DNA of 64,000 nt from Salaquimonas sp. (lineage in GTDB: Bacteria > Pseudomonadota > Alphaproteobacteria > Rhizobiales > Rhizobiaceae). The DNA lies in the NCBI GenBank assembly GCA_028289365.1, contig JANQQM010000002.1, positions 1-64,000 of the forward strand, in the 5' to 3' direction. Positions 1-64,000 of the stretch are shown one piece after another. The number at the start of each line of letters is the position of its first letter. Within the stretch, counting starts at the first letter, position 1. Position numbers and translations under genes: made by a program. The notes below the pieces were generated by a model that worked only from the letters and a program-made list of their open reading frames with translations, was not told where the DNA came from and ran no database searches.

Positions 1-487
1 TTGAAGGTTCCAGCATCGGAATTGAACTGATTCCGAAATCAGCTTCGCCATTTGCCACCGCTTCCGCTACCTCATTGGCGGCGAGATCCAGAATACGAAT
101 GCGGGCTGCATTTCCCTCGGCTTGAAATTTCCCGATGGCGCGGGTGAGCAGTCCCGGCACAACCGTTGGAATAGTCGCAATCGTTATCGTCTGGGCGCGT
201 TGATAGGCATAGGCAGCGCTTTCATCCCGCATGGCGCGCGACGTCTCTTGCGCGTCCTGCAACATCGATTCAGCACGAATTTGGAGTCGCTTCGCCGCAA
301 GGGTTGGCCGCACATCGCGTGTGGTTCGTTCAAAAAGCAGCGAACCAAGTGCCTCCTCCAGCTTGTGTATCCGGCGTGATACCGAGGATTGCGACAGTCC
401 CAGCCGCTCTGAAGCCAAATGAAACGAACCGGTTTCCTTGACGGCCAGAAACGCTTCAAGATCGTGGAAATCGAAATTAATCCGCAT
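1..487 (-). CDS. LysR-family regulator, 3' end cut by window edge (TcuR-like)
   Basis: The frame is open from an ATG at 487 down to base 1, so about 162 residues are visible and the C-terminal part lies outside the window. Residues 5-65 form the LysR winged helix-turn-helix, with the pattern DLEAFLAVKETGSFHLASERLGLSQSSVSRRI. The start of the effector-binding domain follows (TITIATIPTVVPGLL). It is divergent from tcuA with only 78 bp between the starts, the arrangement of tcuR and tcuABC in Salmonella, so it probably controls tcuAB in response to tricarballylate or a related acid. The family is certain from the sequence; the TcuR role is inferred from position only. Confidence 0.9.
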   Translation of the reverse strand, partial: MRINFDFHDLEAFLAVKETGSFHLASERLGLSQSSVSRRIHKLEEALGSLLFERTTRDVRPTLAAKRLQIRAESMLQDAQETSRAMRDESAAYAYQRAQTITIATIPTVVPGLLTRAIGKFQAEGNAARIRILDLAANEVAEAVANGEADFGISSIPMLEPS

Positions 488-565
488 AACGCATTAATCT
501 CAAAGAAAATTGCATTGGTCAACTTAACGGCGAAGTGGTAGCCACATCCCAACAAGGGAGCAAAT

Positions 566-1951
566 GTGCAGACAGACCCAGACATTGTTGTAATCGGAGG
601 CGGCAACGCTGCACTTTGCGCGGCTATTACGGCCGCGGAAGCAGGTGCTCGCGTCACGATTCTGGAAGCTGCGCCAAAGCCTTACCGCGGCGGTAATTCA
701 AGGCACACGCGGAATTTCCGTTGCATGCATGATGGACCCTTGGGGCCGCTCATCGAGAGCTATACCGAAGACGAATATTTTGACGACCTCATGAAAGTAA
801 CGGGCGGCAAGACGGACGAATTTCTCGCCCGCATGGTCATCAGGACTTCGGAGGAATGCCTGCCGTGGATGGAGGCGCATGGCGTACGATTTCAACCATC
901 CTTGTCCGGCACGCTTTCGCTTGCACGAACCAACGCGTTCTTCTTGGGTGGCGGCAAGAGCCTTGTAAACGCCTATTACAGAACCGCGGACGGATTGGGG
1001 GTCACCGCTAATTACGAAGCGCCGGTCACTCATCTGGAGATGGAAGACGATCGCGTTGTCAGAGTGGATTATACGTCAAACGGAGAAAGTAAGAGCCTCA
1101 CGCCGAAGGCCGTGATTGTTGCCTCAGGTGGATTCCAGGCTGATACCGATTGGCTTGCAAGGGCATGGGGACCGGCTGCCAGGAACTTCCTGATACGGGG
1201 AACACCTTATAATCGTGGCGTGGTGCTTTCTGATCTTCTGGATCAAGGGATTGAGCAGGTCGGCGATCCGACCCAATGTCATGCGGTGGCGATTGACGGA
1301 CGGGCGCCGAAATTCGATGGCGGGATCGTCACGCGCCTCGACTGCGTTCCGTTCTCGATCGTGGTGAACAAGAACGCCGAGCGCTTCTATGACGAAGGTG
1401 AAGATGTCTGGCCCAAGCGCTATGCCATCTGGGGTCGCCTGGTCGCCGCCCAGCCTGACCAGGTCGGCTATGCGATCATTGACTCCAAAGCCATAGACTT
1501 GTTCATGCCTTCGGTTTTTCCGCCGATCAAGGCCGACACTCTGGAAGAACTTGCCAATAAAATGGGTCTCCCCGCCGACCGGCTGTCAAAGACGGTTTCA
1601 GAATTCAACAGTGCCTGTGGTGATGTTTCAAGGTTCCACGCGACCGAATTGGATGGTGTTGCGACATCAGGTCTGACACCCGCAAAGACCAATTGGGCAA
1701 GACCGATCGATCAACCGCCTTATTACGGGTATTCGCTTCGCACCGGCGTTACCTTCACTTATCTCGGCCTAAAGGTTGATGAACGTGCGCAATGCGCGGC
1801 AGGCAATCGGGCAATCTCCAATCTCTGGGCTGCCGGTGAAACCATGGCCGGGTCAATCCTCGGACAAGGCTATCTGGCGGGATTTGGCATGACAATTGGA
1901 ACCGTGTTCGGACGCATTGCCGGAAAGGAGGCTGCGGCTTATGCAGGCTGA
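566..1951 (+). CDS. tcuA: FAD-dependent tricarballylate dehydrogenase TcuA
   Basis: A 461-residue flavoprotein of the fumarate reductase/succinate dehydrogenase flavoprotein family. Residues 6-34 hold the Rossmann FAD motif VVIGGGNAAL followed by VTILEA, and the C-terminal end has the FAD-closing pattern NLWAAGETMAG...GFGMTIGTVFGRIAG. TcuA oxidises tricarballylate to cis-aconitate in the cytoplasm. The start is GTG at 566, preceded by AAGGGAG at about 555. The gene overlaps tcuB by 11 bp, so the two are translationally coupled. No TcuC-type transporter is present in the window. Length and the tcuB partner both fit the family well. Confidence 0.88.
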   Translation: MQTDPDIVVIGGGNAALCAAITAAEAGARVTILEAAPKPYRGGNSRHTRNFRCMHDGPLGPLIESYTEDEYFDDLMKVTGGKTDEFLARMVIRTSEECLPWMEAHGVRFQPSLSGTLSLARTNAFFLGGGKSLVNAYYRTADGLGVTANYEAPVTHLEMEDDRVVRVDYTSNGESKSLTPKAVIVASGGFQADTDWLARAWGPAARNFLIRGTPYNRGVVLSDLLDQGIEQVGDPTQCHAVAIDGRAPKFDGGIVTRLDCVPFSIVVNKNAERFYDEGEDVWPKRYAIWGRLVAAQPDQVGYAIIDSKAIDLFMPSVFPPIKADTLEELANKMGLPADRLSKTVSEFNSACGDVSRFHATELDGVATSGLTPAKTNWARPIDQPPYYGYSLRTGVTFTYLGLKVDERAQCAAGNRAISNLWAAGETMAGSILGQGYLAGFGMTIGTVFGRIAGKEAAAYAG

Positions 1952-3014
1952 ACTGATCAATGAAGCGCGGCGGCAAGCCGAAATCTGCAATGCATGCCGC
2001 TATTGCGAAGGATATTGCTCGGTATTTCCATCGCTACACGCGCATCGAACATTCAGCGATGGCGACATCACGCAATTGGCGAACCTCTGCCACAATTGCC
2101 GAGGCTGCTACTATGCCTGTCAGTACACCACACCACATGAATTCAACCTGAACCTGCCAAACGCATTGGCAGAAGTACGGCTGGACAGCTGGAAGGCACT
2201 TGCCTGGCCAAGGGGGTTCGGTGCACTGTTCGACAGGTCAGGCATGGTAATCGGTGCCGGATTAGTTGTGACCTTTGCATTGTTGTTTGCGCTCGCCCAG
2301 GCACTGCGACCGGAAAGCGGCGCCGGCTTTTATGCTTACATGTCCCATGGCCTGATGGTTGCAATCTTTACACCTGCATTCCTTCTGCCCCTGGCGGCGA
2401 TTGGCGTATCGCTTCGTCATTATTGGAAAATGGTCGGTGGCGGCCCGCTGGCAATCAGTGATGTCTGGGCGGCCTGCAAGAGTGCCGGGCGGATGAAAAA
2501 TCTGGATGGCGGCCATGGAGACGGATGCAATTTCGAGGATGAAGACCGCTTCAGCCAGGCCCGAAGACATTTCCATCAGGCGACATTATATGGCTTCCTG
2601 CTTTGTTTTGCTGCGACTTCGGCCGGAACCATCATGCATTACCTGTTTGGAATGGAAGCCCCCTATGGTCTCTTCAGCCTACCGAAACTCTTAGGTGTTC
2701 CGGGCGGCATTCTTCTTTGTCTCGGTACGGCGGGCCTTGCATGGCTAAAGACAAAGGCAGACCGGCATCTCGGCGCTCCGGAGGTGTGGGGTGGTGAAAT
2801 GGCTTTCGTGCTCCTGCTTTTTGCGGTCAGCGCCACGGGGTTGGCGCTCTATGCGGCAACCGGAACGGCAGCGGTGGCCTGGCTGCTGCCAATCCATCTG
2901 GCGACCGTGCTGACATTCTTCCTTCTCACGCCCTACTCCAAAATGGCGCATGGCTTCTTCCGGATGGCCGCTGTTGCCAAGGATGCGCAGGAATTGCGAT
3001 TACGAGGTGGCTAA
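1941..3014 (+). CDS. tcuB: Tricarballylate utilisation iron-sulfur/membrane protein TcuB
   Basis: This 357-residue protein reoxidises the TcuA flavin and passes electrons to the membrane quinone pool. Two Cys clusters sit at the N-terminus: CxxCxxCxxxC at residues 16-26 (CNACRYCEGYC) and again at 50-60 (CHNCRGCYYAC). About six hydrophobic segments follow, with several histidines that could ligate heme. I chose ATG 1941 because AAGGAGG lies at 1925-1931; a longer reading from 1896 would run back into tcuA. The stop is followed by a 160-bp gap, so the operon seems to end here. Confidence 0.87.
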   Translation: MQAELINEARRQAEICNACRYCEGYCSVFPSLHAHRTFSDGDITQLANLCHNCRGCYYACQYTTPHEFNLNLPNALAEVRLDSWKALAWPRGFGALFDRSGMVIGAGLVVTFALLFALAQALRPESGAGFYAYMSHGLMVAIFTPAFLLPLAAIGVSLRHYWKMVGGGPLAISDVWAACKSAGRMKNLDGGHGDGCNFEDEDRFSQARRHFHQATLYGFLLCFAATSAGTIMHYLFGMEAPYGLFSLPKLLGVPGGILLCLGTAGLAWLKTKADRHLGAPEVWGGEMAFVLLLFAVSATGLALYAATGTAAVAWLLPIHLATVLTFFLLTPYSKMAHGFFRMAAVAKDAQELRLRGG

Positions 3015-3134
3015 GTTCCAACCTTAGCCTCCTACTGGATTGAATTGCGAATTGAAACCGCCAATCAGACCGCTTCAGGTTCCCAGCCTGTATTACAAAT
3101 CGGTAACTTGCCAACGTGTCGTACCAGGAATATT

Positions 3135-3155
3135 GGAGGAGCATTGGACATGTAA
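3135..3155 (+). promoter_or_regulatory. Strong ribosome binding site followed by a start-stop pair
   Basis: GGAGGAG at 3135-3141 is followed after 8 nt by ATG TAA (3150-3155). That is a minimal open frame with a start directly followed by a stop, 19 nt ahead of the real start codon at 3175. The real start itself has only a weak binding site, and an in-frame TGA at 3169 rules out a longer reading. It could hold a ribosome that then reinitiates on the membrane protein gene, or it could be chance. Confidence 0.35.
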
Positions 3156-3174
3156 TCGCGGGCGATCTTGAGCG

Positions 3175-3777
3175 ATGAAGTCATTCTTTTCATCTCCATA
3201 TTTTTTCTGGGCCATATTGGCGATTCCTTCTGTGCCGATGATTGCCGGCCTGGCCAGCGGATCTGCCAATTCGGAATCGCTACTGCGCCCGACCGGTGAG
3301 TTCGCTGCCCGTTTCATGATCATCGCGATGATGATCACACCGCTAAGGATGATGTTTCCGAAGGCAAACTGGCTGCTGTGGTTGGCGCGGCGCAGGCGTT
3401 ATCTTGGGGTGGCCGCCTTTGGTTACGCTCTACTGCATACGCTGCTCTATATCGTGGATATGGGGTCGCTGCAGCTCATGCTGGATGAGTTCTTTGCAAT
3501 CGGTATCTGGACCGGTTGGGCAGCCTTTGTGCTGTTTGTTCCGCTGGCCATCACCAGTAATGACTGGTCACAGCGGATAATGCTGTCGAGATGGAAACAG
3601 CTCCAGCGCCTGGTCTATCCAGCAGCGGTTCTGACTCTGGTTCACTGGATCTTCGTGCACAACAACCTGGGACCGGCACTCGTTCACTTCATTCCGCTGG
3701 CACTGCTGGAAGCCTACCGCATTTGGCGAAATCTATCCGCTGGCGGTGATCCAAATCCACAAGCCCTCAAATCCTAA
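3175..3777 (+). CDS. Ferric-reductase-like transmembrane heme protein (MsrQ/YedZ type)
   Basis: A 200-residue integral membrane protein with five or six hydrophobic segments and histidines spaced as in the ferric-reductase-like domain: GYALLHTLLYIV near residue 85, VLTLVHWIFVH near 155. MsrQ-type proteins carry heme b and move electrons from the quinol pool to a periplasmic partner. No molybdenum MsrP gene is adjacent. The next genes encode small exported PepSY-like proteins, a pairing that suggests a different redox partner. The charged loop LARRRRYLG is cytoplasmic by the positive-inside rule. The family is likely; the electron acceptor is unknown. Confidence 0.72.
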   Translation: MKSFFSSPYFFWAILAIPSVPMIAGLASGSANSESLLRPTGEFAARFMIIAMMITPLRMMFPKANWLLWLARRRRYLGVAAFGYALLHTLLYIVDMGSLQLMLDEFFAIGIWTGWAAFVLFVPLAITSNDWSQRIMLSRWKQLQRLVYPAAVLTLVHWIFVHNNLGPALVHFIPLALLEAYRIWRNLSAGGDPNPQALKS

Positions 3778-3794
3778 CATTACAGGTGAAAAGT

Positions 3795-4103
3795 ATGTTC
3801 AAACCATTTCTATTTGTTTCAGCTTTTGTACTCGGACAGGCATTGATTTCTCCAGCTGTCGCTACCGGACTGATGACCTGTGATGCAGGTGATGCGTCGG
3901 GATGGAAAACCATGGATCAGCTGGAAGCAAAAATGAAGGATGATGGCTGGACAGTGCGGCGTATCAAGGAAGATGGCGGATGTTATGAAGCCTACGGAAC
4001 TTCACCCGAAGGCAAGCGGGTGGAAGCCTATTTTCATCCCGTAACGCTCGAAATGCTTTTGATGGCTCAAAGGGGCCAGGTGCTGTTCCGCAAGGAAAAC
4101 TAA
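3795..4103 (+). CDS. Exported PepSY_2-like small protein
   Basis: About 102 residues, with a signal peptide of roughly 23 residues (hydrophobic FLFVSAFVLGQALI, cleavage probably after AVA). The mature part has a PepSY-like pattern: MTCDAGDASGWKTMDQLEAKM, then GWTVRRIKEDGGCYEAYG and GKRVEAYFHPVT. Two cysteines, in TCD and GCY, could form a disulfide in the periplasm. ATG 3795 was chosen because a purine-rich AGG lies 8 nt upstream; a GTG at 3786 would add three residues. It starts 17 bp after the membrane heme protein and is probably co-transcribed with it. Function unknown; PepSY proteins often bind or inhibit partners. Confidence 0.7.
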   Translation: MFKPFLFVSAFVLGQALISPAVATGLMTCDAGDASGWKTMDQLEAKMKDDGWTVRRIKEDGGCYEAYGTSPEGKRVEAYFHPVTLEMLLMAQRGQVLFRKEN

Positions 4104-4177
4104 TCCTGCCGACGGCTTGACTTCGTGGCGTTGCACCCTGTTGGATAACCGTAGCGGTCAATCAACGGAGTTTGCAG

Positions 4178-5047
4178 ATGCGAAGTCTACTGCTGTTTTT
4201 CATTTGCGTGTTAATGGCCAGTCAGGCGATTGCCCAGGAATCAGCACCTTTTGCCTCATTCGACGTAGCAAGCGAACCAGGCCTCAGGGATCCTCATGAC
4301 CTAGCGATAGGCCCCGATGGGCGTTTATATGTGGCTGATAAACTTGCTAACCAGATCACCATTCTGGACCCCGATACACTTGAGATTCTAGGTGCTGTGG
4401 AGACCGGAAGCCTTCCTAATGTTCGGGATGTTTCGTTCGGTCCTGACGGCAAAGCGATCGTTGCCGTGACAGGATTGAGCACGGTTCTGGTCTATCCTGA
4501 GATGTCAATGAAACCCGGAGAGCCGGAAGCTGCGCTTGCTGCCGCTGGAACCGAAGGTGCACTTGCCCATTCCAGCGGCAGGATTTATGCGATGGCCAGT
4601 CGGTCAGGTACCCTGATCGCCTATCAGGGTGGTGAAGCGGTGGCATTTGCGGAAGGCCATTTCGGCGCCCATGACGTCGAAGAAGCGCCAGATGGCGGCG
4701 TCTGGGTGGCGGACAATTTCAATCGGCGCCTGGTCAAGTATTCTCCGGATCTCGAGAAACTAATAACAATTGACGATCCAAAGTTTGGTTTTGTTGGCCC
4801 TCGATATCTGGATGTAGACAGCTTCGGCCGTTTGATCGTGGCCGACCAGGATGCCCATCGTATCTTGATGATTGACCCGGACGGTCCGGATGGGGGCACG
4901 CTGCTCGGTGTTCTCGGCGACGGTGTGCCGGGAATTGGACCAAACAAATTCGATGATCCCGAAGGTGTCTATGTTGATGGCAGCCGGTATTATTTCTCCG
5001 ACTCCGATAATAACCGGATCGTGCGTTATTCCGTTGTCACAAACTGA
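4178..5047 (+). CDS. Exported NHL/SMP-30-type beta-propeller protein
   Basis: 289 residues with a signal peptide (SLLLFFICVLMASQAIAQ). Repeated propeller strands follow: LAIGPDGRLYVADKLANQI, VSFGPDGKAIVA, EEAPDGGVWVADNFNRRLVKYS, LDVDSFGRLIVADQDAHRI and EGVYVDGSRYYFSDSDNNRIVRYS. This is the NHL-like six-bladed pattern with a G-R-(L/I)-x-V-A-D core. It is periplasmic or secreted. ATG 4178 is preceded by ACGGAG at 4165-4170 with 7-nt spacing; TTG 4172 is a less likely start. The gene lies 74 bp after the PepSY-like gene on the same strand. No catalytic motif can be assigned, so a binding or scaffold role is as likely as an enzyme. Confidence 0.7.
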   Translation: MRSLLLFFICVLMASQAIAQESAPFASFDVASEPGLRDPHDLAIGPDGRLYVADKLANQITILDPDTLEILGAVETGSLPNVRDVSFGPDGKAIVAVTGLSTVLVYPEMSMKPGEPEAALAAAGTEGALAHSSGRIYAMASRSGTLIAYQGGEAVAFAEGHFGAHDVEEAPDGGVWVADNFNRRLVKYSPDLEKLITIDDPKFGFVGPRYLDVDSFGRLIVADQDAHRILMIDPDGPDGGTLLGVLGDGVPGIGPNKFDDPEGVYVDGSRYYFSDSDNNRIVRYSVVTN

Positions 5048-5245
5048 TTAGTCATGAAGCTTTGGCCTGCGGCACTCGGAATTTCTTTGCCGAACATGCC
5101 AGAACTCTCAACTGACTATATTCCCTAAACCTTAGTTATAGACCCGATCATATCAACCTTTGAGCAATGGCTGCCCGCGCCAGCGGTTCCTAGCTGACGA
5201 CCACCGGCATGAAACCGGAACAGCAATCTTGCAAAGGAAACTGAT

Positions 5246-5530
5246 ATGAACACTCTACTGAAAACCACCCTCGTCGCTGCCGCGGTCATCGCCCCTACCT
5301 GGGTCATGGCATCCATGAATGCTGGCGACGTTGCAGGGAAGTCGGAAGCCGAAATTCGTTCCAGCCTGGAATCAGCCGGTTATCAGATAAAGAAAATCGA
5401 AACCGAGGATGATGAATTCGAGGTCTATGCCGAGCTTAATGGCAAGCTTTACGAATTGGAGATTTCAGCTAATACCGGTGAAATTACCGAAATTGAGCTG
5501 GAAGACGATGAAGAATGCGATGACGATTGA
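5246..5530 (+). CDS. Exported acidic PepSY-domain protein
   Basis: 94 residues: a signal peptide (LLKTTLVAAAVIAPTWVMA), then a single PepSY-like unit, GKSEAEIRSSLESAGYQIKKIETEDDEFEVYAELNGKLYELEISANTGEITEIEL. The tail is highly acidic (EDDEECDDD), which could bind cations. ATG 5246 has AAAGGAAA just upstream. A strong hairpin follows at 5568-5602, so it ends its transcript. It is the second PepSY-type protein within 1.5 kb, but the two are not close in sequence. Periplasmic; function unknown. Confidence 0.72.
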   Translation: MNTLLKTTLVAAAVIAPTWVMASMNAGDVAGKSEAEIRSSLESAGYQIKKIETEDDEFEVYAELNGKLYELEISANTGEITEIELEDDEECDDD

Positions 5531-5567
5531 TCGTCTTTATTGGTATTGAATTAAGATGATCCAAGCG

Positions 5568-5602
5568 ACAAGGTGGCAAATCAGCGTGGTTTGCCACCTT
5601 GT
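5568..5602 (+). terminator. Hairpin terminator after the PepSY gene
   Basis: A perfect 13-bp inverted repeat (5568-5580 with 5590-5602, arm ACAAGGTGGCAAA) with a 9-nt loop, followed by GTTTAC. The stem is strong but the T-run is short. It separates the PepSY gene from the LuxR gene starting at 5623. Confidence 0.6.
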
Positions 5603-5622
5603 TTACAACTGGAATATCGACA

Positions 5623-6120
5623 ATGAAGAATTCGCCTACCGCCCTCTATATACTCTTCGCACTTCAAGCATTTTGTGCCCTGTTTTTTCTGGCAGATGCA
5701 GTCGGGGATTTTCTCGGACATGAAGATATCGCAGGCGTGGGAGATTCGGATACATTCGAATATATGGTGGCGGCAGCCTTGACCCTCAGCGTCATTTACA
5801 CCGGTCGCCAGATCTTGAGTATGCTCGATCATCAAAAACGGATCGAGAACCAGTTGCGAGCGGCTTCCAGCGCCTTTCACGAGTTGCTTGAGGAACATTT
5901 TGACGAATGGAAACTCACTCCCTCCGAACGTGATGTCGCCTTGCTGGCGATAAAGGGGCTATCAATTTCCGAGATGGCAAAGGTCCGCGAGACGCGGGAA
6001 GGCACCGTCAAAACCCAGTGCAATGCGATCTACAAGAAAGCCGGTGTGGAAAGTCGAACCCAACTGATCAGCCAGTTTGTGGAAGAACTAATAGAAGTGC
6101 CGGACCGTGTAGCCGCATGA
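5623..6120 (+). CDS. Membrane-anchored LuxR-type regulator
   Basis: 165 residues with an unusual layout. Two hydrophobic helices lie at about residues 7-27 (LYILFALQAFCALFFLADAV) and 45-62. A linker and then a C-terminal LuxR helix-turn-helix at about 98-155 follow: LTPSERDVALLAIKGLSISEMAKVRETREGTVKTQCNAIYKKAGVESRTQLI. There is no receiver or autoinducer-binding domain. The two helices probably place the DNA-binding domain at the inner membrane, so the signal may come from the membrane or periplasm. The start at ATG 5623 lies inside an open frame reaching back to 5599. Targets unknown; the adjacent exported proteins are candidates. Confidence 0.8.
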   Translation: MKNSPTALYILFALQAFCALFFLADAVGDFLGHEDIAGVGDSDTFEYMVAAALTLSVIYTGRQILSMLDHQKRIENQLRAASSAFHELLEEHFDEWKLTPSERDVALLAIKGLSISEMAKVRETREGTVKTQCNAIYKKAGVESRTQLISQFVEELIEVPDRVAA

Positions 6121-6143
6121 GCGGACAGGATGAGATTACCCAA

Positions 6144-7337
6144 TCACAAATTGCGTTCGATCGCCCGGAGCAGATTGAAACGCGTCTTGCCTGTATTGCC
6201 GCCGAGCGAGATTACAAATCTCACAAGCCCATGATCGGAAGTGACGGCATAACCAGCAAGTGTCTTGACCCCCGCAATGGTGCCGGTCTTGTATCTAGAA
6301 CCTGCTCGGCTCTTGCGAAGCAGTTCGGCGTGCGGTTCAAACTGATCAAGCAGTTTGGCAAGACCGCGAGCGGTGAATTGATTTGAGGGGCTGATGCCGG
6401 AACCTTCTTCAAGCTTGATGTCCCTTACAAGACCATGTTCGATGAGAAGCCCACCTGCGATCTGCAGCGATTTTTCGAGACTGACCGGCTCGCCCAGCCT
6501 GTGCGCACCGATCTGAAGAAAAATCTGGTTTGCCAGGTAATTATTTGACCCGATAAGCATCAGCTTGACCAATTCGGCAAGATCACGAGATTGCTGATGG
6601 ACATATACTGGCTCCAGGCCATCCGGCACCGAGCCGACTGACACATTTCCCTCAACGCTCCCGCCAGCCTTTGCAATAAATTCGGCAATCAGTTCGCCGG
6701 CATACCTAGCGCCCACGGACAGGTCATCCTGCGGCAAGCTTATTCGACCTCGACCGGAAGGGCCCCGCGCGCGAAACTGCTCGACTGCCAGCGGTGTTAT
6801 CGGCGTTTGCTCTTCGGCGGAGCGTACCTTCTTGCCCGAACGCCTTGCGTGGATTGTATTGAAGTTGGCGGCTAGCGCTGAATTCGGCGCATTGTAAGAC
6901 TCGCTATCTTCCTTGATGCCCGGGATGCGGAGAGCTTCAGGGAAAAGGCTTGTGTCAACGACGAGTTTCTTGAACGGTTCCTTTCCGGCTGCCTCAACGA
7001 GATTTTCTGCGAGTACAGCCAGTTCTTCTGAAACCAGAAACGGATCCCCTCCCCCACGCACATAAAGGATGCGGTCGTCATCAACGTACAAACGGGTCTC
7101 AAACCGATAGTCTCCACCAAGCACCTCCATGGCCAGCCAGGCCGTTACAATCTTGGCGACCGAAGCGGGGCTAAATGGCTCGTCCACATTTTGAGCGACC
7201 AGATCATTACCCTTTGCGTCGAGCACAAGTACAGAGCCCGACGGCGCGATGGCGGCGACTTTCTTCTTAATGTCGGCAAATGACTGGGCAGTTAGCAAGA
7301 ACAGTGCGCACGCGACAGTCAGCAGACGAAACCACAT
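6144..7337 (-). CDS. D-alanyl-D-alanine carboxypeptidase/endopeptidase, PBP4 (S13) type
   Basis: 397 residues, periplasmic. A signal peptide (RLLTVACALFLLTAQSFA) is followed by the S13 penicillin-binding fold: SxxK at 59-62 (SVAK), SNN in the LMLIGSNNYLANQIF block, and KTGT in RYKTGTIAGVKTLAGYAV near the C-terminus. It trims peptidoglycan stem peptides or cleaves cross-links. ATG 7337 places the signal peptide correctly; a start at 7382 would add 15 polar residues. It faces the LuxR gene with 23 bp between stops and is divergent from the hydrolase gene. At about 400 residues it is shorter than E. coli DacB (477), as in many alphaproteobacteria. Confidence 0.85.
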   Translation of the reverse strand: MWFRLLTVACALFLLTAQSFADIKKKVAAIAPSGSVLVLDAKGNDLVAQNVDEPFSPASVAKIVTAWLAMEVLGGDYRFETRLYVDDDRILYVRGGGDPFLVSEELAVLAENLVEAAGKEPFKKLVVDTSLFPEALRIPGIKEDSESYNAPNSALAANFNTIHARRSGKKVRSAEEQTPITPLAVEQFRARGPSGRGRISLPQDDLSVGARYAGELIAEFIAKAGGSVEGNVSVGSVPDGLEPVYVHQQSRDLAELVKLMLIGSNNYLANQIFLQIGAHRLGEPVSLEKSLQIAGGLLIEHGLVRDIKLEEGSGISPSNQFTARGLAKLLDQFEPHAELLRKSRAGSRYKTGTIAGVKTLAGYAVTSDHGLVRFVISLGGNTGKTRFNLLRAIERNL

Positions 7338-7474
7338 GATATATCCAATCTTGATGCAGGGCTTGCAGGCATAATTAGGCAATGTACAAGTTAAGGAAAG
7401 AACAATTTCAAACTGTGACGTGATTACTGCCGGGCCGCAAGTGCAATCGGCGTCAATAGGAGGTGGCAGTTAGC

Positions 7475-8293
7475 ATGTGGTTATCAAAACTGATCGCTGG
7501 CGTCCTGATTGCCTATTTCGGCATTGTTGCCCTGGCCTTTGTAATGCAAAACCGCATGCTGTTTCCTGCCCAGCTTGCTTCGAGCCAGCAGCATCATGGA
7601 GAAGGACCGGGTGATAGGCTGGAACTTGTGACACCGGACGGTGTGCATCTGAAAGGCGTACACATCGCGGCGGCAAAGGAGCCGGACAAAGATGCGCCGA
7701 TCGTTCTTGGTTTCGGGGGCAATGCCTGGAATGGCGAAGTCGCAGCGACCTATCTGCACGCCCTGTATCCGGAGCACGATGTCGTTGTCTTTCATTATCG
7801 TGGCTATGCTCCTAGCCAAGGCAAACCCACCGCCAAGGACCTGCTTTCGGATTCCCTGCTGGTTTTTGACTACATTGAAAACCGGTTTGGTGCTCGCCCA
7901 GTCGTCGGCGTTGGCTTCAGTATTGGTTCAGGGGTGGCTGCCCATCTGGCCGCAAATCGCCAACTTGACGGACTGATATTGGTTACGCCGTTTGATTCAC
8001 TGAGAGAACTTGCCGTCGGTCACTTCCCCTGGCTGCCGGTCAGGTGGCTGTTTCGTCATGACATGGAACCAGGAAGCGAGTTGAACGAGCTGTCAACGCC
8101 AGTGGCCATTATTGCCGCTGAAAATGACAATATCGTATTTCCGAACCGCACTGCTGCATTGCGCCAACAAGTCGGGAACCTTGTTCTGGATCGGACGATC
8201 GCCAATGCTGACCACAACAACATCTATGACCGCGCTGAATTTCGTGAGGCCATGGCCGAGGCGATGGCGTTGATGTCAGGCAACGCTGGATGA
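7475..8293 (+). CDS. Membrane-anchored alpha/beta hydrolase
   Basis: 272 residues. An N-terminal hydrophobic helix (LIAGVLIAYFGIVALAFVM) is followed by the serine hydrolase fold of the BEM46/YfhR type. The nucleophile is in GVGFSIGSG, the acidic residue probably in AAENDNIVFP, and the histidine in NADHNNIY near the end. The GFGGNAW loop would supply the oxyanion hole, equivalent to HGN in relatives. AGGAGG lies at 7458-7463; ATG 7475 was chosen over GTG 7463, which overlaps that site. The substrate is unknown; relatives are esterases or depalmitoylase-like enzymes. Confidence 0.78.
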   Translation: MWLSKLIAGVLIAYFGIVALAFVMQNRMLFPAQLASSQQHHGEGPGDRLELVTPDGVHLKGVHIAAAKEPDKDAPIVLGFGGNAWNGEVAATYLHALYPEHDVVVFHYRGYAPSQGKPTAKDLLSDSLLVFDYIENRFGARPVVGVGFSIGSGVAAHLAANRQLDGLILVTPFDSLRELAVGHFPWLPVRWLFRHDMEPGSELNELSTPVAIIAAENDNIVFPNRTAALRQQVGNLVLDRTIANADHNNIYDRAEFREAMAEAMALMSGNAG

Positions 8294-8410
8294 TCATCAT
8301 ATTATGTCTCCCGAAACGGTCGGACCACAACTCGCTTGACTAGTAGGGGTTGCAGCCCGATTATTTGCTCGTCGATCAGCTTGTAGTTGCGCAGCAGATG
8401 GCGGTCTGTA

Positions 8411-10897
8411 ATGAATGACGATTCAAACAGCGGCGTTGGCGGCCTTGCCTGGCCAGAAGCCTATAAAGACCTGCAGTCTCTTATTGCAGACCAGTGGGGT
8501 GTCGGAGATGAACTCTATCTCACACGCCAACTTGGCCATGGAAAATCAGGAGCGCTCGTTTATCTCGCTGATGTCACCAGCGAAAACTATGCCGGTCAGG
8601 CAATCCTCAAACTTGATCAGGCGCCTGACCCGGAACAGCAGGAAAAATCGGAAGCAGATCGTCATATTCAAGCAGCCGAGGCAGAACCGGATTTTGCCGA
8701 ACGGCATCTGCCTAGGGTTGTCTATACTGCCCATGACGGAAAAAGCCTGGCTATTCTTTCGACGGTCGCCGCGCGAGGCCTGGAGTTTGTGGTGCCATGG
8801 GAGCTTTGCGACCATGACCGTCAGATCGACATTGCCAAACGATTGTCCCGTGCCCTTTTGGAAGACTGGAACCGGTCGGCGCCGTTGGCATCGGGCCTGC
8901 AATCGCCTCAAACACTCTTGCGCGGATGGCTTGGCCACCGGCTTGATGCAAAATATGGCCGACTTCGCTCTGAAGTAGCTGAAATTCTGGACCTGCCTCC
9001 AGAAGAACCAAGCTTTCTGTTTGAGGGACAATGGTACCCAAATCCAACAGCGTTTGCGATTGCTTCACTAGAGGCTGATGATCAATTAAAACTGCGTGCG
9101 TTGATTGGCCATATCCACGGAGACTTGAACGGGTTCAACGTTCTTGTAGGCAAGACCGGAGCAAACAAGGATCAGTATTTTCTGATCGATATGGCGTTTT
9201 ACGAAACCCGGCAATATCTGTTTTTCGATCACGCTTATTTCTCGTTAAGCTATCTGTTGAGTGCACGCAGCCAGACGCCACCGGCGCAATGGTACAATAT
9301 TTTAGAGGCTCTCTGCCCGTATGATCACCTCAGATCTAATATCGGTTTGAAGGGAGATGACGTCGGACTGGTCACGCTACTTCAGAATGTTCGCCAAGAG
9401 GTCTTCAATTGGGTTGATCGATACCAAACCAACAGGTTTTCCTATATGGACAGCCAGTTCCAGCTTGCGCAGGTCGCTGTCGGTCTGAACTTCGCCAATA
9501 AAAGGATAGATGACCGTCTCAGGCGGTATTCATTCATATATGCCGCTTCCGCACTCAAAGACTATATTCGACTGCACAATGTCGACTGGCCGATGCATGG
9601 GCCACCAATTCAACTTGAAGGCCGGCCTAAAAAATCACCTGCGCCCTCATCAACTGCTGCACAGCCTGTTGCGGAAGATTTAGCGGACGATGAAAATCCG
9701 CCGCTTCCCGAAAAACCGGCAATCGCTGTTATGGCGCTTGAAAATCAAAGCGGCGATCCAAATCAGGAAGTGCTTGCCGACGGAATGACGGACGAAATTA
9801 TCCTGGAGCTTTCGCGTGTTGACTGGTTGATGGTGATCGGGCGCGGTTCGACTTTTGCCTATAAGGGCAAATCCATCGATGCCAAGCAGATAGGCAAGGA
9901 ATTGGGCGTTCACTATCTGGTTGAAGGTGCTGTTCGTAGATCAAGTGATCGAATACGTGTCTCCACCCAACTAATCGATGCGCAGTCTGGCGAGCAATTA
10001 TGGGCAGATCGATTTGATCGTGATCTGGATGATTTGTTCGAGCTTCAGGACGAAGTCGCCCAGGCCATCGTGGCCAATATTGAGCCCAGACTTAAATTGG
10101 CCGAACGTGAGCAAGCCAAACGCAAGGCCGGAAACATCACTCTGTGGGAGGCCTTTCAGCGTGCGATGTGGCACGTCTACCGGATCAATGATGATGATTC
10201 TGAAATTGCCAAGAATCAACTCAGGGAGCTGACCGAACATTCTCCAGGGTTTTCCGGTAGCCATGCCGCTCTCGCTATCTTGCTTTTGCGCAAGGTACTG
10301 ATCGGCGAACCTGGAGATCTGCCCAATGTCCTTGCCACCGCGCAAAAACATGCGATGAGAGCGGTCGAACTGGACGACGGCAACAGTTTGGCGAGAATTG
10401 CATTGAGCCGTGTCTATCAAATCCAGGGAAAATATGATCAAGCCATCCGCGAAGCGGAAGCAGCGATTTCACTCAATCCGAGCTCATCCATCGGATACTT
10501 AAATCTAGGCGGTACGCTTTTTTGGGGAGGCCGGGCCGAGGACGCCCTCGATGCATTGGATAAATCGATCAGGCTCAGTCCAAAAGGTCCGTTGATCCCG
10601 GTCAACCTGCTGGCAAAAGGCCTTTGTTTCTATTTTCTGGACAAATTTGATGAAGCGGAGGTGTACCTCGAAAAATCTGAAGCCAGTCCGATGGTGTTGT
10701 CCTTTTCGAAGATGATATTGTCCGCTGTTTATCTGAGGCAGGGCAGGTTGGAAGATGCAAAGGCGTCAATCGCCGAGGCGCGAGAGCAGAGACCAAGCAT
10801 GTCCCTTAGCGGCATGGAAACCGCATGGCGGACATTGTCCCCACAATACCGGGACAAACTTCTGCATGATCTGAAAGCAGTCGGCTTGGACCGCTAG
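8411..10897 (+). CDS. Kinase/APH-like domain fused to a TolB-like domain and TPR repeats
   Basis: 828 residues in three parts. Residues 35-290 look like an aminoglycoside phosphotransferase/protein-kinase-like fold: a glycine-rich loop LGHGKSGALV (41-50), a lysine in AILKLD (67), a catalytic-loop-like HIHGDLNGFNVLV (HGD at 236-238) and a metal-site-like FLIDMAFYE (257-265). About 410-440 is a Pro/Ala-rich linker. About 440-570 is the TolB-like domain usual in cyclase-associated proteins (AVMALENQSGDPNQEVLADGM, LWADRFDRDLDDLFELQDEVAQAI). TPR-like helices follow to the end. No cyclase catalytic domain is present. ATG 8411 is used; an upstream start at 8387 is possible. The stop is 5 bp from that of the convergent Popeye-like gene. 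Cytoplasmic; substrate unknown. Confidence 0.72.
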   Translation: MNDDSNSGVGGLAWPEAYKDLQSLIADQWGVGDELYLTRQLGHGKSGALVYLADVTSENYAGQAILKLDQAPDPEQQEKSEADRHIQAAEAEPDFAERHLPRVVYTAHDGKSLAILSTVAARGLEFVVPWELCDHDRQIDIAKRLSRALLEDWNRSAPLASGLQSPQTLLRGWLGHRLDAKYGRLRSEVAEILDLPPEEPSFLFEGQWYPNPTAFAIASLEADDQLKLRALIGHIHGDLNGFNVLVGKTGANKDQYFLIDMAFYETRQYLFFDHAYFSLSYLLSARSQTPPAQWYNILEALCPYDHLRSNIGLKGDDVGLVTLLQNVRQEVFNWVDRYQTNRFSYMDSQFQLAQVAVGLNFANKRIDDRLRRYSFIYAASALKDYIRLHNVDWPMHGPPIQLEGRPKKSPAPSSTAAQPVAEDLADDENPPLPEKPAIAVMALENQSGDPNQEVLADGMTDEIILELSRVDWLMVIGRGSTFAYKGKSIDAKQIGKELGVHYLVEGAVRRSSDRIRVSTQLIDAQSGEQLWADRFDRDLDDLFELQDEVAQAIVANIEPRLKLAEREQAKRKAGNITLWEAFQRAMWHVYRINDDDSEIAKNQLRELTEHSPGFSGSHAALAILLLRKVLIGEPGDLPNVLATAQKHAMRAVELDDGNSLARIALSRVYQIQGKYDQAIREAEAAISLNPSSSIGYLNLGGTLFWGGRAEDALDALDKSIRLSPKGPLIPVNLLAKGLCFYFLDKFDEAEVYLEKSEASPMVLSFSKMILSAVYLRQGRLEDAKASIAEAREQRPSMSLSGMETAWRTLSPQYRDKLLHDLKAVGLDR

Positions 10898-10902
10898 GAT
10901 CG

Positions 10903-11568
10903 TTAGATCAATTTCGTCCTTGCTGTAGCCAGAAAGCGCGCGATTTCCAGTCCAATGCTTGCTTCGATCGCGATCTCCAGATCCGCATCTTTTTCAAACT
11001 CGGATTTCAGCTGCCCAAATTGCCAATCTATGACGCGGGTGGGTTTTGTTGTTCTGACCGTCACCGGCGTCGTAAATTTGGAACCCTGGTGCAAGAGCGC
11101 GATGCCACCAAGAAACCTGCCTTCGCGGAGCGTATCAACCTGGACGCCGTCCATTTCTACGCTCACTTCGCCGTCGACGATAAGTGACAGGTTTTCGACA
11201 TTTTCGCCTTGAGTAAGCAAGGTTGTCTTTGGTGTGAAGGTCGACCATTTGCCGGTCTGAAAGAGGTTGTAGGCATCCCGCTCGCTCATATTGCGAAGTG
11301 CAAGCTGATACAGGTGCCTTTCGGTATCATTGAAGGGCACAGGGCGGCGATCCAGCAACAGTTTTGTAATCCAGAAGATGTTGATCGCGGTGAAAACCAG
11401 GTTCCAGATAATGGGTGCCCAAAGCGGCTCAGGCTGAAGATAGTAATACGGCAATAGAAGCGCTGCGCCGATTACAGTCAGAATGCGAAGCCATAAAATT
11501 TCCCGAACCGAATAGGAAAAAAGATAGACCACGTTGGCAACATTGACCAATACGTCCAGACCCAGCAT
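10903..11568 (-). CDS. Popeye-type membrane protein with cNMP-binding fold
   Basis: 221 residues. About three hydrophobic segments in the first 75 residues (VLVNVANVVYLFSYSV, ILTVIGAALLLPYYYL, IIWNLVFTAINIFWITKLLL) are followed by a cyclic-nucleotide-binding beta-roll at about 95-195 (LTQGENVENLSLIVDGEVSVEMDG...GRFLGGIALLHQ). The phosphate-binding cassette is atypical: the usual GE and RTA signatures are replaced by GG and TTPVTV, as in Popeye-domain proteins, which use other residues to bind cAMP. Three membrane helices plus this fold is the Popeye layout. It is transcribed after the desaturase on the same strand, 99 bp apart. Ligand unproven. Confidence 0.75.
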   Translation of the reverse strand: MLGLDVLVNVANVVYLFSYSVREILWLRILTVIGAALLLPYYYLQPEPLWAPIIWNLVFTAINIFWITKLLLDRRPVPFNDTERHLYQLALRNMSERDAYNLFQTGKWSTFTPKTTLLTQGENVENLSLIVDGEVSVEMDGVQVDTLREGRFLGGIALLHQGSKFTTPVTVRTTKPTRVIDWQFGQLKSEFEKDADLEIAIEASIGLEIARFLATARTKLI

Positions 11569-11667
11569 GTTCTTGTCCTGTCGCTATGTTTCTTGAATCA
11601 GCGACATCTTATGGCGCGGCGTAGCCCGGTCAATCTAATGATGGATTTGGGTACTGGAATGAATAGC

Positions 11668-12813
11668 CTATTGAAGGCCCTTGGGCGCAAGGTCCCCGAT
11701 TGAACTTTCGGCCTTGTCCTGTTTGCGCCTGCGGGTCGTACGCGCTGTTGGCGGAAGCGGCGTGTCAAATTGATAATCGGGATCTGATTGCTGTTTGTCC
11801 CAAATATCGAGCATTTCGCGCCAGGCGCCAACAAGTGTGCGTGGCTCCGGCATGTCGTCGCGAACCTCCATGTGCAGCTTCTTCAGGTTATAGCAGGGCA
11901 CGCCGGCATACATGTGGTGCTCGGTATGCCAATTCATGTGCCAGTACAGAAACTCGATGACGGGATTGAGCTTCATCGACCGCACACTTTTGCGGAAATC
12001 GGCCACGTTTTCCTGCAGTCCGCAATGCTGTGGAAGGCCCACAAAATAGGCAAGCCAGTTTCCAATAAAGCTGGCAAAGGAAATGATAAGCGGAATTACC
12101 CAGAAACCGGTCGCCAGGGAAATCACGAGGACTGACCCGTGAAACGCCAACAATATTCTGGACCACCAGATCGATTTTCGGAATTGATCCGGTTGATCTT
12201 CGTGTAAGGCCTTGAGCCATTCAATGCTGGGAATTTCCTCTGACCCAACCTTGCCGAATGCGCCGAGAATGGTGACATAAATTGTCGAAATCAATCCGCC
12301 CTTGCCGAAAGTCCGGCCGGGCGTCGTAAGCAAATTTAACGTAAACATTTGCAGCAGGAAGGTCTTGCCGACCGATGGATGGAGCGGCAACAGATTTTCG
12401 CGATCGCCCTCAGGATGCAAAGTGTAGCGATGGTGGTAGGTATGGCTGCTGGCATAATCAAACGGATCCCACCAGCTCAACAGGCTGAACAGATAGAGGA
12501 AGAACTTGTTTAGCCACTTTGTGCGAAAAACCGTGCCGTGGCCCAATTCGTGTGGCGCTGTTCCACCAAAAAAGCTGGCAACCGTACCATGCACAAACAA
12601 CGCCACCAGAAATGCCAGCCAGGCCTGCTGGTACCAAAAATAGAAAACGAGTGTGCCGGTCAGGATAAAAATTGCGAGGTGACCGCCAGCCTGGAACCAG
12701 CCTTTCAGGTCACTGCGTGTTGAAAGCTCGCGAAATCTTTTCGGATCAATGGGCGAGCGATACCACTGTACGTCCAGGTTTTGCCGGATGTCCGATAAGG
12801 GTGGGTAGCTCAT
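11668..12813 (-). CDS. Membrane fatty acid desaturase
   Basis: 381 residues, integral membrane. The three di-iron histidine boxes of the desaturase/hydroxylase family are visible: HELGHG, HTYHHRYTLHPEGD and HTEHHMY, with paired hydrophobic stretches between them (IFILTGTLVFYFW, WLAFLVALFVHG, GSVLVISLATGFWVIPLIISFASF). It would introduce double bonds or hydroxyl groups into acyl chains, carotenoids or similar lipids with O2. ATG 12813 (SYPPLSDIRQ) is preferred to a TTG at 12852. The last 30 residues are basic and polar (PPTARTTRRRKQDK). Exact substrate not assignable. Confidence 0.85.
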   Translation of the reverse strand: MSYPPLSDIRQNLDVQWYRSPIDPKRFRELSTRSDLKGWFQAGGHLAIFILTGTLVFYFWYQQAWLAFLVALFVHGTVASFFGGTAPHELGHGTVFRTKWLNKFFLYLFSLLSWWDPFDYASSHTYHHRYTLHPEGDRENLLPLHPSVGKTFLLQMFTLNLLTTPGRTFGKGGLISTIYVTILGAFGKVGSEEIPSIEWLKALHEDQPDQFRKSIWWSRILLAFHGSVLVISLATGFWVIPLIISFASFIGNWLAYFVGLPQHCGLQENVADFRKSVRSMKLNPVIEFLYWHMNWHTEHHMYAGVPCYNLKKLHMEVRDDMPEPRTLVGAWREMLDIWDKQQSDPDYQFDTPLPPTARTTRRRKQDKAESSIGDLAPKGLQ

Positions 12814-13048
12814 TGCGCATAAGGAATCGGTTTCGTTGTCATTAAGGTACAACCAAACGCATTTATTTCCTATTGTGAAGCCTTGAATCAGGCAAAGCGT
12901 TAAACCGCGAGGCGTTTTCCAGAAAATGCCACGCCGTCATCAAACTGAAACATTACAGTCTGCATTTATGAAATGATGGAATTGTTTCACCTACACAGAT
13001 CTACGATCTGACAGATGCCAGACAGAAAAAAGGAAATCGACATTTGCC

Positions 13049-13981
13049 ATGGACAAGGAAGACAACCAAGACACTGGCGGTTTGAAGGTAACCGAATGGC
13101 TCGAATCGGAAATCGCCGACACACTGGACGAGGATATCGAAATCGAGCTTGAAGATGCTCTGCTTTCGAGAGCCATCAGCAAGATCTACCAGAGCGCTCA
13201 CGCAGAGACGTTGCCACGCCAGGAATACCTCATCAATCTGCTTCGGCTACAGGCTGAATTGATCCGGCTCCAGGATTGGGTTGTTCATCATCAGAAGCGC
13301 GTGGTTGTCGTATTCGAAGGTAGAGACTCCGCCGGTAAGGGAGGCGTTATCAAGCGCATTGTGCAGCGCCTGAACCCACGTGTGGCAAGAGTGGTTGCCC
13401 TGCCCGCTCCCTCGGACCGTGAACGGACACAGTGGTATTTCCAGCGATATGTGCCTCACCTGCCCGCCGGCGGCGAAATCGTCCTGTTCGATCGCTCCTG
13501 GTATAACCGGTCAGGTGTGGAACGCGTGATGGGCTTTGCCAGTGATCAGCAGGTCGAGCAGTTTTTCAAGGATGCGCCAGAATTTGAGCGAATGCTGGCA
13601 CGCGACGGGATTCACCTGGTCAAATACTGGTTTTCTATTACGGATGAGGAACAGCAACTCCGCTTCTTGATGCGCATCCATGATCCGTTGAAGCAATGGA
13701 AGCTCTCGCCGATGGACCTTCAATCAAGAGTACGATGGGAGGACTATACCAAGGCAAAGGAGGAAATGCTGTCACGTACCAATATTGATGAAGCGCCATG
13801 GTATATCGTCGAAGGCAATGACAAGAAGCGCGCCCGGCTCAACTGTATCGACCATCTCTTGTCGCTATTTCCGTATGAGGATGTAGCGCATGAGGATGTC
13901 ACGCTTCCCGACCGCGTATTCAATCCGGACTATGAACGCTCGATAATACCACGAGACCTGTACGTTCCCCAAAAATATTGA
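13049..13981 (+). CDS. ppk2: Polyphosphate kinase 2
   Basis: 310 residues, cytoplasmic. PPK2 uses polyphosphate to phosphorylate nucleoside di- or monophosphates, or runs in reverse. A Walker A motif is at 91-99 (GRDSAGKGG) and a Walker B/lid block at 143-155 (EIVLFDRSWYNRS). RDGIHLVKYWFSITDEEQQLRF and SPMDLQSRVRWEDYTKAKEEM are diagnostic of PPK2. The acidic N-terminal 45 residues are an extension typical of class I enzymes. ATG 13049 has AAAAGGAAA upstream. It is divergent from the desaturase. Confidence 0.92.
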   Translation: MDKEDNQDTGGLKVTEWLESEIADTLDEDIEIELEDALLSRAISKIYQSAHAETLPRQEYLINLLRLQAELIRLQDWVVHHQKRVVVVFEGRDSAGKGGVIKRIVQRLNPRVARVVALPAPSDRERTQWYFQRYVPHLPAGGEIVLFDRSWYNRSGVERVMGFASDQQVEQFFKDAPEFERMLARDGIHLVKYWFSITDEEQQLRFLMRIHDPLKQWKLSPMDLQSRVRWEDYTKAKEEMLSRTNIDEAPWYIVEGNDKKRARLNCIDHLLSLFPYEDVAHEDVTLPDRVFNPDYERSIIPRDLYVPQKY

Positions 13982-14019
13982 TGGGTGCCAGCCTGGATCG
14001 AATTGCGTCTCAAGCCGGT

Positions 14020-14283
14020 TTATTCGCTGCGGTTGGAGTCTTCCTCCGGGCCGTCAGCATCCTCTGCTAGATATCCATAAACAAGGAATGCCAGGCCGGC
14101 GACCGAGGCTATCAGCGCGGTCTGCTGATAATCCAGATAGTAGGCAACCAGACCAACCGGCAGAAACAGGAATGCATAGGGCGTGCTGCGGTGCCAATTG
14201 ACGCGCCCGACGCGGCCGATCAGATAATAGATAAGACTTGCGGCCAAAATCCCAATCAAGGCAAAGAAGACAATCCGTATCAT
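14020..14283 (-). CDS. Small three-helix membrane protein
   Basis: 87 residues with three hydrophobic helices (IVFFALIGILAASLIYYLI, PYAFLFLPVGLVAYYL, TALIASVAGLAFLVYGYL) and an acidic tail (EDADGPEEDSNRSE). It converges on ppk2 with a 38-bp gap. I do not recognise a family. Hydrophobicity pattern, ATG start and clean length make it a likely real gene. Confidence 0.55.
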   Translation of the reverse strand: MIRIVFFALIGILAASLIYYLIGRVGRVNWHRSTPYAFLFLPVGLVAYYLDYQQTALIASVAGLAFLVYGYLAEDADGPEEDSNRSE

Positions 14284-14451
14284 TGTTCAAAAGAGGCCTT
14301 TCATTCCTCGTGCTTTGGGCGGTCTTACCAGAATTCGGTACCTGCGATAAACAGTAAAATACCGAAGCGGCAATTCGCCGGTAGCTCCGCTTTGGTTTCG
14401 AGCATAAAATTCAGATAGTCATCTGTACTGAACCAACTGATAGAGCTTGCC

Positions 14452-14910
14452 TTGTCGAATCCCAAAGTGACAGCCTCCATCTTGCCTGCCCAAAGCCTCC
14501 TGCATCAGCGGCTTTTATCGACTGACTACCTGGATTGCTATTCTGTAGATTCGGATTTGTCTCCCCGGCGGGCGGCTGAGATCATTACGAATTTTCCGGG
14601 GTGGGTCCGGATTCTGTTACATATTCGTCATTGGCTGACGGTACCGTTTGGCCTTCTGCGCGATGGGCCGGATGCTTCAGACAAGGTTGGGCTATTTCCA
14701 GTAGAATCTGAAACTGAATCTGAGTTGATTGCCGGTTTCGACGACCGACATCTCGATTTCAGGGTTTCTGTTTTCTCACAAGATGGACGGGTATCGCTGG
14801 CCACCTGGGTCCATCCGCACAATTTTGGCGGGCGGCTCTACCTGGCTGCGATTTTGCCGTTTCACATTTTAGTCGCGCGGAATGCACTGGCGAGAGTCGG
14901 ATCAGCCTGA
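14452..14910 (+). CDS. DUF2867-family protein
   Basis: 152 residues matching the DUF2867 pattern: FPGWVRILLHIRHWLTVPFGL, then DKVGLFPVESETESELIAGFDDRHLDFRVSV, and a C-terminal LAAILPFHILVARNALARV. Family function is unknown. The only usable start near the N-terminus is TTG 14452 (GTG 14467 is an alternative), and neither has a clear ribosome binding site, so expression may be low or the true start different. It converges on nhaA with the nhaA terminator between. Confidence 0.65.
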   Translation: MSNPKVTASILPAQSLLHQRLLSTDYLDCYSVDSDLSPRRAAEIITNFPGWVRILLHIRHWLTVPFGLLRDGPDASDKVGLFPVESETESELIAGFDDRHLDFRVSVFSQDGRVSLATWVHPHNFGGRLYLAAILPFHILVARNALARVGSA

Positions 14911-14953
14911 TTTAGGAATCGATGCGGATGGCCAGAACTATGCCTAGGTGAAC

Positions 14954-14984
14954 AAAAAAGCGGCCGGCTCATATTGCCGGCCGC
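14954..14984 (-). terminator. Rho-independent terminator of nhaA
   Basis: Read on the minus strand: GCGGCCGGC, a 7-nt loop, GCCGGCCGC, then a run of six T. The 9-bp GC stem plus T-run is a textbook terminator, 65 bp past the nhaA stop. Read on the plus strand it could also slow transcription from the DUF2867 gene. Confidence 0.9.
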
Positions 14985-15049
14985 GTTGGATTGTGTTTTC
15001 ACGCCGATCCCTACCCTCCCGGAATTTACCGGAAGGGTCGGAGAAAGAC

Positions 15050-16282
15050 TTAAGCTGTGCGCGCGCCCTCTATCGACGGCGATTTTGTTTCGGCCGCCGG
15101 CAAGGCTGCCCGCAGTACGAGATAGCCTACCACTGCCGACAGTAGCGAACCGGTCAACACACCGATCCGAACAGAAGCAGCATGCTCAGGATTGTCGAAG
15201 GCAAGTGTTCCGATGAACAGGCTCATCGTGAAACCGATACCGGCCAACAGGGACGCACCGTAGATCTGGAACCAGGTAACCCCATCCGGCAATCGGGCTA
15301 TTCCCAGCTTTACGCCGGCCCAAGCGAAGCTCATGATGCCGAGCTGTTTTCCGATGAACAGGCCAGCTGCGATTCCGAGCGGGATACCTGCAAACAGGTC
15401 GTCGAATGTCAGGCCGTGCAGCGAAACTCCGGCATTGGCGAAGGCGAAAATCGGCATGATGCCAAAGGCGACCCAAGGCGCAAGACCATGCTCAATTTCC
15501 TTGAGCGGTGACTCTCCCCTCTCGTTCGATGCCTTGATCGGGATGAACAAAGCTATGGCAACGCCTGCCAGAGTCGCATGAACACCTGACTTGAGCACGC
15601 ACACCCACACGATCAGTCCGACGACAAGGTATGGTGCCACTTTGGTCACACCCCGCCAGTTCAGATAGGCAAGTGCTGCAATACCAATGGCAGCTATCGC
15701 CAAGACCTGGGTCGACAATTGCGATGTATAGAATAGCGCGATGATGATGATCGCACCGAGATCATCGATAATGGCGAGCGCGAGCAGAAACACTTTCAAC
15801 GCCACCGGGACACGCGGTCCCATGAGCGCCAGAACACCCAGAGCAAAGGCGATGTCGGTTGCAGCCGGGATGGCCCAACCGTTCAAAGCGGCGGTATCAC
15901 CATAGTTAATCCCGATGTAAACCGCTGCCGGTACGACCATGCCGCCGATTGCCGCCATGACTGGCAGGCCCGCCTGGCGGAAATTTGACAGTCGTCCTTC
16001 AACGACTTCCCGCTTTATTTCCAGTCCGACAAGGAAAAAGAATATCGCCATCAGACCGTCATTGATCCAAAGCAATAGAGGTTTGTCTATTTCCAGTGCA
16101 CCAACCTGGATAACGACGGGCGTTTCCAGAAGCCCGTCATAGAGCCAGGCAATTGGTGAGTTATCGAGCAGCAAGGCAAGCGCTGCCGCAATCATCAGCA
16201 GCACACCGCCTGCTGCCTGATGTTGAAAAAACGCCTGAGCGCCCCGCTTGAGGGCGTCCGGCTTTTTGAGAATGGCCATCAT
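15050..16282 (-). CDS. nhaA: Na+/H+ antiporter NhaA
   Basis: 410 residues, with about 12 membrane helices. It exchanges cytoplasmic Na+ for external H+ at alkaline pH or high salt. Family signatures include [33 protein letters not shown] and the ion-binding aspartate pair in [19 protein letters not shown] (equivalent to Asp163/Asp164 in E. coli). The ATG at 16282 has AGGAGG about 9 nt upstream on the minus strand. The upstream universal stress gene ends 56 bp away on the same strand, so the two probably form a stress operon divergent from the OxyR-like regulator. Confidence 0.95.
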
Positions 16283-16338
16283 TTTATGTCGCCTCCTAAG
16301 GGCGCAACCGGCGTTTCAGCACGGAAAGAATTTCGAGA

Positions 16339-17253
16339 TTAAGCTTCAGCGAACTGGCGTTCGACGGATACGGGACCGACAAAGCCTTCCGGCTTGACGG
16401 TGAACACACTGCAGCGAACCGAGCGAAGTACCTCCTCGGCTGCATTACCCATCAGCAGGCCGGCGATGCCCGTCCTGCAGATCGTACCCATGACGATCAG
16501 TTCAATGTCCCACTGATTTACGATCGTGGTGATCGCGGCATGCGGTTCCGACCTAGGCAAGTGCAGTGTGAAATCGGTATCCGGAGGCGCTGCATCGTTG
16601 ATCAATGACAGCACCCTGTCCCTATGAACATCTTCGTGTTCGGCCAAAATCCGTTTGTAGTCATTCTCATGCAATTCCGAGTGGATCGTATCGCGGTCTT
16701 TGCCGGTCACATCCCAAGCATGAACAATGTGCAGATCGGCTCCCTTCATCTTGGCGAGGGAGGTGGACAATTCCATGATCTTCCTGTCCATGGAATTCTT
16801 TGCCACTGTGCCGCCGGCTGGATTCACGCAAGCTAAAATCCTAGCTGCCTTTGCTGCCTTAGCTGGTTTGAGAACCCAAACGGGGCATGGGCATTTGCGC
16901 ATCAATTCTACCGCCGTGTTGCCGAAGAACCGATCGCGTATTGCAGCTCCGCTATCCGCCCCGACGATAACAAGGTCGTATCCGTGACGGTGCACTGCTT
17001 CCAAAACTTCAACATAGGGTGTGCCGATCACGACTTTTGAGGTGACCTGTCCGTCATGCAGCGTGCGAGCCAGACGTTCGAGACGTTTTGTACGTTCCAG
17101 GTGATTGACCGTCGCAGACTGGTTCAGCGGAATTACTTCAAGCAATGTTGCTTCTGCATTGTTGGCACGGACCAGTGTTTCCGTGCGACTCAACACGTCA
17201 TCAGCGCCAATATTTTCTCCGTAAACCGCCAAAATTTTCTTGAATCTGCGCAT
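16339..17253 (-). CDS. Tandem universal stress protein (two UspA domains)
   Basis: 304 residues with two UspA folds. Domain 1 (about 1-145) ends with VIVGADSGAAIRDRFFGNTAVELMRKCPCPVWVLKP. Domain 2 (about 150-300) ends with LIVMGTICRTGIAGLLMGNAAEEVLRSVRCSVFTVKP. Both carry the G-x2-G-x9-G-type nucleotide-binding loop near their ends. ATG 17253 (RRFKKILAVYGEN) was chosen because GGGAGCAAGG precedes it and an upstream extension has no domain match. It leads the nhaA operon. The 113-bp region shared with the divergent LysR gene holds an OxyR-type box. Confidence 0.9.
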   Translation of the reverse strand: MRRFKKILAVYGENIGADDVLSRTETLVRANNAEATLLEVIPLNQSATVNHLERTKRLERLARTLHDGQVTSKVVIGTPYVEVLEAVHRHGYDLVIVGADSGAAIRDRFFGNTAVELMRKCPCPVWVLKPAKAAKAARILACVNPAGGTVAKNSMDRKIMELSTSLAKMKGADLHIVHAWDVTGKDRDTIHSELHENDYKRILAEHEDVHRDRVLSLINDAAPPDTDFTLHLPRSEPHAAITTIVNQWDIELIVMGTICRTGIAGLLMGNAAEEVLRSVRCSVFTVKPEGFVGPVSVERQFAEA

Positions 17254-17331
17254 CGCCTTGCTCCCAATGGTTGATATCGAAAACATATTGGCCGGCCACG
17301 GTAGTTTACAATTGTGTACGATATCAAATTT

Positions 17332-17350
17332 TGATAGAAATTTTCTATCA
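17332..17350 (+). promoter_or_regulatory. OxyR-type operator between usp-nhaA and the LysR gene
   Basis: A perfect inverted repeat TGATAGAAA-T-TTTCTATCA that contains ATAG-N7-CTAT, the half-site pattern known for OxyR. It ends 16 bp before the ATG of the OxyR-like gene, where autoregulation sites are usual. A second, weaker AT-rich palindrome (GATATC) lies just upstream at 17320. Confidence 0.7.
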
Positions 17351-17366
17351 TAGAAAAGGTCGCTAG

Positions 17367-18290
17367 ATGCCCAGTTTGAGACAACTTGAATATCTGCTTG
17401 CCGTCGCAGAACTTCGTCATTTTCGACGTGCTGCTGCAAAGGTAGGCGTTAGTCAGCCGACGCTCAGTGCCCAGATAAATGCGCTGGAAGAAAGGCTCGG
17501 TGCCCAATTGGTGGAACGAAGTCGTTCGAGAGTTTTGCTAACGCCGGTGGGCGAACAAGTGTCCGAAACGGCGCGGCGGATCATGCGCGATGTGCAGGAA
17601 ATTAAAGAGATTGCAACGCACAAACTTGGCGAACCGGGTGGCACGATCCGGCTGGGCCTGCCGCCCACAATCGGGCCCTATCTCATGCCGCGGGTAATTC
17701 CGAAAATCCATCGGGCCTATCCGGATCTCAAGCTCTATGTACGGGAGGACATTCCATCAAATCTTCCCGACGGTTTGGATAGCGGCAAGTATGACGTTTT
17801 GATCGCTCCCATCCCAGTCAAGGCTGAAGGCCTGGACACAATACAGTTGTTCCGCGAGCCGCTGCACCTTGTTGTTCCCGCCGATAGCGATTTGGGCAAG
17901 CGTGAATCAATTGAGCGAAAAGAGTTGAAGCAGCGATCCATCCTTACCCTCGAGACTGGCCATCACTTGCGTGAACTGGTGGTCGGGCTTTGTGAGGATT
18001 TTGGCGCGGAATTGCGAGCCGAATATGAGGGCACAAGCCTGGACACACTGAGACAAATGGTTGGCATGGGGATGGGACTATCTTTCCTGCCTGGCCTGTA
18101 TGTTCGTTCGGAACTGAGAGGCGGCGGCAATGTAAAGCAAATCGAGTTGAAAGGGCGCACGCTGTATCGAACCATCGGCATGATCTGGCGCGATACCTCT
18201 GCGCGGAAACCGGAGTTCGAGCAGCTGGGGCAACATATACGCGAAGCGGTCAAACGGAGCTTTTCATCGTTCCCGATTTTATCGGGATAG
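17367..18290 (+). CDS. OxyR-like LysR regulator lacking the peroxidatic cysteine
   Basis: 307 residues. The N-terminal winged helix is of the OxyR type (MPSLRQLEYLLAVAELRHFRRAAAKVGVSQPTLSAQINALEERLG), and the effector domain carries the OxyR landmarks LPPTIGPYLMPRVIP, TLETGHHLRELVVGLCEDFG and GLSFLPGLYVRSEL. In E. coli OxyR the corresponding block has Cys199 in GHC and Cys208 nine residues on. Here the first position is His200 and only Cys209 remains, so the usual disulfide switch cannot form. It may sense something else or act constitutively. Divergent from usp-nhaA, which is its likely target. Confidence 0.85.
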   Translation: MPSLRQLEYLLAVAELRHFRRAAAKVGVSQPTLSAQINALEERLGAQLVERSRSRVLLTPVGEQVSETARRIMRDVQEIKEIATHKLGEPGGTIRLGLPPTIGPYLMPRVIPKIHRAYPDLKLYVREDIPSNLPDGLDSGKYDVLIAPIPVKAEGLDTIQLFREPLHLVVPADSDLGKRESIERKELKQRSILTLETGHHLRELVVGLCEDFGAELRAEYEGTSLDTLRQMVGMGMGLSFLPGLYVRSELRGGGNVKQIELKGRTLYRTIGMIWRDTSARKPEFEQLGQHIREAVKRSFSSFPILSG

Positions 18291-18311
18291 CGCTAACTGC
18301 TCAAACGGGGC

Positions 18312-19193
18312 CTACATCGACAGCTTGGTCGGCATCCAGATTCCGTCCTTACGCGTCAGTTCCACCTCGGCATTGCCGGACTGATTATCAACCGTTGCCT
18401 CAATCTGTAGAATGGCAAGATCGCCGTCGATCGAACCGCTCAAAATCTTGACCTTGTCCGGTGTGGTTGCCTGAAGGAATCCAAGCTGTTCCTTCAGCTC
18501 CTCCGCGCTGGCGCTTTCAATCTGTTCGACCAGGTCAGGCGGTACGATTTTCTTTAACGCATCTACGTCACCGGATCGGATAACCTCCACCCATTTGAGA
18601 TAGGCCAGTCCGGGCTCGCCGCCATCGGGCGGCAGAGGTTTGCCGGTGATTGCATTCGGGTCGGAAAGCGAAGCAGTGAAGGTGAAATCATATTGATATG
18701 TATCGTCGAAGAATTCCTGAGGTTCCTCATGATAGATGCGACCGGTGACGAGATCGGTACCCAGTCCTTCGATCTCAAACATTGGATAGGTCCCACCTGA
18801 AAGATTGCCCGGATCGTCGGCAGATTTCTTTATCGATTGCGAGTAAATCTGCAGTTCCGGGCCGTCGCTCGTCTCCGAGGATTTGGTGATCCCGATCTCG
18901 ACCCAGGCCGAGTCCCAAATGGGATCACCCAGATCTCGCGGCGAGACTTCACGTCCCACAAACAATATTTTCCATGTCGGATCTTCGGGCTTGTAGAAAC
19001 CCTCCTCCTCTGCCCACACATAGACATGGCGTAATTCTACATCCTTGCCATTCAGGGTAAGTGCTCCGCTAACCTCTGATTTGTCGGCTGCAGACGCCGC
19101 GAGAGATATCCCCAACAAGCAAGCAAAAAATACAAGGCAGCGCCGGGCAATGAGCTTGCAATTCAACGGTGAAAACCTGATGGACATGCGCAT
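18312..19193 (-). CDS. Exported protein of unknown function
   Basis: 293 residues with a long signal peptide (basic N-terminus, then CLVFFACLLGISLAASAA). The mature part is beta-rich. The C-terminal region, LKWVEVIRSGDVDALKKIVPPDLVEQIESASAEELKEQLGFLQ...LAILQIEATVDNQSGNAEVELTRKDGIWMP, resembles NTF2/DUF4878-like lumazine-fold domains. ATG 19193 has GGAGGG 7 nt upstream. It converges on the OxyR-like gene (21-bp gap). Periplasmic; role unknown. Confidence 0.6.
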   Translation of the reverse strand: MRMSIRFSPLNCKLIARRCLVFFACLLGISLAASAADKSEVSGALTLNGKDVELRHVYVWAEEEGFYKPEDPTWKILFVGREVSPRDLGDPIWDSAWVEIGITKSSETSDGPELQIYSQSIKKSADDPGNLSGGTYPMFEIEGLGTDLVTGRIYHEEPQEFFDDTYQYDFTFTASLSDPNAITGKPLPPDGGEPGLAYLKWVEVIRSGDVDALKKIVPPDLVEQIESASAEELKEQLGFLQATTPDKVKILSGSIDGDLAILQIEATVDNQSGNAEVELTRKDGIWMPTKLSM

Positions 19194-19302
19194 AGGAGGC
19201 CCTCCTGTTTGCATTGTATTCCGCGTGGAATCTAAACGATCGGCAGCAAATGCGATAGTTCACGATATCGAGTGCATCCAAATTACAGCGGATCAGCCTT
19301 TC

Positions 19303-20484
19303 TCAAACTCTGACAACCTTCAGTTTGGTTTTCAGGTTGGTCCGGCAGAATGCATGTAGGAAACAGGTCTGCTCGGAGATGTCCAACATCTCCTGGGCAG
19401 TCTCGTCGCTTTCGCTGGTTTCCAGATAGACATGGGTTTCGATCGGGTCGGTCTCACCTGCCTTGCCAGTTCCCCCGGACGCGCCGCCCAGGCTGAAATG
19501 GGTATCCTGGACAATGCGATAATCCGGAAGGTCGAGTTTCAGCATTGAGACGAAGCGGCCAAACTGGGTCATGAAACAGAAACCGACACCGGCGCTGATA
19601 TAGGTGTTGGCGTCAGGCGCGCGTCCGTCTTCGGAACTCAAAAGACGGAAATTTGTGCCATATGGGGAATAGGTCATCTGCTGGATTTCCTTGATCCCAT
19701 CTTCCCGCATGGTGGCAACCGCGCCGATATTCAGCCTGCGATCCTGCTCATCGGCCAATGATGAAGCAGCTTTTGACGTCCCCTTGGCAACCGATTTCTT
19801 TGGGGTCGGGCCAACTTTCACCAGCAGATCAAGCGAAGTCGGTTCTGCTTCCGCCTTGGGAAAATGGTCGCCCGGGTCCGGAAATAGCGAAACATCCAGT
19901 TCTGCGACCTTGGCCGTCGGCAGTTCCTGGCCATTCTTGCCCAGTTTAAACAGGCTCTCATGCACGCCGCGCATCAATCCGTTAAGTGGAGACGCAAACG
20001 TCGCATTGATCAGGAACTCGTTTAAGGCTGCGTCATCGAGATCGCAGTCGATCTCGACCTGCAACTCGATATTCTCTGCTCCACCCACCATGGTCCGCTT
20101 CGGCATGGAGCCTTTCATGGTGTAATAATTGTCCTGGATCAGCTTCAGCTTCCGGATTTCCACGCCCTGCTGGTCTGCGAGCGCCAAAATCTCGTTCATG
20201 AAACTGGCGACCATGCCGCTCGACAAAAAGCCGAGGGGGCAAGGCGCGGCATCATATCCATTCAGATAGGCGCCTTCATCGCTGACCAGCCGCCAGGTAT
20301 CGCCCGTCTTGGCGGAACGGATCAGTGCTTCCTTCTGAAAACCACTCAGGGAACGCACCCAGGTCCGGACCGCATCGCCGCGACGCAGGTCAGGTGCATC
20401 AATGGTGACTGCGTCTGCATTCGAGACTTTAAAAAACGGTGGTAAGCCGCTGGCATCGATTATGTTTTCACCAAGTGTAGCCAT
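19303..20484 (-). CDS. Double OsmC-like domain protein
   Basis: 393 residues, cytoplasmic. Two OsmC/Ohr-type halves are suggested: an N-terminal one with GYDAAPCPLGFLSSGMVASFMNEILALADQQGVEIRKLKL (Cys82) and a C-terminal one with SAGVGFCFMTQFGRFVSMLKLDLPDYRIVQDTHF. The end is QTCFLHAFCRTNLKTKL, the region where OsmC proteins carry the second cysteine. OsmC/Ohr proteins reduce organic hydroperoxides through a Cys pair. Single-domain members are about 140 residues, so this is more than twice that length. It follows the aldehyde dehydrogenase by 5 bp and is in one operon with it. Confidence 0.65.
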   Translation of the reverse strand: MATLGENIIDASGLPPFFKVSNADAVTIDAPDLRRGDAVRTWVRSLSGFQKEALIRSAKTGDTWRLVSDEGAYLNGYDAAPCPLGFLSSGMVASFMNEILALADQQGVEIRKLKLIQDNYYTMKGSMPKRTMVGGAENIELQVEIDCDLDDAALNEFLINATFASPLNGLMRGVHESLFKLGKNGQELPTAKVAELDVSLFPDPGDHFPKAEAEPTSLDLLVKVGPTPKKSVAKGTSKAASSLADEQDRRLNIGAVATMREDGIKEIQQMTYSPYGTNFRLLSSEDGRAPDANTYISAGVGFCFMTQFGRFVSMLKLDLPDYRIVQDTHFSLGGASGGTGKAGETDPIETHVYLETSESDETAQEMLDISEQTCFLHAFCRTNLKTKLKVVRV

Positions 20485-20489
20485 ATCAT

Positions 20490-21980
20490 TTATCCTAGTA
20501 GAAAGCCCGCTGGGCCAGAGATTGAATGCGGTTCGGCGAATGCCAGGACACCATCATAGCCCAGATTACGCCCAATGCCGGACTGTTTGAACCCGCCAAA
20601 CGGCCCTCTGCCATCCTGCGCCATCGGGCCATGCCCATTGAGATAGGTGTAACCAGCCTCCAGGCGTTTCGCAACGCGAACGGCGCGCTCAGCATCGCTC
20701 GTCCATACCGAGCTGCAAAGGCCAAATTCGCTGTCATTGGCCGCGGCGACTGCCTCATCTTCGGTCTTGAACTTCATGATTGGCAGAGCCGGGCCGAATT
20801 GTTCATCCTTTACGATCGAAAGCGATGGATCTGCGTCATATACAAGCGCCGGTTTCTGGAAATATCCGCCACCTTTATAAAGCTCCTCATCCGGCGCACT
20901 GCCGCACTCCCGAACTTCTGCACCCTTGGCACGTGCTTCGTTGATCATGTCCACCACGATCTTGAACTGTCCGGCATTGTTGACCGGACCCATGGTCGTT
21001 TCGGGCAACAGGCCATCACCGATCACGGCGCGCTCACATGCGGCGGTAAATCCGTCAACAACTTCGTCATAACGCTTTTCATGGACATACATGCGCTTGA
21101 GCGCCATGCAGATCTGGCCAGTTGATGCAAAGGCAGCCCAATACATGCGTGTAAAAACTTCGTCGTTGAGTTCGGCGTCCTCAAGGATCAGCGCCGCATC
21201 ATTTCCGCCAAGTTCCAGGGTTACCGGGGTGATGTTTTCGGCAGCAGATTTCATGACCATGCGACCTACTCGGGCCGAGCCGGTAAAATTCACCCGGCGC
21301 ACAAGCGGATGACCGGTCAGCGGATCCCCTATTTCACGGCCATCGCCGGTCAGGACGTTGACGACCCCCGTCGGAAACAATGCCGCGATCTTAAGCAGGG
21401 TAAGCGCAGGTGCCAGCGCGGAATATTCGGATATCTTGACGACAACCGTATTACCCGTGACCAGTGCCTGGGGGAGTTTTGCTCCCAGGATCGACAAGGG
21501 CCAGTTCCAGGGCACGATCAGTGCGGCCACACCAGCCGGTTGGCGTGTAACAATCGTATCGAACGGCGGTCCCTTGATCTCCTCGTCAATTGCGACGCGG
21601 TCACCATAACCGGCTGCCTGGAGGAAGCGATCACCCAAACGAGTCATTTCCAACAGTGTTTCGCGCGCTATTTTACCGTGTTCCCTGGTGAACAGCCGTG
21701 AACGGTATTTGACGTCTTCCTCATCTTCGGTGAGCTTTGCAGCAACCTCGCGTAGTTTGTTTGCGCGCTCGCCATAAGACAGCTCCGACCATGCCGGAAA
21801 CGCTGCATGCGCGGCGCGAACCGCCTGATCAACATCCTTTTCGTTTGCCGCCGCGGCATGACCAACAATTTCCTTCGGCCGAGCCGGATTGTGAATGTCG
21901 TAGACGGCACCACCGGTCGCAGGACGACTTTCACCATTTATGAAAATTTCGGTCGTGATTACATTGTCCATATTACTCAT
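20490..21980 (-). CDS. NAD(P)+ aldehyde dehydrogenase
   Basis: 496 residues. Oxidises an aldehyde to the carboxylate in the cytoplasm. The active-site block FASTGQICMALKRMYV holds the catalytic Cys and VTLELGGNDAALILEDA the general-base Glu; the cofactor-fold signature IVPWNWPLSILGAKLPQAL and the end motif GFKQSGIGRNLGYDGV are also present. ATG 21980 is supported by GAGGAAAC about 8 nt upstream; the frame is open to 22037. It is divergent from the sulfatase operon across a 414-bp region. The substrate is probably an aldehyde produced by that regulon, which is an inference from position. Confidence 0.9.
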   Translation of the reverse strand: MSNMDNVITTEIFINGESRPATGGAVYDIHNPARPKEIVGHAAAANEKDVDQAVRAAHAAFPAWSELSYGERANKLREVAAKLTEDEEDVKYRSRLFTREHGKIARETLLEMTRLGDRFLQAAGYGDRVAIDEEIKGPPFDTIVTRQPAGVAALIVPWNWPLSILGAKLPQALVTGNTVVVKISEYSALAPALTLLKIAALFPTGVVNVLTGDGREIGDPLTGHPLVRRVNFTGSARVGRMVMKSAAENITPVTLELGGNDAALILEDAELNDEVFTRMYWAAFASTGQICMALKRMYVHEKRYDEVVDGFTAACERAVIGDGLLPETTMGPVNNAGQFKIVVDMINEARAKGAEVRECGSAPDEELYKGGGYFQKPALVYDADPSLSIVKDEQFGPALPIMKFKTEDEAVAAANDSEFGLCSSVWTSDAERAVRVAKRLEAGYTYLNGHGPMAQDGRGPFGGFKQSGIGRNLGYDGVLAFAEPHSISGPAGFLLG

Positions 21981-22394
21981 CGTTGTTTCCTCAAAACTGA
22001 TGAATGCTCGACAGGATTTGGCTCGACATTCCTCCATCCAATGTCAGATTGGCGCCGCGAAACCACTTGGATCTATCACCCGGAACATAAGAACGTCCGA
22101 CAATCTGGCACTGACACACCGCATATTGTTGCCCGGGCCGCGCCAGGTCCAGCGATTTTGAGTTGTTCCGGAAATTATTGCCTTTTTGATCAGGAAGTAG
22201 TTGCGGACTTCAAGGCACGAAAGGGTTGGCGCCAGTTCCGTAGGTAACGCCGGATCTCCGGCACAAAAAATTCATCCGGGCAATTACATTGTTTCTACAG
22301 ATGATTCTTACCGCTTGCATGAAGTGAAAAATTGAGATTTAATCTAAGATATCAGTTTATATATTAAACGATAATTTTCGATAAAGGTGGTCGT
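21981..22394. other. Divergent regulatory region, aldehyde dehydrogenase/sulfatase
   Basis: A 414-bp non-coding stretch. It holds an AT-rich promoter for the sulfatase operon with the operator-like palindrome at 22340-22355, and a small GCCGG/CCGGC hairpin (22249-22262) followed by A-rich sequence. No credible ORF on either strand. Confidence 0.6.
22340..22355 (+). promoter_or_regulatory. Operator-like palindrome upstream of the sulfatase operon
   Basis: TAATCTAAGATATCAG contains the palindrome ATCT-A-AGAT (22342-22350). It lies between a possible -35 (TTGAGA, 22332) and an AT-rich -10 region, ending 39 nt before the ATG at 22395. An almost identical element sits at the same distance before tctB (26920-26935). 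The GntR regulator encoded between the two operons is the likely binder. Confidence 0.6.
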
Positions 22395-23900
22395 ATGTCT
22401 TCAAAACCGGATCAGCCCAACATCCTTTTAATCATGGCTGATCAGCTAACGAGCCACGTGCTTTCCATGTACAATCCAAAGGGTCAGGCGATCACACCGC
22501 ACCTTGACGCATTGGCCGAAGACGGCGTGGTCTTTGAAAACGCCCATTGCAATTCTCCATTATGCACGCCGTCCCGGGCCTGCATGTTCACCGGCGCAAG
22601 AACCTCCACTACCGAGATATGGGGCAACGGCTCCATCTTCCCGCCGGATCTGCCAACCATGATGCATTTCCTGCGCAGTGCCGGATATCGCAATGTGGTT
22701 TCCGGCAAGACCCATTTCATCGGTCCGGATCAGCTTCACGGGTTTGACAAGCGCCTGACCACCGACATGTATCCGTCCCGCTTCGACTGGACGATCGACT
22801 GGACGCGCGGCGTCGAGCACAAGCTCGGAACTTCCGTAAAGAAACTGGAGATTTCCGGTTTGTGCCGGACTAACAACCAGATTCTGTTCGACACGGAGGT
22901 GCAGTTCCGGGCGATCGAGTTCCTCAGATATGAAGCATTAAATCAGGATCCTGCTCCTTTCTTCCTGCACGTCTCGTTTACCCAACCACATGAGGCCTAT
23001 CAGTCGATTCCCAAATATTGGGACCTCTATGAAGACATCGAGATCGACATGCCGGAACAGGCGGAGGACGCGGAAGAGGACGCCCACATCACCACAAAGT
23101 GGCTGAAGCATCATCATGGCATTGATGCCCATCCACCCTCACCCGAAATCATCCGCGACTCGCGGCGGGCCTATTACGCGATGATCACGCATCTCGACGA
23201 GTATGTCGGCGAACTGGTTGCCGAGCTGAAACTGCTCGGCCTTTACGAAAATACCATCCTGATTTTCTGCTCTGACCATGGCGACATGATTGGCGAGCGC
23301 AATATGTGGTTCAAGCGCACCTTCTATGACATGTCGGTTAAGGTGCCGCTGATCTTTCATTGCCCGAAGCACTTCGAACCGCGGCGCGTGTCAGAGATTG
23401 TGTCACTGGCCGATCTTTGTCCGACGTTGGCGGAACTTGGCGGTGGCAAGGAGTATTCCGATGCCTATGGCAGCAAGGACAGCGCCAGTTTTGCTGGGCT
23501 GTTTAAAGGCGATGCCGATGGCTGGCGTGATTACGCGATCAGCGAGTATTTCGGCGGTGGTTTGATCGAACCCTGGCTTATGCTGCGTCAGGGCAGATAC
23601 AAATATGTCTATACCCGCAACCATGAACCGGTGCTGTTCGACATGGTGGAAGACCCCTACGAGGTCAACAACATCGTTGACGATCCGGTACATGCGCAAC
23701 GCATCGCGGAAATGCATGATCTGCTGTTTGATGGCCTTGATCTCGATGCCAAGACCGAAAAGGCAATCGCAAGCAAGGTCACCCGGACCTATCTGCACCA
23801 GACCATGAAATCCAGCGACGGTTATCGTTGGGATTACCAGCCGAATTTTGATGCCACCAAAATTTATGTACGCGAAGCGAACGATCCGGTGACCTGCTGA
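22395..23900 (+). CDS. Cytoplasmic sulfatase, choline-sulfatase-like
   Basis: 501 residues. The alkaline phosphatase-superfamily sulfatase fold starts at NILLIMADQLTS. The formylglycine motif is C57-T-P-S-R61 in NSPLCTPSRACMFTG. Metal and active-site blocks include SGKTHFIGPDQLHGF, SFTQPHEAYQS and FCSDHGDMIGERNMWFKRTFYD. The end WDYQPNFD resembles BetC-type choline-sulfatases, but the sequence differs clearly from the second sulfatase at 44485. There is no signal peptide, so it works in the cytoplasm on an imported sulfate ester. It is followed after 35 bp by tctC. ATG 22395 has AAGGTGG upstream. Substrate unknown. Confidence 0.87.
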   Translation: MSSKPDQPNILLIMADQLTSHVLSMYNPKGQAITPHLDALAEDGVVFENAHCNSPLCTPSRACMFTGARTSTTEIWGNGSIFPPDLPTMMHFLRSAGYRNVVSGKTHFIGPDQLHGFDKRLTTDMYPSRFDWTIDWTRGVEHKLGTSVKKLEISGLCRTNNQILFDTEVQFRAIEFLRYEALNQDPAPFFLHVSFTQPHEAYQSIPKYWDLYEDIEIDMPEQAEDAEEDAHITTKWLKHHHGIDAHPPSPEIIRDSRRAYYAMITHLDEYVGELVAELKLLGLYENTILIFCSDHGDMIGERNMWFKRTFYDMSVKVPLIFHCPKHFEPRRVSEIVSLADLCPTLAELGGGKEYSDAYGSKDSASFAGLFKGDADGWRDYAISEYFGGGLIEPWLMLRQGRYKYVYTRNHEPVLFDMVEDPYEVNNIVDDPVHAQRIAEMHDLLFDGLDLDAKTEKAIASKVTRTYLHQTMKSSDGYRWDYQPNFDATKIYVREANDPVTC

Positions 23901-23935
23901 AGCAGGCTGCCAGATTTAAATCCAAGGAGGAACTG

Positions 23936-24880
23936 ATGAAATTTACCGTAGGGCTTACTGCGTTAGCTGCCGGTTTGGCGATGTCGACAATTACGGCGCT
24001 TGCAGAATATCCGGAAAAGAACCTGACAATGATCGTGCCATTTAGCGCAGGCGGCGGCACGGACACAGTCGCCCGAATTGCTGTGCCTGGCATGGAAAAA
24101 CAGCTGGGTACAACGATCGTCGTCAAGAATGTTGCAGGCGCAGGCGGGACCATTGGCGCCTCCGAGTTGGCAGCAACGACACCGGATGGATATACCATCG
24201 GTTTCATGCCGGTCGGTACCATGACCACCCAACCGCATTTGCGGAAAGTGCCCTATAATGCCGATAGCTGGGAGCCGATCTGCCGTCTCGTCAAGGATCC
24301 GATGTCGGTACTGGTTGCGCCTGATTCCAAAATCAAATCGATGGAAGATCTTGTCGCGATGGCAACAAATGGCAATCAGTTGAAATCGGGCGGCCCGCCG
24401 CCGGGATCCCTGCCCCATATCGGGCAAGCTGCCATGGCGAATGCTTACGGATTGGATCTGAAATATGTCCCGCATGAAGGCGGCGGCGCGGTTGCCAAAT
24501 CCCTGCTTGGCGGACAGATCGATGTCTTCACGGATCTTGCCGGCAATGCCGAAAAATTCGGCCTTGTGAATATCGCGCTGTTAGGTACTGAGCGGCATCC
24601 GCAATTTCCCGACCTACCAACGACCAAGGAGTTGGGCGGACCGGAATTGGACTATTCCATCTGGTTCGGCATGTTCGCTCCCGCTGGCACGCCCGACGAT
24701 ATTATGGCGAAGCTTTCTAAGGCCTGCGGGGACATGGCCGCGACGCCGGAATATCTGAAAGCTATGGAGGATGCCAAGCGTTCCGTGGCCTATATGGGCA
24801 CCGATGAGTTCGAGGAATTTTTCGTCGCTCAATTCAATACAAACGGGTCGCTTCTAGAAGCGATCGGCATGAAGAAGTAA
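23936..24880 (+). CDS. TctC-family periplasmic binding protein (first copy)
   Basis: 314 residues with a signal peptide (GLTALAAGLAMSTITALA). The mature protein has the TctC/Bug pattern EYPEKNLTMIVPFSAGGGTDTVARI and NVAGAGGTIGASELA. Bug proteins bind carboxylates or other small anions for the TctAB permease. Unlike the second copy at 28973 it is co-transcribed with the sulfatase rather than with tctBA. The two copies share long identical blocks, such as SGGPPPGSLPHIGQAA. The ATG follows AAGGAGG. Both may feed the single TctAB pair, or this one may sense ligand. Confidence 0.9.
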   Translation: MKFTVGLTALAAGLAMSTITALAEYPEKNLTMIVPFSAGGGTDTVARIAVPGMEKQLGTTIVVKNVAGAGGTIGASELAATTPDGYTIGFMPVGTMTTQPHLRKVPYNADSWEPICRLVKDPMSVLVAPDSKIKSMEDLVAMATNGNQLKSGGPPPGSLPHIGQAAMANAYGLDLKYVPHEGGGAVAKSLLGGQIDVFTDLAGNAEKFGLVNIALLGTERHPQFPDLPTTKELGGPELDYSIWFGMFAPAGTPDDIMAKLSKACGDMAATPEYLKAMEDAKRSVAYMGTDEFEEFFVAQFNTNGSLLEAIGMKK

Positions 24881-24891
24881 AATCCTCCCTC

Positions 24892-24927
24892 GGGGCAGCT
24901 GCCGCACATTGCCAAGTTAGCTGCCCC
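24892..24927 (+). terminator. Intercistronic hairpin after tctC
   Basis: GGGGCAGCT (24892-24900) pairs with AGCTGCCCC (24919-24927) over an 18-nt loop, followed by CTTTTCTCGTTTTT. It sits between tctC and the lactonase gene on the same strand, so it is probably a leaky terminator or a 3'-end stabiliser that lets the binding protein be made in excess. Confidence 0.65.
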
Positions 24928-24960
24928 CTTTTCTCGTTTTTCGCTCAGGAAGGTTCGGGA

Positions 24961-25989
24961 TTGTCTGACGGCCTGCAAAGCATGGTTTACGTATCCTGTA
25001 ATGAAGGTAAGGCGATTGATGTCTTTTCCGGATTTGCAGATGGTACGATCGAAAAAATCCAGGCGATCCCGCTGAGCGGGCGCGGTTTGCCGATCGCAGT
25101 TTCACCCGACCGGCGCAAGCTTTATGCCTCGGTGATTGGTGAAAAGGACGGCGAGGAAGAAGACCATATTGACGCCTTCACGATTGATCCAGCTTCCGGC
25201 AAACTTGCCCACCTCTCGACTACAATCATTGATGTTCGAATGGCGCATATATCGGTCGACCGAACCGGACAGTTCCTGCTTGGCGCCTCGTTTCCGTCCC
25301 ACAAGGTTGCTGTCTATCCTATCGGCCCGCGCGGCCAGGTGCAGGAGAAGCCAACCTGTTGGCGTGATTCTCCTCTCAATGCGCATCAGATCCTGATCGA
25401 TCCGAGCAATCGGTTCTGTTTCGTTTCCTGTTTGGGTGGTCACCAGGTCATGCAATTGGTGTTTGATCAGAACACGGGAAAATTCACCGATAACAATCCG
25501 GCGACAATCCAGCTGCAGACGGGTGCTGGATGCAGACAGGTGGCGTTCCATCCGGACCGTCGATTTGTCTACTTGCTGAATGAGCGCGACGGAACCATGG
25601 TGGAATATGCGCTTGATCAGGATAGAGGAACGCTTTCAGAAATCGGGCGAGATAGCTACATCAAGCCAGATTTGCAGGGGGAGCCCTGGGGGGCGCAGAT
25701 TCATGTCTGTCCGCTCGGAAGGCGCCTGTTTGCCTCGGATCGTCGTGGCAAGACATTGGCTTGCTGGCGCTTGAATGCAGATGACGGGAAAATGGCAAAT
25801 CGGCAGATTGTCGATTGTGGTGGTAACCCGAGGGGCTTTGACATCACACCAAAGGGTGATTTCCTGATACTTGGTGCGATGGATGAAGACATGCTGGAAA
25901 TCTTCGACATCAGCGAAATGGACGAGGCACCAAGATTGGTTTCGCGTGTACCCACATCTTCTCAGCCCGGCTGGGTTGAAATCGTTTAG
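24961..25989 (+). CDS. Lactonase-family seven-bladed beta-propeller
   Basis: 342 residues, cytoplasmic (no signal peptide), of the 6-phosphogluconolactonase/YbhE-like propeller family. Repeated blades read MVYVSCNEGKAIDVF, IAVSPDRRKLYASVIGEKDG, ISVDRTGQFLLGASFPSHKV, ILIDPSNRFCFVSCLGGHQV, VAFHPDRRFVYLLNERDGTMVEY and the end FDITPKGDFLILGAMDEDMLEIF. Relatives hydrolyse sugar lactones, which suggests the desulfated compound or a product passes through a lactone. TTG 24961 is favoured by AGGAAGG 6 nt before it; ATG 24982 is possible. The stop overlaps the convergent GntR stop by 4 bp. Confidence 0.82.
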   Translation: MSDGLQSMVYVSCNEGKAIDVFSGFADGTIEKIQAIPLSGRGLPIAVSPDRRKLYASVIGEKDGEEEDHIDAFTIDPASGKLAHLSTTIIDVRMAHISVDRTGQFLLGASFPSHKVAVYPIGPRGQVQEKPTCWRDSPLNAHQILIDPSNRFCFVSCLGGHQVMQLVFDQNTGKFTDNNPATIQLQTGAGCRQVAFHPDRRFVYLLNERDGTMVEYALDQDRGTLSEIGRDSYIKPDLQGEPWGAQIHVCPLGRRLFASDRRGKTLACWRLNADDGKMANRQIVDCGGNPRGFDITPKGDFLILGAMDEDMLEIFDISEMDEAPRLVSRVPTSSQPGWVEIV

Positions 25990-26675
25990 GTATAGATTGG
26001 AATGCCGCGGTTGAACGTGCCGTCCAGGTGATCAAGCATTGCCTGTTGTGCCTTCGGCCCGTCTTTTTCCTCAAGTGCCTCGATGATCTTCAGATGTTCA
26101 TTGATTGCCGGCAGTTCGAAGAATTTCTCATTGGCGACGATATTCAACCGAAAGATACGTACATGCTCGGTTGCAAGTTTCTGTGCGGTAACCAAAATCG
26201 GGTTGCCATAAAATTCAATAACCATGTCGTGCAACAACATGTCCACACGGTTTCGCTCTCTAAACAAGGTGTCATCGGGGCGCTCGACCGCCTGGAAGCT
26301 CTCTATGAAGGAGAGCGTTTCGGACTTGATTGTCTCGACCATTTCAGCCGGCGCATTCTCGGCGAAATGGGCGACTGCCGGTCCCTCGATGATCTTTCTG
26401 GCATCGATCGCCTGTTTGAAGGCAAGCCGGTCAATTTGAATTACGCGAATTCCTCGCTTTGGCAGCAGGGTGACAATCCCCTCGGATTCCAACGCCTTCA
26501 GGGATTCCCGTACCGGTCCGAGCGGAACCTCCAGCAGGTCGCATATTTCCCGTTGAGAAAGAAAGTCGCCGGGTTTGATCCTGCCGGCAAACAACGCTTC
26601 CTTGAACCGGCGATGTGCCACCCTGCGCAGACTATCCGGCTGATCTTTGGATTTGGATTTTTCTATCAGACCCAT
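25986..26675 (-). CDS. GntR/FadR-family (FCD) transcriptional regulator
   Basis: 229 residues: winged helix at about 12-80 (RRFKEALFAGRIKPGDFLSQREICDLLEVPLGPVRESLKALESEGIVTLLPKRGIRVI) followed by an all-helical FCD ligand domain to the C-terminus. Such proteins usually repress catabolic operons and release DNA on binding a small acid, with a metal in the FCD domain. It lies between the sulfatase operon and the tctBA operon. Both carry the same palindrome, which it probably recognises. ATG 26675 is preceded by GAAGGAAAC. Confidence 0.88.
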   Translation of the reverse strand: MGLIEKSKSKDQPDSLRRVAHRRFKEALFAGRIKPGDFLSQREICDLLEVPLGPVRESLKALESEGIVTLLPKRGIRVIQIDRLAFKQAIDARKIIEGPAVAHFAENAPAEMVETIKSETLSFIESFQAVERPDDTLFRERNRVDMLLHDMVIEFYGNPILVTAQKLATEHVRIFRLNIVANEKFFELPAINEHLKIIEALEEKDGPKAQQAMLDHLDGTFNRGIPIYT

Positions 26676-26803
26676 GGCATGTTTCCTTCACCTGCACGGT
26701 TTTAGCGCACTTGGAGCATGAATGAAATGCTGACGCGATATCGCAAGCTGCAACAGCAGACCAGTCTTAATACAGCAATAGTCCACAGATAGAATTATCG
26801 ATT

Positions 26804-26834
26804 TAGTCGAGACAATGGAGACAAATCTCGACTA
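26804..26834 (+). promoter_or_regulatory. Perfect 9-bp inverted repeat in the GntR/tctB intergenic region
   Basis: TAGTCGAGA at 26804-26812 and TCTCGACTA at 26826-26834, separated by 13 nt. No T-run follows, so it is not a terminator. It lies about 130 bp before the GntR start and 140 bp before tctB. It could be a second operator or an RNA hairpin in the GntR leader. Confidence 0.45.
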
Positions 26835-26919
26835 GCATTCCATCGGGTGGAAATTGATCTACAACGACGAATGTGGATGGTCGATCAATTTCCTTTGACG
26901 GCGTGATGATACTCGGATA

Positions 26920-26935
26920 TCATCTGAGATACTAG
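26920..26935 (+). promoter_or_regulatory. Operator-like palindrome upstream of tctB
   Basis: TCATCTGAGATACTAG contains ATCT-G-AGAT (26922-26930) and ends 39 nt before the tctB ATG. It matches the element before the sulfatase in sequence and in distance, which suggests coordinate control of both transcription units by one regulator. Confidence 0.6.
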
Positions 26936-26974
26936 CTTAAATTTCTTATATCTTGCAAGTGACGAGAAGTCTGA

Positions 26975-27430
26975 ATGCAGCAGAAAAACGCGGATATGCT
27001 CTATGGGGCGGTTTTGGCAGGAATGGCGTGTGCGATGTTCGCGCATACATTTTCTCCGATCTACCAAAATGAATTTCTTTTCGGTGACGTTTCCACCGTA
27101 TTTTTCCCGCGTGTCCTGCTCGGCATTATTTTCGTGCTTTCCATGATGCTGGTCGTGAAAGGAAAGCTCAGCACCAGCGATGCCATCCTGACCCAGATTA
27201 ATGTGAAGCGCGTACTGCTGACCGGCGGCGCGACACTGATCACGGTAGTCGGCGTCTGGTATCTCGGCTACCTGGTAATGATGCCAGTAGGTGTGTTTCT
27301 GATCGGCCTGGCGCTGGGTTATCCAAATCTGGTGATCCTCGGCATAACAAGCCTGATCTCTCCCCTTGTCGTCTGGGTGATTCTCGCCAAGTTCGCCCAG
27401 GTTTCCTTCGCTCCCGGCACTTTGCTCTAG
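26975..27430 (+). CDS. TctB-family small permease subunit of a TTT transporter
   Basis: 151 residues with four hydrophobic helices (MLYGAVLAGMACAMFAHTF, FPRVLLGIIFVLSMMLVV, LLTGGATLITVVGVWYLGYLVMMPVGVFLIGLALGY, SLISPLVVWVILAKFAQVSF). TctB is the poorly conserved small membrane subunit of tripartite tricarboxylate transporters. The gene is followed after 8 bp by tctA, with an ideal AGGAGG between. Confidence 0.85.
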   Translation: MQQKNADMLYGAVLAGMACAMFAHTFSPIYQNEFLFGDVSTVFFPRVLLGIIFVLSMMLVVKGKLSTSDAILTQINVKRVLLTGGATLITVVGVWYLGYLVMMPVGVFLIGLALGYPNLVILGITSLISPLVVWVILAKFAQVSFAPGTLL

Positions 27431-27438
27431 GAGGGAAC

Positions 27439-28950
27439 ATGATTGAATTCATTCCCTCTGCCTTCGCTGCCACGTTTTCAGTCTCAGTTCTGCTGGCGCT
27501 GGCTGCGGGAACATTTGCAGGCATCATTATCGGCGCCCTGCCCGGACTTGGCACCGTCCTGGGATTGGTGATGGCACTGCCGTTTACCTATGTAATGGAT
27601 CCGGCAACCGCGATCGCACTGCTTCTATCCATTTATGTCAGCTCGATTTACGGCGGTTCGATCTCCGCGATCCTGATCAATGTACCGGGAACACCGCAAT
27701 CTGCTGCCTCGGTATTTGACGGCTACCCGATGGCGCAGCGCGGCGATGGGGCGCTGGCACTTGGTTATGCAACCGTCGGCTCTTTCATTGGGGGAATTTT
27801 CTCGCTGATTGTCCTGGTGTTGATTGCACCGCAACTGGCAAAATTTGCGCTACAGTTCGGGCCAATTGAAACCTTCGCATTGATCGTGTTCGCACTGACT
27901 ACGATTGCCTGGGTATCGAGCGGCGAAATGCTCAAGGGCCTTCTGTCCGCAACGATCGGTCTATTCCTCGCATTGATCGGTCCTGACGCCATGACCGGGC
28001 AAATCCGGTTCAATTTCGACAGCCTGTTCCTGTCGGCCGGGCTGACGGTCATCCCGTTGTTGATCGGATTTTTTGCGGTCTCGGAAATCCTGTATCAGGC
28101 CGCAGTCCTGAAAGATGTCAAACTACCAGCAGTTACCTCAGGCGGTTTCAAGCTTGCGCCATGGTCGGAATGGAAACCACGCATCATGGTAATCTTGCGC
28201 AGTTGCGGGATTGGCAGTTTCATTGGTGTCCTGCCCGGCACGGGCGCGACGGCGGCGGTGTTTGTCAGCTATGCAGATGCAAAGCGCCGCTCACCAAACC
28301 CGGAAGATTTCGGAAAGGGCGAACCAAGCGGGCTTCTGGCTTCGGAAGCTTCGAACAATGCCGTCAGTGGCGGCGCGATGGTGCCGATGATGGCGCTCGG
28401 TATTCCCGGTGATGGTGGCACCGTAGTGCTAATGGGTGCGTTGACGATCCACAATGTCATCCCCGGCGTCAGGCTGTTTTCCCAGCAGCCGGACCTGGTC
28501 ACGCTGATCTTCGTGCTGCTGTTTCTTTCCAACATTCTGATGCTGTTCATCGGCGGCTTTGGCGCGAACTTATTTTCACGCATGCTCAGAATTCCAACGA
28601 CGCTATTGATGCCGTTGGTCTTCATGATGTCGGTCGTTGGCGCCTATGCAATACGGTCCAATCCGGTCGACCTTTTTGTGGTCGTCATCTTTGGCGTCGT
28701 CGGGTTCCTGTTGCGGCTAAACCGGTTTCCGCCTGCACCGATCATAATCGGATTTGTATTAGGTGCACCGCTAGAGATGTCACTCCGGCAGGGATTGATC
28801 CTTACCGACATGAACTTCCTGGCCTTCTTTGCCAGCCCGATCGCGTTGATCCTGTTTTGCATCACCGGATTGATCATCCTCAATCTGTTTGGGCTCGGAA
28901 ATGCGATCAGCAAGCGGTTCAGAAGGAAAGAGACTCAATCAAACAACTGA
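27439..28950 (+). CDS. TctA-family large permease subunit of a TTT transporter
   Basis: 503 residues, about 11-12 membrane helices. Family signatures are AGTFAGIIIGALPGLGTVLGLVMALPFTYVMDPATAIALLLSIYVSSIYGGSISAILINVPGTPQSAASVFDGYPMAQRGDGALALG and the repeated half SFIGVLPGTGATAAVFVSYADAKR...ASNNAVSGGAMVPMMALGIPGDGGTVVLMGAL. The conserved glycine/proline-rich PGLG and PGTGA loops form the substrate site. Works with TctB and a TctC protein as a secondary importer driven by ion gradients. A single tctA serves two tctC genes in this locus. Confidence 0.93.
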   Translation: MIEFIPSAFAATFSVSVLLALAAGTFAGIIIGALPGLGTVLGLVMALPFTYVMDPATAIALLLSIYVSSIYGGSISAILINVPGTPQSAASVFDGYPMAQRGDGALALGYATVGSFIGGIFSLIVLVLIAPQLAKFALQFGPIETFALIVFALTTIAWVSSGEMLKGLLSATIGLFLALIGPDAMTGQIRFNFDSLFLSAGLTVIPLLIGFFAVSEILYQAAVLKDVKLPAVTSGGFKLAPWSEWKPRIMVILRSCGIGSFIGVLPGTGATAAVFVSYADAKRRSPNPEDFGKGEPSGLLASEASNNAVSGGAMVPMMALGIPGDGGTVVLMGALTIHNVIPGVRLFSQQPDLVTLIFVLLFLSNILMLFIGGFGANLFSRMLRIPTTLLMPLVFMMSVVGAYAIRSNPVDLFVVVIFGVVGFLLRLNRFPPAPIIIGFVLGAPLEMSLRQGLILTDMNFLAFFASPIALILFCITGLIILNLFGLGNAISKRFRRKETQSNN

Positions 28951-28972
28951 GAACATCGAAAGGGAGGATAAT

Positions 28973-29905
28973 ATGAAATATCTATTGCCAGGCTGTGCAG
29001 CCATCATCCTTGCAGCCGGATCTGCATTTGCCGAATATCCGGAAAAATCGATCAGCGTGCTGGTCCCCTTCAATGCCGGTAGCGGACCGGATTCCAGTTT
29101 CCGAATGCTGCAGCCGGAAATGGAGAAACTGCTCGGTCAGCCCATGGTCGTACTGAATGTCGGGGGAGCTGGCGGCACTGTCGGCGCATCTCAATTCGCT
29201 GCTGAACCGAAGGAAGGCTATAATCTGGCCTTCATGCCGGTCGGAACCACGACAACCCAGCCGCATCTTCGCAAGGTGTCCTATGACGATACGTCGTTTG
29301 AGCCGATCTGCATGACCATCCAGGATCCGATGGGGGTCAGTGTGTCGCCGGATGCGGGCATCGACACGATTGACGCGCTGGTTGATAAGGCAAAAGCCGG
29401 AACCGTTACTTCCGGCGGTCCTCCGCCCGGGTCCCTGCCCCATATTGGTCAGGCAGCCGTTGCCGCAGCTTATGACATTGAATTCAAATATGTCCCGCAT
29501 GAAGGAGGTGGTGCTGCGGCAAAATCCATCCTTGGCGGCCAGGTTGATGTTCTGGTCGATCCGGTTGGCTCAATCCTCAATTACGGTCTCAAGCCGTTGG
29601 TTGTCCTGAACGGAGAGCGGCTCCCGGCTGCGCCTGACGTTCCAACCATCGACGAGGTGGGCGGCAAACCACTGCGTTATTCAATCTGGTTCGGGTTGTT
29701 TGCACCGGCAGGAACGCCTGAGGACGTGCTGAACAAGCTCGATGAAGCCTGCAAGACGGCGACATCGACCGAAAGCTACAAGGCAACGGTTGAAAAATCC
29801 GGCAGAACGCCGCGTTTTATGGATCGCGCCGAGTTTTCCGAGTTTTTCAAACAGCAATACAAGGATAATGCATCCCTGTTGACCGCTGTCGGCCTGAAAA
29901 AGTAA
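28973..29905 (+). CDS. TctC-family periplasmic binding protein (second copy)
   Basis: 310 residues with a signal peptide (LLPGCAAIILAAGSAFA). It is clearly paralogous to the copy at 23936: both start EYPEK and share PVGT-TTQPHLRKV, SGGPPPGSLPHIGQAA, KYVPHEGGGA and YSIWFG-FAPAGTP. They differ around the predicted pocket (VPFSAGGGTDTVARI there, VPFNAGSGPDSSFRM here), which suggests different ligands. ATG 28973 follows AGGGAGG; an earlier in-frame reading from 28889 overlaps tctA and is rejected. Confidence 0.92.
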   Translation: MKYLLPGCAAIILAAGSAFAEYPEKSISVLVPFNAGSGPDSSFRMLQPEMEKLLGQPMVVLNVGGAGGTVGASQFAAEPKEGYNLAFMPVGTTTTQPHLRKVSYDDTSFEPICMTIQDPMGVSVSPDAGIDTIDALVDKAKAGTVTSGGPPPGSLPHIGQAAVAAAYDIEFKYVPHEGGGAAAKSILGGQVDVLVDPVGSILNYGLKPLVVLNGERLPAAPDVPTIDEVGGKPLRYSIWFGLFAPAGTPEDVLNKLDEACKTATSTESYKATVEKSGRTPRFMDRAEFSEFFKQQYKDNASLLTAVGLKK

Positions 29906-29912
29906 CGTGCCG

Positions 29913-29938
29913 GGGCGCGGTGGTTCCTCGCCGCGCCC
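29913..29938 (+). other. Intercistronic hairpin after the second tctC
   Basis: GGGCGCGG (29913-29920) pairs with CCGCGCCC (29931-29938) around a 10-nt loop, without a T-run. It lies between tctC and the dehydrogenase gene and matches the placement of the hairpin after the first tctC, so it probably protects the 3' end of the abundant binding protein message. Confidence 0.55.
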
Positions 29939-29958
29939 AATTCCGGAACAGATCAAAA

Positions 29959-30918
29959 ATGGCAAAACCTGGCCTTTACCTGATTGGCAAATCGGCCGAA
30001 AAATACTGTAGAAACCTCTCCGAAGCCTTTGATATTCATATCCAAAGCAAGATTTCCGACGTCGACGGGTTTCTTCGCAAAAATGGTTCTGAAATCATGG
30101 CGATTGGCACCAATGGCCATGATGGTGTGCCTGCCAATCTGTATGAGCGCTGTCCGAACCTGAAAATCATCTCCTGTTACGGCGCCGGTTACGATGGAAT
30201 TGACGCCAAGACAGCCCATGAACACGGGGTGGTCGTTACCCACACGCCGGATGTGCTGAACGATGAAGTAGCCAATACCACACTCATGCTGTTATTGGCG
30301 GCCTCTCGCGATCTGATCAACAATCATGCCCATGTTCGCGACGGTTCATGGGAAACCAAGGGCCATCCGGGGCTGACAGTTTCGATCGCGGGCAAGACGG
30401 TGGGAATTGTCGGGCTGGGACGAATTGGACTGGCAATTGCAGCCAAGCTGCAAGCGTTTGATGTCGACATCGTCTATCACAGCCGCAATGCGCGGGATGA
30501 CGTGGATTTTGATTACTATGATGATCTCGTCAGGATGGCTGAAGACTGCTGGGCGCTGATCATTGCAACGCCAGGCGGACCTTCTACAAACAAGCTGGTG
30601 GATGAGCCTGTAATGCAAGCGCTCGGTTCCGAGGGCATATTGATAAATGTCGCGCGTGGTTCAGTCGTGGATGAAGAAGCGCTCATTCGCCTCCTCTCGG
30701 AGGGAAGACTCGGGAAAGCAGGGCTTGATGTCTTTGCAAATGAACCAACTGTACCAAAGGCCCTGCGAGAGATGAATAATGTCGTGCTCACCCCTCACAT
30801 TGGCAGCGCCACGGTTGAAACCCGCGATGCCATGGGTAAGCTGATGGTCGATAATCTGACGCAGTTTCTGGAAACGGGCGACGCCGTATCACCGGTGCCG
30901 GAGTGTAGAAACGAGTAG
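29959..30918 (+). CDS. D-2-hydroxyacid dehydrogenase (hydroxypyruvate/glyoxylate reductase type)
   Basis: 319 residues, cytoplasmic, NAD(P)H-dependent. The Rossmann motif GLGRIG is at 152-157. The catalytic triad of the family is complete: Arg233 in VARGSVVDEEAL, Glu262 in DVFANEP and His280 in LTPHIGSAT. It reduces 2-keto acids such as glyoxylate or hydroxypyruvate, or oxidises the 2-hydroxyacid. As the last gene of the tctBAC operon it probably acts on an imported or derived hydroxyacid. ATG 29959 has only a weak GGAA site upstream. Confidence 0.9.
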   Translation: MAKPGLYLIGKSAEKYCRNLSEAFDIHIQSKISDVDGFLRKNGSEIMAIGTNGHDGVPANLYERCPNLKIISCYGAGYDGIDAKTAHEHGVVVTHTPDVLNDEVANTTLMLLLAASRDLINNHAHVRDGSWETKGHPGLTVSIAGKTVGIVGLGRIGLAIAAKLQAFDVDIVYHSRNARDDVDFDYYDDLVRMAEDCWALIIATPGGPSTNKLVDEPVMQALGSEGILINVARGSVVDEEALIRLLSEGRLGKAGLDVFANEPTVPKALREMNNVVLTPHIGSATVETRDAMGKLMVDNLTQFLETGDAVSPVPECRNE

Positions 30919-30958
30919 TTTGGCAGCGAAGAGCATGCAGGATCCGAATGGCTCCAAT

Positions 30959-31567
30959 TCAGCGAGATGGGGCACTCCTCGCCCATACCCTCAGATCGAA
31001 TAACACCTTGATTGTCACCACAAACACGAGGGCACAGAGAGCGAGTTTCGTTACTGTCTCCATTGTCCCTTCAATCAGGGCTGCGTGAACAACGGTGCCG
31101 GTAACAATCACCACAGCGAGCGAAGTATGCAGAAGACGCCAGGTTCGCGGGCGAAGCCCCAGCCGCTTGCGGAATGTCGCCAGAATGGCAGCAGCAAACA
31201 CTGCCCACATTGCGAGTACGCCCCAGACTGAGAATGGTGTCGGCGAGACGAAAAGCAGTGCATCGATGACGTCAGGCGGACTGGTAATCCACAACGCCAC
31301 TACGTGGACAATGACGGCGAAGACAAGAATGGCGCCGATCCAGCGGTGGACACGGCGCGCGCTTAAACCCGACAAACCAGGCAGATAACCGCCAATCAAC
31401 AATGGCTGAATAAGCAGGAGCCCCAAGGCGATGATTCCGGCGAATCCAGCGGCGATGTAGATTGGTTCACGCCAGGCTAGAAGTGGACTTGCTGCTGCCG
31501 CTACCAAGGGCACCAGAATGGCAATGGCCACGGCGGCCCAGATCAGGCCGGCACGGGACTTATCCAC
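30959..31567 (-). CDS. Ferric-reductase-like transmembrane heme protein (second)
   Basis: 202 residues with about six hydrophobic helices. Histidines sit in ARRVHRWIGAILVFAVIVHVVALW and RTWRLLHTSLAVVIVTGTVVHAALIEG, spaced to hold one or two hemes b as in the ferric-reductase-like family. Electrons would move from quinol to a periplasmic partner. It starts 20 bp after a Tat-exported dioxygenase-like gene on the same strand, an arrangement like MsrP with MsrQ. It is a different sequence from the family member at 3175. Confidence 0.75.
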   Translation of the reverse strand: MDKSRAGLIWAAVAIAILVPLVAAAASPLLAWREPIYIAAGFAGIIALGLLLIQPLLIGGYLPGLSGLSARRVHRWIGAILVFAVIVHVVALWITSPPDVIDALLFVSPTPFSVWGVLAMWAVFAAAILATFRKRLGLRPRTWRLLHTSLAVVIVTGTVVHAALIEGTMETVTKLALCALVFVVTIKVLFDLRVWARSAPSR

Positions 31568-31587
31568 CGTTTACCCGCCGAACCCGG

Positions 31588-32076
31588 TCAGGCGGCCTGA
31601 AGGACGAAATGTGCCTCCAAGGTCTTGTCCTTTGAGCTTCGCATGATTGGACGAAGGAAGACGGTTTCAAACTCACCACTGTCATAGGCAAGGTGACCAT
31701 GGGGCTGGCCAAAAGCGGGTACAATCTGTGGCATTTCAAGCCGGAAGTTCCCGTTAGCGTCCGTCAGTGTAGCGCCATGGCTATGCGGGTCGCGTTCATG
31801 GCCTTCCGTCGTATGCGCCCAGATTTGAATGCGCTGCCCGGCAAGTGGTGCACCATCCCCGGCACGGCGCACGGTACCCGACATCCAGAACCCACCATTT
31901 CCAATGCGATCGACAATCGGCGCGCCGGGACGATAATTGTTTGAACCGCCACGCATGGAGGGCGTAGGCGCGAGGCCTTTTGCCTGCGCAGGTAGAATGA
32001 GGCCTGAAAGTCCGGTCGCCGCAACGGCTCCGACAGAGGCGATAAGACTACGACGGCTGAGCATTAAGCTTGTCAT
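31588..32076 (-). CDS. Tat-exported intradiol-dioxygenase-like protein
   Basis: 162 residues. A twin-arginine signal (LSRRSLIASVGAVAATGLSGL) is followed by the beta-sandwich of the intradiol ring-cleavage family: GGFWMSGTVRRAGDGAPLAGQRIQIWAHTTEGHERDP, TLTDANGNFRLEMP and FGQPHGHLAYDSGEFETVFLRP. The His pair PHGH is in the place of the RPxHxH iron ligands, but the two tyrosine ligands of catechol dioxygenases are not evident (HER and VPAF occupy their places). So the iron site is altered or absent. The start has AGGAGGAA upstream. Next to the heme protein at 30959, a redox partnership is plausible. Confidence 0.7.
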   Translation of the reverse strand: MTSLMLSRRSLIASVGAVAATGLSGLILPAQAKGLAPTPSMRGGSNNYRPGAPIVDRIGNGGFWMSGTVRRAGDGAPLAGQRIQIWAHTTEGHERDPHSHGATLTDANGNFRLEMPQIVPAFGQPHGHLAYDSGEFETVFLRPIMRSSKDKTLEAHFVLQAA

Positions 32077-32237
32077 GCAGATTCCTCCTGTGGAGTTTAC
32101 ACCTTTGCGTCAAATATAGTGGGGTCGTTCCCAACATGTACATTAAATTTAGTTCATCTTTGATCAATTCCCGGCCATCGATGGCCCTGTCGGTTCAAAA
32201 AGGCAAACCGCGATCAGACGACAGGTTACTGGCGCCG

Positions 32238-33044
32238 TCAGCCCCCTGTCGGGAACAGGAAAGTTACAGAAGCGCGGAATGCCCAACCCTCGGCACCATT
32301 GGTCGTGCTGTTGGCCCAGTAGCGTGCCGCTGCGGCAAGGCTGACCGGTTGCTCGCCAAACTTTACCAGCTTGGAGACCTGCATGTTGATCGGCACACCC
32401 CAATCCTCGGTATTCCAGTTATAGGTCGATTCCGTGTTGAGCGTGAACGTCCAGGCATCTGGTGTCGTGTAGGAAAGGAATGGCTGCAGGAAGGTTGAAT
32501 TGATGTCGTTCCGGTCTTCCTCACCGGCGAAGGACCAGATGTGATTGGCCAGTGCCCCGACCGTCCAGCCGTCGCGTTGCGTCAGGACGACCGCCGTCGG
32601 ACCCGCACCCCATTTTTCGCTACTGATCAATGGATCGCTGTAGGATGGAATCAGCGCAACCGGACCGACGCCCCAGATAACGCCATTGGTTGGTAGTGCT
32701 GGCGAAAAGAACAGGCTCTGTGTGATATCGCCGACACCGTGCTGGTCGCCGGCGCCTGGAAACAGTTCATCCTGCCAGACCAGCGGTACGATGGTGCGCG
32801 ATATCATGTTCCAGTCTTCGTTCAGCGGCACGGGAATTACCGGCTGGATGTTCAAGACATTTTTGGTGCCATCGTCTTCCGGGCCAAAGCGCTCATCGAA
32901 ATTGAACTGAAACGGAAGGCTGATCAGCGACGCGATCGGATTGGATAATTGCTGGGCAAGGTCTGAGTCGGAAGATTGGGCAAGGGCGTTCAATGGAATG
33001 CTCGATATGACAAGCAATAAAGCAAACGCATGGAGTTTTTTCAT
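32238..33044 (-). CDS. Outer-membrane beta-barrel, MetA/'transporter'-like family
   Basis: 268 residues with a signal peptide (LHAFALLLVISSIPLNALAQ). The mature part is rich in alternating strands with aromatic girdle residues: LPFQFNFDERFGPEDDGTKNVLNIQPVIPVPLNEDWNMISRTIVPLVWQ, LGVGPVALIPSYSD-type repeats and NHIWSFAGEEDRNDINSTFLQPFLSYTTPDAWTFTLNTES. This resembles the proteins annotated as neuromedin U-like or phenol-degradation MetA-like. It ends with FLFPTGG. ATG 33044 was chosen; a TTG lies 6 bp upstream. No clear partner; 161 bp separate it from the next gene. Confidence 0.6.
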   Translation of the reverse strand: MKKLHAFALLLVISSIPLNALAQSSDSDLAQQLSNPIASLISLPFQFNFDERFGPEDDGTKNVLNIQPVIPVPLNEDWNMISRTIVPLVWQDELFPGAGDQHGVGDITQSLFFSPALPTNGVIWGVGPVALIPSYSDPLISSEKWGAGPTAVVLTQRDGWTVGALANHIWSFAGEEDRNDINSTFLQPFLSYTTPDAWTFTLNTESTYNWNTEDWGVPINMQVSKLVKFGEQPVSLAAAARYWANSTTNGAEGWAFRASVTFLFPTGG

Positions 33045-33220
33045 CAGCAAGGCGATATCTCCCCTGGGTCGAGATGATTGCCGCTATCGAGTTGGCAAGC
33101 GCAGATGTCCCTGCGAGTCATCATTCACACAATTGCCCCACAGACAATGACGCGCCGGTAACAGTGGCAGAAGAAATTGTGCAGGTGAACGTCAGGACCG
33201 ACACACGAGGCTAGTTCATC

Positions 33221-34054
33221 TCAGGAGTTTGCGAAAATGGCGCGGCCGGCTGGAACCTCGCCGGCAGACTCCTGGTCAATCTTTTCAAGCAATTGCTGCT
33301 TTTGGGTTTCCCAATCCGGAAACTCTCCTCCTTGAGCAAACAACAGGCGTTCCAATCCAAACCCTGCACCAAGGGGAAATGAAAGATCGAGAGAAATCTC
33401 GCCAATTTCCAACCAATCATCAGAAAGCGGATAAGCGTTCACGCTTGCGGGCGGTGAATCCGGCAGCCAGAGATAGATGCCCGCGGTGACAAATTCGATC
33501 GCATCATCATCGGGATGACGAAACACGCCTGAACCGTTGCCAGCAGACTTTGCTTCCTGTTGTGACCGGATAACAATGCGCCGGTTATCAATTCCAGCAT
33601 TTTCCAAAATAGGCTTGTATTGATCCAGGGTGGGGGTGCCAACCATTGCGATCTTTGCCGTATCCAGACCCAATCCGTCCTTCAGAAGCGCCATCGAATT
33701 TATAACACCCTGCTCGATTGATGTCCCATCAGGCCAATCCAATCTGGCAATGTGAAACATGGGCAAGACACCCGTCCTGCCCTTTTTCTCGACATCATCG
33801 ATACGTGCACAGGGTTGCAGCAGATAGGATCCCTTCGGCATGTCGGAATGGGATTCATCGTACAACAGGCCGCCATTGAATTCTGACCTTTGCACAACGA
33901 TTGGCATTGGTTCGGCTTTGGCAAGACCAAGTTTCTCGAACTGTGACTGCAAATTCGAAACGCCATCCGATTTTGATATTGCTGTGCGGGGCAAGGCACC
34001 GCTGAGACTTGCAGCTAGGGCCGTCGTGATCACCTGACGCCGGTTCAATTTCAT
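33221..34054 (-). CDS. Tat-exported protein of unknown function
   Basis: 277 residues. The N-terminus has a twin-arginine signal (KLNRRQVITTALAASLSGALP). The mature part has no family I recognise: MPIVVQRSEFNGGLLYDESHSDMPKGSYLLQPCARIDD, FHIARLDWPDGTSIEQGVINSMALLKDG, and near the end DLSFPLGAGFGLERLLFAQGGEFPDWETQKQQLLEKI. Export by Tat implies folding with a cofactor or in a complex before export. ATG 34054 has GGAG upstream. The 350-bp region ahead of it is shared with the divergent CpxP-like gene. Confidence 0.6.
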   Translation of the reverse strand: MKLNRRQVITTALAASLSGALPRTAISKSDGVSNLQSQFEKLGLAKAEPMPIVVQRSEFNGGLLYDESHSDMPKGSYLLQPCARIDDVEKKGRTGVLPMFHIARLDWPDGTSIEQGVINSMALLKDGLGLDTAKIAMVGTPTLDQYKPILENAGIDNRRIVIRSQQEAKSAGNGSGVFRHPDDDAIEFVTAGIYLWLPDSPPASVNAYPLSDDWLEIGEISLDLSFPLGAGFGLERLLFAQGGEFPDWETQKQQLLEKIDQESAGEVPAGRAIFANS

Positions 34055-34404
34055 GATCGAAGGGCTCCTTGGGCTTTTTACAGGGCAAACGCTGCCTGAT
34101 TTGTCAGGGGCTTGCAAATGAAAAATCGCTCATGATTGGAACATCTGGGGCAAAACAAACTGTCAGATCTAACTGCAAAAATTCAGATGAAAGCGTATTA
34201 TTTAAATGCTTTATCATCTCTAGTTATGATTTTGAATCAAGGAACATCACTTGTCGCGCACCACTGGCAAAAGGATCGATTTGACAGCTTTACAATTCTT
34301 TACATTGAGGAAAAGCGCCAGCAACAACCGGGTCTTAGGTTAAGGCAATGGCATCGCCGCGATGATGCCAAAACCTACGATCCAGCTTGGTAAGGAGCTT
34401 TGAA
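34055..34404. other. Divergent regulatory region with CpxR-type box
   Basis: 350 bp without a credible gene. AT-rich around 34160-34240, then the TTTAC repeats at 34289-34303. Serves the Tat protein gene on the minus strand and the CpxP-like gene on the plus strand. Confidence 0.55.
34289..34303 (-). promoter_or_regulatory. CpxR-type box upstream of the CpxP-like gene
   Basis: On the minus strand the sequence reads GTAAA-GAATT-GTAAA, an exact match to the E. coli CpxR pattern GTAAA-N5-GTAAA, which works in either orientation. It is about 100 bp ahead of the CpxP-like start at 34405 and the genes for a response regulator and sensor kinase follow. Confidence 0.65.
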
Positions 34405-35040
34405 ATGGTAGACAAGCAAGACAATTCAGAAGAGAACACCACACCCGAAAAGAAAAATGGCCAATCCTCGGGCTTCGGCAAAAAGGTAGTCGTGCTTTCG
34501 GTCGCAAGCGCATTGTTGCTGGGGGGTGCATTCGGTGCCCAGTCACTCGCACAGAGCAAGGCCTATGCCCATTGGAAGGTATTTGCCGCCAGTGAGGACG
34601 GCGGTTGGGGCCGGCATGACGGCAGACGGGGCGGCCGGGGCCATCATGGACCCAGACTGGCAGACATGAGCGACGAAGAAATTGACGATAAAGTCACCCG
34701 CATGGTGAAGCATGTCGCAATCGAAATTGACGCGAATGAAGAGCAGACCGAAAAAATTAGAACCCTCTTGATCGCGGTTGCAAAGGACCTGAAGCCGTTA
34801 AGGGCAGAGATGCGGGCTACCCGCGATGAAATCCACGGCATTTTGCTGCAGGACACCATCGATCGTACCGAGTTGGAACGAATCCGGGTGGAACGGCTTG
34901 CAGAAGCGGACCGCATCAGTAAAAATCTGGTCACCGCGATTGCTGATGTTGGCGATGTACTCACAGCTGAGCAGCGCAGGGTGCTCGATGAGCGCATCAA
35001 ACAGTTCCGCGGCAAGCGGGGCGGCTGGCACCGGGGCTGA
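34405..35040 (+). CDS. CpxP/Spy-like periplasmic protein with membrane anchor
   Basis: 211 residues. A polar N-terminus, one hydrophobic segment at about 26-48 (KKVVVLSVASALLLGGAFGAQSLA), a His/Gly/Arg-rich stretch (HDGRRGGRGHHGP), then long helices with the Spy/CpxP pattern ending in LTAEQRRVLDERIKQFRGKRGGWHRG (LTxxQ-like). These proteins bind unfolded periplasmic proteins and inhibit the sensor kinase. The histidines suggest metal binding. ATG 34405 has AAGGAG 7 nt upstream. First gene of a cpxP-cpxR-cpxA-like operon. Confidence 0.78.
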   Translation: MVDKQDNSEENTTPEKKNGQSSGFGKKVVVLSVASALLLGGAFGAQSLAQSKAYAHWKVFAASEDGGWGRHDGRRGGRGHHGPRLADMSDEEIDDKVTRMVKHVAIEIDANEEQTEKIRTLLIAVAKDLKPLRAEMRATRDEIHGILLQDTIDRTELERIRVERLAEADRISKNLVTAIADVGDVLTAEQRRVLDERIKQFRGKRGGWHRG

Positions 35041-35064
35041 CCGGCGCGCGAAGATCGGTTCGCC

Positions 35065-35751
35065 ATGGCAGACAGCATATTGTTGATTGAAGATGATTTG
35101 AGGCTCGCCGGGATGGTCAAGGACTATCTCGGCGAATCCGGTTTTACAGTCACCAATGCAAATACCGGCAATCAGGGACTGTCCTTGCAGCAAAGCGGCC
35201 ATTTCGATGCGATCATCCTTGATCTGATGTTGCCGGACATCAACGGACTGGATGTATGCCGGACGATCCGCGCAAGGGATCGAATTCCGATTCTGATCCT
35301 GACGGCCAAGGGCGATCCGATGGACCGGATTGTCGGGCTTGAACTCGGCGCTGATGACTATCTGCCCAAACCCTTTGAACCGAGAGAGCTTCTTGCACGG
35401 CTGAACGCGGTACTGCGGCGCAGCCGTGGTAGCGGGACTGGTGAAAGCCTGCGGTTCGGCAGGCTGGAAATCGACCTCGAGGCAATGGAAGCAAATGTTG
35501 ACGGGCGCCGCTGTGATCTTACCGCCCACCAGTTCAAATTGCTGGTCATCATGGCCAATGCAGCCGGACGCGTGCTCAGCCGCGAAACACTTATGGACAT
35601 GTTGAAGGGAGAAAGCCTGGAGAGCTTTGACCGTTCCATCGACGTTCACATTTCACGCATTCGCGCCGAAATCGAGGACGACCCGAAGCACCCGCGCCGG
35701 GTGATAACCGTCAGAGGCGCCGGCTATGTCTTTGCCCGTGCGCAGGACTGA
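35065..35751 (+). CDS. OmpR/CpxR-type response regulator
   Basis: 228 residues: a receiver domain with the acidic pocket in LLIEDD, phospho-acceptor Asp in DAIILDLMLPDING and the Lys in LILTAKGD, then the winged-helix output domain (LTAHQFKLLVIMANAAGRVLSRETLMDMLKGE...FDRSIDVHISRIRAEIEDDPKHPRRVITVRGAGYVF). It sits between the CpxP-like and sensor kinase genes and probably activates its own operon through the GTAAA box. Confidence 0.95.
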   Translation: MADSILLIEDDLRLAGMVKDYLGESGFTVTNANTGNQGLSLQQSGHFDAIILDLMLPDINGLDVCRTIRARDRIPILILTAKGDPMDRIVGLELGADDYLPKPFEPRELLARLNAVLRRSRGSGTGESLRFGRLEIDLEAMEANVDGRRCDLTAHQFKLLVIMANAAGRVLSRETLMDMLKGESLESFDRSIDVHISRIRAEIEDDPKHPRRVITVRGAGYVFARAQD

Positions 35752-35781
35752 CCCAATGTTATCTCCAGAACGGCGACATCC

Positions 35782-37047
35782 ATGTTGAGGCGGCGGTTAT
35801 ATCTGCAGATTTATGCCACGGTTATCGGAAGCATCATCATGCTCGCCGTACTTTCGGGCATATTGTGGAATCTCTTTGGCCGCGACCATTTCAACCGCGA
35901 GGTGGTCGAGATCACCGGCGAACTGGCCATTGCCTCGCTGCCCAGCAAGGATGCACCGAAAATCGAGCAACGCGAGGCGATCATTGCGCTGGGACGCCGT
36001 ATCAATACCAGTGTCAGTCTTTTTGATGAGCGGTTAAATCCAATCGCCAGCTATGGAAGGCCGGTCAGATCACCTTCCGATTCTCGCGCCAGAAGGGGTC
36101 GGGGTGGAAGAAGCGGCCCGCATCTTACCCTGGCCTTACCCGATGGACGCTGGCTGGTAATCAATGTCACCCGACCAGGCTCGCCGCATCCACTTGTCAA
36201 TCTGATCCTGTTTCTTGGCACCATTGCAGTCAGTGTTGTGATTGCCTCATATCCGCTGGTCCGGCGGCTGACCCGCCGGTTGGAGCGGCTACAGGAGGGT
36301 GTCGAACAGATGGGTAGCGGTGAGTTGTCGACGCGGGTCAAGGTGGAAGGTCGCGACGAGGTAGCCGGCCTCGCACAGAGCTTCAACGATGCCGCCGAAA
36401 AGATCGAGCGGTTGGTGGATACAAACCGGATGTTGCTGGCCAATGCTTCACACGAACTCAGAACACCGCTGGCCCGCATCCGGCTTGGCATCGAGATGCT
36501 GGAAAAGAAGGAAGATCCGAAAAGACGAGAAGCATTGAAGCGCGATATCGACGAGCTAGACATATTGATCGACGAGATTCTGCTCATGAGTCGGCTTGAG
36601 GCAGGCGCACAGTTGAATCGATCCGGTTTAGTGGATCTCGTCGGATTGGCCGCGGAAGAAAGCGTGTATTTCGAGCATTGTTCGGTCGAGGGAAGCGCTC
36701 CCGACATTTACGGCGATCCGCACCTGCTTCGCCGGCTGATCCGCAATCTTCTCAAGAACGCTACCGAACATGGCGAACCGCCGGTCTTCGTTGACGTGGA
36801 GGCGAAGGACAACATGGTAATCTTGACTGTGAGCGATACCGGTAGGGGCATCGCCGAAGACGAACGTGAAAAAGTATTCGATCCATTTTACAGAGCATCG
36901 CAATCGGCAACCAAGGACGGCTACGGACTGGGCCTGGCGCTTGTACGACAGATTGCCGAAGCACATGGCGGGACAGCGACAGTCACCACCGAAGGAAAAC
37001 GCCGCTCTGCAATCAGGGTGACATTGCCGATATCACCAGGAAAATAA
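35782..37047 (+). CDS. CpxA-type sensor histidine kinase
   Basis: 421 residues. Two membrane helices (about 8-30 and 143-162) flank a short periplasmic domain with an Arg/Gly-rich loop (RARRGRGGRSGP). Then HAMP (VRRLTRRLERLQEGVEQMGSGELSTRV), the phospho-acceptor His in ASHELRTPLARIRLG, and the ATPase with N box (LIRNLLKNATEHG), DTGRGIAEDERE and GLGLALVRQIAEAHGG. It probably senses envelope stress under control of the CpxP-like protein. It ends 17 bp before the convergent hydratase gene. Confidence 0.93.
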   Translation: MLRRRLYLQIYATVIGSIIMLAVLSGILWNLFGRDHFNREVVEITGELAIASLPSKDAPKIEQREAIIALGRRINTSVSLFDERLNPIASYGRPVRSPSDSRARRGRGGRSGPHLTLALPDGRWLVINVTRPGSPHPLVNLILFLGTIAVSVVIASYPLVRRLTRRLERLQEGVEQMGSGELSTRVKVEGRDEVAGLAQSFNDAAEKIERLVDTNRMLLANASHELRTPLARIRLGIEMLEKKEDPKRREALKRDIDELDILIDEILLMSRLEAGAQLNRSGLVDLVGLAAEESVYFEHCSVEGSAPDIYGDPHLLRRLIRNLLKNATEHGEPPVFVDVEAKDNMVILTVSDTGRGIAEDEREKVFDPFYRASQSATKDGYGLGLALVRQIAEAHGGTATVTTEGKRRSAIRVTLPISPGK

Positions 37048-37064
37048 ATTCGTCAAGCTGAAAG

Positions 37065-37850
37065 CTATCGCCCCTGCCATACCGGATCGCGTTTTTCGGC
37101 GAAGGCGCGAGCGCCCTCAAGCTGATCCTCGGAGTTATAAAGCGTTTTGACGGTATCGAACTGGCTGGTCGTGATCTTGTCCATGGCGTCGTGAAATTTC
37201 ATGTTTTCGGCTTCACGAACAACCTCCTTGATCGCGGCCTGGACCAGCGGCGGGCCTGATGCGAGCGTTTCGGCCAGTTTCCACGCCTCCGGCATGAGTT
37301 CTGCGGCCGGATAGACGTGATTGATCAACCCCCAGCGCGCGGCTTCCTCGGCATCTATCCAGCGACCCGTCAGCAACATTTCCATGGCGATATGGTACGG
37401 AATGCGTTTGGGCAGCTTGACGCTTGCCGCATCTGCAACCGTGCCTGACTTGATTTCCGGAAGGGCAAAAGTAGCATGTTCGGCAGCCAGAATAAGGTCG
37501 GCACTGATTGCCAATTCCAGGCCGCCGCCACAGCAGATACCGTTGATCGCGGCGATCACCGGTTTGTTCAGCCCACGCAATTCCTGCAATCCGCCAAATC
37601 CCCCTACCCCGTAATCGCCGTCGACCGCATCACCGTCGGCAGCAGCCTTCAAATCCCATCCGGGACAAAAGAACTTTTCTCCGGCAGCAGTCAGAATTGC
37701 GACCCGCATGGTGTCGTCGTCGCGGAAGTCCTGAAATATCTCGCCCATAATGCGGCTGGTCGCCAAGTCGATCGCATTAGCCTTCGGACGATCCAGCGTT
37801 ACCTCGAGAATACTACCCTGTTTCAGAGTCTTGATTGGGTTAGTCGGCAT
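37065..37850 (-). CDS. Enoyl-CoA hydratase, CaiD-like (crotonobetainyl-CoA hydratase)
   Basis: 261 residues, crotonase fold. The oxyanion motif is [19 protein letters not shown], with Glu112 and Glu132 placed as the two acid/base glutamates of hydratases (E132 in FALPEIKSG). It would hydrate crotonobetainyl-CoA to L-carnitinyl-CoA. ATG 37850 is preceded by GGAGGAG and overlaps the upstream CoA-synthetase gene by 11 bp. The family is certain; the substrate is inferred from the carnitine genes in the operon. Confidence 0.85.
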
Positions 37851-39876
37851 GGTCTCCTCCGATCCTGATAAGCGCATCCACCGCCACGGCTACATTCTGA
37901 CCACATAGCAGTGGATTGATTTCTACCTCTTCCACGGCATCCTTCTGGACAAATTCCTGGATTGCCATGATCGTATCAATAATGGCTTCGATATCGGCGG
38001 CCGGAGCGCCGCGATAGCCTTCCAGGAGCTTCCAGATACTCAATTGTCGCAATTCGAGTTTGATGTCATTTCTGGTTGCCGGAACAAGTAGAGAAACGCT
38101 GTCGCGCAGCAGTTCTGCAAGCGTACCGCCGGCTGCGATTGTGAGTACGAATCCGTGGGCGGGATCCCGGACAACACCGACCAGCAGTTCTGCAACGGCA
38201 TCCATGATCATCGCTTCGACCAGATATTCATCACCGCACATTTGCTCGGCTGAAGTTTGAACCTGTTTAGCAGAAGCAAGGTTCAATTTTACCGCTCCGG
38301 CTTCAGTCTTGTGGGCGATACCCAAGGCTTTCAAAGCCACCGGAAATCCGATTTCCAAGGCTTTCGAGGCGGCCTCGGCAGGGCTGCCGGCACATGCGTT
38401 TTGGGGAATGTTTACCCCCCATTTCGACAGAAATCGCTTCGCGTGACCCTCATTCAGCACCCTGAGTTCCGGAACGTTTTCGCTCAAGTAAACCGGTGGT
38501 GAAACAACGAATTCAGAAAGCGATGCGGCAACATCAATCGCCTCGATTGCTTCCGACAAGCCACATAGCGGAACGATATTTTGCTCCATAAGAGACGCCG
38601 AGACATCTTCGGGCAAGTTCTCGCTCAATGATCCGAGTACGCAGAACGGGACCCCAGTTTGCTTTTTCGCTTTAGCGATTGCCATAGTCACCACGTTCCA
38701 GTCCTCAGCTGAGCAGCGATCCAACCGGGGGAAGTCCAGCATTACGATGACCAGCGCATATTGTGGATCGGCCATTGCAATAAAAGTTTGCGTCAATGCG
38801 GGCAAGTCTCCCCAGATCCTGGTCTGATAGTCGAGTGGGTTGGTGAGCGCCACCGAAGGGCCGAGGACGCCGCGGAGCGCAACTTTCTGCCGATCGTTCA
38901 ATGGCGGCATGACCAGGTTGGACGAATGAACTGCATCAGCGATCAGTCCGGCCTCGCCGCCGGAACAGGACAAGGAAGCAATCGCTTTAGAGGCAAGCGG
39001 GCCCTCCATATGAAGCAATTTCAAGGTTTCGATGAGCGCCGCCAATGAAGAGACCTTGCTGATACCAAGGCGGGCCAGCAAAGCGCGAGCACCAGCATCA
39101 CTACCTGCCAACGACGCGGTATGGGTGATGGTCGCTGCCTTTGCATTCTCAGAACTGCCTATTTTCAACGCCACAACCGGCTTGTTCAATTCGTGGGCCC
39201 GCGCCGCTAGTCGTTCCAATGCGCGGATATCGCTGATGCCTTCAATGTGCAAACCGAGTGTTGTCACCCTGGGGTCTTCTATCAGATCCAACCCGATTTC
39301 GGAGAGATCGATCTGTGCCTGATTGCCGGCGGTCATCAGATAGGCGATCGGCAGTCCACGCTTCTGCATAGTCAGGTTGATGGCAATGTTCGAACTCTGG
39401 GTGATGATCGCGACACCGCACTCCTGTCTCAAGCCACCATGTTGATCAGGCCAGAGCGCAATGCCATCCAGATAGTTCAAAAAACCGTAGCAGTTGGGGC
39501 CGATGATCGGCATGTCTCCGGCTGCTTTCAGCAATTTATGCTGTAGCTTTCTGCCTTCGCTGTTCCCTTCTTCCAGTTCCAGAAATCCCGAAGCAAAACA
39601 GACCGCACCGCCAGCACCAATCCCGGATAGTTCACGCACAATCTCTATCGTCGCGTGTCGATTGACCCCTATAAATGCTGCGTCGGGTGTTCCAGGCAAT
39701 TCTGAAATTGACGAGAAAACCGGCCGTCCGCCGATTTCCGCTTTGTTAGGATGGACCGGCCAGATGGAACCGGGAAATCCGATTTTCCTGCACTGATCGA
39801 CAACATTCTCGCACCAGCTCCCGCCGCCGATGACTGCGATAGATCGAGGACGAAATAGTCGACCGAGTTTTGACAT
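37840..39876 (-). CDS. ADP-forming acyl-CoA synthetase (acetate-CoA ligase type)
   Basis: 678 residues in one chain: a CoA-binding Rossmann domain (about 1-130, [18 protein letters not shown]...[13 protein letters not shown]), a succinyl-CoA-ligase-like domain with [16 protein letters not shown], and an ATP-grasp domain from about 470 to the end ([12 protein letters not shown]...[24 protein letters not shown]...[10 protein letters not shown]). It forms an acyl-CoA with ADP release, unlike the AMP-forming CaiC of E. coli. In this operon the likely substrate is gamma-butyrobetaine or crotonobetaine. Its ATG directly follows the TAA of the dehydrogenase gene. Confidence 0.85.
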
Positions 39877-41037
39877 TTAGGCACCAAGCGGGCGAAACAG
39901 TTCGCGGCTGATAATGTGGCGCTGGATTTCGCTGGTGCCGTCCCAGATTCGCTCGACACGCGCATCGCGCCAGAACCGCTCGACCGGGAAATCATCCATC
40001 AGGCCCATTCCGCCGAAGATCTGCAGGGTCGTATCTGTGACCCTGGCCAGCATTTCTGAAGCGTAGAGTTTGGCGGATGCAATTTCGCGGTTTGCAGGCT
40101 GGTTGTTGTCCAGGCGCCAGGCGGCGGCTAGTGTAAGCCAATCTGCTGCATCGATTTCGGTGATCATGTCGGCGACCTGAAAGCTTATGCCCTGAAACTT
40201 GGCAATCTGTTGTCCGAATTGCTTCCGTTCGGCGGCGTAGTTCAACCCTAATTCAAAACACCTACGCGCACGGCCCACGCACATTGCCGCAACGGTCAGC
40301 CGGGTGGCATAGAGCCACTCGTTCATGACGGCAAAACCGCCATCGACAGCGCCCAGGATTTGCGAGTTCGGCAGGCGGCAATTGTCGAAATATAGCGTTG
40401 AATTCTTGTAACCCTTATGACTGACCGAATTGTAGCCATCCCGTACTTCAAAACCGGGCGTGCCACGATCGACCAGAAATGTTGTGATGCGTTTCTTTTG
40501 GCCCCTCTCGGTCTCATCGACACCGGTCGCCACAAAAACGATGAAAAAATCTGCGTGTTCAGCACCTGAAATGAAATGCTTGGAACCGTTGACGACCCAG
40601 TCATCCCCATCCTGGACCGCCTGACATTTCATGCCCCTGACATCCGAGCCTGCATCGGGCTCAGTCATCGCAAGGGCATCCATTTTCTCACCGCGGATGG
40701 CCGGCAGCAGATAGCGATCCCTTTGCTCTTCGTTACAAGCCATCAGGATGTTTTGCGGGCGTCCGAAGAAATGGGTTAGCGCCATGGAACCCCGACCCAA
40801 TTCGCGCTCGACAAGGGCTAGTTCCAAATGGCTGAGACCGGCCCCGCCAACCTCTTCGGGAAAGTTGCAACCATAAAAGCCGAGTTCAATACAGCGCTGC
40901 TTGATATGCTCACCGATCTCTTGAGGCACTTCTCCCGTCCGCTCGACAAGCGCCTCATGAGGATAGATTTCCTTTTCGACAAATGATCGAACTGTCGTGA
41001 CGATCATTTCCTGTTCTTCGGTCAGTCCGAACTGCAT
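39877..41037 (-). CDS. Acyl-CoA dehydrogenase (gamma-butyrobetainyl-CoA type)
   Basis: 386 residues, FAD-dependent. Signatures: ALAMTEPDAGSDVRGMKCQA, GSKHFISGAEHADFF, YAAERKQFGQQIAKFQ and the C-terminal QIFGGMGLMDDFPVERFWRDARVERIWDGTSEIQRHII. The catalytic glutamate of medium-chain enzymes lies in the (Y/W)EGT motif; here it is Asp366 (WDGT), a conservative change. In this operon it would desaturate gamma-butyrobetainyl-CoA to crotonobetainyl-CoA, like CaiA in reverse. Electrons would go to an ETF that is not encoded nearby. Confidence 0.85.
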   Translation of the reverse strand: MQFGLTEEQEMIVTTVRSFVEKEIYPHEALVERTGEVPQEIGEHIKQRCIELGFYGCNFPEEVGGAGLSHLELALVERELGRGSMALTHFFGRPQNILMACNEEQRDRYLLPAIRGEKMDALAMTEPDAGSDVRGMKCQAVQDGDDWVVNGSKHFISGAEHADFFIVFVATGVDETERGQKKRITTFLVDRGTPGFEVRDGYNSVSHKGYKNSTLYFDNCRLPNSQILGAVDGGFAVMNEWLYATRLTVAAMCVGRARRCFELGLNYAAERKQFGQQIAKFQGISFQVADMITEIDAADWLTLAAAWRLDNNQPANREIASAKLYASEMLARVTDTTLQIFGGMGLMDDFPVERFWRDARVERIWDGTSEIQRHIISRELFRPLGA

Positions 41038-41101
41038 GGAAAGAACCTCAAACTATTTGCGTTCATATTTATTTGCCTCCGACCGTCTCGCGAGACCGGT
41101 C

Positions 41102-42520
41102 TTAGCCGCGCTGACCCACAAATCGACCAGCACCCTCGGGCACAGCCCGCTTGGCATGTGCGGACGCGAATTGGCCGATTGATTTTGTGATTTCAGTATC
41201 GGGACTACAGCTCTTGCGGGTGTTCAGATCGACATGCAGGAGCAGTGTTTCCACGGTGGCGGCAAGATTGCCATCAACACCATTGAGATTGTGGAACAGG
41301 TGAAGTTTCCTTCCATCGCCTGCCAACACTTGCGTTGCAATTTTCAGAGTTTCACCGGCATGCAATTCGGCCAGATAGCGGACATGATTTTCCACCGTGA
41401 AGTAGCTTTTGCCGGTTGAAACATATTCCGGACCGGCGCCAATCATTTCCAGGAAGCGGTCAGTCGCCTCCGCGCTTGCCTCCAGAAAATGCGCCTCATT
41501 CATATGGCCGTTATAATCCGTCCAGCTCACCGGGATTTGCCGATGGGCGGTGACTGGCAATTCGTCGCTTGAAGGATCTTCAAACCGTACTTCATGGTCC
41601 GTGATGATCTTGCCGGCGCCACTGCCGGTTATTCGAAGGGCGCGCAACATGCCAACGAGATTATCGTCACGGAGCCGCTCCAGTTCCCGGATCGACAGGT
41701 GTCCGGATTGCGCGTCAGATTGCTCGGCGATCAGGTTCACCAGTTCAGGCGTGAACTCCGGAACGTCCATCAGCTTGGTCCAGGGCCAGGAAAGTGCCGG
41801 TCCAAATTGCTGCATGAAATGACGCATCCCAGCCTCGCCACCAGCAATGCGATAGGTCTCAAACAGACCCATCTGAGCCCATCTGAGACCAAATCCCATC
41901 CGGATAGCTTCGTCGATCTCGGATGTGGTCGCGACGCCATCGCTGACCAGCCAAAGAGCTTCGCGCCAGACGGCTTCCAGTAGACGATCCGCGATATGCG
42001 CATCGATTTCATTGCGAACCGTCAGGGGATACATGCCGATGTCGCGCAATATCTGTGCTGCGGTTTCGGTCTGCATCGGGTCGCCGACAAGTTCCACCAA
42101 GGGAAGCAAATAGACCGGATTGAATGGATGAGCGACAATGAACCGTGTTTCGTTTCTGTTCAATTCCGACGGCTTGAAGCCCGATGTCGAAGACCCAATT
42201 ACCGCATCGGCTGACGCGTGTTTGGCAATTTCCGCGTGAACAACATGCTTGAGTTCGAGCCGCTCCGGAACGCTCTCCTGTATCCAGTCAGCGCCAACGA
42301 TGACCTCGGCAATCTCGTCATTAAACCGGAGTTCCCCTTCAGCAGGAAGTGACTTGTTGTAGATAGCCGGTAGTGCGCGACGTGCATTTTCGAGAACGTC
42401 GAGTATTTTTCTATCAGCCTGCGGATCGGTGTCATAGACAGCAACGTCCCAACCATTGAGCAGGAAACGAGCGGCCCAGCCGCCGCCAATAACCCCGCCT
42501 CCGATGATAGCAGCCTTCAT
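41102..42520 (-). CDS. L-carnitine dehydrogenase fused to a thioesterase
   Basis: 472 residues. The N-terminal 320 are a 3-hydroxyacyl-CoA-dehydrogenase-type NAD+ enzyme (AAIIGGGVIGGGWAARFLLNGWDVAVYD; GSSTSGFKPSELN; HPFNPVYLLPLVELV) that oxidises L-carnitine to 3-dehydrocarnitine. The C-terminal 140 are a hotdog thioesterase (PVSWTDYNGHMNEAHFLEASAEATDRFLEMIG), expected to hydrolyse betainyl-CoA. This fusion is known in rhizobial carnitine operons. ATG 42520 has GAGGG upstream and lies 7 bp after the cleavage-enzyme stop. It is coupled to both neighbours. Confidence 0.9.
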   Translation of the reverse strand: MKAAIIGGGVIGGGWAARFLLNGWDVAVYDTDPQADRKILDVLENARRALPAIYNKSLPAEGELRFNDEIAEVIVGADWIQESVPERLELKHVVHAEIAKHASADAVIGSSTSGFKPSELNRNETRFIVAHPFNPVYLLPLVELVGDPMQTETAAQILRDIGMYPLTVRNEIDAHIADRLLEAVWREALWLVSDGVATTSEIDEAIRMGFGLRWAQMGLFETYRIAGGEAGMRHFMQQFGPALSWPWTKLMDVPEFTPELVNLIAEQSDAQSGHLSIRELERLRDDNLVGMLRALRITGSGAGKIITDHEVRFEDPSSDELPVTAHRQIPVSWTDYNGHMNEAHFLEASAEATDRFLEMIGAGPEYVSTGKSYFTVENHVRYLAELHAGETLKIATQVLAGDGRKLHLFHNLNGVDGNLAATVETLLLHVDLNTRKSCSPDTEITKSIGQFASAHAKRAVPEGAGRFVGQRG

Positions 42521-42527
42521 CGCGCCC

Positions 42528-43445
42528 TCACTTTTGCTTCTGAGCACGTTTGGTCAAACTGAGCTTGGCACGAACTTCATCCGGCCCCATCACCCTTGCG
42601 CCCATGCGTTCGATGATGCCAACCGCGCGCTCGACAAGCTGCTCATTGGTCGCTAGCACGCCTTTGTCGAGAAACAGATTATCTTCCAAGCCAACCCGGA
42701 CATTGCCACCCGCCAAGACCGCGGCAGCAACATAGGGCATTTGATGGCGCCCGAGACTGAATGCCGACCAGTGCCAATCAGGCGGAACATTATTGACCAT
42801 TGCCATGAAAGTGTTGAGATCATCGGGGGCGCCCCAAGGCACGCCCATGCAGAGCTGCACCAGTGCCGGCGAGGTAATCACACCCTCCTTAACAAGCTCA
42901 ATGGCAAATCGAAGATGCCCGGTATCGAATGCCTCGATTTCGGGTTTCACGCCAAGTTCTGTCATCATTGTGCCCATGGCGCGCAACATGCCGGGTGTGT
43001 TGGTCATTACATAATCAGCTTCGGCGAAGTTCATGGTGCCGCAATCAAGCGTACAGATTTCCGGCAGGCATTCGGCAATGTGCGCCATTCTTTCGCTGGC
43101 ACCGACCATGTCAGTCCCCGTTGAATTGACTGGCAGTGGCGCTTCGGTGGAGCCGAACACCATGTCGCCGCCCATGCCTGCGGTCAGATTAAGGACCACG
43201 TCGACATCCGCCTCGCGAATGCGGTCTGTGACCTCCCGATAGAGATCCAAGCGTCTGGATGGCGCGCCAGTCTCGGGATCACGAACATGGCAATGGACAA
43301 TGGCGGCCCCTGCCCTGGCGGCGGCAATCGCACTGTCGGCAATTTGTTCAGGACTGCGCGGAACATGAGGTGATCTATCCTGCGTGCCGCCGGATCCGGT
43401 AACCGCACAGGTGATGAAGACATCCTTCGTGATGGCAAGGGGCAT
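42528..43445 (-). CDS. 3-keto acid (dehydrocarnitine) cleavage enzyme, BKACE family
   Basis: 305 residues, TIM barrel, zinc-dependent. Patterns of the beta-keto acid cleavage family: TCAVTGSGGTQDRSPHVPRSPEQIADSAIAAARAGAAIVHCHVRDPETG (Zn ligands HCH), NLTAGMGGDM, LDCGTMNF, FDTGHL and GGNVRVGLEDNLF. It condenses 3-dehydrocarnitine with acetyl-CoA and cleaves it to betainyl-CoA and acetoacetate. First gene of the operon, with GGGAGGAATC before the ATG. Divergent from the AraC-type regulator. Confidence 0.9.
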   Translation of the reverse strand: MPLAITKDVFITCAVTGSGGTQDRSPHVPRSPEQIADSAIAAARAGAAIVHCHVRDPETGAPSRRLDLYREVTDRIREADVDVVLNLTAGMGGDMVFGSTEAPLPVNSTGTDMVGASERMAHIAECLPEICTLDCGTMNFAEADYVMTNTPGMLRAMGTMMTELGVKPEIEAFDTGHLRFAIELVKEGVITSPALVQLCMGVPWGAPDDLNTFMAMVNNVPPDWHWSAFSLGRHQMPYVAAAVLAGGNVRVGLEDNLFLDKGVLATNEQLVERAVGIIERMGARVMGPDEVRAKLSLTKRAQKQK

Positions 43446-43515
43446 TGATTCCTCCCATTATGCCGTCAGGATCGTCGAGATTGACCAATTTTACTGTGCA
43501 GATATAGTTGATATT

Positions 43516-44454
43516 ATGCAGTCTTGGTCTAAAACAAATGCGCAGAACTCGCAGATCGGCATCTTATTGTTCGATCAGTTTTCCAATCATTGCCTGGCAA
43601 ATGTGATGGAGCCCTTTCGCGCGGCTAACACGTTTCTGCGCCGACAGGCTTTTGAATGGCACATCGTGACGCTGGACGACAGTCCGGTACGATCATCCAG
43701 CGGCCTGCCGGTCATGCCGACCGCCCGCCTTTCGGATCAATTCGCGGGGGATATCCTGTTCGTCGTTTCCAGCTATGACTTCAGGTCGCTCATGACAACG
43801 AAGTGTCTGCAGACGCTGCGTACCGGCGCCAGGCGCTACAAGAGACTGGCCGCACTGGATACCGGAAGCTGGTTGGTGGCCGCAGCCGGACTCTTGGAAA
43901 ACCGCAAGGCCACCATCCATTACGACGAGATCGATGCATTTGCAGAGCGATTTCCCGAAATTCAGGTTCGACGCAAGCGCTGGGTGAATGATGACGGCGT
44001 GATTACCTGCGGCGGCGCCATGGCTTCGTTCGAGCTTGTGCTTGACCTGATCGCCGAACTGCATGGCACGGGTCTCGCCTTGGAAATCGCGCAGTTGTTC
44101 ATGGTTGAACACGCAACGTTCGGCCAGTCGATTCCGCCGGTCAGCAAGGATCGCCGTGTGGACAAGTGCCTGCTGTCGATGGAGGCGAATATCGAACAGC
44201 CGCTCTCCATTCCAGAGCTGGCCAGACTATCAAATTGTCGGCAAAGGGATATGGAACAACGGTTTGTTCGCGCACTCGGGACAACGCCGGATGTCGTTTA
44301 CCGGCGTCTGCGGTTGAACGCTGCCAAGAAGCTTCTGGAGGCCAATATCATGCCGGTCTCCGAGATCGCGGTTCGGTGCGGCTATAGCAATGCGAGCGCG
44401 TTTTCCCGCGCCTTTAGACGTGAATTTGGCGTGGCGCCGAGGGAGTATTATTGA
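43516..44454 (+). CDS. GlxA-type AraC regulator of the carnitine operon (CdhR/GbdR-like)
   Basis: 313 residues: a DJ-1/PfpI-like sensor domain (about 12-185, QIGILLFDQFSNHCLANVMEPFRAANTFLRRQAFEWHIVTLDDSPVRSSSGL...) and an AraC HTH domain at 215-313 (LSMEANIEQPLSIPELARLSNCRQRDMEQRFVRALGTTPDVVYRRLRLNAAKKLL...SEIAVRCGYSNASAFSRAFRREFGVAPREYY). The same architecture as the Pseudomonas carnitine and betaine regulators CdhR and GbdR. ATG 43516 lies 71 bp from the divergent operon start. It would activate the operon with carnitine or a metabolite as ligand. Confidence 0.88.
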   Translation: MQSWSKTNAQNSQIGILLFDQFSNHCLANVMEPFRAANTFLRRQAFEWHIVTLDDSPVRSSSGLPVMPTARLSDQFAGDILFVVSSYDFRSLMTTKCLQTLRTGARRYKRLAALDTGSWLVAAAGLLENRKATIHYDEIDAFAERFPEIQVRRKRWVNDDGVITCGGAMASFELVLDLIAELHGTGLALEIAQLFMVEHATFGQSIPPVSKDRRVDKCLLSMEANIEQPLSIPELARLSNCRQRDMEQRFVRALGTTPDVVYRRLRLNAAKKLLEANIMPVSEIAVRCGYSNASAFSRAFRREFGVAPREYY

Positions 44455-44484
44455 GTCTGCGGTAGCGGAGATTTGATCGGCGTT

Positions 44485-45993
44485 TCAATCCCCTCGGGGA
44501 AAGCGCTGCCTGTCCTCAACGACATTCAGGTCCATGTGATTGCGCATGTAGCGTTCGGATGCTTTTTGCAGCGGCTGGTAGTCCCACGGATAGTAGGCAC
44601 CATTGCGCAAGGCTTCATAGACCACCCAGCGCCGCGCCTGGCTGTCGCGGACCTCAGCATCGAATTTCTCCAGATCCCAGCGAGCATCCGCTTGGTTTCG
44701 TAGCTCAGTCAGACTCTCTACATGCGCCGGATCCTCGGCGAGATTGACAAGTTCATGCGGGTCGGCATCAAGGTCGAATAATTGCTCCGGGTCCAGTGCG
44801 CAGCGGTTGTATTTGTATTTTCCGCTTCGAATAGAAACCAGCGGCGCATTGGAGGCTTCGGCGGCATATTCCATGAGAACCGGATTGTGTCTTTCAGCCC
44901 CTTGCACCGTTGCCACAAGACTTTCGCCATCGGTCCATGGCGATACTTCCTCAAGATTTATTCCCGCCAATTCACAAAGCGTGGGCGCTACATCCATGGT
45001 TGAAACCGGAACGTCGATTTTCCCTTCCGGCAGTTCGGGTGAAGCAATCATCAATGGCACGCGCGAGGAGCCTTCGTAAAAGCACATCTTGAACCACAGA
45101 CCGCGTTCGCCCAGCATGTCGCCATGGTCCGAGACAAACAGGATCGTCGCTTCCTGCCCGGTATCGTCCAGGGTTTCGAGGATCTGGCCGATCTTGTCAT
45201 CCAGATAGGAGATGTTGGCAAAATAGGCCCGGCGTGACCGGCGAATGTCATCTTCGCTGATGTCAAAATTCCGCCAGTCATTTGCATCGAAAATCCGCCG
45301 CGAATGGGGATCGTGATCTTCATAGGCCATTGCAGGCACGACAGGCAAAAGATGCTCGCAGTCCGAATAAAGATCCCAGTATTTCTTCCTCGCCAGATAG
45401 GGATCATGCGGATGGGTGAAGCTGACTGTCAGGCACCAGGGCCGCTCATCCTGGCCGCGTGCGAGGTCGTAAATCTTGCGAACGGCGTTGTAGCCAACCT
45501 CATCATCATATTCCATCTGATTGGAGATCTCGGCAATGCCCGCGCCAGTGACCGAACCCATATTGTGATACCACCAGTCAATTCTTTCGCCGGGTTTGCG
45601 ATAGTCCGGTGTCCAGCCGAAATCGGCCGGGTAAATGTCGGTCGTCAGCCGTTCCTCAAAGCCATGCAGTTGATCTGGCCCGACAAAGTGCATCTTGCCG
45701 CAAAGGCTGGTCTGGTAACCTGCACGGCGCAGATGATGGGCGAAAGTGGGCGTATCGGAAGGAAATTCGGCGGCGTTATCATAGACCCCGGTACGGGAAG
45801 GTAATCTGCCCGACATGAAGGAAGCCCTGCCGGGCGCGCATAATGGCGAAGCAGTATAGGTGTTTGCAAATCTGACCGAGCGCTTGGCCAGTCGCGACAG
45901 ATTGGGAACATGGAGCCAATCGGCTGGACCATCTGGAAACAGGGTGCCATTCAGCTGGTCCACCATGAGTATCAAAATGTTTGGATGTTTCAC
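44485..45993 (-). CDS. betC: Choline-sulfatase
   Basis: 502 residues, cytoplasmic, converts choline-O-sulfate to choline and sulfate. The formylglycine motif is C52-A-P-G-R56 in ASPLCAPGRASFMSG. Other BetC landmarks: CGKMHFVGPDQLHGFEERLTTDIYP, VSDHGDMLGERGLWFKMCFYEGSSRVP and the C-terminal choline-sulfatase extension RRWVVYEALRNGAYYPWDYQPLQKASERYMRNHMDLN. The start is GTG 45993 with GGGAAG 7 nt upstream. It converges on the carnitine regulator with 30 bp between and is divergent from a binding-protein gene. The product choline would join carnitine in glycine betaine metabolism. Confidence 0.88.
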   Translation of the reverse strand: MKHPNILILMVDQLNGTLFPDGPADWLHVPNLSRLAKRSVRFANTYTASPLCAPGRASFMSGRLPSRTGVYDNAAEFPSDTPTFAHHLRRAGYQTSLCGKMHFVGPDQLHGFEERLTTDIYPADFGWTPDYRKPGERIDWWYHNMGSVTGAGIAEISNQMEYDDEVGYNAVRKIYDLARGQDERPWCLTVSFTHPHDPYLARKKYWDLYSDCEHLLPVVPAMAYEDHDPHSRRIFDANDWRNFDISEDDIRRSRRAYFANISYLDDKIGQILETLDDTGQEATILFVSDHGDMLGERGLWFKMCFYEGSSRVPLMIASPELPEGKIDVPVSTMDVAPTLCELAGINLEEVSPWTDGESLVATVQGAERHNPVLMEYAAEASNAPLVSIRSGKYKYNRCALDPEQLFDLDADPHELVNLAEDPAHVESLTELRNQADARWDLEKFDAEVRDSQARRWVVYEALRNGAYYPWDYQPLQKASERYMRNHMDLNVVEDRQRFPRGD

Positions 45994-46132
45994 GACGATA
46001 CTTCCCGGCTAAAGGGCTGCGCTACCCGTTGCCAGCCTTCGATAGTCCATTTGGCCATTACTGCTTCCGAAAATGTTACAAATAAATAATGCACAACAAA
46101 TGCCAGACCGCTGTAGAATGCTTATTAATGAA

Positions 46133-46146
46133 TTGACCAGTCAATG
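46133..46146 (+). promoter_or_regulatory. Palindrome between betC and the binding-protein gene
   Basis: ATTGAC-CA-GTCAAT, a perfect inverted repeat of two 6-bp arms, in the 232-bp divergent region (45994-46225). It contains TTGACC, which could be a -35 for the plus-strand gene. Candidate operator for divergent control; the regulator is unknown. Confidence 0.45.
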
Positions 46147-46225
46147 AAAAAACACACATATTTTCCGGAAGCTGGCAATAGTCGACAAATTGAGCATACT
46201 AAGAAAAACAACAGGGAGAACATTA

Positions 46226-47800
46226 ATGAACAATAATAAAATCTGGATGGGTAGACGCGGCATTACCAGGCGTGGTGTGCTGGGAGGTGCAGCCGTCCTC
46301 GGTGCAACAACGCTTGCAGCGCCGCTCACTGCAAACCTGGCGAAGGCGCAACCCAAGAAAGGTGGCTTGATCCGTGTCGCAAAAGGCCATGGCCAGACGG
46401 CCGATACGCTCGATCCGGCAACCTTCGTCAACGGATTTAATGTCGCATTTTCCTATGGCTTGCACGGATTTCTTACAGTAGTTGGCACCGATGGAAGCCT
46501 TGAGCCTTCTTTGGCTGAAAGCTGGGAAGCATCACCAGATGCGAAGATCTGGAGCTTCAAACTCCGTCCTGGCGTGACCTTCCACAAGGGCAAAGCGCTT
46601 GCACCTGAAGATGTTGTCGCCTCGATCAATCACCACAGAGGTGACGATTCAACATCTGCAGCGAAACCTCTGGTTGCCGGGATTACGAATATCACCACAG
46701 AGGGCAACGATACTGTCGTATTTGAACTCGAAAGTGGAAATGCCGACTTCCCGTTTGTGTTCACTGATTATCATCTGGCAATCCTTCCGGCCAAGGACGG
46801 AAAAATGGATTGGCAGAGCGGTGACGGTTGTGGCGCCTATGAGCTTGTGCAATTTGACCCGGGTGTCGTTGCTCAATTCAAGCGGTATGGCGGTGACTGG
46901 AACCAGGATCGCGGATATTTTGACGAAGTCGAAATGCTGTCGGTTCTTGATCTGAACGCGCGAACTGCGGCGCTCGTTTCCGGCGAAGTTCATTCAATTG
47001 ACAAGCTGGACCTGAAGACTATCGGTCTTTTGGGCAGGCGTCCCGGCATTGAAATCAATTCCGTGGCAGGTCCGCAATATTACACGTTCGCGGCCCATAC
47101 CGATTCCGCGCCCTATGACGATCTCAATGTTCGCATGGCCCTGAAGCACGCGATCAATCGTGAGGAAATGATCGAGAAGATCCTGTTCGGCCACGGCACC
47201 ATCGGCAACGACCATCCGATTGGTCCGAGCTATCGCTATCACAATCCCGACCTGCCGCAGACGCCATACGATCCCGACAAGGCAAAGTTCCATTTGAAGG
47301 AAGCCGGTCTGGACAGTTTGAAAGTGACCCTTTCTGCAGCTGATGCCGCCTTCCCGGGTGCTGTCGACGCTGCCGTGCTCTACCAGGCCTCTTCAAAACC
47401 AGCCGGTATTGAGCTCGAGGTCAACAAGGTCCCCAATGATGGCTATTGGGCGGACGTTTGGCTCAAGCATCCGTTCTGCGCGGTTTATTGGGGCGGACGG
47501 CCTACCGAAGACCAGATATTCTCGACCGCTTACGCCGATGGCGCCTCCTGGAACGAGACGAACTGGTCAAATCCGCAGTTCAATGAGCTGCTTGTTGCGG
47601 CACGTGCCGAACTGGATGAGGACAAGCGCCGGGCGATGTATTTCGACATGCAGGAACTGGTTGCCACAGATGGCGGTTCGGTCTTGCCGATGTTCGCTAA
47701 CTTTGTCTTCGCAAATAGCGACAAGGTCGCCCATGGCGACATGGCTTCCAACTTTGATGTGGATGGCGAGCGCTGGATGGAGCGCTGGTGGTTCAAATAA
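46226..47800 (+). CDS. Tat-exported peptide/nickel-type ABC substrate-binding protein (orphan)
   Basis: 524 residues. A twin-arginine signal (GRRGITRRGVLGGAAVLGATTLAAP) is followed by the SBP_bac_5 fold: LDPATFVNGFNVAFSYGLHGFLTVVGTDGSLEPSLAESWEASPDAKIWSFKLRPGVTFHKGKALAPEDVVASINHH. Binding proteins of this family take up oligopeptides, but also opines, glutathione and quaternary amines. No permease or ATPase genes adjoin it; a strong terminator follows directly, so it is transcribed alone. It is divergent from betC, which suggests a link with osmolyte uptake. The start ATG 46226 follows AGGGAG. Confidence 0.9.
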   Translation: MNNNKIWMGRRGITRRGVLGGAAVLGATTLAAPLTANLAKAQPKKGGLIRVAKGHGQTADTLDPATFVNGFNVAFSYGLHGFLTVVGTDGSLEPSLAESWEASPDAKIWSFKLRPGVTFHKGKALAPEDVVASINHHRGDDSTSAAKPLVAGITNITTEGNDTVVFELESGNADFPFVFTDYHLAILPAKDGKMDWQSGDGCGAYELVQFDPGVVAQFKRYGGDWNQDRGYFDEVEMLSVLDLNARTAALVSGEVHSIDKLDLKTIGLLGRRPGIEINSVAGPQYYTFAAHTDSAPYDDLNVRMALKHAINREEMIEKILFGHGTIGNDHPIGPSYRYHNPDLPQTPYDPDKAKFHLKEAGLDSLKVTLSAADAAFPGAVDAAVLYQASSKPAGIELEVNKVPNDGYWADVWLKHPFCAVYWGGRPTEDQIFSTAYADGASWNETNWSNPQFNELLVAARAELDEDKRRAMYFDMQELVATDGGSVLPMFANFVFANSDKVAHGDMASNFDVDGERWMERWWFK

Positions 47801-47817
47801 GTTGTAATCAATGAAAC

Positions 47818-47849
47818 AAGGGCGCCGGATGAAGATCCGGCGCCCTTTT
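47818..47849 (+). terminator. Rho-independent terminator of the binding-protein gene
   Basis: A 13-bp perfect stem (47818-47830 with 47835-47847, arm AAGGGCGCCGGAT), a GAAG tetraloop and TTTT at the end. It lies 17 bp past the stop at 47800. Confidence 0.92.
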
Positions 47850-47877
47850 CATTTGTTCGATCGGCGACCACCGTCGC

Positions 47878-48288
47878 CTATCTATGGATATGCACGGCAC
47901 ATTCGGCGTGCCGCATGATCCGAGCGGCGGTAGAACCAATGAGATAATCCTGCAAGCCCGGCTTGTGCGAGCCGGCAACAATGCAGTCGGCTTTCAGTCT
48001 TCCCGCATATTCCAGTATCTCCCGGCTGGGGTGTCCCACGATGATATGGGTGTCTGCGCCCTGCGTATGTTCGTTGGCCAAATCGGCCAGTTGCCGCTTG
48101 GTCTCCTTAATCCGGTTCAGGTGGGTTTCCTTGGGAAGCACGACTTCGACATAGCCTGGTATTTCCTCGACAACATGGAGCAGGGTCACCTTGCCGCCTT
48201 TTTCCAGCAGGTGATTTGCGACATCAATCAGTGCACTTGATGCCGCATCGTGATCCAATGCTACGGGGACAAGAATATTCCTATACAT
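47878..48288 (-). CDS. Universal stress protein, single UspA domain
   Basis: 136 residues: MYRNILVPVALDHDAASSALIDVANHLLEKGGKVTLLHVVEEIPGYVEVVLP and the nucleotide-binding end VAGSHKPGLQDYLIGSTAARIMRHAECAVHIHR with the G-x2-G-x8/9-G-S motif. Such genes are common neighbours of TRAP transporters, which fits the TAXI operon on the same strand starting upstream. The gap from the DadA-like gene is 65 bp. Confidence 0.9.
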   Translation of the reverse strand: MYRNILVPVALDHDAASSALIDVANHLLEKGGKVTLLHVVEEIPGYVEVVLPKETHLNRIKETKRQLADLANEHTQGADTHIIVGHPSREILEYAGRLKADCIVAGSHKPGLQDYLIGSTAARIMRHAECAVHIHR

Positions 48289-48353
48289 CTGCCGTCCTTT
48301 TTCCGTTTCTTGTGTAAATTTGTTGAATCTTAACAGTCACTAACCGATCTTTT

Positions 48354-49601
48354 CTAATGAAATCGTTCCGCTGAATATGGTGACATTTCAGCATTGGGAA
48401 TTATTCCCGAAACAATATCTGCAATCAGCTGCCCCGATTTGGGAGCCATCATCAGACCGTAGTGACTGTGACCAAACGCGCCGTACAAACCTTCATGGTT
48501 CGGCAGCGCGCCTAGAACGGGAAGGCTATCGGGAAATGACGGCCGGTGCCCCATCCAATATTTCGTGCCGGCGGGATTCAAGTCGCTCAACATGGATTTC
48601 GTTAGCCTTTCCAGACTTTGGTACCGGCGTTCATCTGGCGGCGCATCTGTGGCCGCAAACTCTGATGTGCCCGCCACCCTCAAACCGCCTTCCATCGAAC
48701 TGGCAACGATCTTGTTGTCCACATCCATGACGGAATTCTCCAGGGCCAGGCCGGGGTCAGGAAATTCGACATGGTAACCGCGTTCCGCCAGCAATGGAAA
48801 ATCGAAGCCCAGCGGCTTGAGCAATTCTGCCGACCAGGCGCCGGCAGCAACTACAATCTTGTCGCTTGAATAGGTTTCATTGTCACAGACGATATTCCAG
48901 TCGCCATCCTTGTTTCTTAAAAGCGATTTCACATCATCGCAGATGATTTCAACGCCGCCAGCAACAGCCTTTTTGGCCAGGGTTTCGCCGATTTTCCCAG
49001 GTGATTTTGCCCGGGCCTGCCCCTTTATCAGGATTGCCGCCTCGAATTCCGGCGACAATGCCGGTTCGAGCTGCCTGAGTTCCTCGGCACCAATCAACTG
49101 AACATCAGCACCTTTTTCCTTGCGTATTCGATAATCGATCGCGTCTATGTTTGCACGTCCGGTTTTCCTGAAGGCGTGGACATAATAGCTGTCGGCGACC
49201 TGATCCTCTTGCCCGGTACCTTCGAGATGCTGACGATATAAATCCACCGCGGGTAAAGTCAGTGTTTCCATCGCATCAACGGCGGACCGGAATTTTTGTT
49301 CACTAGTGCGCGCCAGAAATCTCAGACCCCATGGGATCATGCGCGGCCAAAATGATGGCTCGACAGATAGTGGTCCATCGGGTCTTAAAAGAAATCCAGG
49401 AATGTTCTTCCATACGCCCGGAACCGCCTGAGGAATGAACGACCAGGGCGAGATGACCCCGGAATTCCCATAGGATGCGCCCTGCCCTGGCGCTGCCCGA
49501 TCAATCAGCCGGACCGAAAGCCCTTTCTGGCGGAGCGACAGCGCACAACAAATGCCGACAATGCCCGCTCCGATAACCGTTGTCTGACTATCGTTTTTCA
49601 T
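48354..49601 (-). CDS. DadA-like FAD D-amino acid dehydrogenase/oxidoreductase
   Basis: 415 residues, DAO fold. The FAD motif VIGAGIVGICCALSLRQKGLSVRLIDRAAPG is at 9-38. GASYGNSGVISPWSFIPQAVPG, VVVAAGAWSAELLKPLG and the end GLYGAFGHSHYGLMMAPKSGQLIADIVSG are typical of DadA-type enzymes. It would oxidise an amino acid or a secondary amine and feed the respiratory chain. ATG 49601 starts 2 bp after the TRAP permease stop, so it belongs to that operon and probably oxidises the imported compound; substrate unknown. Confidence 0.88.
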   Translation of the reverse strand: MKNDSQTTVIGAGIVGICCALSLRQKGLSVRLIDRAAPGQGASYGNSGVISPWSFIPQAVPGVWKNIPGFLLRPDGPLSVEPSFWPRMIPWGLRFLARTSEQKFRSAVDAMETLTLPAVDLYRQHLEGTGQEDQVADSYYVHAFRKTGRANIDAIDYRIRKEKGADVQLIGAEELRQLEPALSPEFEAAILIKGQARAKSPGKIGETLAKKAVAGGVEIICDDVKSLLRNKDGDWNIVCDNETYSSDKIVVAAGAWSAELLKPLGFDFPLLAERGYHVEFPDPGLALENSVMDVDNKIVASSMEGGLRVAGTSEFAATDAPPDERRYQSLERLTKSMLSDLNPAGTKYWMGHRPSFPDSLPVLGALPNHEGLYGAFGHSHYGLMMAPKSGQLIADIVSGIIPNAEMSPYSAERFH

Positions 49602-49603
49602 CG

Positions 49604-51832
49604 CTATTGCGCCGGTTGTGACGACATCCTGCTCCTTGACAGAACTTGGGAGATAACCGCAGGTGCAACGATTAGTGCGGCAACCAGATCTGCCTGTAGC
49701 GATGGCGCAATGAACACGAGCCCCGCTATGGCGGCAAGGATCCGGTATGGTGCTGCCATTGGCGCCAACCAATAACCAACAACGGCTGCTGAAAGTGAAA
49801 CAACACCAATGATGCAGCTTGTTGCTGTGTAGGTAAACTGCCACAGGTCGAAGCCGGTAGAAGAAACAAACAGTAGTACCGGTGCATAGACAAATGCCAT
49901 CGGCGCGACGATCTTTCCCATACCAAGCGTGAATGCGGACACGCCCGTTCGGAACGGATTGGCATTCGCGATTGCCGCGGCAGCATAGGCCGACGTACAG
50001 ACCGGCGGCGTGATTTCAGAAACGACGCCGTAATAGAGCACGAACATGTGGGAGGCTATCGGTGGTATCCCCAACTGAGCCAGTGCAGGCTGGGCGACTG
50101 AAACCAGCATGATATAAAGCGCAGTCGTCGGAATTCCTGCGCCCATCAAGATACAGGCCAGTGCAATGAAGATCAGTGACAGGAAGAGCTGCAGATCGTT
50201 GACGGAAAAGAAACCGAGCAAGCCACCAAGCGTAATCGCGTCGTATAGACCGGTCGCCATTGAGGCCGCACCGCTGGTCACCATGAACCCGATGCGGAAG
50301 CCGACGCCGGTGGTATTGATGACGCCGACAACGATGCCGACTGCGGCAGAGGCAGCGCCGACGGCGAGTGCATACTTCACGCCAACTTCAACGGATTCCG
50401 CCATTTGCGGTAGCTTGATGCGTTCTTCCGGATTGAGCGTACCGATCACCGCGCCTGCGATCAGCGTTGCGCTCATGATGATGTCAAATCCGCCGTCGGA
50501 CAATTTCCAGAGAACGAATGCAATGAAGGCTGCCGGGTAAATCAGCGTATCGATTTTGTTGTACCTTGCCATGCCACAAATCACAGCAAGCGATATTCCG
50601 CAGAAGGCGGACATGAAAGGCGTGTAGCCGCTGAACAGAACGAATAGCAATCCGACCAAGGGGATGATATTGGCCCAGCCTTCACTCCACACCTGCTTGA
50701 ACTGGGGTAACATTTCCTTTGCCAGGCCCTGAAGGTTGAGCTTGCGCGCCATCAGGTGCACCACGGCGAAAACGCCGACATAGTGCAGGAGTGCCGGGAA
50801 GATGGCGGCAATCACGATGGTCGTGTACGGAACCTCGAGGAATTCGGCCATAATGAAGGCCGCCGCACCCATGATTGGCGGTGTGATCTGGCCACCCGCT
50901 GAAGATGCCGCCTCGACGCCACCGGCGAAATGACCTGGATAGCCCAACCGCTTCATGTTGGGGATCGTGAGCGCACCAGTAGAAACCGTATTGGCAACCG
51001 ACGATCCGGAAATGGTTCCGAAAAATGCCGAAGACACGACGGAAACCTTGGCCGGACCGCCGGTGTACCGGCCCGCCAATATGGTTGCATTATCGATGAA
51101 TAATTTTCCCAGACCAGTTCGCTGGGCAATCACACCAAACAGCACGAAGTGAAACACGATTGTCGAAACAACCCAGAGGGTAACACCGAAGATGCCCTCT
51201 TGCGGGAAATACATGGACGAAACAAAGGTATTAAATTTCACGCCGGGATGCTGAAGAATACCCGGATAGTAGGGGCCCAGAAGGGCATAGGAGATAAAGA
51301 CGCAGATGATCAGCGGCAAGATCCAGCCCAAGGTCCGCCGCGCCAGATCGAGGACGAGCACGATCATAACGATACCAAAGAAGATATCGTATTGATTGGG
51401 ATTACCCATCCGGAAGGTCTGTTCTTCAATGCCGAGCGCAGGAATCCCGCGCCAAGCGACACCCACATAGAGAGAAGCCATGACGCCAAGGATCATCAGG
51501 ATCAGGTCGTAGACAGGAATATTGCCAATGCGCCAAAGACTGTTGTCATGCATGACAAAGGCGCCCTTGGTCTTGAAGAACGGGAAAAGAGCATAGGTCA
51601 GAATAAACAGGCCGGTCAGATGGAAACCCATGTGCCAGTAGTCTGCCGGCAATCCAAACCCTGCCGTGATGAAATGATAGGCGGCAAATACCAGGGCAAC
51701 GACCCGCAGCATCTGTGCGGTTGACGGGCCTACAGGACGTGTGGATGCGGCCTCATCATATTTTTCCTCGATCGCGGCTAATTCCTCTGCCGTCAGCTCG
51801 CCGTCTGCAGCAGGCTTTTCTTCGGTTGCCAT
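49604..51832 (-). CDS. TRAP transporter fused permease (4TM/12TM, TAXI type)
   Basis: 742 residues with about 17 membrane helices. The acidic N-terminal 50 residues are cytoplasmic (EEKPAADGELTAEELAAIEEKYDEA). The DctQ-like part and the DctM-like part are one chain. The core reads FGVIAQRTGLGKLFIDNATILAGRYTGGPAKVSVVSSAFFGTISGSSVANTVSTGALTIPNMKRLGYPGHFAGGVEAASSAGGQITPPIMGAAAFIMAEFL. TRAP systems import carboxylates or amino acids with Na+. With the TAXI binding protein upstream (91 bp) it forms a complete system. Confidence 0.95.
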   Translation of the reverse strand: MATEEKPAADGELTAEELAAIEEKYDEAASTRPVGPSTAQMLRVVALVFAAYHFITAGFGLPADYWHMGFHLTGLFILTYALFPFFKTKGAFVMHDNSLWRIGNIPVYDLILMILGVMASLYVGVAWRGIPALGIEEQTFRMGNPNQYDIFFGIVMIVLVLDLARRTLGWILPLIICVFISYALLGPYYPGILQHPGVKFNTFVSSMYFPQEGIFGVTLWVVSTIVFHFVLFGVIAQRTGLGKLFIDNATILAGRYTGGPAKVSVVSSAFFGTISGSSVANTVSTGALTIPNMKRLGYPGHFAGGVEAASSAGGQITPPIMGAAAFIMAEFLEVPYTTIVIAAIFPALLHYVGVFAVVHLMARKLNLQGLAKEMLPQFKQVWSEGWANIIPLVGLLFVLFSGYTPFMSAFCGISLAVICGMARYNKIDTLIYPAAFIAFVLWKLSDGGFDIIMSATLIAGAVIGTLNPEERIKLPQMAESVEVGVKYALAVGAASAAVGIVVGVINTTGVGFRIGFMVTSGAASMATGLYDAITLGGLLGFFSVNDLQLFLSLIFIALACILMGAGIPTTALYIMLVSVAQPALAQLGIPPIASHMFVLYYGVVSEITPPVCTSAYAAAAIANANPFRTGVSAFTLGMGKIVAPMAFVYAPVLLFVSSTGFDLWQFTYTATSCIIGVVSLSAAVVGYWLAPMAAPYRILAAIAGLVFIAPSLQADLVAALIVAPAVISQVLSRSRMSSQPAQ

Positions 51833-51866
51833 GATGCCTCACAAATGAATGTAGTTCTGGTGTGCC

Positions 51867-51891
51867 TGATCGGCGGCGGTCCCGCCGATCA
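51867..51891 (-). other. Intercistronic hairpin between TAXI gene and TRAP permease
   Basis: TGATCGGCGG (51867-51876) pairs with CCGCCGATCA (51882-51891) over a 5-nt loop. No T-run on the minus strand. It lies just past the binding-protein stop (51924), the third such hairpin behind a binding-protein gene in this window, and probably stabilises that transcript end. Confidence 0.6.
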
Positions 51892-51923
51892 AGCCAATTC
51901 TTGCTAATTAAGAGCTTTGAAAT

Positions 51924-52940
51924 TTACTGCAGAAGCCCAGCTTCTTTGTAGAATTTCTCTGCACCTGGATGCAGCGGAACCCCAAGCGCTGCAACGCCGT
52001 CCAAAGCCGTGTCCGGTGTAATCTGCTTGCCCTTGGCGTGGCCATTATCGAGAAGCTTGCGCGTATTGTCGTTCCACATTGCTTTCGTAATGCCGTAGAC
52101 CAGCTCGTCGGAAAGATCCGAGGATACGACCAACAGTGCGCTTACTGCTGGTGTCAGTGTATCGCTATCAATGCCCTCATAAACCCCGCCAGGAATTTTT
52201 GACGGTATGTAGGCTGGGATGATTTCGTTGATCTTCTGGAGGTCTGCGTCTGTGAAGGAATGAAGGTTCATGCCCTTGGTGGAGGAAAGCTGGACCATGG
52301 CAGCGACCGGCCAGCCGGCAGCATAGAAATAGGCATCCAATTGACCATCGGCGAGGCGCTCGGCGCTTTGGCTGTTATTGAGTTCTGCCTCATCCATATT
52401 GTCACGATTGACGCCCCAGGCATCCAGCATCTGAAGGACTGCGACCTGTGTTCCGGAGCCGGCCTGAGCAATACCGACTCGCTTGTCTTTCAAGTCGCCC
52501 AGATCATTGATTGTTGCGTCCTTGGGGAGGACAAGATGCAAGTCTTCAGGGAACAGGTTTGCGACAATACGCAATTTCGGATGCGGCTTGCCTTCGAACT
52601 TTCCTTCGCCCAGATACATTGAGCGAGTAACGTCTGCAGCGGCAAGTCCTGCTTCCAGCTCGCCGTTTTGAACCGCGGCATTGTTGAAGACTGATGCTGT
52701 CGTTGACTGAGCGATTGCGATCAGACCGGGCACGCCGCATTGGCCGCCCTCGTCACAGGGACGCGATCCCGGAGGCGCAGAAATACCGTTGGCAATGGTT
52801 CCGCCAATCGGAAAATAGGTTCCGCCCGCACCACCGGTGCCGATCCGGAAGAAGGTCGGATTTTGTGCCTGCGCGACACCGGCAGCCAGCATCGAGCCAC
52901 CAAGTACAATAGCGCCTACAAATTTGGAAACTGAATTCAT
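51924..52940 (-). CDS. TAXI-family TRAP substrate-binding protein
   Basis: 338 residues with a signal peptide (VGAIVLGGSMLAAGVAQA). The family pattern FFRIGTGGAGGTYFPIGGTIANGIS opens the mature protein, and ITKAMWNDNTRKLLDNGHAKGKQITPDTALDGVAALGVPLHPGAEKFYKEAG closes it. A Cys-bearing loop (GSRPCDEGGQCGVPG) may form a disulfide. TAXI proteins bind glutamate or related acids where studied. ATG 52940 has GGGAGAG upstream. Divergent from a LysR gene that probably regulates this operon. Confidence 0.93.
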   Translation of the reverse strand: MNSVSKFVGAIVLGGSMLAAGVAQAQNPTFFRIGTGGAGGTYFPIGGTIANGISAPPGSRPCDEGGQCGVPGLIAIAQSTTASVFNNAAVQNGELEAGLAAADVTRSMYLGEGKFEGKPHPKLRIVANLFPEDLHLVLPKDATINDLGDLKDKRVGIAQAGSGTQVAVLQMLDAWGVNRDNMDEAELNNSQSAERLADGQLDAYFYAAGWPVAAMVQLSSTKGMNLHSFTDADLQKINEIIPAYIPSKIPGGVYEGIDSDTLTPAVSALLVVSSDLSDELVYGITKAMWNDNTRKLLDNGHAKGKQITPDTALDGVAALGVPLHPGAEKFYKEAGLLQ

Positions 52941-53081
52941 AGTATCTCTCCCTGTGAATGAGCTTTGGATTTCCCCACTTTTGGTTGAAAATCCGGCAAA
53001 TGTTAGAAGCAACATTCCATAAAATCAAATTGTAAGTTATTCTAGTTCTATAAGATTTTCCTATTGATTTAAGGAAATGTC

Positions 53082-54017
53082 ATGAAGCTCAATCACATGA
53101 AGGCTTTTCACGAGTTGATGCTGACCGGTTCGGTCTCTGAATCGGCGCGTAATCTGCACCGGAGTCAGCCCGCGATCAGCGCCTTGATCGCAGGATTGGA
53201 AGATGATCTGGGCATGAAACTGTTTGAGCGGCGCAATGGCCGGCTGCATCCGGTTCCCGAAGCATTTTACCTGCATGAGGAATGTCTCGAATTATTGGGC
53301 CGGATCGATACGATCAAGCAAAACATGCGCGGGATCAGGGCACTAAAAAGCGGCAAGATCGAAATTGTCTCGATGCCCGGTCCATCTGTCTTCCTTTTAC
53401 CCAATCTGATTTCGGATTTCATTTCCTCGGGAAAGGAAATCGAAAGCACCCTGATTTCAAGAAGTTCCGATCTGGTTTTCCAACTTCTGGCGGCACAACA
53501 ATTTGATCTGGGGATAGCGGATTACATTGCGGGCAAAGCGAGTGAGACCTCCTTGGTCAATGCAGATACGTACAGATTTAATTGTCTGGTTGCGATGCCA
53601 CACGACGATGCGCTCGCTGACAAGGAATACATTACGCCGGAAGACCTTGCCGGCGAGCCGCTGGCCACCCTTCATCCCAAACACGAGATTTACCTGAATA
53701 TCGAGCGGACCTTCTCTGAGATGGGAAAGCGGATGCACATTCTGCACAACACCCAATATTTCATTCCGCTGCTCACCTATGCAGAAAAGAGAATTGCTTA
53801 TGCGATCGTAGATCCGATCGCAGTTGAGAGCTACAGACTATACAAGGGAGAAGCTGCAACGCTGGTTTTCAAACCGTTCAGGCCGGAAGTGAATTACCGG
53901 GTTTCCATCCTGACTCCAAATCACCGTCCGGCTTCCCTGCTAACCCAATCCTTCACAAGCCTGCTGACAGACGAAATCCTGCGCCTTGGCGGAATCCAGA
54001 TTGACCCGGATCTGTAG
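53082..54017 (+). CDS. LysR-family regulator of the TAXI-TRAP operon
   Basis: 311 residues: winged helix at 1-62 (MKLNHMKAFHELMLTGSVSESARNLHRSQPAISALIAGLEDDLGMKLFERRNGRLHPVPEA) and a LysR substrate-binding domain (GKIEIVSMPGPSVFLLPNLISDFISSGKEIESTLISRSSD...). ATG 53082 follows AAGGAAA. The 141-bp intergenic region shared with the TAXI gene is AT-rich and is the likely binding site. Effector unknown; the imported compound is the natural candidate. Confidence 0.9.
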   Translation: MKLNHMKAFHELMLTGSVSESARNLHRSQPAISALIAGLEDDLGMKLFERRNGRLHPVPEAFYLHEECLELLGRIDTIKQNMRGIRALKSGKIEIVSMPGPSVFLLPNLISDFISSGKEIESTLISRSSDLVFQLLAAQQFDLGIADYIAGKASETSLVNADTYRFNCLVAMPHDDALADKEYITPEDLAGEPLATLHPKHEIYLNIERTFSEMGKRMHILHNTQYFIPLLTYAEKRIAYAIVDPIAVESYRLYKGEAATLVFKPFRPEVNYRVSILTPNHRPASLLTQSFTSLLTDEILRLGGIQIDPDL

Positions 54018-54090
54018 ATGTCAGCTGCCGACAAAACTATGGAAGAGTTGGCCCGGTACCGTTACCATGTGTAGTAGAAAGCGCTAAAAG

Positions 54091-54393
54091 ATGACAGCAA
54101 TCGAAAAGTTCATATTGCCAGATGCCGGTTTGTCCACCCTGCCTACCGGGGCGGTAAAACAGGTTGTGGATGCGCTTGGCCAAAGTATAGCGGATGGCGA
54201 CTATCTTCCCGGCGAAACAATCCCCATGGAAGAGGAACTTTCAGCAAAGTTTGAAGTCTCACGAACTGTGTTGCGCGAAGCCATCAAGGTTCTTTCAGGT
54301 AAAGGCATGGTTCGAACAGCGCGGCGATATGGAAGCCGTGTACTTCCATTCGAGGAATGGCATCTTCTCGATCCGGATTGCCAACGGCCTTGA
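54091..54393 (+). pseudogene. GntR (FadR-type) regulator truncated after the DNA-binding domain
   Basis: 100 residues: a complete GntR winged helix (LPTGAVKQVVDALGQSIADGDYLPGETIPMEEELSAKFEVSRTVLREAIKVLSGKGMVRTARRYGSRVLPFEEWHLLDPDCQRP) and then a stop. Full-length relatives continue with a further 130-150 residue FCD domain after LLDPD. No FCD sequence is visible in any frame of the next 200 bp. Either a decayed regulator or a DNA-binding-only form. It stands just ahead of the aldo-keto reductase gene, which relatives often regulate. Confidence 0.7.
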
Positions 54394-54549
54394 TATAGGC
54401 GGTGTTTTATCTATGAATTTAATTTGGTCCGGTAGCGAAGACTGCCCCTTGAAGGAACACTAGGTTTTGCAATATCAAAGATGCGAGATCTATGGGCCGG
54501 TTATATTGTGGCATCGGCAATTCCCGTTAAGCAAATTTCTGCTTTGACA

Positions 54550-54568
54550 CGTGAATTGTGAATTCACG
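54550..54568 (+). promoter_or_regulatory. Perfect inverted repeat ahead of the aldo-keto reductase
   Basis: CGTGAATT-GTG-AATTCACG, 8-bp arms around a 3-nt centre, ending 22 nt before the ATG at 54591. Size and symmetry are those of an operator for a GntR or LacI-type dimer. The nearest regulator gene (54091) is truncated. Confidence 0.55.
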
Positions 54569-54590
54569 CAGCGTCGATAGGAACGGATGC

Positions 54591-55574
54591 ATGGAAAAGC
54601 GAAAAATTGGTCAAACTGACCTTGAAATCGATGTCTTGGGTCTTGGTTGCGCCCCACTGGGTGGAAATTTTGTTGATCTGGATTATGCCCAGGCGGCAGC
54701 GCTTATTCAGGCCGCAAAAGATGCAGGAATAGGCTATTTCGACACGGCACCCTGGTATGGATTTGGAAGATCTGAGCGTGTCGTAGGCGACCTGCTGCGT
54801 GGCAATGACTATGTGCTCTCCGACAAGGTCGGTCGTCTTCTTGCGCCGGGTGGTGTCGACAACCCGGAAGACTTCGGCATGATCGACCCGCTCCCGTTTC
54901 ATGTCATCTATGACTACAGCTATGGCGGGATCATGCGGGCGTTTGAAGATAATCTGCAGCGCTTGGGATTGGATCGGATCGACATCTTGCTGGCACATGA
55001 TATCGGCACCTTCCAGCACGGCGACGCAAACGAAAAACACTTCAAGGATCTGGCTGAAGGCGGCTATCGTGCCATGGATGATCTGAGAAAGGCTGGTTCA
55101 GTCAAAGCCATCGGACTGGGGGTGAATGAAAACCAGGTTTGCCTGGATGCTCTTGCGATCGGCGATTGGGATGTGTTTCTCCTGGCTGGCCGTTACACCT
55201 TGCTGGAACAGACAGCTCTGAACGAACTGTTCCCTGCCTGTGAGGCAGCTGGAACGACGATCATTTGTGGCGGTCCATTCAATTCCGGAATTCTGGTGGG
55301 GAGGGAAATGTGGAATTACGCAAAAGCACCATCCGAAATCGTTGAAAAAGCACGTGCTTTAGGTGCGCTTGCAGAAGAGTTTTCAATCCCGCTTGCGGCA
55401 GCAGCGTTACATTTTCCGCTTGGAAACCCGATCATATCATCCGTAATCCCGGGTCCTAGAAGCAAGGAAGAGCTGGAACAAATAATACCGTGGTTTGAGA
55501 CCCCAATTCCTTCAGATTTCTGGTCAGCGCTTTACGACCGCGGCTTGGTCGATGATCGCGCTCCTCATCCCTGA
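54591..55574 (+). CDS. Aldo/keto reductase (aldose dehydrogenase type)
   Basis: 327 residues, NAD(P)-dependent TIM barrel. Catalytic Asp and Tyr in YFDTAPWYGFGRSERVVGDLL, Lys in VLSDKVGRLL, His in LLAHDIGT. The pattern, with DPLPFHVIYDYSYGGIMRAFEDNLQRLGLDRIDILLAHD, matches the D-threo-aldose/L-fucose/L-galactose 1-dehydrogenase group, which oxidises aldoses to lactones. ATG 54591 has ATAGGAAC upstream. It lies in a sugar cluster and may take the first oxidation step. Confidence 0.88.
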   Translation: MEKRKIGQTDLEIDVLGLGCAPLGGNFVDLDYAQAAALIQAAKDAGIGYFDTAPWYGFGRSERVVGDLLRGNDYVLSDKVGRLLAPGGVDNPEDFGMIDPLPFHVIYDYSYGGIMRAFEDNLQRLGLDRIDILLAHDIGTFQHGDANEKHFKDLAEGGYRAMDDLRKAGSVKAIGLGVNENQVCLDALAIGDWDVFLLAGRYTLLEQTALNELFPACEAAGTTIICGGPFNSGILVGREMWNYAKAPSEIVEKARALGALAEEFSIPLAAAALHFPLGNPIISSVIPGPRSKEELEQIIPWFETPIPSDFWSALYDRGLVDDRAPHP

Positions 55575-55723
55575 TCGGCGCTCATGGGAAGTTTTGGCAT
55601 CCGGGCCACAACAAACAGCCGTTTCAATGCCCGTCGGTGACCTAATCCTCGATCTTCAATAAGGCGTGGCTGAAACTCAAAGTGGCGAGTAATAGCCGAT
55701 CGTGACGCTGTAGAATTTACAAT

Positions 55724-56722
55724 TCATGGCATTGACTGCGGCACAACAATTGCTCGTACTTCTCCCGGCGGCGGCGCAGTGGCGATTGCATCAGCTGCTT
55801 CCTGCAATGAGATGGTTCGCGTGATTAATGGGTCGACCGAAATGCTCTTGTCTTCAATCATCTGGGCTGCCCTTTTGTGGGTAAATGGATTGATGAAACT
55901 GAAGTGCATCTGGATTTCACGAAATAGCAGGTCGAATGGTTCAATCGGGACAGTTTCACCGCTTGGTAAAACGCCGAGCACCACGACGCGACCTCCGGAT
56001 CGCGCGAGTCTGGGTGCAAAAGCGACCGTTTCCGGGACGCCGGCGCATTCGACAACCAGATCAGCGCCTTCAGGCCATATTTCGTGCGCCTCGGTCTCTG
56101 TCCCCGCAGACAGGTCTGCACCCAGTTCACGCCCCATGACCTGCTTATCTGGGCTTCGCGTCAGGAGCATGATCTTTCCCCCGGCCTGTTTGGCGAGCTG
56201 AACCGCAAGTAGGCCAATGACCCCGCCGCCGATGACGAGAACTCGCTCTCCCGGACGGACAGCACCCAGATCCATACCATGCAATGTGCAGGCAAGGGGT
56301 TCACAAAAAGCGCCATGTAACGGATCAAGATCGTTGGACAGGACTACCGCCTTTTTTGCGGGAAAAGCACAATATTCAGCAAAGCCACCATCGCGATGGA
56401 TCCCGGTAGCGATGTTGTTGGCGCACAGATTGACCCTGCCGCGAAGGCATTGATCGCATTCGCCGCACCAAGTGTTCGGATCACAGGTTACGCGCGTACC
56501 TTCCTTTATTCCCGAGTCAGCGCCATCGATCACGATGCCGGAAAATTCATGCCCCAAGATATTGCCGGGAACAGATGGAAACTCACCCCGAAACAGGTGC
56601 CGATCAGTGCCGCAGATTCCTGCTGCTTCGACCTCAATCAGTATCTCACCGGGACCCGGCGTTGGAACCGGCACTTCGACTGTCTGAATGTTTCCGGTCT
56701 CAACCAATTGCGTTGCCAGCAT
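55724..56722 (-). CDS. Zinc-dependent polyol/sugar dehydrogenase (MDR family)
   Basis: 332 residues. Catalytic zinc ligands Cys, His and Glu in GICGTDRHLF and GNILGHEFSG; the structural zinc Cys cluster in DPNTWCGECDQCLRGRVNLC; NAD motif VLVIGGGVIGLLAVQLAKQAG. Resembles sorbitol and L-threonine dehydrogenases. ATG 56722 has GAGGAT upstream and lies 10 bp after the DUF4432 stop; a start at 56773 would overlap that gene. Last gene of the six-gene minus-strand transport operon. It likely oxidises the imported polyol or sugar. Confidence 0.88.
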   Translation of the reverse strand: MLATQLVETGNIQTVEVPVPTPGPGEILIEVEAAGICGTDRHLFRGEFPSVPGNILGHEFSGIVIDGADSGIKEGTRVTCDPNTWCGECDQCLRGRVNLCANNIATGIHRDGGFAEYCAFPAKKAVVLSNDLDPLHGAFCEPLACTLHGMDLGAVRPGERVLVIGGGVIGLLAVQLAKQAGGKIMLLTRSPDKQVMGRELGADLSAGTETEAHEIWPEGADLVVECAGVPETVAFAPRLARSGGRVVVLGVLPSGETVPIEPFDLLFREIQMHFSFINPFTHKRAAQMIEDKSISVDPLITRTISLQEAADAIATAPPPGEVRAIVVPQSMP

Positions 56723-56732
56723 ATCACTATCC

Positions 56733-57815
56733 TCAACACGGCCTGCCGGACCGTATATTTTCAATTTTTTCAATCACATCTGACGTCTCAGCGGCTGTCA
56801 AATGCCCGATTTTCATATCGATCCGCCAGATTTCTCCGCCTCGTAACTCCACCGCACGACCTTTGGACTTTTCAACGGTATATCCTTCGACGCCGGAAGT
56901 TGAAGGAAAGGCGAAACCTATTCCATCCTGATCTGGTGTCCGGCAGATCCAGCGCATGCAGACTGGTGCCTGATCGGGCCGATAGCTGACGTAGTCGGAA
57001 AAGCCGTCCGGGTGTTTATGCAGCGCATGTGCCACACCATCTGCGCCAGCTTTCAAGTCAACTTCGAACACTACCTCGGGATCGAAACTTAATCCGGGTT
57101 TCAAAATATGGGATGCTGTTGGATCCCGGGCTAGCTTTTCAAGAAACTCGGCGTAACCAGGCTTCGGTGTCACATGAGATGGAATTGACCGACGCACCCG
57201 GACATTATCCGGGTCGTAGGTAGCTGAATAATGCAACTCCCCATGATCCGCCGGTTTGAAATTGACATGACCCAGATACATCAAGTCCATAGATGTATTT
57301 TTGAGATTCTCGACCATAACCGAAACATCGATCAACGCTGATCCCGACGAAATTGTTGTTCGGATCGTAGCGACATAATTCGTCTCAAAGGCAATTGTGT
57401 GCTGATAGCTACCTGCAACTGTAATTTCATCCGGCTTGACCTCAAGCCACGCTGTCTGCATCGGTGCGTTGGGCAACTCTCCGTGCAATGGATGGGCGTC
57501 CGTTGGCCCTGGGGCACCCAATCCGGCAAACCCGCAGTGGACAAGGAAGGCTCCATAGGTTTCCAGAAAAACCCGAGTAGCTCTCGGCTTGTCAAACATA
57601 GACTTCATCGTCAATTCGCGATCATCGAACAGGGCCCGCCAAATCTGCTGACCTTGAAACGGAAGCATGATGATTTCGCCGCGGGAATTTTTTATTCGAA
57701 GAGTTGCGACACCGGTATCATAGCGAAACGTTGAAACGACAAACTCCCCAACCTCACAGAGTGGCCTTTCCAGTTCGCCAAAATGTGAGTCGTGCAGTTC
57801 TATCCTGACTGACAT
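56733..57815 (-). CDS. DUF4432 family, aldose mutarotase-like
   Basis: 360 residues, beta-rich. Pattern LRIKNSRGEIIMLPFQGQQIWRALFDDRELTM, AFLVHCGFAGLGAPGPTDAHPLHGELPNAPMQTAWLEV and YLGHVNFKPADHGEL belong to the DUF4432 branch of the galactose mutarotase superfamily, with candidate catalytic residues His in DAHPLHGEL and GHVNF. It may interconvert sugar anomers or epimerise the imported substrate. It starts 11 bp after the ABC ATPase gene and 10 bp before the zinc dehydrogenase gene, fully inside the operon. Confidence 0.8.
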   Translation of the reverse strand: MSVRIELHDSHFGELERPLCEVGEFVVSTFRYDTGVATLRIKNSRGEIIMLPFQGQQIWRALFDDRELTMKSMFDKPRATRVFLETYGAFLVHCGFAGLGAPGPTDAHPLHGELPNAPMQTAWLEVKPDEITVAGSYQHTIAFETNYVATIRTTISSGSALIDVSVMVENLKNTSMDLMYLGHVNFKPADHGELHYSATYDPDNVRVRRSIPSHVTPKPGYAEFLEKLARDPTASHILKPGLSFDPEVVFEVDLKAGADGVAHALHKHPDGFSDYVSYRPDQAPVCMRWICRTPDQDGIGFAFPSTSGVEGYTVEKSKGRAVELRGGEIWRIDMKIGHLTAAETSDVIEKIENIRSGRPC

Positions 57816-57826
57816 TTTCCGAGCCT

Positions 57827-58897
57827 TTATCTGACCCGCAACCCGGAACTCTCGTCAAAGACGAAGAGCTTTTCGCTGGGAAGCACTACGCCAACCTCAT
57901 CGCCCTGCTGGCCGTCAAACTCCTTTGACGCCTTGACCGATATCTGGTCGCCACCCCAATCGACAGTTACCAGTGCATGGTCTCCCATAAGTTCATTGGT
58001 ATATATCTGCCCGGTCAAAGTGCCTTCAGCGGGTGCAGCAACAGCGCAATCCTCGGGCCGAATCCCCAAGACGGCCTTGTCCACGCGGCCCGAAACCGAG
58101 GTAGCAATACGGACTCCTTCAGTGAGGAAGTCGTTACACTCAAGGCTGCCATGTACAACGTTCATGGGCGGCGACCCGATGAACTGCGCGACAAAGAGGT
58201 TTTCAGGATCGTTGTAGATCTGCGCGGGCGTTGCCAGTTGCTGGAGAATTCCCTTTTCCAGGATGGCCACACGGTGAGCCAAGGTCATCGCCTCGATCTG
58301 ATCATGTGTCACATAAATCGTGGTGATGCCCATGGATTGTTGCATATGCTTGAGCTCCGCTCGCATATGTCCGCGCAATTTTGCATCGAGGTTAGAGAGC
58401 GGTTCGTCCATCAGAAAAACCGAAGGCCTGCGTATGATCGCGCGGGCCAATGCGACGCGCTGTCTTTGACCGCCTGATAATTCGCGAGGGTATCGTTCCA
58501 GCAAGCCTCCCAATTGAACCTGGTTTGCGGCATCAATTGTTGCCGCCTCTATTTCAGATTTAGGCAACTTGCGGACTTTGAGAGGAAAACCAATATTCTC
58601 CGCGACTGTCTTGTGCGGATAAAGCGCATAGGATTGGAACACCATCGAGATGTTACGGTATTTTGGAAGTACGTTCGTGACGTTCTGATCTTCTATGTAA
58701 ACATTCCCCGCTGACGGCACTTCCAAGCCAGACAAGATACGCAATGCCGTCGTTTTTCCTGACCCTGATGCACCCAGCAAAACCACGAATTCTCCTGATT
58801 TTACCTCGAGATCAAAGTTTGTCAGAACCTGGACCTCGCCGAAACTCTTTTCGACATTTTCAAATCTCACCGATGCCTTTTGGTGCGAATCTGCCAT
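57827..58897 (-). CDS. ABC transporter ATP-binding protein, MalK/UgpC type
   Basis: 356 residues. Walker A GASGSGKTTALRILSG, signature LSGGQRQRVALARAI, Walker B SVFLMDEPLSNLD and the H-loop in TIYVTHDQIEAMTL. The C-terminal third is the TOBE/OB regulatory domain of sugar importers (VLGIRPEDCAVAAPAEGTLTGQIYTNELMGDHALVTVDWGG). Powers the CUT1 importer encoded by the genes before it. Confidence 0.95.
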   Translation of the reverse strand: MADSHQKASVRFENVEKSFGEVQVLTNFDLEVKSGEFVVLLGASGSGKTTALRILSGLEVPSAGNVYIEDQNVTNVLPKYRNISMVFQSYALYPHKTVAENIGFPLKVRKLPKSEIEAATIDAANQVQLGGLLERYPRELSGGQRQRVALARAIIRRPSVFLMDEPLSNLDAKLRGHMRAELKHMQQSMGITTIYVTHDQIEAMTLAHRVAILEKGILQQLATPAQIYNDPENLFVAQFIGSPPMNVVHGSLECNDFLTEGVRIATSVSGRVDKAVLGIRPEDCAVAAPAEGTLTGQIYTNELMGDHALVTVDWGGDQISVKASKEFDGQQGDEVGVVLPSEKLFVFDESSGLRVR

Positions 58898-58900
58898 TTT

Positions 58901-60085
58901 TCAGCCCTTCACTGCGCCCAAAAGAACGCCCCTCGAAATAAAGCGGGTCAGCAGAATCGCCATCACGATCACCGGTATGATCATGACTACAATAATGGCG
59001 CACATTTCCCACCAGAAAATTCCCTTCTCTCCCGCATTCTTTGCGGCAACCATGATGGGCATGGTCTGCACTTTGACTGTCGCCAGGAACACTGCAAAAA
59101 GATATTCGTTCCAGCTCAGAACCAAAATCAGAAGCGTGGTTGCCGCCAAGCCTGGTCGGGTCAACGGCAATACGATTTCGCGGAAAATACCGAAGCGCGT
59201 CGCCCCATCCAGCTGTGCAGATTCCTCCAGCTCAATCGGCAAGTTTGCGAAAAAGTCGTGCATCAGCCAAACCACGATGGGCATGTTCGCCACCGCGTAT
59301 AGAAGGATCAGGGCGAGATGCGTGTCCAGGAGTTTCACGGCCTGAAACATAACGTATAGGGGAATAACCACCACAATTGGCGGCAGAATCCTTTGAGAGA
59401 TAATCCAGAACAGGATGTCCCCGTTGGAAAGCCGCATCTTGTAGTGATTACCCAAAGCGCGGACGAGGAAAAAGAAGAAGGCCAAAGCGACGGCACACGA
59501 TACCCACCAGGGTATACCCATATAGGTTGTGGCGAAAATTACGCCAATGAGCAAGAGCACAAAGGCCATGATATTGCCGAACTTGGGAGCGTACTGAATT
59601 CGTGCCAGAGCATAGGCAGCCATCGATCCGACCAATACGCACAAGGCGGTCGAAAAAATACTAATGACGACCGAATTGGTGAAGGCCAGGTAGATCTTGC
59701 AGATCTGCGGCTCCATTGGTTGCAGTGACACAACAGGCGAAACCACAAAAACAAACGAATTATAAACCAGCAGTCCAAGCTGGCGTAATATCGCTGAAAA
59801 GTTACAAAACGGATCTTCGGTGAATTGGGTTCGCCATGCTTCTAGTGTCGGACTGAAATCCACAAATGGAATGTAGTATGGGCCCTGATTCACCGCTGTT
59901 GCATCTTTGAAGGACGTGATGATTACCCAATAGATCGGGAACAGGACAAAGAAAGACCAGACGATGAGCAGGAAATAGGCGACCACGCTCGCTGCCGGAG
60001 ACATTTTCCCGACTTCCGGCGCCTCGAACAGACGTTCTGTCAACGTGCGATTGGACTTGCTGAAACGATAGTTTACATCCGTCAT
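58901..60085 (-). CDS. CUT1 ABC transporter permease, MalG type, with inserted helices
   Basis: 394 residues, about 100 longer than usual. N-terminal helix (VVAYFLLIVWSFFVLFPIYWVIITSFKDAT), then an inserted hydrophobic pair (FGNIMAFVLLLIGVIFATTYMGIPWWVSCAVALAFFFFLVRALG) before the standard core QRILPPIVVVIPLYVMFQ. The coupling motif (EAA loop) reads ELEESAQLDGATRFGIFREIVLPLTRPGLAAT. Together with the permease at 60082 it forms the channel. Its ATG overlaps the preceding stop by 4 bp. Confidence 0.92.
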   Translation of the reverse strand: MTDVNYRFSKSNRTLTERLFEAPEVGKMSPAASVVAYFLLIVWSFFVLFPIYWVIITSFKDATAVNQGPYYIPFVDFSPTLEAWRTQFTEDPFCNFSAILRQLGLLVYNSFVFVVSPVVSLQPMEPQICKIYLAFTNSVVISIFSTALCVLVGSMAAYALARIQYAPKFGNIMAFVLLLIGVIFATTYMGIPWWVSCAVALAFFFFLVRALGNHYKMRLSNGDILFWIISQRILPPIVVVIPLYVMFQAVKLLDTHLALILLYAVANMPIVVWLMHDFFANLPIELEESAQLDGATRFGIFREIVLPLTRPGLAATTLLILVLSWNEYLFAVFLATVKVQTMPIMVAAKNAGEKGIFWWEMCAIIVVMIIPVIVMAILLTRFISRGVLLGAVKG

Positions 60086-61236
60086 GCGCGGGCCTTTCTG
60101 ACTTGTCCGAGCACCACATAATTGAAGAACGAAGCACAGACCACGACTGTCAGGATGAGCAGCAGATAAGCGATTGCTGCTGAAGACCCCAGATCATTTG
60201 CCCTCCAAATGTACATTGAATGCAATGTCATGGATTCTGTCGAAGACCCCGGGCCTCCACCGGTCATGATGTTAGGAAGATCGACAATCTTGAATGCCTC
60301 GATCATCCTGATCAACAACACAGTTACAGCGACCGGCAGGACTTGCGGCCAAATTATCTCACGGAATATCTGAAAGCTGGAAGCTCCATCGACCTGCGCA
60401 GCCTCGACATGGTCACGCGGGATGTTTTCAAGCGCTGCGAGCATGCAGATGAAGATAAACGGTATCCATTGCCATGAATCGCCTGTCATCATCACGAATC
60501 TTGCCGACCATGCATCGGTCGACCAAACCCAATTCTCCAACCCCATATAGCTCAGGAAAGGTTGAAATGGCCCTTTGGTTACATCAGCAACCATCCTCAT
60601 TGCGTAGCCGACACCCAAGGGTGTGATCATGAGCGGAATAAAGAAAACGACACGAAAAAAGTTCTTACCAGAAATCGGCTGCGAACAAAGGAATGCCAGT
60701 CCGGTTCCAATGGCAAACTGCAGGGCGCAGCCAACGACTACATAAAACAGCGTCTGGTAGAGCGTGCCGATTGCATTGCCCGAAAGTAGTGACGCGCAAA
60801 GAATCCAAGACAAAAATATGGCCATGACTGCAGATATTGTTCTACCGATCATCCCGACCCATGTTGACCTTTTGACAGATCGGATGAGCCACCACAAAAC
60901 CGCAATTACGATTATTGCAAAAACGACCCAGCCAAAGATGCTCACCGGGTCGGTGCGACCCAGAAAATGCACCTCGGAACTGCCGAAAAACTGTTTCGAG
61001 AAATTTCTGAAGCCGACATAGCGAAACGTCAGGCCATCACCAGTGAATCGTACGCGGCTGACGGCAAAAAATATGGAATAAATCGTAGGGAAAATGGCGA
61101 AAATCAGAATCAGCACAACGGCTGGCGCGATGAAAAATGTACCGGAGTGACGGTCCACCCACTCGCTCAGCCGTTCGCCAAAAGGGACGCCAGCCCGAGA
61201 AAACTCCGGCTGGCGTATGTTTTCGTTGGTTGCCAT
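60082..61236 (-). CDS. CUT1 ABC transporter permease, MalF type, with inserted helices
   Basis: 384 residues. TM1 near residue 35 (FFIAPAVVLILIFAIFPTIYSIFFAV). Two extra helices (VSIFGWVVFAIIVIAVLWWLIRS, GRTISAVMAIFLSWILCASLLSG) lie before the conserved core, and the coupling loop is HVEAAQVDGASSFQIFREIIWPQVLPV. Typical members are near 300 residues; the insertion is shared in kind by the partner permease. Twelve bases separate it from the binding-protein gene. Confidence 0.92.
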   Translation of the reverse strand: MATNENIRQPEFSRAGVPFGERLSEWVDRHSGTFFIAPAVVLILIFAIFPTIYSIFFAVSRVRFTGDGLTFRYVGFRNFSKQFFGSSEVHFLGRTDPVSIFGWVVFAIIVIAVLWWLIRSVKRSTWVGMIGRTISAVMAIFLSWILCASLLSGNAIGTLYQTLFYVVVGCALQFAIGTGLAFLCSQPISGKNFFRVVFFIPLMITPLGVGYAMRMVADVTKGPFQPFLSYMGLENWVWSTDAWSARFVMMTGDSWQWIPFIFICMLAALENIPRDHVEAAQVDGASSFQIFREIIWPQVLPVAVTVLLIRMIEAFKIVDLPNIMTGGGPGSSTESMTLHSMYIWRANDLGSSAAIAYLLLILTVVVCASFFNYVVLGQVRKARA

Positions 61237-61247
61237 GGACCTTTGCG

Positions 61248-62714
61248 TTAGCCGCCCAGAGCCAGGGCCTGCGCTGCGACCTGCTCATCGCGTCCAAAGT
61301 CCTCTGTGATTTCTTCCCAACCTTCTTCAATGTTGGCCAGGGCTTCTTCCACCGAGATTTCATCAGCCAGATAGCGGGCCAGCTCTGTATCCAGAACTAC
61401 ACCTGTATATTGCTGAGCACCTGGAATCTTCATGTCAGAGGACATGTTCAGGTTGTCTAGCGCGGCGTTGATCGCACCAAGATAGTTTGTCGCCAAATCG
61501 GCTGGCATACCGGCTTCAACCCAAGGATCGATGCTGGCAAGCTGTGAAATCCGATACGGATTGTAACCCGTCGGTCCACGTGTCACATCGACACCAGACT
61601 GGGCAGATTGGTTCATATGAGAAAGGAACGCATAAGCTGCGGCTTTGGTCCGCTCATCAGCACCCTTGTTGATTGCACCTGCCCATCCGCCAAATGCCGC
61701 GAATGGCGAATAATTGATCCCGTCGACTGAATATGGTGCATTTTCTTTTGTTACAGGAACAAGTTTGCCAGTTTCACGATCGAGCACTTCACGCGAACCG
61801 ATTGCCGAGATTGCGAGCATTTTGCCGCGGATAGCGGTCGCATCGTCGTCAAGCTGAAGTGTACCAGGATCGCCCCATTCAACGATAAGCCCGCAACGGC
61901 CGGCCTTAAAGAGTGCCCGTGTATCGCCGATATCCATGTTCAACTCTTCAGGCGGACCATACTTGCCGGTTTCCTTGTAAAGCTCGAACGCCTTTTTCCA
62001 ACCGTCATTGTTGATCAGGGGTTTCATTGTTGCATTGTCAAAGTGGAAACCCTGCGCTGTACCACTGGTTTGCACGATTGGTGCAGCAAACGTCTGGATT
62101 GCGAAGTAGGACTGGGCATTACGTTTCTTGAATATGCACGAGCCGTAATCCGGCTCTCCGTCACCGTTCATATCCATACCGTGGATCTTTGAAGCCACGT
62201 CCAGATAGTCTTCCCAGGTTTTCGGTGGCTCGAGTCCGGCTTCCTCGAGAACGTCCGTACGGTAATAGACCATTTGGAAATCGCCATCGACCATCAGCAG
62301 CTTTGTCTTTCCACCCACCTTCTGACCGAATTCGCGGAAATAGGGTGCGATGTCATCGAGATCGATCTTGTCATCAGCTGCGACGTAAGGATCGAGATCT
62401 TCCAAGAGCCCGGCCGCATCAAGTTCGACACCCCAACCGGCCGCGAACACCCCAACATCAATTGAGTTGGTTCCGGTTGCCCAGTCGTTTTGGATCTTCG
62501 GGAAGATCTCGGCAAAGGGAACTTCGGTCACGACGATCTTAGCGCCCGTCATTTCCTCAAAATCTTTACCCCTCTCGATAAGTGGTCCGGCGATTACGTA
62601 TCCGGGACGCGTCAGAACATTGACCGTCACGCCGTTGAAATCTTGTGCAAATGCAGGGCTGCCAATCGCCGCAACGCCGACGAGTGCACCCACTATTGTC
62701 TTGTTTGAGAACAT
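61248..62714 (-). CDS. CUT1 ABC sugar-binding protein
   Basis: 488 residues with a signal peptide (KTIVGALVGVAAIGSPAFAQ). The mature protein begins DFNGVTVNVLTRPGYVIAGPLIERGKDFEEMTGAKIVV, the usual SBP_bac_1 fold. A loop MDMNGDGEPDYG matches a calcium-binding EF-hand-like pattern, seen in some members of this branch. First gene of the operon, with an excellent ribosome site (GGGAGGAG). A 190-bp gap with a tandem repeat lies upstream. Confidence 0.92.
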   Translation of the reverse strand: MFSNKTIVGALVGVAAIGSPAFAQDFNGVTVNVLTRPGYVIAGPLIERGKDFEEMTGAKIVVTEVPFAEIFPKIQNDWATGTNSIDVGVFAAGWGVELDAAGLLEDLDPYVAADDKIDLDDIAPYFREFGQKVGGKTKLLMVDGDFQMVYYRTDVLEEAGLEPPKTWEDYLDVASKIHGMDMNGDGEPDYGSCIFKKRNAQSYFAIQTFAAPIVQTSGTAQGFHFDNATMKPLINNDGWKKAFELYKETGKYGPPEELNMDIGDTRALFKAGRCGLIVEWGDPGTLQLDDDATAIRGKMLAISAIGSREVLDRETGKLVPVTKENAPYSVDGINYSPFAAFGGWAGAINKGADERTKAAAYAFLSHMNQSAQSGVDVTRGPTGYNPYRISQLASIDPWVEAGMPADLATNYLGAINAALDNLNMSSDMKIPGAQQYTGVVLDTELARYLADEISVEEALANIEEGWEEITEDFGRDEQVAAQALALGG

Positions 62715-62817
62715 GCAAGCTCCTCCCAGGAATTATCGTTTTCCGGTGTGTTATCACCACTCCGGACTACGAAACTTAGGCGGCATTGGGATTAAAATCC
62801 ATATAAATTATTTGATA

Positions 62818-62859
62818 ATTGACTACGGGGATGCGCAAATTGACTGCGGGGATGCGCAA
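62818..62859. repeat. Two-copy 21-bp tandem repeat upstream of the sugar importer operon
   Basis: Unit 1 is 62818-62838, unit 2 is 62839-62859, with one mismatch (TAC versus TGC in the middle). The unit starts ATTGACT and ends GATGCGCAA. The 21-bp period equals two DNA helix turns, so bound dimers would sit on the same face. It is 104-145 bp before the start of the binding-protein gene. A tandem operator is the simplest reading. Confidence 0.65.
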
Positions 62860-62904
62860 TGAAAACACCAAGGGCGGATTGATTCACTTTTGGGGATACC
62901 AAGC

Positions 62905-63498
62905 TCATTCCGAATGAAGCGGATTGTCGATTGGTGGACCAATTTCGAAATCTGTAAATTGAACCTCAAGCCCAGACCGCTGAGGTGTGCAAGTCATAGG
63001 TCCCACCAAATACTGACCTTCAACAGGCATATTTCCCAATCTGATCAGCTGCCAGCGACCCATTTGGTCGAGCCGATGAACGATTACTGCGTCATCCAAT
63101 CGCGTTAAACGGATTTGTTGGGCGCCGCTGATTCCAGGCGCGGCAATAACGGACCAATCCGAACGGCCTTCAGTCGTTATGACGACCGAGAAATTCGTCA
63201 GACCATCAGAAAACTCAATCCCGGCCTTGAGCCAGTTCTCGGCGTCCCGTCGGAACATCAAGCCAGCTTGATCATAGAGCGTCTTGTAATGTGCCTCAAA
63301 GGTCAGGACGGCCGTGAAGTCGCTTTCAACGGATCGCCCAAGAAAATGTCCGTCATCTCGCCTAAAGCCGTAGAGCGTGCCTTGCCAAAAATCGGTCTTT
63401 TTGCCGGTCGTAACATTCAATGCGCCATTTGACCAGGTCCAGGCGGGAGGTTTACAGTGCCAATGGGCATGCTGCAATTCTTGCTCTAATCTGCTCAT
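62905..63498 (-). CDS. DUF1349 concanavalin-like protein
   Basis: 197 residues matching the DUF1349 (regulation-of-enolase-protein-like) family: WHCKPPAWTWSNGALNVTTGKKTDFWQGTLYGFRRDDGHFLGRSVESDFTAVLTFEAHYKTLYDQAGLMFRRDAENWLKAGIEFSDG and near the end IRLGNMPVEGQYLVGPMTCTPQRSGLEVQFTDFEIGPP. The fold is a beta-sandwich like a glucanase lectin domain, so carbohydrate binding is likely. Cytoplasmic, without a signal peptide. It may be co-transcribed with the importer operon, although 190 bp lie between. Function in the cluster unknown. Confidence 0.82.
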   Translation of the reverse strand: MSRLEQELQHAHWHCKPPAWTWSNGALNVTTGKKTDFWQGTLYGFRRDDGHFLGRSVESDFTAVLTFEAHYKTLYDQAGLMFRRDAENWLKAGIEFSDGLTNFSVVITTEGRSDWSVIAAPGISGAQQIRLTRLDDAVIVHRLDQMGRWQLIRLGNMPVEGQYLVGPMTCTPQRSGLEVQFTDFEIGPPIDNPLHSE

Positions 63499-63534
63499 AA
63501 TGATGAAATGTTATTTTGGTCCAACATGATTATC

Positions 63535-63564
63535 AATCCAACAGACACCAAAGTGTTGGGATTA
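63535..63564. promoter_or_regulatory. Imperfect inverted repeat in the DUF1349/SDR intergenic region
   Basis: AATCCAACA and TGTTGGGATT face each other across about 10 nt, and another CCAACA lies at 63521. In the 91-bp divergent region between the two genes. Possible operator; no strong core promoter can be assigned. Confidence 0.4.
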
Positions 63565-63589
63565 TCCATTCAACTGAAATAGGGAGATT

Positions 63590-64000
63590 GTGTTGGAAAC
63601 CGGTTTGAAGGGACGACCGATCCTTGTGACAGGCGCGTCCGGCGGAATAGGAGCAGCAACCGTCAGATTGCTAGCGCAAGAAGGTGCAATTGTTTTCGCT
63701 TCGGGAAGAAATGAAGATCAACTGGAAAAGCTGGCGTCAGAGACAAACTGCGAAACACTTCCGTTTGATCTGACTTCCGAAGACGAGGTGAAAAACGCTC
63801 TGGAAGGCCTTGAACTCTACGGTGTCGTCAATTGCGGTGGTTGGGGCGGCGAGATTGCGACCCCAATGGAAACGGACATCAGCGTTTTCGAGAGAGTCAT
63901 CGACGTCAATGCGCGCGGTACATTGTTAGTGACAAAATATGCATCCCAAAACATCATCATAGCCGGCAAAGGCGGCGCGATCGTCAATGTATCAAGTCAA
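63590..64000 (+). CDS. Short-chain dehydrogenase, 3' end cut by window edge (DCXR-like)
   Basis: 137 residues visible and still open at 64000. NAD(P) motif TGASGGIGAATVRLL, then FDLTSEDEVKNALEGLELYGVVNCGGWGG (the NNAG-like position) and the strand before the catalytic Ser, GAIVNVSSQ. The DLTSEDEVKNAL block resembles L-xylulose/dicarbonyl reductases. The start is GTG 63590 or TTG 63593; AGGGAG at 63581-63586 favours the latter on spacing. Divergent from DUF1349, and likely part of the sugar cluster. Confidence 0.85.
   Translation, partial: MLETGLKGRPILVTGASGGIGAATVRLLAQEGAIVFASGRNEDQLEKLASETNCETLPFDLTSEDEVKNALEGLELYGVVNCGGWGGEIATPMETDISVFERVIDVNARGTLLVTKYASQNIIIAGKGGAIVNVSSQ

Follow-up and report, generated by a model that had tools for sequence, protein, structure and literature searches.

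The genes at positions 22395 to 30918 of the 64-kb stretch of DNA analyzed here (the window) form what we take, with a probability of about 0.6, to be a catabolic regulon for the import and desulfation of a small anionic sulfate ester. It is made up of two plus-strand operons (22395-25989 and 26975-30918) with a minus-strand gntR gene in between. The first operon holds, in this order, a sulfatase, tctC1 and a lactonase, and the second tctB, tctA, tctC2 and a D-2-hydroxyacid dehydrogenase. A check of open reading frames and profiles found every gene intact and confirmed the names given in a preliminary description of this DNA.

Operon 1 opens with a formylglycine-type sulfatase (CTPSR), which we call SulfA (22395-23900, plus strand); it falls into the choline-sulfatase family (TIGR03417, 472 bits, cutoff of 433) but has lost the choline-binding parts. 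After a gap of 35 nt follows tctC1 (23936-24880, plus strand), encoding a TTT-family periplasmic solute-binding protein (PF03401, 178.7 bits) whose closest solved chains are BugD and BugE, and then a seven-bladed beta-propeller lactonase similar to 6-phosphogluconolactonase (24961-25989, plus strand; PF10282, 176.7 bits), which scores 186 bits on NF008258, below the cutoff of 370. The gntR gene (25986-26675, minus strand) encodes a GntR-family regulator with an FCD domain (PF00392 and PF07729). In operon 2, the small and large membrane subunits, tctB (26975-27430, plus strand) and tctA (27439-28950, plus strand; PF01970, 479 bits), precede tctC2 (28973-29905, plus strand), a paralog of tctC1 with 53% identity to it. 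The TTT set is complete: TctA and TctC score above their cutoffs, and TctB, at 28 bits slightly below the cutoff of 29.1 for PF07331, is placed as expected and matched by a gene of a related cluster. The last gene (29959-30918, plus strand; PF02826 and PF00389) encodes a D-isomer-specific 2-hydroxyacid dehydrogenase resembling glyoxylate/hydroxypyruvate reductases (closest solved relatives, 5v72/5j23). Both this enzyme and the lactonase belong to broad families and score under the cutoff of every specific model. Divergent from the sulfatase lies an aldehyde dehydrogenase gene (20490-22037, minus strand; PF00171, 436 bits), below every NCBIfam equivalog cutoff, whose product is a possible candidate for a downstream enzyme of the regulon.

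A related cluster and the substrate class

The nearest ortholog of the transporter and regulator set is found in genome G118, which belongs to another family and is, among 357 genomes of the order, the only other one carrying such a GntR regulator. Identities amount to 86% for tctA, 81% for tctC2, 77% for tctC1, 64% for tctB, and 58% for both GntR and the lactonase. The sulfatase is absent from this cluster, and the TTT ligand thus need not be sulfated. The cluster also encodes an enolase-superfamily protein (below the cutoff of any specific model), two D-2-hydroxyacid dehydrogenases, an RraA-like (aldolase-like) protein, an aldehyde dehydrogenase and an SDR, suggesting sugar-acid catabolism. 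Given these partners, and given that two other sulfatase-TTT clusters have a D-2-hydroxyacid dehydrogenase gene after tctA and one includes a lactonase gene, our best guess for the substrate of the window's system is a sugar acid carrying a sulfate, or the corresponding lactone, a class within which no compound can be named. The sugar-acid-like substrate proposed in the preliminary description thus gains support from the G118 partner genes. D-Lactate-2-sulfate, attractive given the dehydrogenase, was set aside, as the sequence offers no evidence for it.

Two known systems are comparable, the sulfolactate TTT SlcHFG of Roseovarius and Chromohalobacter and the galactarate/glucarate TTT of Halomonas (both in PMC5812351). 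SlcHFG resembles the window's system in that a TTT imports a carboxylate with an additional oxidized sulfur group, but its ligand is a sulfonate, whereas the one proposed here is a sulfate ester; the Halomonas TTT is paired with sugar-acid catabolism, as the TTT of the G118 cluster, which encodes an enolase-superfamily protein, appears to be. The SlcHFG system has a dehydrogenase partner, as does the window's system. To our knowledge, no sulfatase or lactonase belongs to SlcHFG, and no sulfatase has been described for the galactarate/glucarate TTT.

These precedents, together with the retention of TTT, lactonase, GntR and operator in G118 where the sulfatase is missing, would fit a transporter that imports an unsulfated carboxylate (a sugar acid or, by analogy with SlcHFG, sulfolactate), with a sulfatase that is co-regulated and acts elsewhere. 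We consider this unlikely, though it deserves to be kept in mind: sulfatase and tctC1 share one operon, the four SulfA orthologs described below adjoin another TTT, and sulfatases adjoin related tctC genes in many genomes.

SulfA, a diverged relative of choline sulfatases

SulfA keeps all 12 catalytic positions that were examined against the Sinorhizobium choline sulfatase (SmCS), namely, D14, Q15, C54, P56, R58, N75, K102, H104, H201, D296, H297 and K309 in SmCS numbering. Its fold and active site are common to PMH and PehA-type enzymes, so that it might hydrolyze a phosphodiester or phosphonate monoester borne by an acid. This PMH-like activity, although shared within the superfamily, appears improbable to us, the choline-sulfatase score being far above that for the PehA family (472 versus 129 bits); the FGE genes and additional sulfatases found near the orthologous clusters are compatible with either activity.

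The best solved relatives of SulfA are choline sulfatases, and SulfA shares with BetC/SmCS (TIGR03417; PDB 6fny, 6g60 and 7pth) the fold family, the C-x-P-S-R motif, the catalytic residues, the lack of a signal peptide and a score above the family cutoff. It differs from them in the parts that recognize choline and in its TTT neighbors. Choline sulfatases bind choline with a GW-X13-WYHN hairpin or clamp (PMC9063841), of which W142, W143 and Y144 are deleted in SulfA; neither His145 nor Asn146 is conserved in the SulfA clade, although the alignment of these two residues, beside the gap, is uncertain. Glu386 is fully conserved among choline sulfatases, and its exchange for leucine costs SmCS ∼1,000-fold on choline sulfate (PMC5870055); the corresponding residue is Gly388 in SulfA and proline in four orthologs. 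In addition, the C-terminal tail is short, and all five members of the SulfA clade, but no other sequences in the alignment, have a pair of lysines beside the lost clamp that would fit a negatively charged substrate. In the tree, these five sequences form a clade of their own on a long stem (support, 100/100).

The same window contains a normal betC gene 20 kb away (44485-45993, minus strand), which scores 890 bits on TIGR03417 and retains the clamp hairpin. Since the clamp and Glu386 are absent from SulfA even though it passes the cutoff, and since a normal betC is close by, SulfA is very probably not a choline sulfatase. An ordinary choline-O-sulfate pathway, with SulfA acting as TIGR03417 names it, has the profile score and the solved relatives in its favor and still seems very unlikely given these losses, the separate long-branch clade, the intact betC and the fact that known TTT ligands are nearly all anions (PMC5812351). 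Of the earlier view of this sulfatase, the lack of a signal peptide held, but the enzyme is not anonymous: by profile and residues, it is a diverged choline-sulfatase paralog. The genome has four FGE genes, which could mature SulfA; one of them lies on the regulon's own contig, ∼38 kb downstream and just outside the window (L123 5164-6132; contig C229, ∼69.2 to 70.1 kb).

Two further observations concern this family. The canonical betC is located near genes for a beta-keto acid cleavage enzyme, a 3-hydroxyacyl-CoA dehydrogenase/thioesterase fusion and a family-5 solute-binding protein (46190-47800). Another branch of choline-sulfatase relatives, comprising L047 (7708-9219, contig C43 of the same genome), L011, L013, L014, L017 and L018, lacks the WWYHN clamp and retains an acidic residue at position 386; its members are possibly further misnamed enzymes.

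Linkage of TTT transporters and sulfatases

Four SulfA orthologs (60 to 66% identity) were found, on the metagenome-assembled contigs L039 and L040 and in genomes G233 and G269, and all four are encoded in clusters with the order GntR/FCD-tctC-tctB-tctA-pdxA-sulfA. Additional sulfatases adjoin three of these clusters, and an FGE gene adjoins two. They resemble the window in that an orthologous sulfatase stands beside TTT genes and a GntR/FCD gene, but neither the TTT (∼42% identity for TctA and 27% for TctC) nor the GntR is orthologous to that of the window, and a PdxA-like dehydrogenase is present where the lactonase is absent. SulfA is therefore tied to TTT transport via two different transporters, which is stronger evidence than a single conserved cluster would be. 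Conservation of the complete gene set, a check suggested in the preliminary description, was not observed: none of the other genomes searched has the exact set, the four orthologs coming with another TTT, a PdxA-like protein and no lactonase, and G118 coming without the sulfatase. No close relatives of SulfA at an E value of ≤1e-130 appeared in 783 further genome draws at the class and phylum levels, nor on plasmids, where the best match among 72,556 had 40.6% identity.

The PdxA-like dehydrogenases of these clusters (L039, L040, L044 and L045) keep the metal histidines, but where the D-threonate-4-phosphate enzyme has PGHTE, they read EGYKA. PGHTE binds phosphate. The substrate of the PdxA-like proteins beside sulfA is thus likely different and probably not the usual 4-phosphate. 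The idea of a PdxA that acts on sulfate instead of phosphate was set aside on these grounds.

Beyond the SulfA orthologs, the association extends through the window's own genome, which encodes 31 sulfatases, 28 TctA, 24 TctC and four FGE proteins in 4.75 Mb. Nine of the 28 tctA genes have a sulfatase within 5 kb, with 1.8 expected (P ∼ 3.5e-4, with clusters kept as blocks, under a null that treats the draft genome as a single 4.75-Mb line). Relatives of TctC1 in other genomes, collected irrespective of sulfatases, have a sulfatase within 2.1 kb in 10 of 14 places. They form one clade (support, 95/84), most members of which carry a TTQPH stretch, and 13 of its 18 members are sulfatase linked, counting the window's tctC2 with its sulfatase 5.1 kb away; several members share a genus, so independent linkage events are fewer than these counts. 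The proposed link of the sulfatase with TTT transport is thus upheld well past the locus. That a genome rich in both gene types (31 sulfatases and 28 tctA genes in 4.75 Mb) merely places unrelated pathways side by side is hardly credible, as the co-location is about five times the random expectation, recurs in other genomes and comes with a shared operator.

About 30 TTT-linked sulfatases have no hydrophobic N terminus, and three non-linked ones do, according to a simple hydropathy test rather than a signal-peptide predictor, so that the TTT-linked enzymes look cytoplasmic. TTT systems, sulfatases and GntR regulons are each of already known kinds. The open literature that we searched, with subscription papers outside its scope, contained no description of TTT-sulfatase systems. 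It is about an even call for us whether TTT transporters and cytoplasmic formylglycine sulfatases together constitute a recurrent kind of system, not described so far, that imports sulfated sugar or hydroxy acids and then desulfates them, with SulfA representing a new sulfatase activity in which the cation pocket of choline sulfatase has become an anion pocket.

Two clusters of the same genome are particularly dense. On contig C86 (L078, 62-11687), the end of a tctA is followed by a sulfatase, an FGE gene, a sulfatase, tctC, tctB, tctA, a D-2-hydroxyacid dehydrogenase and an RpiR regulator, and a further tctA there is 73% identical to that of the window. On contig C63 (L101, 1230-12541), one tctA-tctC pair stands amid three sulfatases, along with two enolase-superfamily-like genes.

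Candidate operator and proposed regulon

The palindrome ATCTNAGATA occurs exactly twice in the 64-kb window (22342-22351 and 26922-26931), once ahead of each operon and each time ending 43 nt upstream of the ATG; 0.18 copies are expected, and two were reached in 2 of 100 shuffles. The 39-nt spacing to the ATG reported earlier is recovered when the palindrome is extended to ATCTNAGATANNAG. Putative operator 1 (22338-22355, plus strand) consists of a −10-like TTTAAT (22338-22343) overlapped by ATCTAAGATATCAG (22342-22355), and the second putative promoter and operator (26895-26935, plus strand) consist of a −35 element, TTGACG (26895-26900), a −10 element, TATCAT (26918-26923), and ATCTGAGATACTAG (26922-26935). 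Both palindromes begin on the final two bases of the −10-like hexamer, hence in the same register, and both hexamers follow a possible −35 element by 17 nt (TTGCAT at promoter 1 and TTGACG at promoter 2). The TTGCAT (22315-22320), spotted by eye only, is weak. In a scan for consensus promoters, only promoter 2 passes, and because the total of 6 sites is no higher than the 6.6 found in shuffles, we treat the promoter assignments as putative.

The G118 GntR ortholog has a nearly identical N-terminal DNA-binding region. The G118 tctB promoter (L071 10463-10588) has the sequence TTGACA-18-TACCATCTAAGATACCAG, in which the palindrome sits, as in the window, on the final two bases of the −10-like hexamer. 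The G118 tctC1 promoter has a weak match only, so that support for the operator outside the window comes from one promoter of one relative. The common register at both promoters and its preservation in front of the G118 tctB favor the earlier suggestion of one regulon with a shared operator. As the candidate site covers −10/+1, repression is suggested, and the GntR/FCD protein is probably the repressor of both operons. Across the whole genome, the 14-mer occurs five times and its control not at all; the three additional copies, two of which precede a Nudix/NrtR-like gene and a flavin-reductase gene and the third of which lies on contig C165, gave no sign of membership in the regulon and were left uncounted. 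ATCTNAGATA is absent from the two SulfA-PdxA clusters searched (L039 and L044). In another of these clusters, repeated GTATACC palindromes precede tctC (L040 5858-5887), possibly an operator for that cluster's own GntR.

Building on the genes, the shared operator register (conserved at one promoter in one relative), the catalytic residues, the loss of the choline determinants, the missing signal peptide and the recurrent TTT-sulfatase linkage, all read from the sequence, we infer a substrate class, an order of steps, and GntR as the binder with its direction and effector. In the periplasm, the ester, which is small, anionic and most likely a sulfated sugar acid or the lactone of one, would be bound by TctC1, TctC2 or both, and TctAB would then move it inside. 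There, the cytoplasmic formylglycine sulfatase SulfA would take off the sulfate, the propeller lactonase would open the lactone form, and the D-2-hydroxyacid dehydrogenase would oxidize the liberated hydroxy acid. The FCD-GntR protein would repress both operons from ATCTNAGATA over −10/+1 and let go upon binding an acid of the pathway.

Organic sulfur commonly occurs as sulfate esters, and the ligands covered by a review of TTT systems do not include sulfate-ester acids (PMC5812351). Because a protein devoid of the choline-binding residues passes the curated choline-sulfatase model, automatic annotation would probably misname SulfA. The linkage of TTT genes and sulfatases offers a straightforward way to find import systems of this kind, along with a ready test set.
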